From positions 1-9,689 of the forward strand of contig JAIRRF010000230.1 in NCBI GenBank assembly GCA_031256115.1: DNA of 9,689 nt, read 5' to 3'. Source of the stretch: Treponema sp. GTDB lineage: Bacteria > Spirochaetota > Spirochaetia > Treponematales > Breznakiellaceae. Position numbers and translations under genes: made by a program. Each line of letters begins with the position of its first letter. Position 1 is the stretch's first letter. This document shows positions 1-9,689 of this stretch, one piece after another. The notes below the pieces were generated by a model, which saw only the letters and a program-made list of their open reading frames with translations, was not told the origin of the DNA and searched no databases.

Positions 1-2
1 TG

Positions 3-143
3 GGGCAGCGAAGCCAAATTGTATTAACAGCTACAGAATTCAACAATGTTAAGGATGTTCAGATCCTGATTGACGGCAAGCGGGTGGATTATCTTGGTGA
101 AGGTATTTGGATTGGAAGCCCTGTCGGCCGGAATATGCTTTAG
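3..143 (+). CDS. C-terminal end of a GerMN-domain protein (partial)
   Basis: An open frame enters from the left edge (first full codon at 3) and ends at TAG 141-143, giving 46 residues. The segment reads like the last strands of a GerMN domain: a short 'TEFNNVKDVQILIDGK' stretch, then a G-x-x-V-x-Y-like turn and a short tail ending in GRNML. GerMN domains occur in spore-germination protein GerM and in many lipoproteins of non-sporulating bacteria, including spirochaetes, where their role is poorly defined. The N-terminus, including any signal peptide, lies outside the window. The stop is 10 bases before the ATG of the cyclase gene, and that gene's likely Shine-Dalgarno overlaps the stop codon, so the two are probably co-transcribed. 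The frame and stop are seen directly. The family call rests on a short fragment and is moderate. Confidence 0.65.
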   Translation, partial: GQRSQIVLTATEFNNVKDVQILIDGKRVDYLGEGIWIGSPVGRNML

Positions 144-146
144 AGG
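142..146 (+). promoter_or_regulatory. Ribosome binding site deciding the cyclase start
   Basis: AGAGG lies 7 bases before the ATG at 154 and overlaps the TAG stop of the preceding gene. A possible earlier ATG at 70 in the same frame would put 28 extra codons inside the GerMN-like frame and has no good Shine-Dalgarno. A later ATG at 178 has GGAGG (157-161), but too far upstream. The 154 start is therefore preferred. Confidence 0.6.
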
Positions 147-153
147 TTGGAGG

Positions 154-1662
154 ATGGAGGAATACTTGCAGTCTGAGATGCCTTTTTCTAACCGGACTCT
201 TGCACTTTTGGATGTAATAAATGCCAATGGTCTTGGCCTTTGGGAAATAGCAGACAATATAATTAATCTTGATGATAAAACTTCCGAGATCATCGGCATG
301 GAGGGGAATAATCAGCTAAAGCTGGATGATCTGGTAAATTTTATTCATGAAGAAGACCGGCAGGAACTTCTGGATACTATCGAAAAAATAACAAGTAATT
401 GCGGTGAAAGCGGCATGGCAGAATGCCGGATCTTTAATCAAAATGATAAGAATTACAAATGGTGCCGGATCATGGGAAAAAGCTACCTTGATAAGGGAGA
501 AATGGTAATACTGGGCACCAACCAAATTATAGAAGGCCGGGCTCTGGAAATATATAATTCAATGATTGAAAAAATTAACAGAGAATTGAACAGAAAGGAT
601 GAATTAAATAAATGCATTTTTGATATAACCGAGATTCTGCTCAGTGCGGATGATGCGTTTTTTGATAAATCCTTTCAGGATTCAATGGAAATTGTCGCCA
701 GGGCCGTGGGTCTTTCCAGGGTTTATGTTTATAAAAGTCATGTTATAGAAGGAATATTATGCTGTACCGAAATCCATGAATGGGCAGAAATTACGGAAAC
801 CACCATGGGGAAAGATTTTACTACAGATATGCCTCTTCAATCCTGGCCCGGTCTGGGCGAAGAATTGTATCAGGGAAAAAATTATAACAGGCTTATTAGG
901 GAAACCCCGCCGGAAATCCAGGAAATGACAGCCCCGGGAAACTGTGCAGTTCTCTTTACGCCTATCTTTCTTAAAGATTTGCTTTGGGGTTTTGCCGGTT
1001 ATGAATGGACCAGAGAAATACTTTTCAACGGTGATGAGACAGCGGTTCTTGGTTCAGTAGGGCTGCTCCTGGCAAATTCCCTGATTCGCAACGATTTAAA
1101 CAAAAACCTGTATTTAGCGGTAGATAAAATTAACACCACCACCATTAAAGCGGAAGTGCTGGAAAGGTATGCCTATACTGATGCCTTAACAGACCTTTAT
1201 AACCGGCGGCATTTTATAGAACTTGCCCAGGGGCCACTGGAAAAAGCCAAGCGCTTTGGCACTTCCTGTTTTGCAATGATGATGGACCTGGACTTTTTTA
1301 AGAAAGTCAACGATACTTACGGACATTTGGCAGGGGACGAAGTGTTAAAAAACGCTGCCCTGGTTATGAAAAATGCCATCCGGGCCTATGATCTTCTTGC
1401 CCGTTACGGCGGAGAAGAATTTGTAGTTCTGGTTTCCGATACTGCCAAAGAAGATGCGATCAACCTGGCGGAACGAATTCGGGAATCAATTGCCGACTCA
1501 CCCTGCATATTTAACTGCATCAAAATTCCCATCACAGTAAGTATTGGAATTGCCGCTTCTTTTCAGGATTGCAGTATCGAAGGCCTTATTGATAAAGCAG
1601 ACAAAGGTCTTTATAAAGCCAAGGAAGCAGGCAGAAATCAGGTTGTTTTTATCGAAGAATAA
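154..1662 (+). CDS. PAS-GAF-GGDEF diguanylate cyclase
   Basis: The 502-residue protein should make cyclic di-GMP from two GTP in response to a signal. From the 154 start, residues about 26-126 look like a PAS fold, with a D-D-L-V-N-F-I-H-E-E-D-R stretch typical of PAS domains. A helical linker follows, then a GAF-like domain at about 160-316 and the GGDEF domain at about 339-500. The active-site motif is GGEEF (419-423), a functional variant. The preceding RAYD (410-413) is an RxxD inhibitory site five residues upstream, so product feedback inhibition is likely. DLTDLYNRRHF-like and DLDFFKKVNDTYGHLAGDE motifs are intact. I see no membrane segment or signal peptide, so it is probably cytoplasmic and senses a soluble ligand or partner; the ligand cannot be read from sequence. 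It follows the GerMN gene closely and converges with btuD. No EAL or HD-GYP phosphodiesterase domain is fused. Confidence 0.93.
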   Translation: MEEYLQSEMPFSNRTLALLDVINANGLGLWEIADNIINLDDKTSEIIGMEGNNQLKLDDLVNFIHEEDRQELLDTIEKITSNCGESGMAECRIFNQNDKNYKWCRIMGKSYLDKGEMVILGTNQIIEGRALEIYNSMIEKINRELNRKDELNKCIFDITEILLSADDAFFDKSFQDSMEIVARAVGLSRVYVYKSHVIEGILCCTEIHEWAEITETTMGKDFTTDMPLQSWPGLGEELYQGKNYNRLIRETPPEIQEMTAPGNCAVLFTPIFLKDLLWGFAGYEWTREILFNGDETAVLGSVGLLLANSLIRNDLNKNLYLAVDKINTTTIKAEVLERYAYTDALTDLYNRRHFIELAQGPLEKAKRFGTSCFAMMMDLDFFKKVNDTYGHLAGDEVLKNAALVMKNAIRAYDLLARYGGEEFVVLVSDTAKEDAINLAERIRESIADSPCIFNCIKIPITVSIGIAASFQDCSIEGLIDKADKGLYKAKEAGRNQVVFIEE

Positions 1663-1695
1663 GGTTTTTAGATAATTGCGCTATTCCAAATTTGT

Positions 1696-2385
1696 TTATG
1701 GGCAGGAAAAAACCTCCGTCGACTGCCCCAGGGCGCTGATTATTCCGTCATTCACAAGGGCCCCGGCAGTTCCATAACGGCGGGCCAGGTTCAGGTCGTG
1801 AAAAACAGCGATGATGATCCGTTCTCCTGATTTGACCCAGGCGGTAAGGTAATCCATCAGCTTTGTTTGATTTTCTATATCCAGATGATTGGTGGGTTCG
1901 TCCAGTAAAATGATCCGGGGATCCTGTACCAGCGTCCGGGCAAGAAAAATCCGTTGAAGCTGGCCTCCGGATAATTCGCTGATCAACTCATCCCGCAGAT
2001 CATCAAGAGTCAGGGTTTTTAGGGCATTTTCAATGGCCGCTTTGTCTGCGCTGTCCAGGCTGCCAAACCAGCCCTTGCGGTAGGCATATCTGCCCATTGC
2101 AACCGTATCATATACCGTATAGGGAAAGTAGAGGGGCGAAACCTGGCCCATGAGGGCGATGTGCCTGGCCAGATCCTTTTGGGAAAAGGCAGATATTTCC
2201 CGCCCATCGATAGTTATGCTTCCCCGGAAAGGCAGCAGCCGGGCAATAGCCTTTAACAGAGTGCTTTTTCCGCAGCCATTGCTTCCAACGATACAAAGGA
2301 ATTCTCCCGGCTCAACTTTCAGGTTAATTCCTTTTAACACATCTGTGGTTCCGTAACCGCAGAAAATTTCCCGCAGTTCCAGCAT
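1696..2385 (-). CDS. btuD: B12 ABC transporter ATPase (BtuD-like)
   Basis: This is the ATP-hydrolysing subunit of a FecCDE/BtuCD-type importer, on the cytoplasmic face of the membrane with BtuC. Numbered from the ATG at 2385 (229 residues): Walker A GSNGCGKS at 34-41, Q-loop Gln81, signature LSGGQ at 138-142, Walker B IILLDE at 158-163, D-loop NHLD just after it, and switch His196 in FHD. All catalytic elements are present. The btuC stop overlaps the ATG by one base (TGATG). A TTG one codon upstream (2388) is an alternative start. The protein ends soon after 'GQSTEVFSCP', some 20-25 residues short of many relatives, which usually carry a further helix after the G-x-P-x-E-V-L motif. The nucleotide-binding core is unaffected. 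It is the last gene of the operon. The vitamin B12 substrate is inferred from the riboswitch and btuB; family members also move haem or siderophores. Confidence 0.9.
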   Translation of the reverse strand: MLELREIFCGYGTTDVLKGINLKVEPGEFLCIVGSNGCGKSTLLKAIARLLPFRGSITIDGREISAFSQKDLARHIALMGQVSPLYFPYTVYDTVAMGRYAYRKGWFGSLDSADKAAIENALKTLTLDDLRDELISELSGGQLQRIFLARTLVQDPRIILLDEPTNHLDIENQTKLMDYLTAWVKSGERIIIAVFHDLNLARRYGTAGALVNDGIISALGQSTEVFSCP

Positions 2386-3431
2386 CAATTTTTCCTCCGG
2401 CCAAAATACAGCCAGGCAAAAAAGGGCGCGCCGATAAGGGCGGTAACGGCCCCAATAGGTAGTTCCGAAGGGCTTACTGCAATCCGTGCGAGTATATCTG
2501 CACTGAGCATAAGGATTCCCCCGGCACAGAATGACATGTATATTACATAGCTATGGCGGGGACCGGTAATGCGCCGGGCTACATGGGGGGCAATAAGGTC
2601 CACAAAGCCGATAGCGCCGCAGAGCGAAACCGCCGCGCCGGTAAGAAGGGCGGCACAGAGAAATAGCCGTTTCCGGACTTTTGGGGCGTTAACCCCCATG
2701 GCTCGCCCTTCATCTTCCCCAAATGAAAGAATGTCCATTTCTTTGGTATAAAGGAAAACTCCCCCAATCCCCAGAACCAAAAAAGGAATGATGAGTCCCA
2801 CATGGATCCAACTTCGCATGGCAAAGCTCCCCAATTGCCAGATAAGAAGGTTTTTTAATTCTTCTCGGAACAGCGAATGCAGGGTAGCAAGGATGGCATT
2901 GACAAAAAGGGAAATGACCATCCCCAAAAGGATGATTGTATTATTGGAAATGGTTTTGTCCAGCCGCGCGGCTAGGGTAAATACGATAAGTACCGTACCC
3001 AGGCCGAATATAAAACCAAAGAAAGGCAGAATAAAAGGCCGAAGAAATCCGAGGGGCAGGGAAATAGCACCCATCATAACCAGGGCCGCCCCCAGAGACG
3101 CGCCGGAAGATACCCCCAAAATATAAGGCGAAGCCAGGGGATTCTTCAGTACCGATTGGAACACTGCCCCGCTAACTGCCAAGGATCCACCCACGATAAA
3201 GGCAAGAATCGTCCGCGGTAACCGGAGTTCCCAGACAATGGCGGTAATCTGCGGATCCGTTTCTGACTTTAGATTCAGGATTTTTGTCCCTATGACCCGG
3301 ATAGTCTGTGAAACCATGATGCCGGAACTTCCCAGAGATGCTCCGGCGCAAAGGGCTACAAGGGAAAGAATTCCGGCCAGGAGAAGCTTATTGAGCGCAG
3401 AGCCTGAAGTTCCGAAGGAAAGAGCTTTCAT
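2385..3431 (-). CDS. btuC: B12 ABC transporter permease (BtuC-like, FecCD family)
   Basis: This 348-residue inner-membrane permease forms, as a dimer with BtuD, the channel that moves corrinoid from periplasm to cytoplasm. The sequence is strongly hydrophobic, with roughly nine to ten candidate membrane helices starting at about residue 14. Family hallmarks are visible: the NPLASPYILGVSSGASLGA segment in the first third, a G-E-D-E-G-R-A-M-G-V stretch before a basic loop (the cytoplasmic coupling region), and the C-terminal IGFVDLIAPHVAR and ELPIGAVTALIGAPFF blocks. Length is normal for FecCD permeases (about 320-350). The ATG overlaps the btuF stop as ATGA, with no clear Shine-Dalgarno of its own, so translation is probably coupled to btuF. 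FecCD proteins cannot be assigned a substrate from sequence alone; B12 is inferred from the operon. Confidence 0.92.
   Translation of the reverse strand: MKALSFGTSGSALNKLLLAGILSLVALCAGASLGSSGIMVSQTIRVIGTKILNLKSETDPQITAIVWELRLPRTILAFIVGGSLAVSGAVFQSVLKNPLASPYILGVSSGASLGAALVMMGAISLPLGFLRPFILPFFGFIFGLGTVLIVFTLAARLDKTISNNTIILLGMVISLFVNAILATLHSLFREELKNLLIWQLGSFAMRSWIHVGLIIPFLVLGIGGVFLYTKEMDILSFGEDEGRAMGVNAPKVRKRLFLCAALLTGAAVSLCGAIGFVDLIAPHVARRITGPRHSYVIYMSFCAGGILMLSADILARIAVSPSELPIGAVTALIGAPFFAWLYFGRRKN
2394..2398 (-). promoter_or_regulatory. Shine-Dalgarno of btuD
   Basis: GGAGG on the - strand sits inside the last codons of btuC, 8 bases before the ATG at 2385 and 5 bases before the alternative TTG at 2388. 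Either start fits, so the site does not settle the choice. ATG is preferred because it is the stronger codon and forms the TGATG overlap. Confidence 0.65.
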
Positions 3432-4327
3432 TCGGAATAAACCGCCCGGTACATTTCTTCCAATGTCAATACGATATTCTGCGAAGGACGGGAAGCGTGA
3501 TTACCGTTAATAGGATAAATACGATTACGGCGGACTGCCGTAATGGTCTGAAACCCCGGACGTTTTTTTAGCTCTGCAATGGCAGCGGTTCCATCCGCTG
3601 TCATATTGTCTTTTCCGTCAAGGACAAAGATTACATCCGGGTTGGAGCGGATAACCGCCTCTGAACTGGGGGTAAACCATCGTTTTTCGCCGGCAAAAAT
3701 GTTCCGGGCGCCGGTTATCTCAATAAGTTCGTTCAGATAGGTTCCCCTGCCAAAACTAACCATGTTAGGTACCGGGGCTATTTCAAAGTAAACACTTTTT
3801 TCGGTACCCGATACCTCGACACTCTGTACCACAGATTTAATCTTTTCTTTCATAATTCTGACAAGGTCTTCTCCTTTTTCTTCGGCTCCCAGCGCTTGTG
3901 CAATAAAGATGATGGTGCCATATATTTCTTCGATGCTGTTGCTGGTGGGGATTTGAATTATCCTTACTCCCAGATTCCGGAAAAACTCAAAGCCCGTTTC
4001 GTCCCTGCCGTTGGTGTTAATTTCCGCGGCAAAAATTATGTCAGGTTTTAAGCCGGCAATAGATTCCATGTCGGGGTAAAATAGATCTATTTCCGGCAAA
4101 TCCTTTTGTATACCTTCCACATCTTTGGAATATTTATCTACAGCCACAAGTTTATCCGCCAGTCCCAGGCCGGCGATAATTTCCGTATTGGAAGGGGCGG
4201 CGGACATGATCCGGTTGATTGCCGGCGGATGATCTATAATCCTGCCGCCGGATCCGGTAATCGGTTTTTCTGCACATCCGGACAGGAGAACAAAAAGTAT
4301 AAAGAATAGCAAATAATTTCGGTTCAT
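3428..4327 (-). CDS. btuF: Corrinoid-binding periplasmic lipoprotein (BtuF-like)
   Basis: This 299-residue substrate-binding protein delivers ligand to BtuCD. It starts with a short hydrophobic signal ending in the lipobox L-S-G-C; Cys18 would be lipidated, so it is membrane-anchored, unlike the soluble E. coli BtuF. The mature part is a class III (PF01497-type) binding protein: the opening strand is followed by APSNTEIIAGLGL, whose Glu is the kind of residue that docks on permease arginines, then a P-D-M-E-S-I-A-G-L-K-P-D-I-I-F block and a C-terminal lobe ending in LTLEEMYRAVYSE. Its ATG directly follows the btuB stop (TAAATG), with GGAG five bases upstream. Its stop overlaps the btuC start by four bases. 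Iron-siderophore or haem binding would look similar; the B12 call rests on the riboswitch and receptor. Confidence 0.88.
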   Translation of the reverse strand: MNRNYLLFFILFVLLSGCAEKPITGSGGRIIDHPPAINRIMSAAPSNTEIIAGLGLADKLVAVDKYSKDVEGIQKDLPEIDLFYPDMESIAGLKPDIIFAAEINTNGRDETGFEFFRNLGVRIIQIPTSNSIEEIYGTIIFIAQALGAEEKGEDLVRIMKEKIKSVVQSVEVSGTEKSVYFEIAPVPNMVSFGRGTYLNELIEITGARNIFAGEKRWFTPSSEAVIRSNPDVIFVLDGKDNMTADGTAAIAELKKRPGFQTITAVRRNRIYPINGNHASRPSQNIVLTLEEMYRAVYSE

Positions 4328-6343
4328 TTATTCTCCAAAGACCATATTAATTCCAAGAGTCATACTAATTCCGGGCATGGGATAATCGGCAAAAGAAACA
4401 TACTGAGCATTAAGGGCATTGCGAATCTTCCCGAACACGGCAAAATTTTTATTCAATTTTTGATTATAGGTAAAATTGAGAAGAAAAACAGGGTCCAGCT
4501 TTGTGATGTTACGGGTATCAGCGTAACGAACGCTTTCATAACGACCGGAAACAAGCAGGGAACCAGGGAGTTTATTACTTGTGGTTTTCCAGGACAATTC
4601 CAGTGATGCGCCAAAGATATGGAGCGGCATATAGGGAATACGAAGATTGTCCTTAAAGGAAAGATCCCCGCTCAAAAGCCAGCTTGTTTGATAGAGCCAG
4701 GATAAGTCCAGGATTGGTTTTTCCAGAGGGCCCGGAGAAAATGGAATGCTTACACTCAAGCGATTATCCCAGCCAGTAAAAGCGGCAATGCCTGAATTTT
4801 CCGGCCTCCATGAACCTGATATATTACTCCAATGGATGGAATCTTCCGTCCATGCCCCGTAGATTGTCGAGTTAAGGTTGAAACTGTCTTTGTGCAAAAT
4901 TTCCAGACCCAGATCTGCGCCCCAGCCGTCTTCGTTTTTAAGATCCGGATTCCCTGTAAAATCGCCCTGCTTCCAATAAAGGTCGTTAAAATCCGGAAAC
5001 TTAAAACTGCGGAAATAATTGTTTTTCAGGATAAAATAGTCGTTAAGTGTCCAAGATAAGCCAAATTTGGGGATGGGAACTATTTCCCGGCCATTGCTGA
5101 TCCCTTTAATTGAAGCGATAAGGAGCAGTTTTTTTACAGGGAAATATTCTGTACTGATATAAAGTCCGCCCCGGTGGCCGTTATGGATGCCTGTATCTGT
5201 GGAATCAAGACTAATAAAGTTGTAATCCCCGCCGAAACGCAGGGTAAACCCTGTCGTAGGATGCCAACCCCAGCGATTTATCAGGGAAAGGTCATGCTCA
5301 TCGTGGCGGGAAGGGATATTACCCGGATCATAATCAATTTTTTGCCAGTTGTGCCCCAGGCTCAATTCCATGGAAAAATCATCATGAAAAGCTCTGGGCA
5401 TATCCAGCATGATGGTTTCCCGCGAAACCATATCCCTTTGTTCCGCATAAACTGTACTATAACCGGAAACAGGTATGTTTTTATCTCCCCAATAAAAGGC
5501 GCCTGTAACTATGAGTTTTATGAGATCGGGAAATTCCTGTATGAAAGAAAGAGAAGTTCCTGCATCAATGATTTCGTTACCTTCCTTGCGCCGGGCATAA
5601 CCGAAATAATCCTGGTACAGAAAATGATTCCCCGCACGGTTAGCGAAGATTTGAGCCCGGAAAGAGTTATTTTCTCTGCCGTAAGCGCCGAAGATGTTCA
5701 CATTTTGAGCATCCCCAAGATCCTGCCATTGGGGAGATCCTACGCCGCCCTGGGGACTGTTGTACTCGCCGGGCAGATAGGATGTATTGGAAAGGCCGCC
5801 CCCGAAAATCCAGCCGGGTTTTTGCTTTTTTACCGTAACAATGTTGATCACCCCTCCCAGGGCTCCGGAAACATTGTATTTGGTATCCGAGCCTCCGTGG
5901 ATAATTTCGATTCGCTCTATCGAAGCAAGATCAATAGAATTAAAATCAAATTCTCCGGAGGCCGCTGAATTAACGGGGATACCGTCAATTAAAACGGCAG
6001 TACGCTTTGTGTTGAATCCCCGGATATTCACGTCTGTCCTGTTGCCGTATGGACCGTATCGGGTTATTCCCAGACCGGCGGCTTCTTCCAAAAGGGAAGG
6101 AAGATCCGGCGCATGGGTCTTTTCGATAGTCTCCCGATCAATGATTTCCATCTGTTGGGTCGTACTCTTGCTTCCAACAATGGTGATCCCTTCACCTTCC
6201 ATTAATGGAAGTTCATAGTCCCATAAATCATCGTCATCGTATTCATGTGGGTGTCCCACCCGCCCCTGAGGGAAAACATTCCCCCAGGGGATAAGGACTG
6301 CGAGAAACAGAGCCATGACAGGGAGTTTGCCGGGTTTAGTCAC
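4328..6343 (-). CDS. btuB: TonB-dependent outer-membrane corrinoid receptor (BtuB-like)
   Basis: A 671-residue outer-membrane receptor that should take up corrinoids using TonB energy. It begins with GTG at 6343-6341, overlapping the TAG of the lipoprotein gene by one base (TAGTG), with AAGG seven bases upstream. A signal peptide occupies about residues 1-26. The mature N-terminus has an unusual His/Asp-rich stretch at 31-44 (HPHEYDDDD followed by LWDYE), then a TonB-box-like EGITIVG at 51-57. The plug (about 60-172) shows the IRGFN, LIDGIPVN, IERIEIIHGGSDTKY and ALGGVINIV motifs. The rest, about 176-671, is a beta-barrel rich in aromatic alternating strands. It ends in a strand containing NAQYVSFADYPMPGISMTLGINMVF followed by GE, so the last residue is not the usual Phe. 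Length suits BtuB-like receptors (about 600-700). The cobalamin riboswitch upstream supports the substrate. Confidence 0.9.
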   Translation of the reverse strand: MTKPGKLPVMALFLAVLIPWGNVFPQGRVGHPHEYDDDDLWDYELPLMEGEGITIVGSKSTTQQMEIIDRETIEKTHAPDLPSLLEEAAGLGITRYGPYGNRTDVNIRGFNTKRTAVLIDGIPVNSAASGEFDFNSIDLASIERIEIIHGGSDTKYNVSGALGGVINIVTVKKQKPGWIFGGGLSNTSYLPGEYNSPQGGVGSPQWQDLGDAQNVNIFGAYGRENNSFRAQIFANRAGNHFLYQDYFGYARRKEGNEIIDAGTSLSFIQEFPDLIKLIVTGAFYWGDKNIPVSGYSTVYAEQRDMVSRETIMLDMPRAFHDDFSMELSLGHNWQKIDYDPGNIPSRHDEHDLSLINRWGWHPTTGFTLRFGGDYNFISLDSTDTGIHNGHRGGLYISTEYFPVKKLLLIASIKGISNGREIVPIPKFGLSWTLNDYFILKNNYFRSFKFPDFNDLYWKQGDFTGNPDLKNEDGWGADLGLEILHKDSFNLNSTIYGAWTEDSIHWSNISGSWRPENSGIAAFTGWDNRLSVSIPFSPGPLEKPILDLSWLYQTSWLLSGDLSFKDNLRIPYMPLHIFGASLELSWKTTSNKLPGSLLVSGRYESVRYADTRNITKLDPVFLLNFTYNQKLNKNFAVFGKIRNALNAQYVSFADYPMPGISMTLGINMVFGE

Positions 6344-6891
6344 TAGGGTACCTTGTTATAGGGTGTGACTACACTCCAATCAATATAATTTCCCATTCTT
6401 CCAAGGGTAAATTTCTTGATTGCTTCTTCCAGAGTTGCAGTGTCGGCGGAACTGTAATTATCATTAAGATTAATGGCATTTGCCAGTTTGACTGTGGTGC
6501 TTGTCAAGTCCCGGTAATAGATACCGGTAAAAGGTTTATTCGGATCAGAAAAAAGGTTATTAGTATATTCGATGATAATGATTCCGGAACTACTGTTGTA
6601 ATTTGATACAAAACGAATTGTTCCTTTATACTCAAAAGGCCATTCGTCATCATTCATCAAATATCCAATAGTATGCTCTTCTTTGCCTTCAATAATTTCT
6701 GTTTTAATGATGTACTCATCATAATTGGCCCATTTCCCCACGAGGATGACCGGCAGGGTTCCCGGTTTGTTTACATCATCATCTATCGTGCCATTATTAC
6801 AGCCTGTAAGAAACACTGCCAAAAGACAAACAGCCAAACCCATGCAAACTGCCCTTTTTAGAAAGCTCTTTTTTAGTGAAAAAGTAAACAT
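6343..6891 (-). CDS. Small lipoprotein of unknown function, first gene of the B12 operon
   Basis: I do not recognise a named family for this 182-residue protein. A basic n-region and hydrophobic core end in the lipobox F-L-T-G-C, so Cys31 should be lipidated. A short Asn/Asp-rich linker follows. The mature domain is rich in beta-forming and aromatic residues: GKWANYDEYIIK, a G-T-I-R-F-V-S strand, an S-S-G-I-I-I-I-E-Y-T strand and a G-I-Y-Y-R-D-L-T-S strand, then an ALEEA-like helix (ATLEEAIKKF) and a MGNYIDWSVV ending. This resembles a compact lipocalin-like or HmuY-like beta fold in general pattern only. I recall similar lipoproteins in Treponema, but cannot verify that here. It is the first gene after the cobalamin riboswitch and overlaps btuB by one base, so it is made under B12 control together with the receptor. 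A surface or periplasm-facing corrinoid-capture role is inferred from position. Confidence 0.85.
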   Translation of the reverse strand: MFTFSLKKSFLKRAVCMGLAVCLLAVFLTGCNNGTIDDDVNKPGTLPVILVGKWANYDEYIIKTEIIEGKEEHTIGYLMNDDEWPFEYKGTIRFVSNYNSSSGIIIIEYTNNLFSDPNKPFTGIYYRDLTSTTVKLANAINLNDNYSSADTATLEEAIKKFTLGRMGNYIDWSVVTPYNKVP

Positions 6892-6896
6892 AGAAA

Positions 6897-6918
6897 CTCC
6901 TTTTCCGTAGAAAAGAAG
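6897..6918 (-). promoter_or_regulatory. Shine-Dalgarno-sequestering hairpin with UACG tetraloop
   Basis: In the leader RNA, CUUCUUUUC (6918-6910) can pair with GAAAAGGAG (6905-6897) around the loop UACG (6909-6906). This gives nine consecutive pairs, one of them G-U, and a C(UACG)G closure, the extra-stable UNCG tetraloop class. The 3' arm contains the whole AAGGAG Shine-Dalgarno, which lies 5 bases before the ATG at 6891. Folded, the hairpin would block ribosome binding to the first gene. Pairing is seen by eye; function is inferred. Confidence 0.75.
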
Positions 6919-6960
6919 CCTGCGGACACAGATACCCCCTCTAAGGGCCTGTGATCTTTT

Positions 6961-6988
6961 AAAAAACCGGATTTAATAAGCGGTTTTT
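6961..6988 (-). terminator. Weak terminator-like A/T-flanked hairpin in the leader
   Basis: AAAAACCG (6988-6981) and CGGTTTTT (6969-6962) form an 8-bp inverted repeat around an 11-base loop. On the - strand the repeat ends in a run of T. Only three G-C pairs support it, so termination would be weak unless it is helped. It lies between the aptamer and the Shine-Dalgarno hairpin, inside the span closed by the candidate long-range pairing of 7003-6991 with 6922-6912. It may be part of the expression platform or chance. Confidence 0.35.
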
Positions 6989-6990
6989 CT

Positions 6991-7003
6991 CAGGCTCTTC
7001 CTC
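6991..7003 (-). promoter_or_regulatory. Candidate antisequestor segment
   Basis: GAGGAAGAGCCTG on the - strand can pair with CAGGCTTCTTT (6922-6912). CAGGC pairs perfectly with GCCTG. After a two-base bulge, six more pairs form, two of them G-U. The partner contains most of the 5' arm of the Shine-Dalgarno hairpin, so the two pairings exclude each other and this one would free the ribosome binding site. Segment 7003-6991 can also fold on itself through CUUC-GAG-GAAG. This is hand pairing only. Confidence 0.45.
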
Positions 7004-7012
7004 GAAGCTAAG

Positions 7013-7039
7013 AAAAAATGTTCGGCCCAAACAAGGCCG
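7013..7039 (-). terminator. Candidate intrinsic terminator or L13-type hairpin after the aptamer
   Basis: CGGCC (7039-7035) and GGCCG (7027-7023) form a five-pair G/C stem around TTGTTTG, followed by AACA and six T (7018-7013). The distance from P1 is only a few bases. The four-base gap before the T-run is poor for an intrinsic terminator. Hairpins just below cobalamin aptamers often carry the loop (L13) that kisses L5, so this could be that element instead. I could not find a convincing L5-loop match longer than about four bases. Confidence 0.35.
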
Positions 7040-7042
7040 CCG

Positions 7043-7270
7043 TATACCAAAGTTTCCTGGCTTATGGGCTGCTGTTATGATGCATTGCATCGAATAACGG
7101 CCATTCCGCCGGTCTTCCCAGACAAAAGCCCAGTGACCGCTTGAAACCAAAGAGAAACCCTTGGTTTCCTGGCAGAATTTTCCCAATCACAGTTACGGGA
7201 TAGCGGGGGATTTTCACCCCGGAACCATCGGATTGCAGAATCCGCAGGTTCCTTGCTTCCTTTGAAATAT
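7043..7270 (-). promoter_or_regulatory. Cobalamin (B12) riboswitch aptamer
   Basis: The - strand shows the conserved cobalamin-aptamer order. P1 forms from AUAUUUCAAAG (7270-7260) and CUUUGGUAUA (7052-7043). GGAACC (7252-7247) pairs with GGUUCC (7226-7221). GGGGUGAAAAUCCCC (7220-7206) is the G-U-G-A-A-A-A-U hairpin. It is followed by GCUAUCCCGUAACUGUGA, matching the 'GC..CCCGCAACUGU' block. GGUCACUGG through UGGGAAGACC (7138-7111) matches the CACUG/UGGGAAG arm. The B12 box AAGCCAGGAAAC (7063-7052) closes it. Extra peripheral stems include GAAACCAA/UUGGUUUC and GUUAU...AUAAC around GAUGC/GCAUC. Adenosylcobalamin or a related corrinoid should bind and lower expression of the lipoprotein-btuBFCD operon downstream. 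Which cobalamin form it prefers cannot be read from sequence. Confidence 0.93.
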
Positions 7271-7278
7271 ACAATTAA

Positions 7279-7307
7279 AAAATATATGGTATTACGGGAT
7301 TTGTCAA
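7279..7307 (-). promoter_or_regulatory. Sigma70-type promoter of the B12 uptake operon
   Basis: On the - strand, a perfect -35 TTGACA (7307-7302) is followed by a 17-base spacer and -10 TATTTT (7284-7279); TATATT (7286-7281) with a 15-base spacer is an alternative. Transcription would start near G7272, two bases before the P1 stem of the riboswitch. The exact fit between promoter and aptamer supports both. The predicted leader is about 380 bases. Confidence 0.8.
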
Positions 7308-7318
7308 GTCGGGTGGTC

Positions 7319-7364
7319 AGGCAAAGCCAGTCGCCTGGAACTTATGTATGGGATTTATCCATAC
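7319..7364. repeat. Two short inverted repeats between ddl and the B12 promoter
   Basis: GTATGG (7346-7351) and CCATAC (7359-7364) flank the ddl stop codon with a 7-base loop. CAGGC (7319-7323) and GCCTG (7334-7338) form a second one; the latter overlaps CCAG-GCGA-CTGG, a GNRA-type hairpin on the - strand. Neither is followed by a T-run, so neither is a clear intrinsic terminator. They may mark the ddl 3' end or aid Rho-dependent termination; readthrough into the riboswitch leader is possible. Confidence 0.35.
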
Positions 7365-8461
7365 GTAGTCTTCAATTTTTTTTCTTTTTCAAACTTTGCT
7401 ATGGCCAGTTCTATTAACCTGGTGATTAGCTCCGTGTAGCCTATGCCGCTTTTTTCCCAGAGCTTTGGGTACATGCTGATCTTGGTAAAACCCGGCATGG
7501 TGTTAATTTCGTTTACCAATACAGAACCGTCTTCTTTCAGAAAAAAATCAACCCGGGACAGACCTGAACATTCAAGAACCTGAAAGGTTCTCATGGCAAG
7601 AGATTGAATTTCCCGGATCTTTTCATCACCAAGTTTGGCGGGAATCTCCAGAACAGCCCCGTCGGCATCGATGTATTTGGCTTCGTAGGAATAAAATTCT
7701 CTTGCCGCCTTGACTTCCCCGGGAAGGGAAGCCTGGGGATCTTCGTTTCCCAGAACAGAACATTCTATTTCCCTGCCGGGAATATTTTCTTCCAGTATTA
7801 TCTTGGTATCGTACTTAAAGGCTTCGTTTACAGCCGCCATAAAGCTTTCTTCATCCGGAACTTTACTTACACCAACACTGGACCCCATGTTGGCGGGTTT
7901 AACAAACACAGGATTACCCAATATTGCCATTATATCCTTAAAGGCAGGAACAGCTTCCCATTCTCTAAAGACAAGAAATTTTCCTATCGGTATGCTGCTG
8001 TCTCTTAGGAGTCTTTTCATCACATCCTTGTCCATCCCTGCGGCAGAACCAAGCACACCGGATCCCACAAAAGGAATATCCGCCAGTTTTAAAAGGCCCT
8101 GGACAGTGCCGTCTTCGCCAAAAGGGCCATGGAGAATAGGAAAGATCACATCGAGATGAATTAACCGGGCCGGATCCTCCGGCATGGAAAGCTGCCCGGA
8201 GCTTGCTATACGGAGCAGAACTTCGTTGCTGTTAGAACTCAGGCTGATCTTTGCCGGATCATCAACATGATCGATAAAATCTTCCGCCTTCGTATGGGAA
8301 CCATAAAACCACGCTCCGCTTTTATCAATTCCAATTAAAATGGGATTAAATCTTTCCCGATCAATGGCTTCAAAGATATTTCTTGCCGATTGCAGAGACA
8401 CTTCATGTTCAGCGGATTTCCCGCCGCAGAGTATGCCCACATTGAGTTTTTTGTTTATCAT
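7355..8461 (-). CDS. ddl: D-alanine--D-alanine ligase
   Basis: This ATP-grasp enzyme joins two D-alanines to make the dipeptide used for peptidoglycan precursors in the cytoplasm. It has 368 residues, the longer Ddl type. The N-terminal SAEHEVS holds Glu18, matching E. coli DdlB Glu15. LHGPFGEDGTVQG follows at about 110-122, then KPANMGSSVGVSK at 188-200, containing the catalytic Ser. The omega-loop FYSYEAKY (256-263) ends in Lys262-Tyr263, matching DdlB Lys215-Tyr216. Metal ligands are Asp305 in RVDFF and Glu318/Asn320 in NEIN, before TMPGFT. Tyr at the omega position indicates D-Ala as second substrate and argues against a D-lactate (VanA-type) ligase, which has His there. The ATG overlaps the PHP gene stop as ATGA, so the two are co-translated. 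I see no resistance-cluster genes nearby. Confidence 0.96.
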   Translation of the reverse strand: MINKKLNVGILCGGKSAEHEVSLQSARNIFEAIDRERFNPILIGIDKSGAWFYGSHTKAEDFIDHVDDPAKISLSSNSNEVLLRIASSGQLSMPEDPARLIHLDVIFPILHGPFGEDGTVQGLLKLADIPFVGSGVLGSAAGMDKDVMKRLLRDSSIPIGKFLVFREWEAVPAFKDIMAILGNPVFVKPANMGSSVGVSKVPDEESFMAAVNEAFKYDTKIILEENIPGREIECSVLGNEDPQASLPGEVKAAREFYSYEAKYIDADGAVLEIPAKLGDEKIREIQSLAMRTFQVLECSGLSRVDFFLKEDGSVLVNEINTMPGFTKISMYPKLWEKSGIGYTELITRLIELAIAKFEKEKKLKTTYG

Positions 8462-9303
8462 CCTGCCTTCTTATGATGATTTTTCAGACTGTCTGCCACT
8501 TCATTAAAACTCATCCACCGTCGGCCGGTAGTTTTACCCCTTTTGTATCCTATTTCTGTTTTAAGGGAAAGAGGCTTATCTCCGTCAAAATTTTGAAACT
8601 CGCAGCGGCCCGAAGGAATATGCAGAACTGCTTGCTGTTTGTTAAGGATAAAAGAGACATAATCATTTATGGAAGAAAGTTTTATTCCAATCTCGATGCC
8701 ATAAGGCCCGTTGTTCCTCCCAATTCTATCCACACTATGGGTGTCCGAACCGGCCACGGCGGGAAGACCCAGAAGGCGGGCATACTCCAGAGCCTGGGCA
8801 TCGTAGATTGCTTCGCTGTTTCCCGCATTGGCAGCCTCCACAGCATCAATAAAGCAGGGAGAAAGCCGCAATGTACTGATATAACTATGCTGTCTAAACG
8901 GATGTGCATGAACCACACAGCCCCCATAACGGCGGACTTCCCGGAACTGTTCTTCCCTGGTCCAGCGGATCATTTCTGGATGTTCCAGAAGCCATGTTTT
9001 ATCCAGGCCGTAAATCAGAAAATCATCGCCGTCAAAAGTTTCTTCCCAGCCAAAAAAAACATTCACTCCCCGCTTTTCTCCTTCGTTCCGGGCATCCTCG
9101 TAACCGGAACAAAAACCCTTAACCCATTCTGACCAGCTTTTACGGCGGTCAAATGCAGTGTTGCTGTTAAAAAAATGATCCGTTACCATTATTCCGGTAA
9201 AACCCAGATCCCTGTAAACCCGGACATACTCTGCCCCCCGTGAAACACTACAGGCGCTGGCCTGACTGGTATGGAGGTGAGTTTCGTACAAAAATGTCAT
9301 CAT
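8458..9303 (-). CDS. PHP-domain metal-dependent hydrolase
   Basis: This 281-residue PHP protein is probably a phosphoesterase or related metallohydrolase; the substrate is unknown. Metal-binding motifs come in the expected order: ETHLHTS (His9, His11), VTDHFF (Asp42, His43), GWEETFDGDDF (Glu in 87-88), VVHAHPFRQ (His132, His134) and AGSDTHS (Asp187, His189). This is a nearly complete PHP set. The last 70 residues or so are basic and less conserved-looking, ending in HHKKAG. The start is ATG at 9303; the next codon is also ATG (9300), preceded by a GGCGGG-like purine run that suits the second ATG better. It lies 20 bases after the upstream gene and overlaps ddl by four bases, so the three probably form one operon. 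Stand-alone PHP proteins of this size include histidinol-phosphatase-like and nucleoside-phosphate-acting enzymes; nothing here narrows the choice. Confidence 0.9.
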   Translation of the reverse strand: MMTFLYETHLHTSQASACSVSRGAEYVRVYRDLGFTGIMVTDHFFNSNTAFDRRKSWSEWVKGFCSGYEDARNEGEKRGVNVFFGWEETFDGDDFLIYGLDKTWLLEHPEMIRWTREEQFREVRRYGGCVVHAHPFRQHSYISTLRLSPCFIDAVEAANAGNSEAIYDAQALEYARLLGLPAVAGSDTHSVDRIGRNNGPYGIEIGIKLSSINDYVSFILNKQQAVLHIPSGRCEFQNFDGDKPLSLKTEIGYKRGKTTGRRWMSFNEVADSLKNHHKKAG

Positions 9304-9323
9304 AACCCGCCGCTGTTATCGTT

Positions 9324-9689
9324 CTATAATTTCCGTCTGAACCGGATTTGGCAAAGTTCGTCCCCTTTAGCGATGGTTTTCTTTAGTTCCAGTTCGCAGC
9401 CAAAAGCTTCCGCAATACCCCGGTCGCCTTCCATGGCCCAGTCGCATAACTGGTCTATTTCCTTATCGGAGCAGCCTTGCTTTTGCCAGGCAGAAACCAG
9501 CGGGCAATAGTGAAAGTCCACATCAAAGACATCGTCGCTTAGCTTTAAGAATTCCATTTCAAAGATAGCCCGGCCAGCCGGCGGAAAGAGCTTTTTTTTG
9601 AGCAGACGGCAATTACCCCTCCGCCCAGCCGCAGGTTCCGCCATGACATTCTGTTCAGATGCATTTTGCAATCCCGTAAGGGCCCGGTT
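9324..9689 (-). CDS. L-2-amino-thiazoline-4-carboxylate hydrolase-like protein (C-terminal part)
   Basis: The reading frame stays open to the right edge, so the N-terminus lies outside the window; a TTG at 9671 is not a necessary start. The visible 121 codons, counting from 9686, show the C-terminal pattern of the family named after L-2-amino-thiazoline-4-carboxylic acid hydrolase: DFHYCPLVSAWQKQG, then a C-S-D-K-E-I-D-Q-L-C-D helix, AMEGDRGIAEAFG, and a KTIAKGDELCQIRFRRK ending. In Pseudomonas-type enzymes this reaction makes N-carbamoyl-cysteine on the way to L-cysteine, but many relatives are uncharacterised and probably do something else. The protein runs straight into the PHP gene after a 20-base gap (9304-9323) with no terminator. 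The family call comes from pattern memory and is moderate to good; the reaction is uncertain. Confidence 0.72.
   Translation of the reverse strand, partial: NRALTGLQNASEQNVMAEPAAGRRGNCRLLKKKLFPPAGRAIFEMEFLKLSDDVFDVDFHYCPLVSAWQKQGCSDKEIDQLCDWAMEGDRGIAEAFGCELELKKTIAKGDELCQIRFRRKL

Follow-up and report, generated by a model that had tools for sequence, protein, structure and literature searches.

We propose that the gene directly behind a cobalamin riboswitch in a Treponema genome encodes a predicted barrel-shaped lipoprotein that would capture corrinoids at the outer membrane and hand them to the TonB-dependent receptor BtuB, a reading drawn from modelled structure and conserved gene context to which we assign a probability of about 0.6. 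That this protein is a partner of BtuB in corrinoid uptake is very likely. Two parts of the reading are predictions held with less assurance and judged somewhat better than even: that the lipoprotein itself binds corrinoid, and that it is surface-exposed rather than periplasmic. The family to which it belongs is real and B12-linked, and is likely a new type of putative corrinoid-capture lipoprotein.

The lipoprotein gene leads a btu operon behind a cobalamin riboswitch

The window (the whole stretch of DNA analyzed, 9,689 nucleotides) is one contig of a draft genome of 1.73 Mb (contig C46; 72% complete), in which the lipoprotein gene is present in a single copy. This gene (6343..6891, minus strand; 182 aa, ATG start), annotated from its ORF, models, fold matches and conserved context, is followed on the same strand by genes for a btuB-like TonB-dependent receptor (4328..6343; 671 aa, GTG start; PF07715, PF00593), a btuF-like periplasmic binding protein with a lipobox visible in its sequence (3428..4327; PF01497, Peripla_BP_2), a btuC-like FecCD permease (2385..3431; PF01032) and a btuD-like ABC ATPase (1696..2388; PF00005, ABC_tran). 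Among NCBIfam models, TIGR01779 (TonB-B12) fitted the receptor best, with an E-value of 1.7e-34, although the match falls short of that model's cut-off. One operon holds B12 control, a lipoprotein, a TonB receptor and an ABC importer, which is the arrangement of lipoprotein-assisted TonB-dependent B12 uptake. Convergent with the operon end is a gene for a GGDEF protein (70-1662, plus strand) whose sensory part is weakly PAS/GAF-like, and genes for a D-Ala-D-Ala ligase and a PHP-domain protein (7355-9303, minus strand) lie directly upstream of the riboswitch on its strand.

The original prediction had described an unrecognised lipoprotein with a lipobox at Cys31, which was the first gene after a cobalamin riboswitch, overlapped btuB by one base and was not a known transporter part. 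Each of these points held. A cobalamin riboswitch aptamer was found at 7053..7221 on the minus strand (RF00174, 43.9 bits against a cut-off of 31.5, E 1.4e-08), its end lying 161 nt before the lipoprotein start codon. Base 6343 is common to the TAG stop codon of the lipoprotein gene (6345-6343) and the GTG start codon of the receptor gene. The motif LTGC closes a hydrophobic stretch, and its cysteine, Cys31 (6799..6801, minus strand), is invariant in the 92-row alignment A4. Finally, the lipoprotein matched no Pfam family at an E-value of 1 or better (Pfam-A) and none in NCBIfam.

Just past the aptamer, a consensus scan identified a terminator-like stem with a T run (7023..7039, minus strand), a possible expression platform, although such a match is by itself no proof of function. 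A hairpin of 12 pairs in which the AAAAGGAG ribosome-binding site is paired (6894..6921, minus strand) emerged both from a pattern scan and from minimum-free-energy folding of the leader as a whole (z -2.5). Because the leader contains both a terminator-like stem and a hairpin covering AAAAGGAG, the predicted switch could possibly be of either kind, terminator or ribosome-binding-site type.

Predicted fold of the lipoprotein

Structure prediction suggests that the lipoprotein folds as a calycin (lipocalin-type) barrel. The predicted model is a small antiparallel beta-barrel of eight strands (residues 52-55, 58-67, 70-79, 87-99, 102-112, 121-127, 133-138 and 178-180), where calycins have 8 or 10, and it matches a solved calycin structure. 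GxW, which is given as a calycin motif in the available part of one report (PMC7521688), begins the barrel at the first strand as G52-K53-W54 (6730..6738, minus strand); G52 and W54 are invariant in the 92 rows of A4, and the frequencies of G and W in a wider set of 145 are 0.91 and 0.89. The compact beta-rich domain foreseen earlier is thus borne out at the level of predicted structure, as a compact barrel of ligand-binding type. An acidic segment, probably flexible, is predicted to tether this barrel to the lipid.

Foldseek alone returned nothing for the predicted models at E 0.001, and known corrinoid lipoproteins were not among the indirect (VIA) fold matches listed. Searches of PDB sequences gave weak matches to odorant-binding proteins (E 0.58 with A1, E 1.4 with A4) and, with A3, a match to streptavidin (E 0.0085, profile positions 24-75). 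Two further PDB sequence matches were discarded: 1t77 with A4 (E 0.16), which is unrelated, and a DUF4465 entry with A2 (E 0.015), where the match rests on the signal peptide.

The family and its distribution

We found no credible Pfam family in the window protein, the 41 rows of A1 or 10 members from a second taxonomic family, the lowest Pfam E-value being 0.0023 (New_glue, in one second-family member). A protein search returned 41 proteins, the copy in the window among them, and 247 came from a profile search, of which 120 were listed; among the matches listed, the named organisms were Treponema, T. primitia, Spirochaetaceae or Spirochaetia. T. primitia, a cultivable symbiont of the termite gut, has a named homologue (P0121). 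A search of genome contigs yielded four loci, all from Treponema MAGs, and none of the 22 stretches of viral contigs that matched a pattern encoded a relative. Under a looser pattern, 134 of 147 ORFs longer than 120 aa carried a lipobox, compared with 94 of 151 under the stricter first pattern.

Profile matches, 137 in total, were found in 103 of the 195 genomes of the window's taxonomic family, and in 84 of 340 genomes sampled from the larger order. Among these 340, matches outside the window's taxonomic family were confined to a single genus of a second family (10 genomes; profile link 99.4%). The distant homologue adjoins a receptor gene in all ten, nine times in tandem directly upstream and once tail to tail (L221). 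Five of the ten carry a single cobalamin riboswitch match, which exceeds the cut-off in four and in every case lies directly ahead of the lipoprotein; the other five have none.

Association with btuB and cobalamin riboswitches

At least 106 of the 137 family matches lay directly ahead of a listed BtuB homologue, which was no more than 700 nt downstream on the same strand. Of the 151 lipoprotein ORFs in the re-annotated loci of both families, 123 have a receptor ORF no more than 400 nt away, and of the 141 that belong to the first family 114 do; one locus, L064, is labelled btuB-less in the re-annotation and adjacent in the match-based count, owing to long stop-to-stop ORFs. Conversely, of at least 150 BtuB places listed, 106 had a lipoprotein match and 44 did not. 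We examined 25 of these 44; in the 19 left out, the receptor match starts at residue 70 or later, or less than 500 bases of upstream sequence are available on the plus strand. Six of the 25 have less than 200 nt of upstream sequence. Among the 19 that remained, 12 (L175, L176, L177, L198, L201, L203, L204, L206 and L211-L214) have, directly upstream, a lipoprotein of the same type which had escaped the first search, two (L199, L200) have a longer lipoprotein-like ORF directly upstream of the receptor, two (L193, L194) carry a family member at another place in the cluster, and at three (L178, L179, L215) no family lipoprotein was found at the locus. The diverged set joins the family by profile comparison (98.6% to A1, 99.9% to the second-family set). 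In the btuB operon of L215 (5130-5451) btuB follows a listed riboswitch directly, and a lipoprotein gene is absent from the space between, and the L178 gene (3175-7068) is a second, diverged BtuB-like receptor in a genome of 4,059,867 bp, with upstream ORFs that look like cobS and cobT.

At the level of the 195 genomes, lipoprotein and BtuB occurred together in 99, the lipoprotein alone in 4, BtuB alone in 31 and neither in 61 (Fisher p 3.5e-22, with genomes counted as independent despite their kinship). Riboswitch scans covered 100 of the 106 loci with lipoprotein and btuB, plus 20 loci without a listed btuB. A cobalamin riboswitch at the gathering score was present upstream on the same strand in 55 of the 100, and 49 of these 55 were no more than 410 nt from the lipoprotein, as measured to the matched domain, not the start codon; 15 of the 45 loci without one have less than 600 nt of upstream sequence. 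In a separate set obtained under stricter filters, 35 of the 150 riboswitches among the matches listed had a family match within 1 kb downstream (44 within 5 kb), where a rough uniform-placement estimate gives a chance expectation of about 0.02 within 1 kb. The association of lipoprotein, btuB and riboswitch is therefore far beyond chance, given this excess and the 106 of 137 family matches placed ahead of BtuB.

These results favour the original prediction: in two spirochaete families the homologues occur together with btuB and with cobalamin riboswitches, and only a minority, among them one six-row btuB-less clade, lie beside unrelated genes. They also make it most improbable that an ordinary lipoprotein is an accidental passenger retained by operon inertia. 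A single operon could not have ruled against such a passenger, but the gene has been kept beside btuB over deep divergence and in two families, and the riboswitch count is far from its rough chance value.

The B12 link is not uniform. In 69 loci the sequence continues for 2500 nt or more past the receptor; of these, 35 have btuF, btuC and btuD (25 with a riboswitch), and 27 have none of the three (10 with a riboswitch). A considerable share of family members thus accompany BtuB-like receptors at loci with a weaker B12 link. This observation bears on the idea of a broad treponemal calycin lipoprotein family that serves various TonB receptors and ligands (haem, siderophores, corrinoids), with B12 as one use. 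Long-type members, the loci that lack btuFCD or a riboswitch within the examined stretch, the btuB-less clade and other contexts agree with it, as does the binding of haem by Tp0751 as described in part of PMC7521688. However, riboswitches in the scanned loci were all of the cobalamin type except two, a glycine riboswitch downstream of btuB (L096) and a TPP riboswitch (L172); 6 of the 20 scanned loci with a family match and no listed btuB carry a cobalamin riboswitch; and the receptor gene is followed by one for a cobalamin adenosyltransferase at L084 and by one for a Mg-chelatase-type ATPase at L194, a single tested locus in each case. We regard this broader reading as unlikely, though the strongest of the rivals, and it is compatible with a corrinoid-capture role for the window's own protein.

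The adenosyltransferase is a stand-alone Cob_adeno_trans (PF01923) encoded directly after the receptor gene (L084 4501-5040), and ORFs at L124 and L157 resemble it by appearance. The ATPase gene (L194 7442-8482) directly follows btuB, which suggests that this locus is tied to metal insertion into tetrapyrroles.

At several loci larger lipoproteins are encoded upstream of the small one, with fn3 together with FGE-sulfatase-type, GLUG or cadherin-like domains. FGE-sulfatase-type lipoproteins are directly upstream at L062 (1885-3498), L066 (5509-7032) and L063 (3-779); fn3 accompanies the domain in the first two, the third is cut by a contig end, and at L062 a riboswitch lies further upstream of this gene. 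They are possibly second surface parts of B12 uptake. Proteins with GLUG motifs or cadherin-like domains (L126 58-1734, L104 1-1515, L130 5819-7498, L133 358-1668) precede a longer form of the small lipoprotein (240-305 aa) and a BtuB-like receptor, and at such loci several kb can separate them from a riboswitch further upstream (about 3.5 kb on the L126 contig).

Phylogeny and covariation of distances

In a family tree of 145 rows and 118 columns, in which many forks are unresolved, the 119 btuB-linked rows are spread throughout; six of the 26 others form a supported btuB-less clade. The btuB-linkage label changes 18 times on this tree, compared with 24.4 in shuffles. The clade consists of paralogues without btuB (L181, L182, L185, L186, L187, L189), which at L181, L182 and L185 adjoin lipoprotein-like ORFs of about 600 aa.

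We compared protein distances for the 37 loci in which all four genes were long enough. Lipoprotein distances had a rank correlation of 0.48 with those of BtuB, versus -0.10 with BtuF and -0.07 with BtuC, and BtuF and BtuC correlated with each other at 0.89. The lipoprotein-BtuB partial correlation of 0.52 was reached by none of 1000 permutations. Full-set values are owed partly to four long-type loci: without them the lipoprotein-BtuB correlation fell to 0.24 and the partial correlation to 0.28 (reached by 1 of 1000 permutations), while BtuB and BtuF correlated at 0.64. For segments of BtuB, windows from residue 168 on gave 0.31-0.49 and those before it 0.12-0.36, lowest at 108-167 in the plug, a resolution too coarse for mapping contacts. 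These distances lend moderate support, at best, to a lipoprotein-BtuB cassette.

Because of the predicted fold, a periplasmic variant is a live rival, in which the lipoprotein would be anchored inside the envelope, take or protect corrinoid coming from BtuB and pass it to BtuF. In the operon btuFCD do come next, and the accessible portion of PMC7521688 argues for a periplasmic location of treponemal calycin lipoproteins, Tp0751 among them. We nevertheless consider such a relay improbable, since lipoprotein distances track BtuB (more weakly without the long-type loci) and not BtuF or BtuC, no btuF follows the receptor in 31 of the 69 loci with at least 2500 nt there, and the small lipoprotein is grouped at some loci with fn3, cadherin-like and GLUG lipoproteins.

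The distances also bear on a receptor accessory that binds no ligand, e.g. a factor that helps receptors of this BtuB lineage to assemble, to stay stable or to couple to TonB. The lipoprotein does adjoin BtuB-like receptors that have no visible riboswitch or btuFCD, and strongly diverged receptors as well (L216, L217). However, its median distance over the 37 loci is 1.73 versus 0.75 for BtuB, a fast divergence that one would less readily expect if it were a conserved assembly factor, and the predicted fold is of the ligand-binding type; we think this function quite unlikely.

Proposed role and comparison with known systems

Capture of corrinoids for BtuB is the reading we prefer. When B12 is low, the riboswitch would permit expression of the operon; the barrel, sitting beside or over BtuB, would bind a corrinoid, with its rim or mouth as the probable site; BtuB with TonB would carry the corrinoid across the outer membrane, and BtuFCD across the inner. 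Larger neighbouring lipoproteins in some loci may be further surface parts. The original suggestion of a corrinoid-capture lipoprotein thus gains support from the co-occurrence with btuB and riboswitches and from the predicted ligand-binding-type barrel, and the function is putative. A wider idea, which we hold tentatively and at slightly less than even odds, is that spirochaetes evolved their own B12 capture lid, a riboswitch-controlled lipocalin-type barrel with BtuB, and that treponeme calycin lipoproteins including Tp0751 form a tetrapyrrole-capture class. The open-licence literature searched yielded no report of bacterial corrinoid capture by a lipocalin or calycin fold, and, among the papers listed, none whose title or abstract opening dealt with a spirochaete B12 lipoprotein of this kind. 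According to part of one report, added 5-aminolevulinic acid gave more corrinoid and better growth in T. primitia ZAS-2 (PMC6461909).

Tp0751 of Treponema pallidum was not among the PDB sequence matches of the lipoprotein family. In the sections seen of PMC7521688, it binds haem with a micromolar Kd and is reported as an adhesin/protease or a periplasmic calycin, not as a partner of a TonB receptor.

The locus resembles several lipoprotein-assisted systems. HmuY, which captures a tetrapyrrole, is likewise a lipoprotein encoded ahead of its TonB receptor, HmuR. Pfam-A presumably contains models for both HmuY and NlpE, but the window lipoprotein matched neither in a Pfam-A scan that returned no families. 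BtuG has a beta-propeller fold and DUF5074 is, we assume, its Pfam label; DUF5074 did not match the window lipoprotein (Pfam, E 1 or better), and its matches in 5 of the 195 genomes were all below the cut-off.

Bacteroides use BtuG, BtuH, BtuJ and BtuK1, as far as the available parts of the sources describe them (PMC10404256, PMC8941943, PMC12751083, PMC13398666). The window locus, with its lipoprotein gene beside btuB, resembles that of BtuG, a B12-related lipoprotein encoded with btuB and proposed as its capture partner (PMC10404256, PMC6143338, in the parts available); BtuG, however, is described there as a surface lid on BtuB (PMC10404256), whereas a small calycin barrel is predicted here. 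BtuJ (DUF4465) likewise is a lipoprotein of a riboswitch-controlled B12 operon with the same proposed ligand, but the excerpts available describe it as an augmented beta-jellyroll, PF14717 (PMC12751083, PMC13398666), and this domain was absent from the window protein, the 41 rows of A1 and the 195 genomes; some DUF4465 homologues are listed in Spirochaetota in the portion seen of PMC13398666. BtuH, an accessory B12-binding protein of cobamide transport loci, is set apart by description, in that it binds B12 through a C-terminal domain without known structural homologue (PMC8941943, in part). BtuK1 of Bacteroides is likewise a cobalamin-binding lipoprotein of a cobamide operon (PMC12751083, in part), and may be related to the window lipoprotein.

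By analogy, the window lipoprotein would work like this Bacteroides class. It stands outside the families tested (DUF4465, DUF5074), because DUF4465 matches neither the window protein nor the 195 genomes. Should this be true, the lipoprotein-assisted TonB uptake of B12 known from gut Bacteroides would have a spirochaete counterpart that evolved with another kind of protein fold, and a lipoprotein family without a name would gain a ligand that can be tested.
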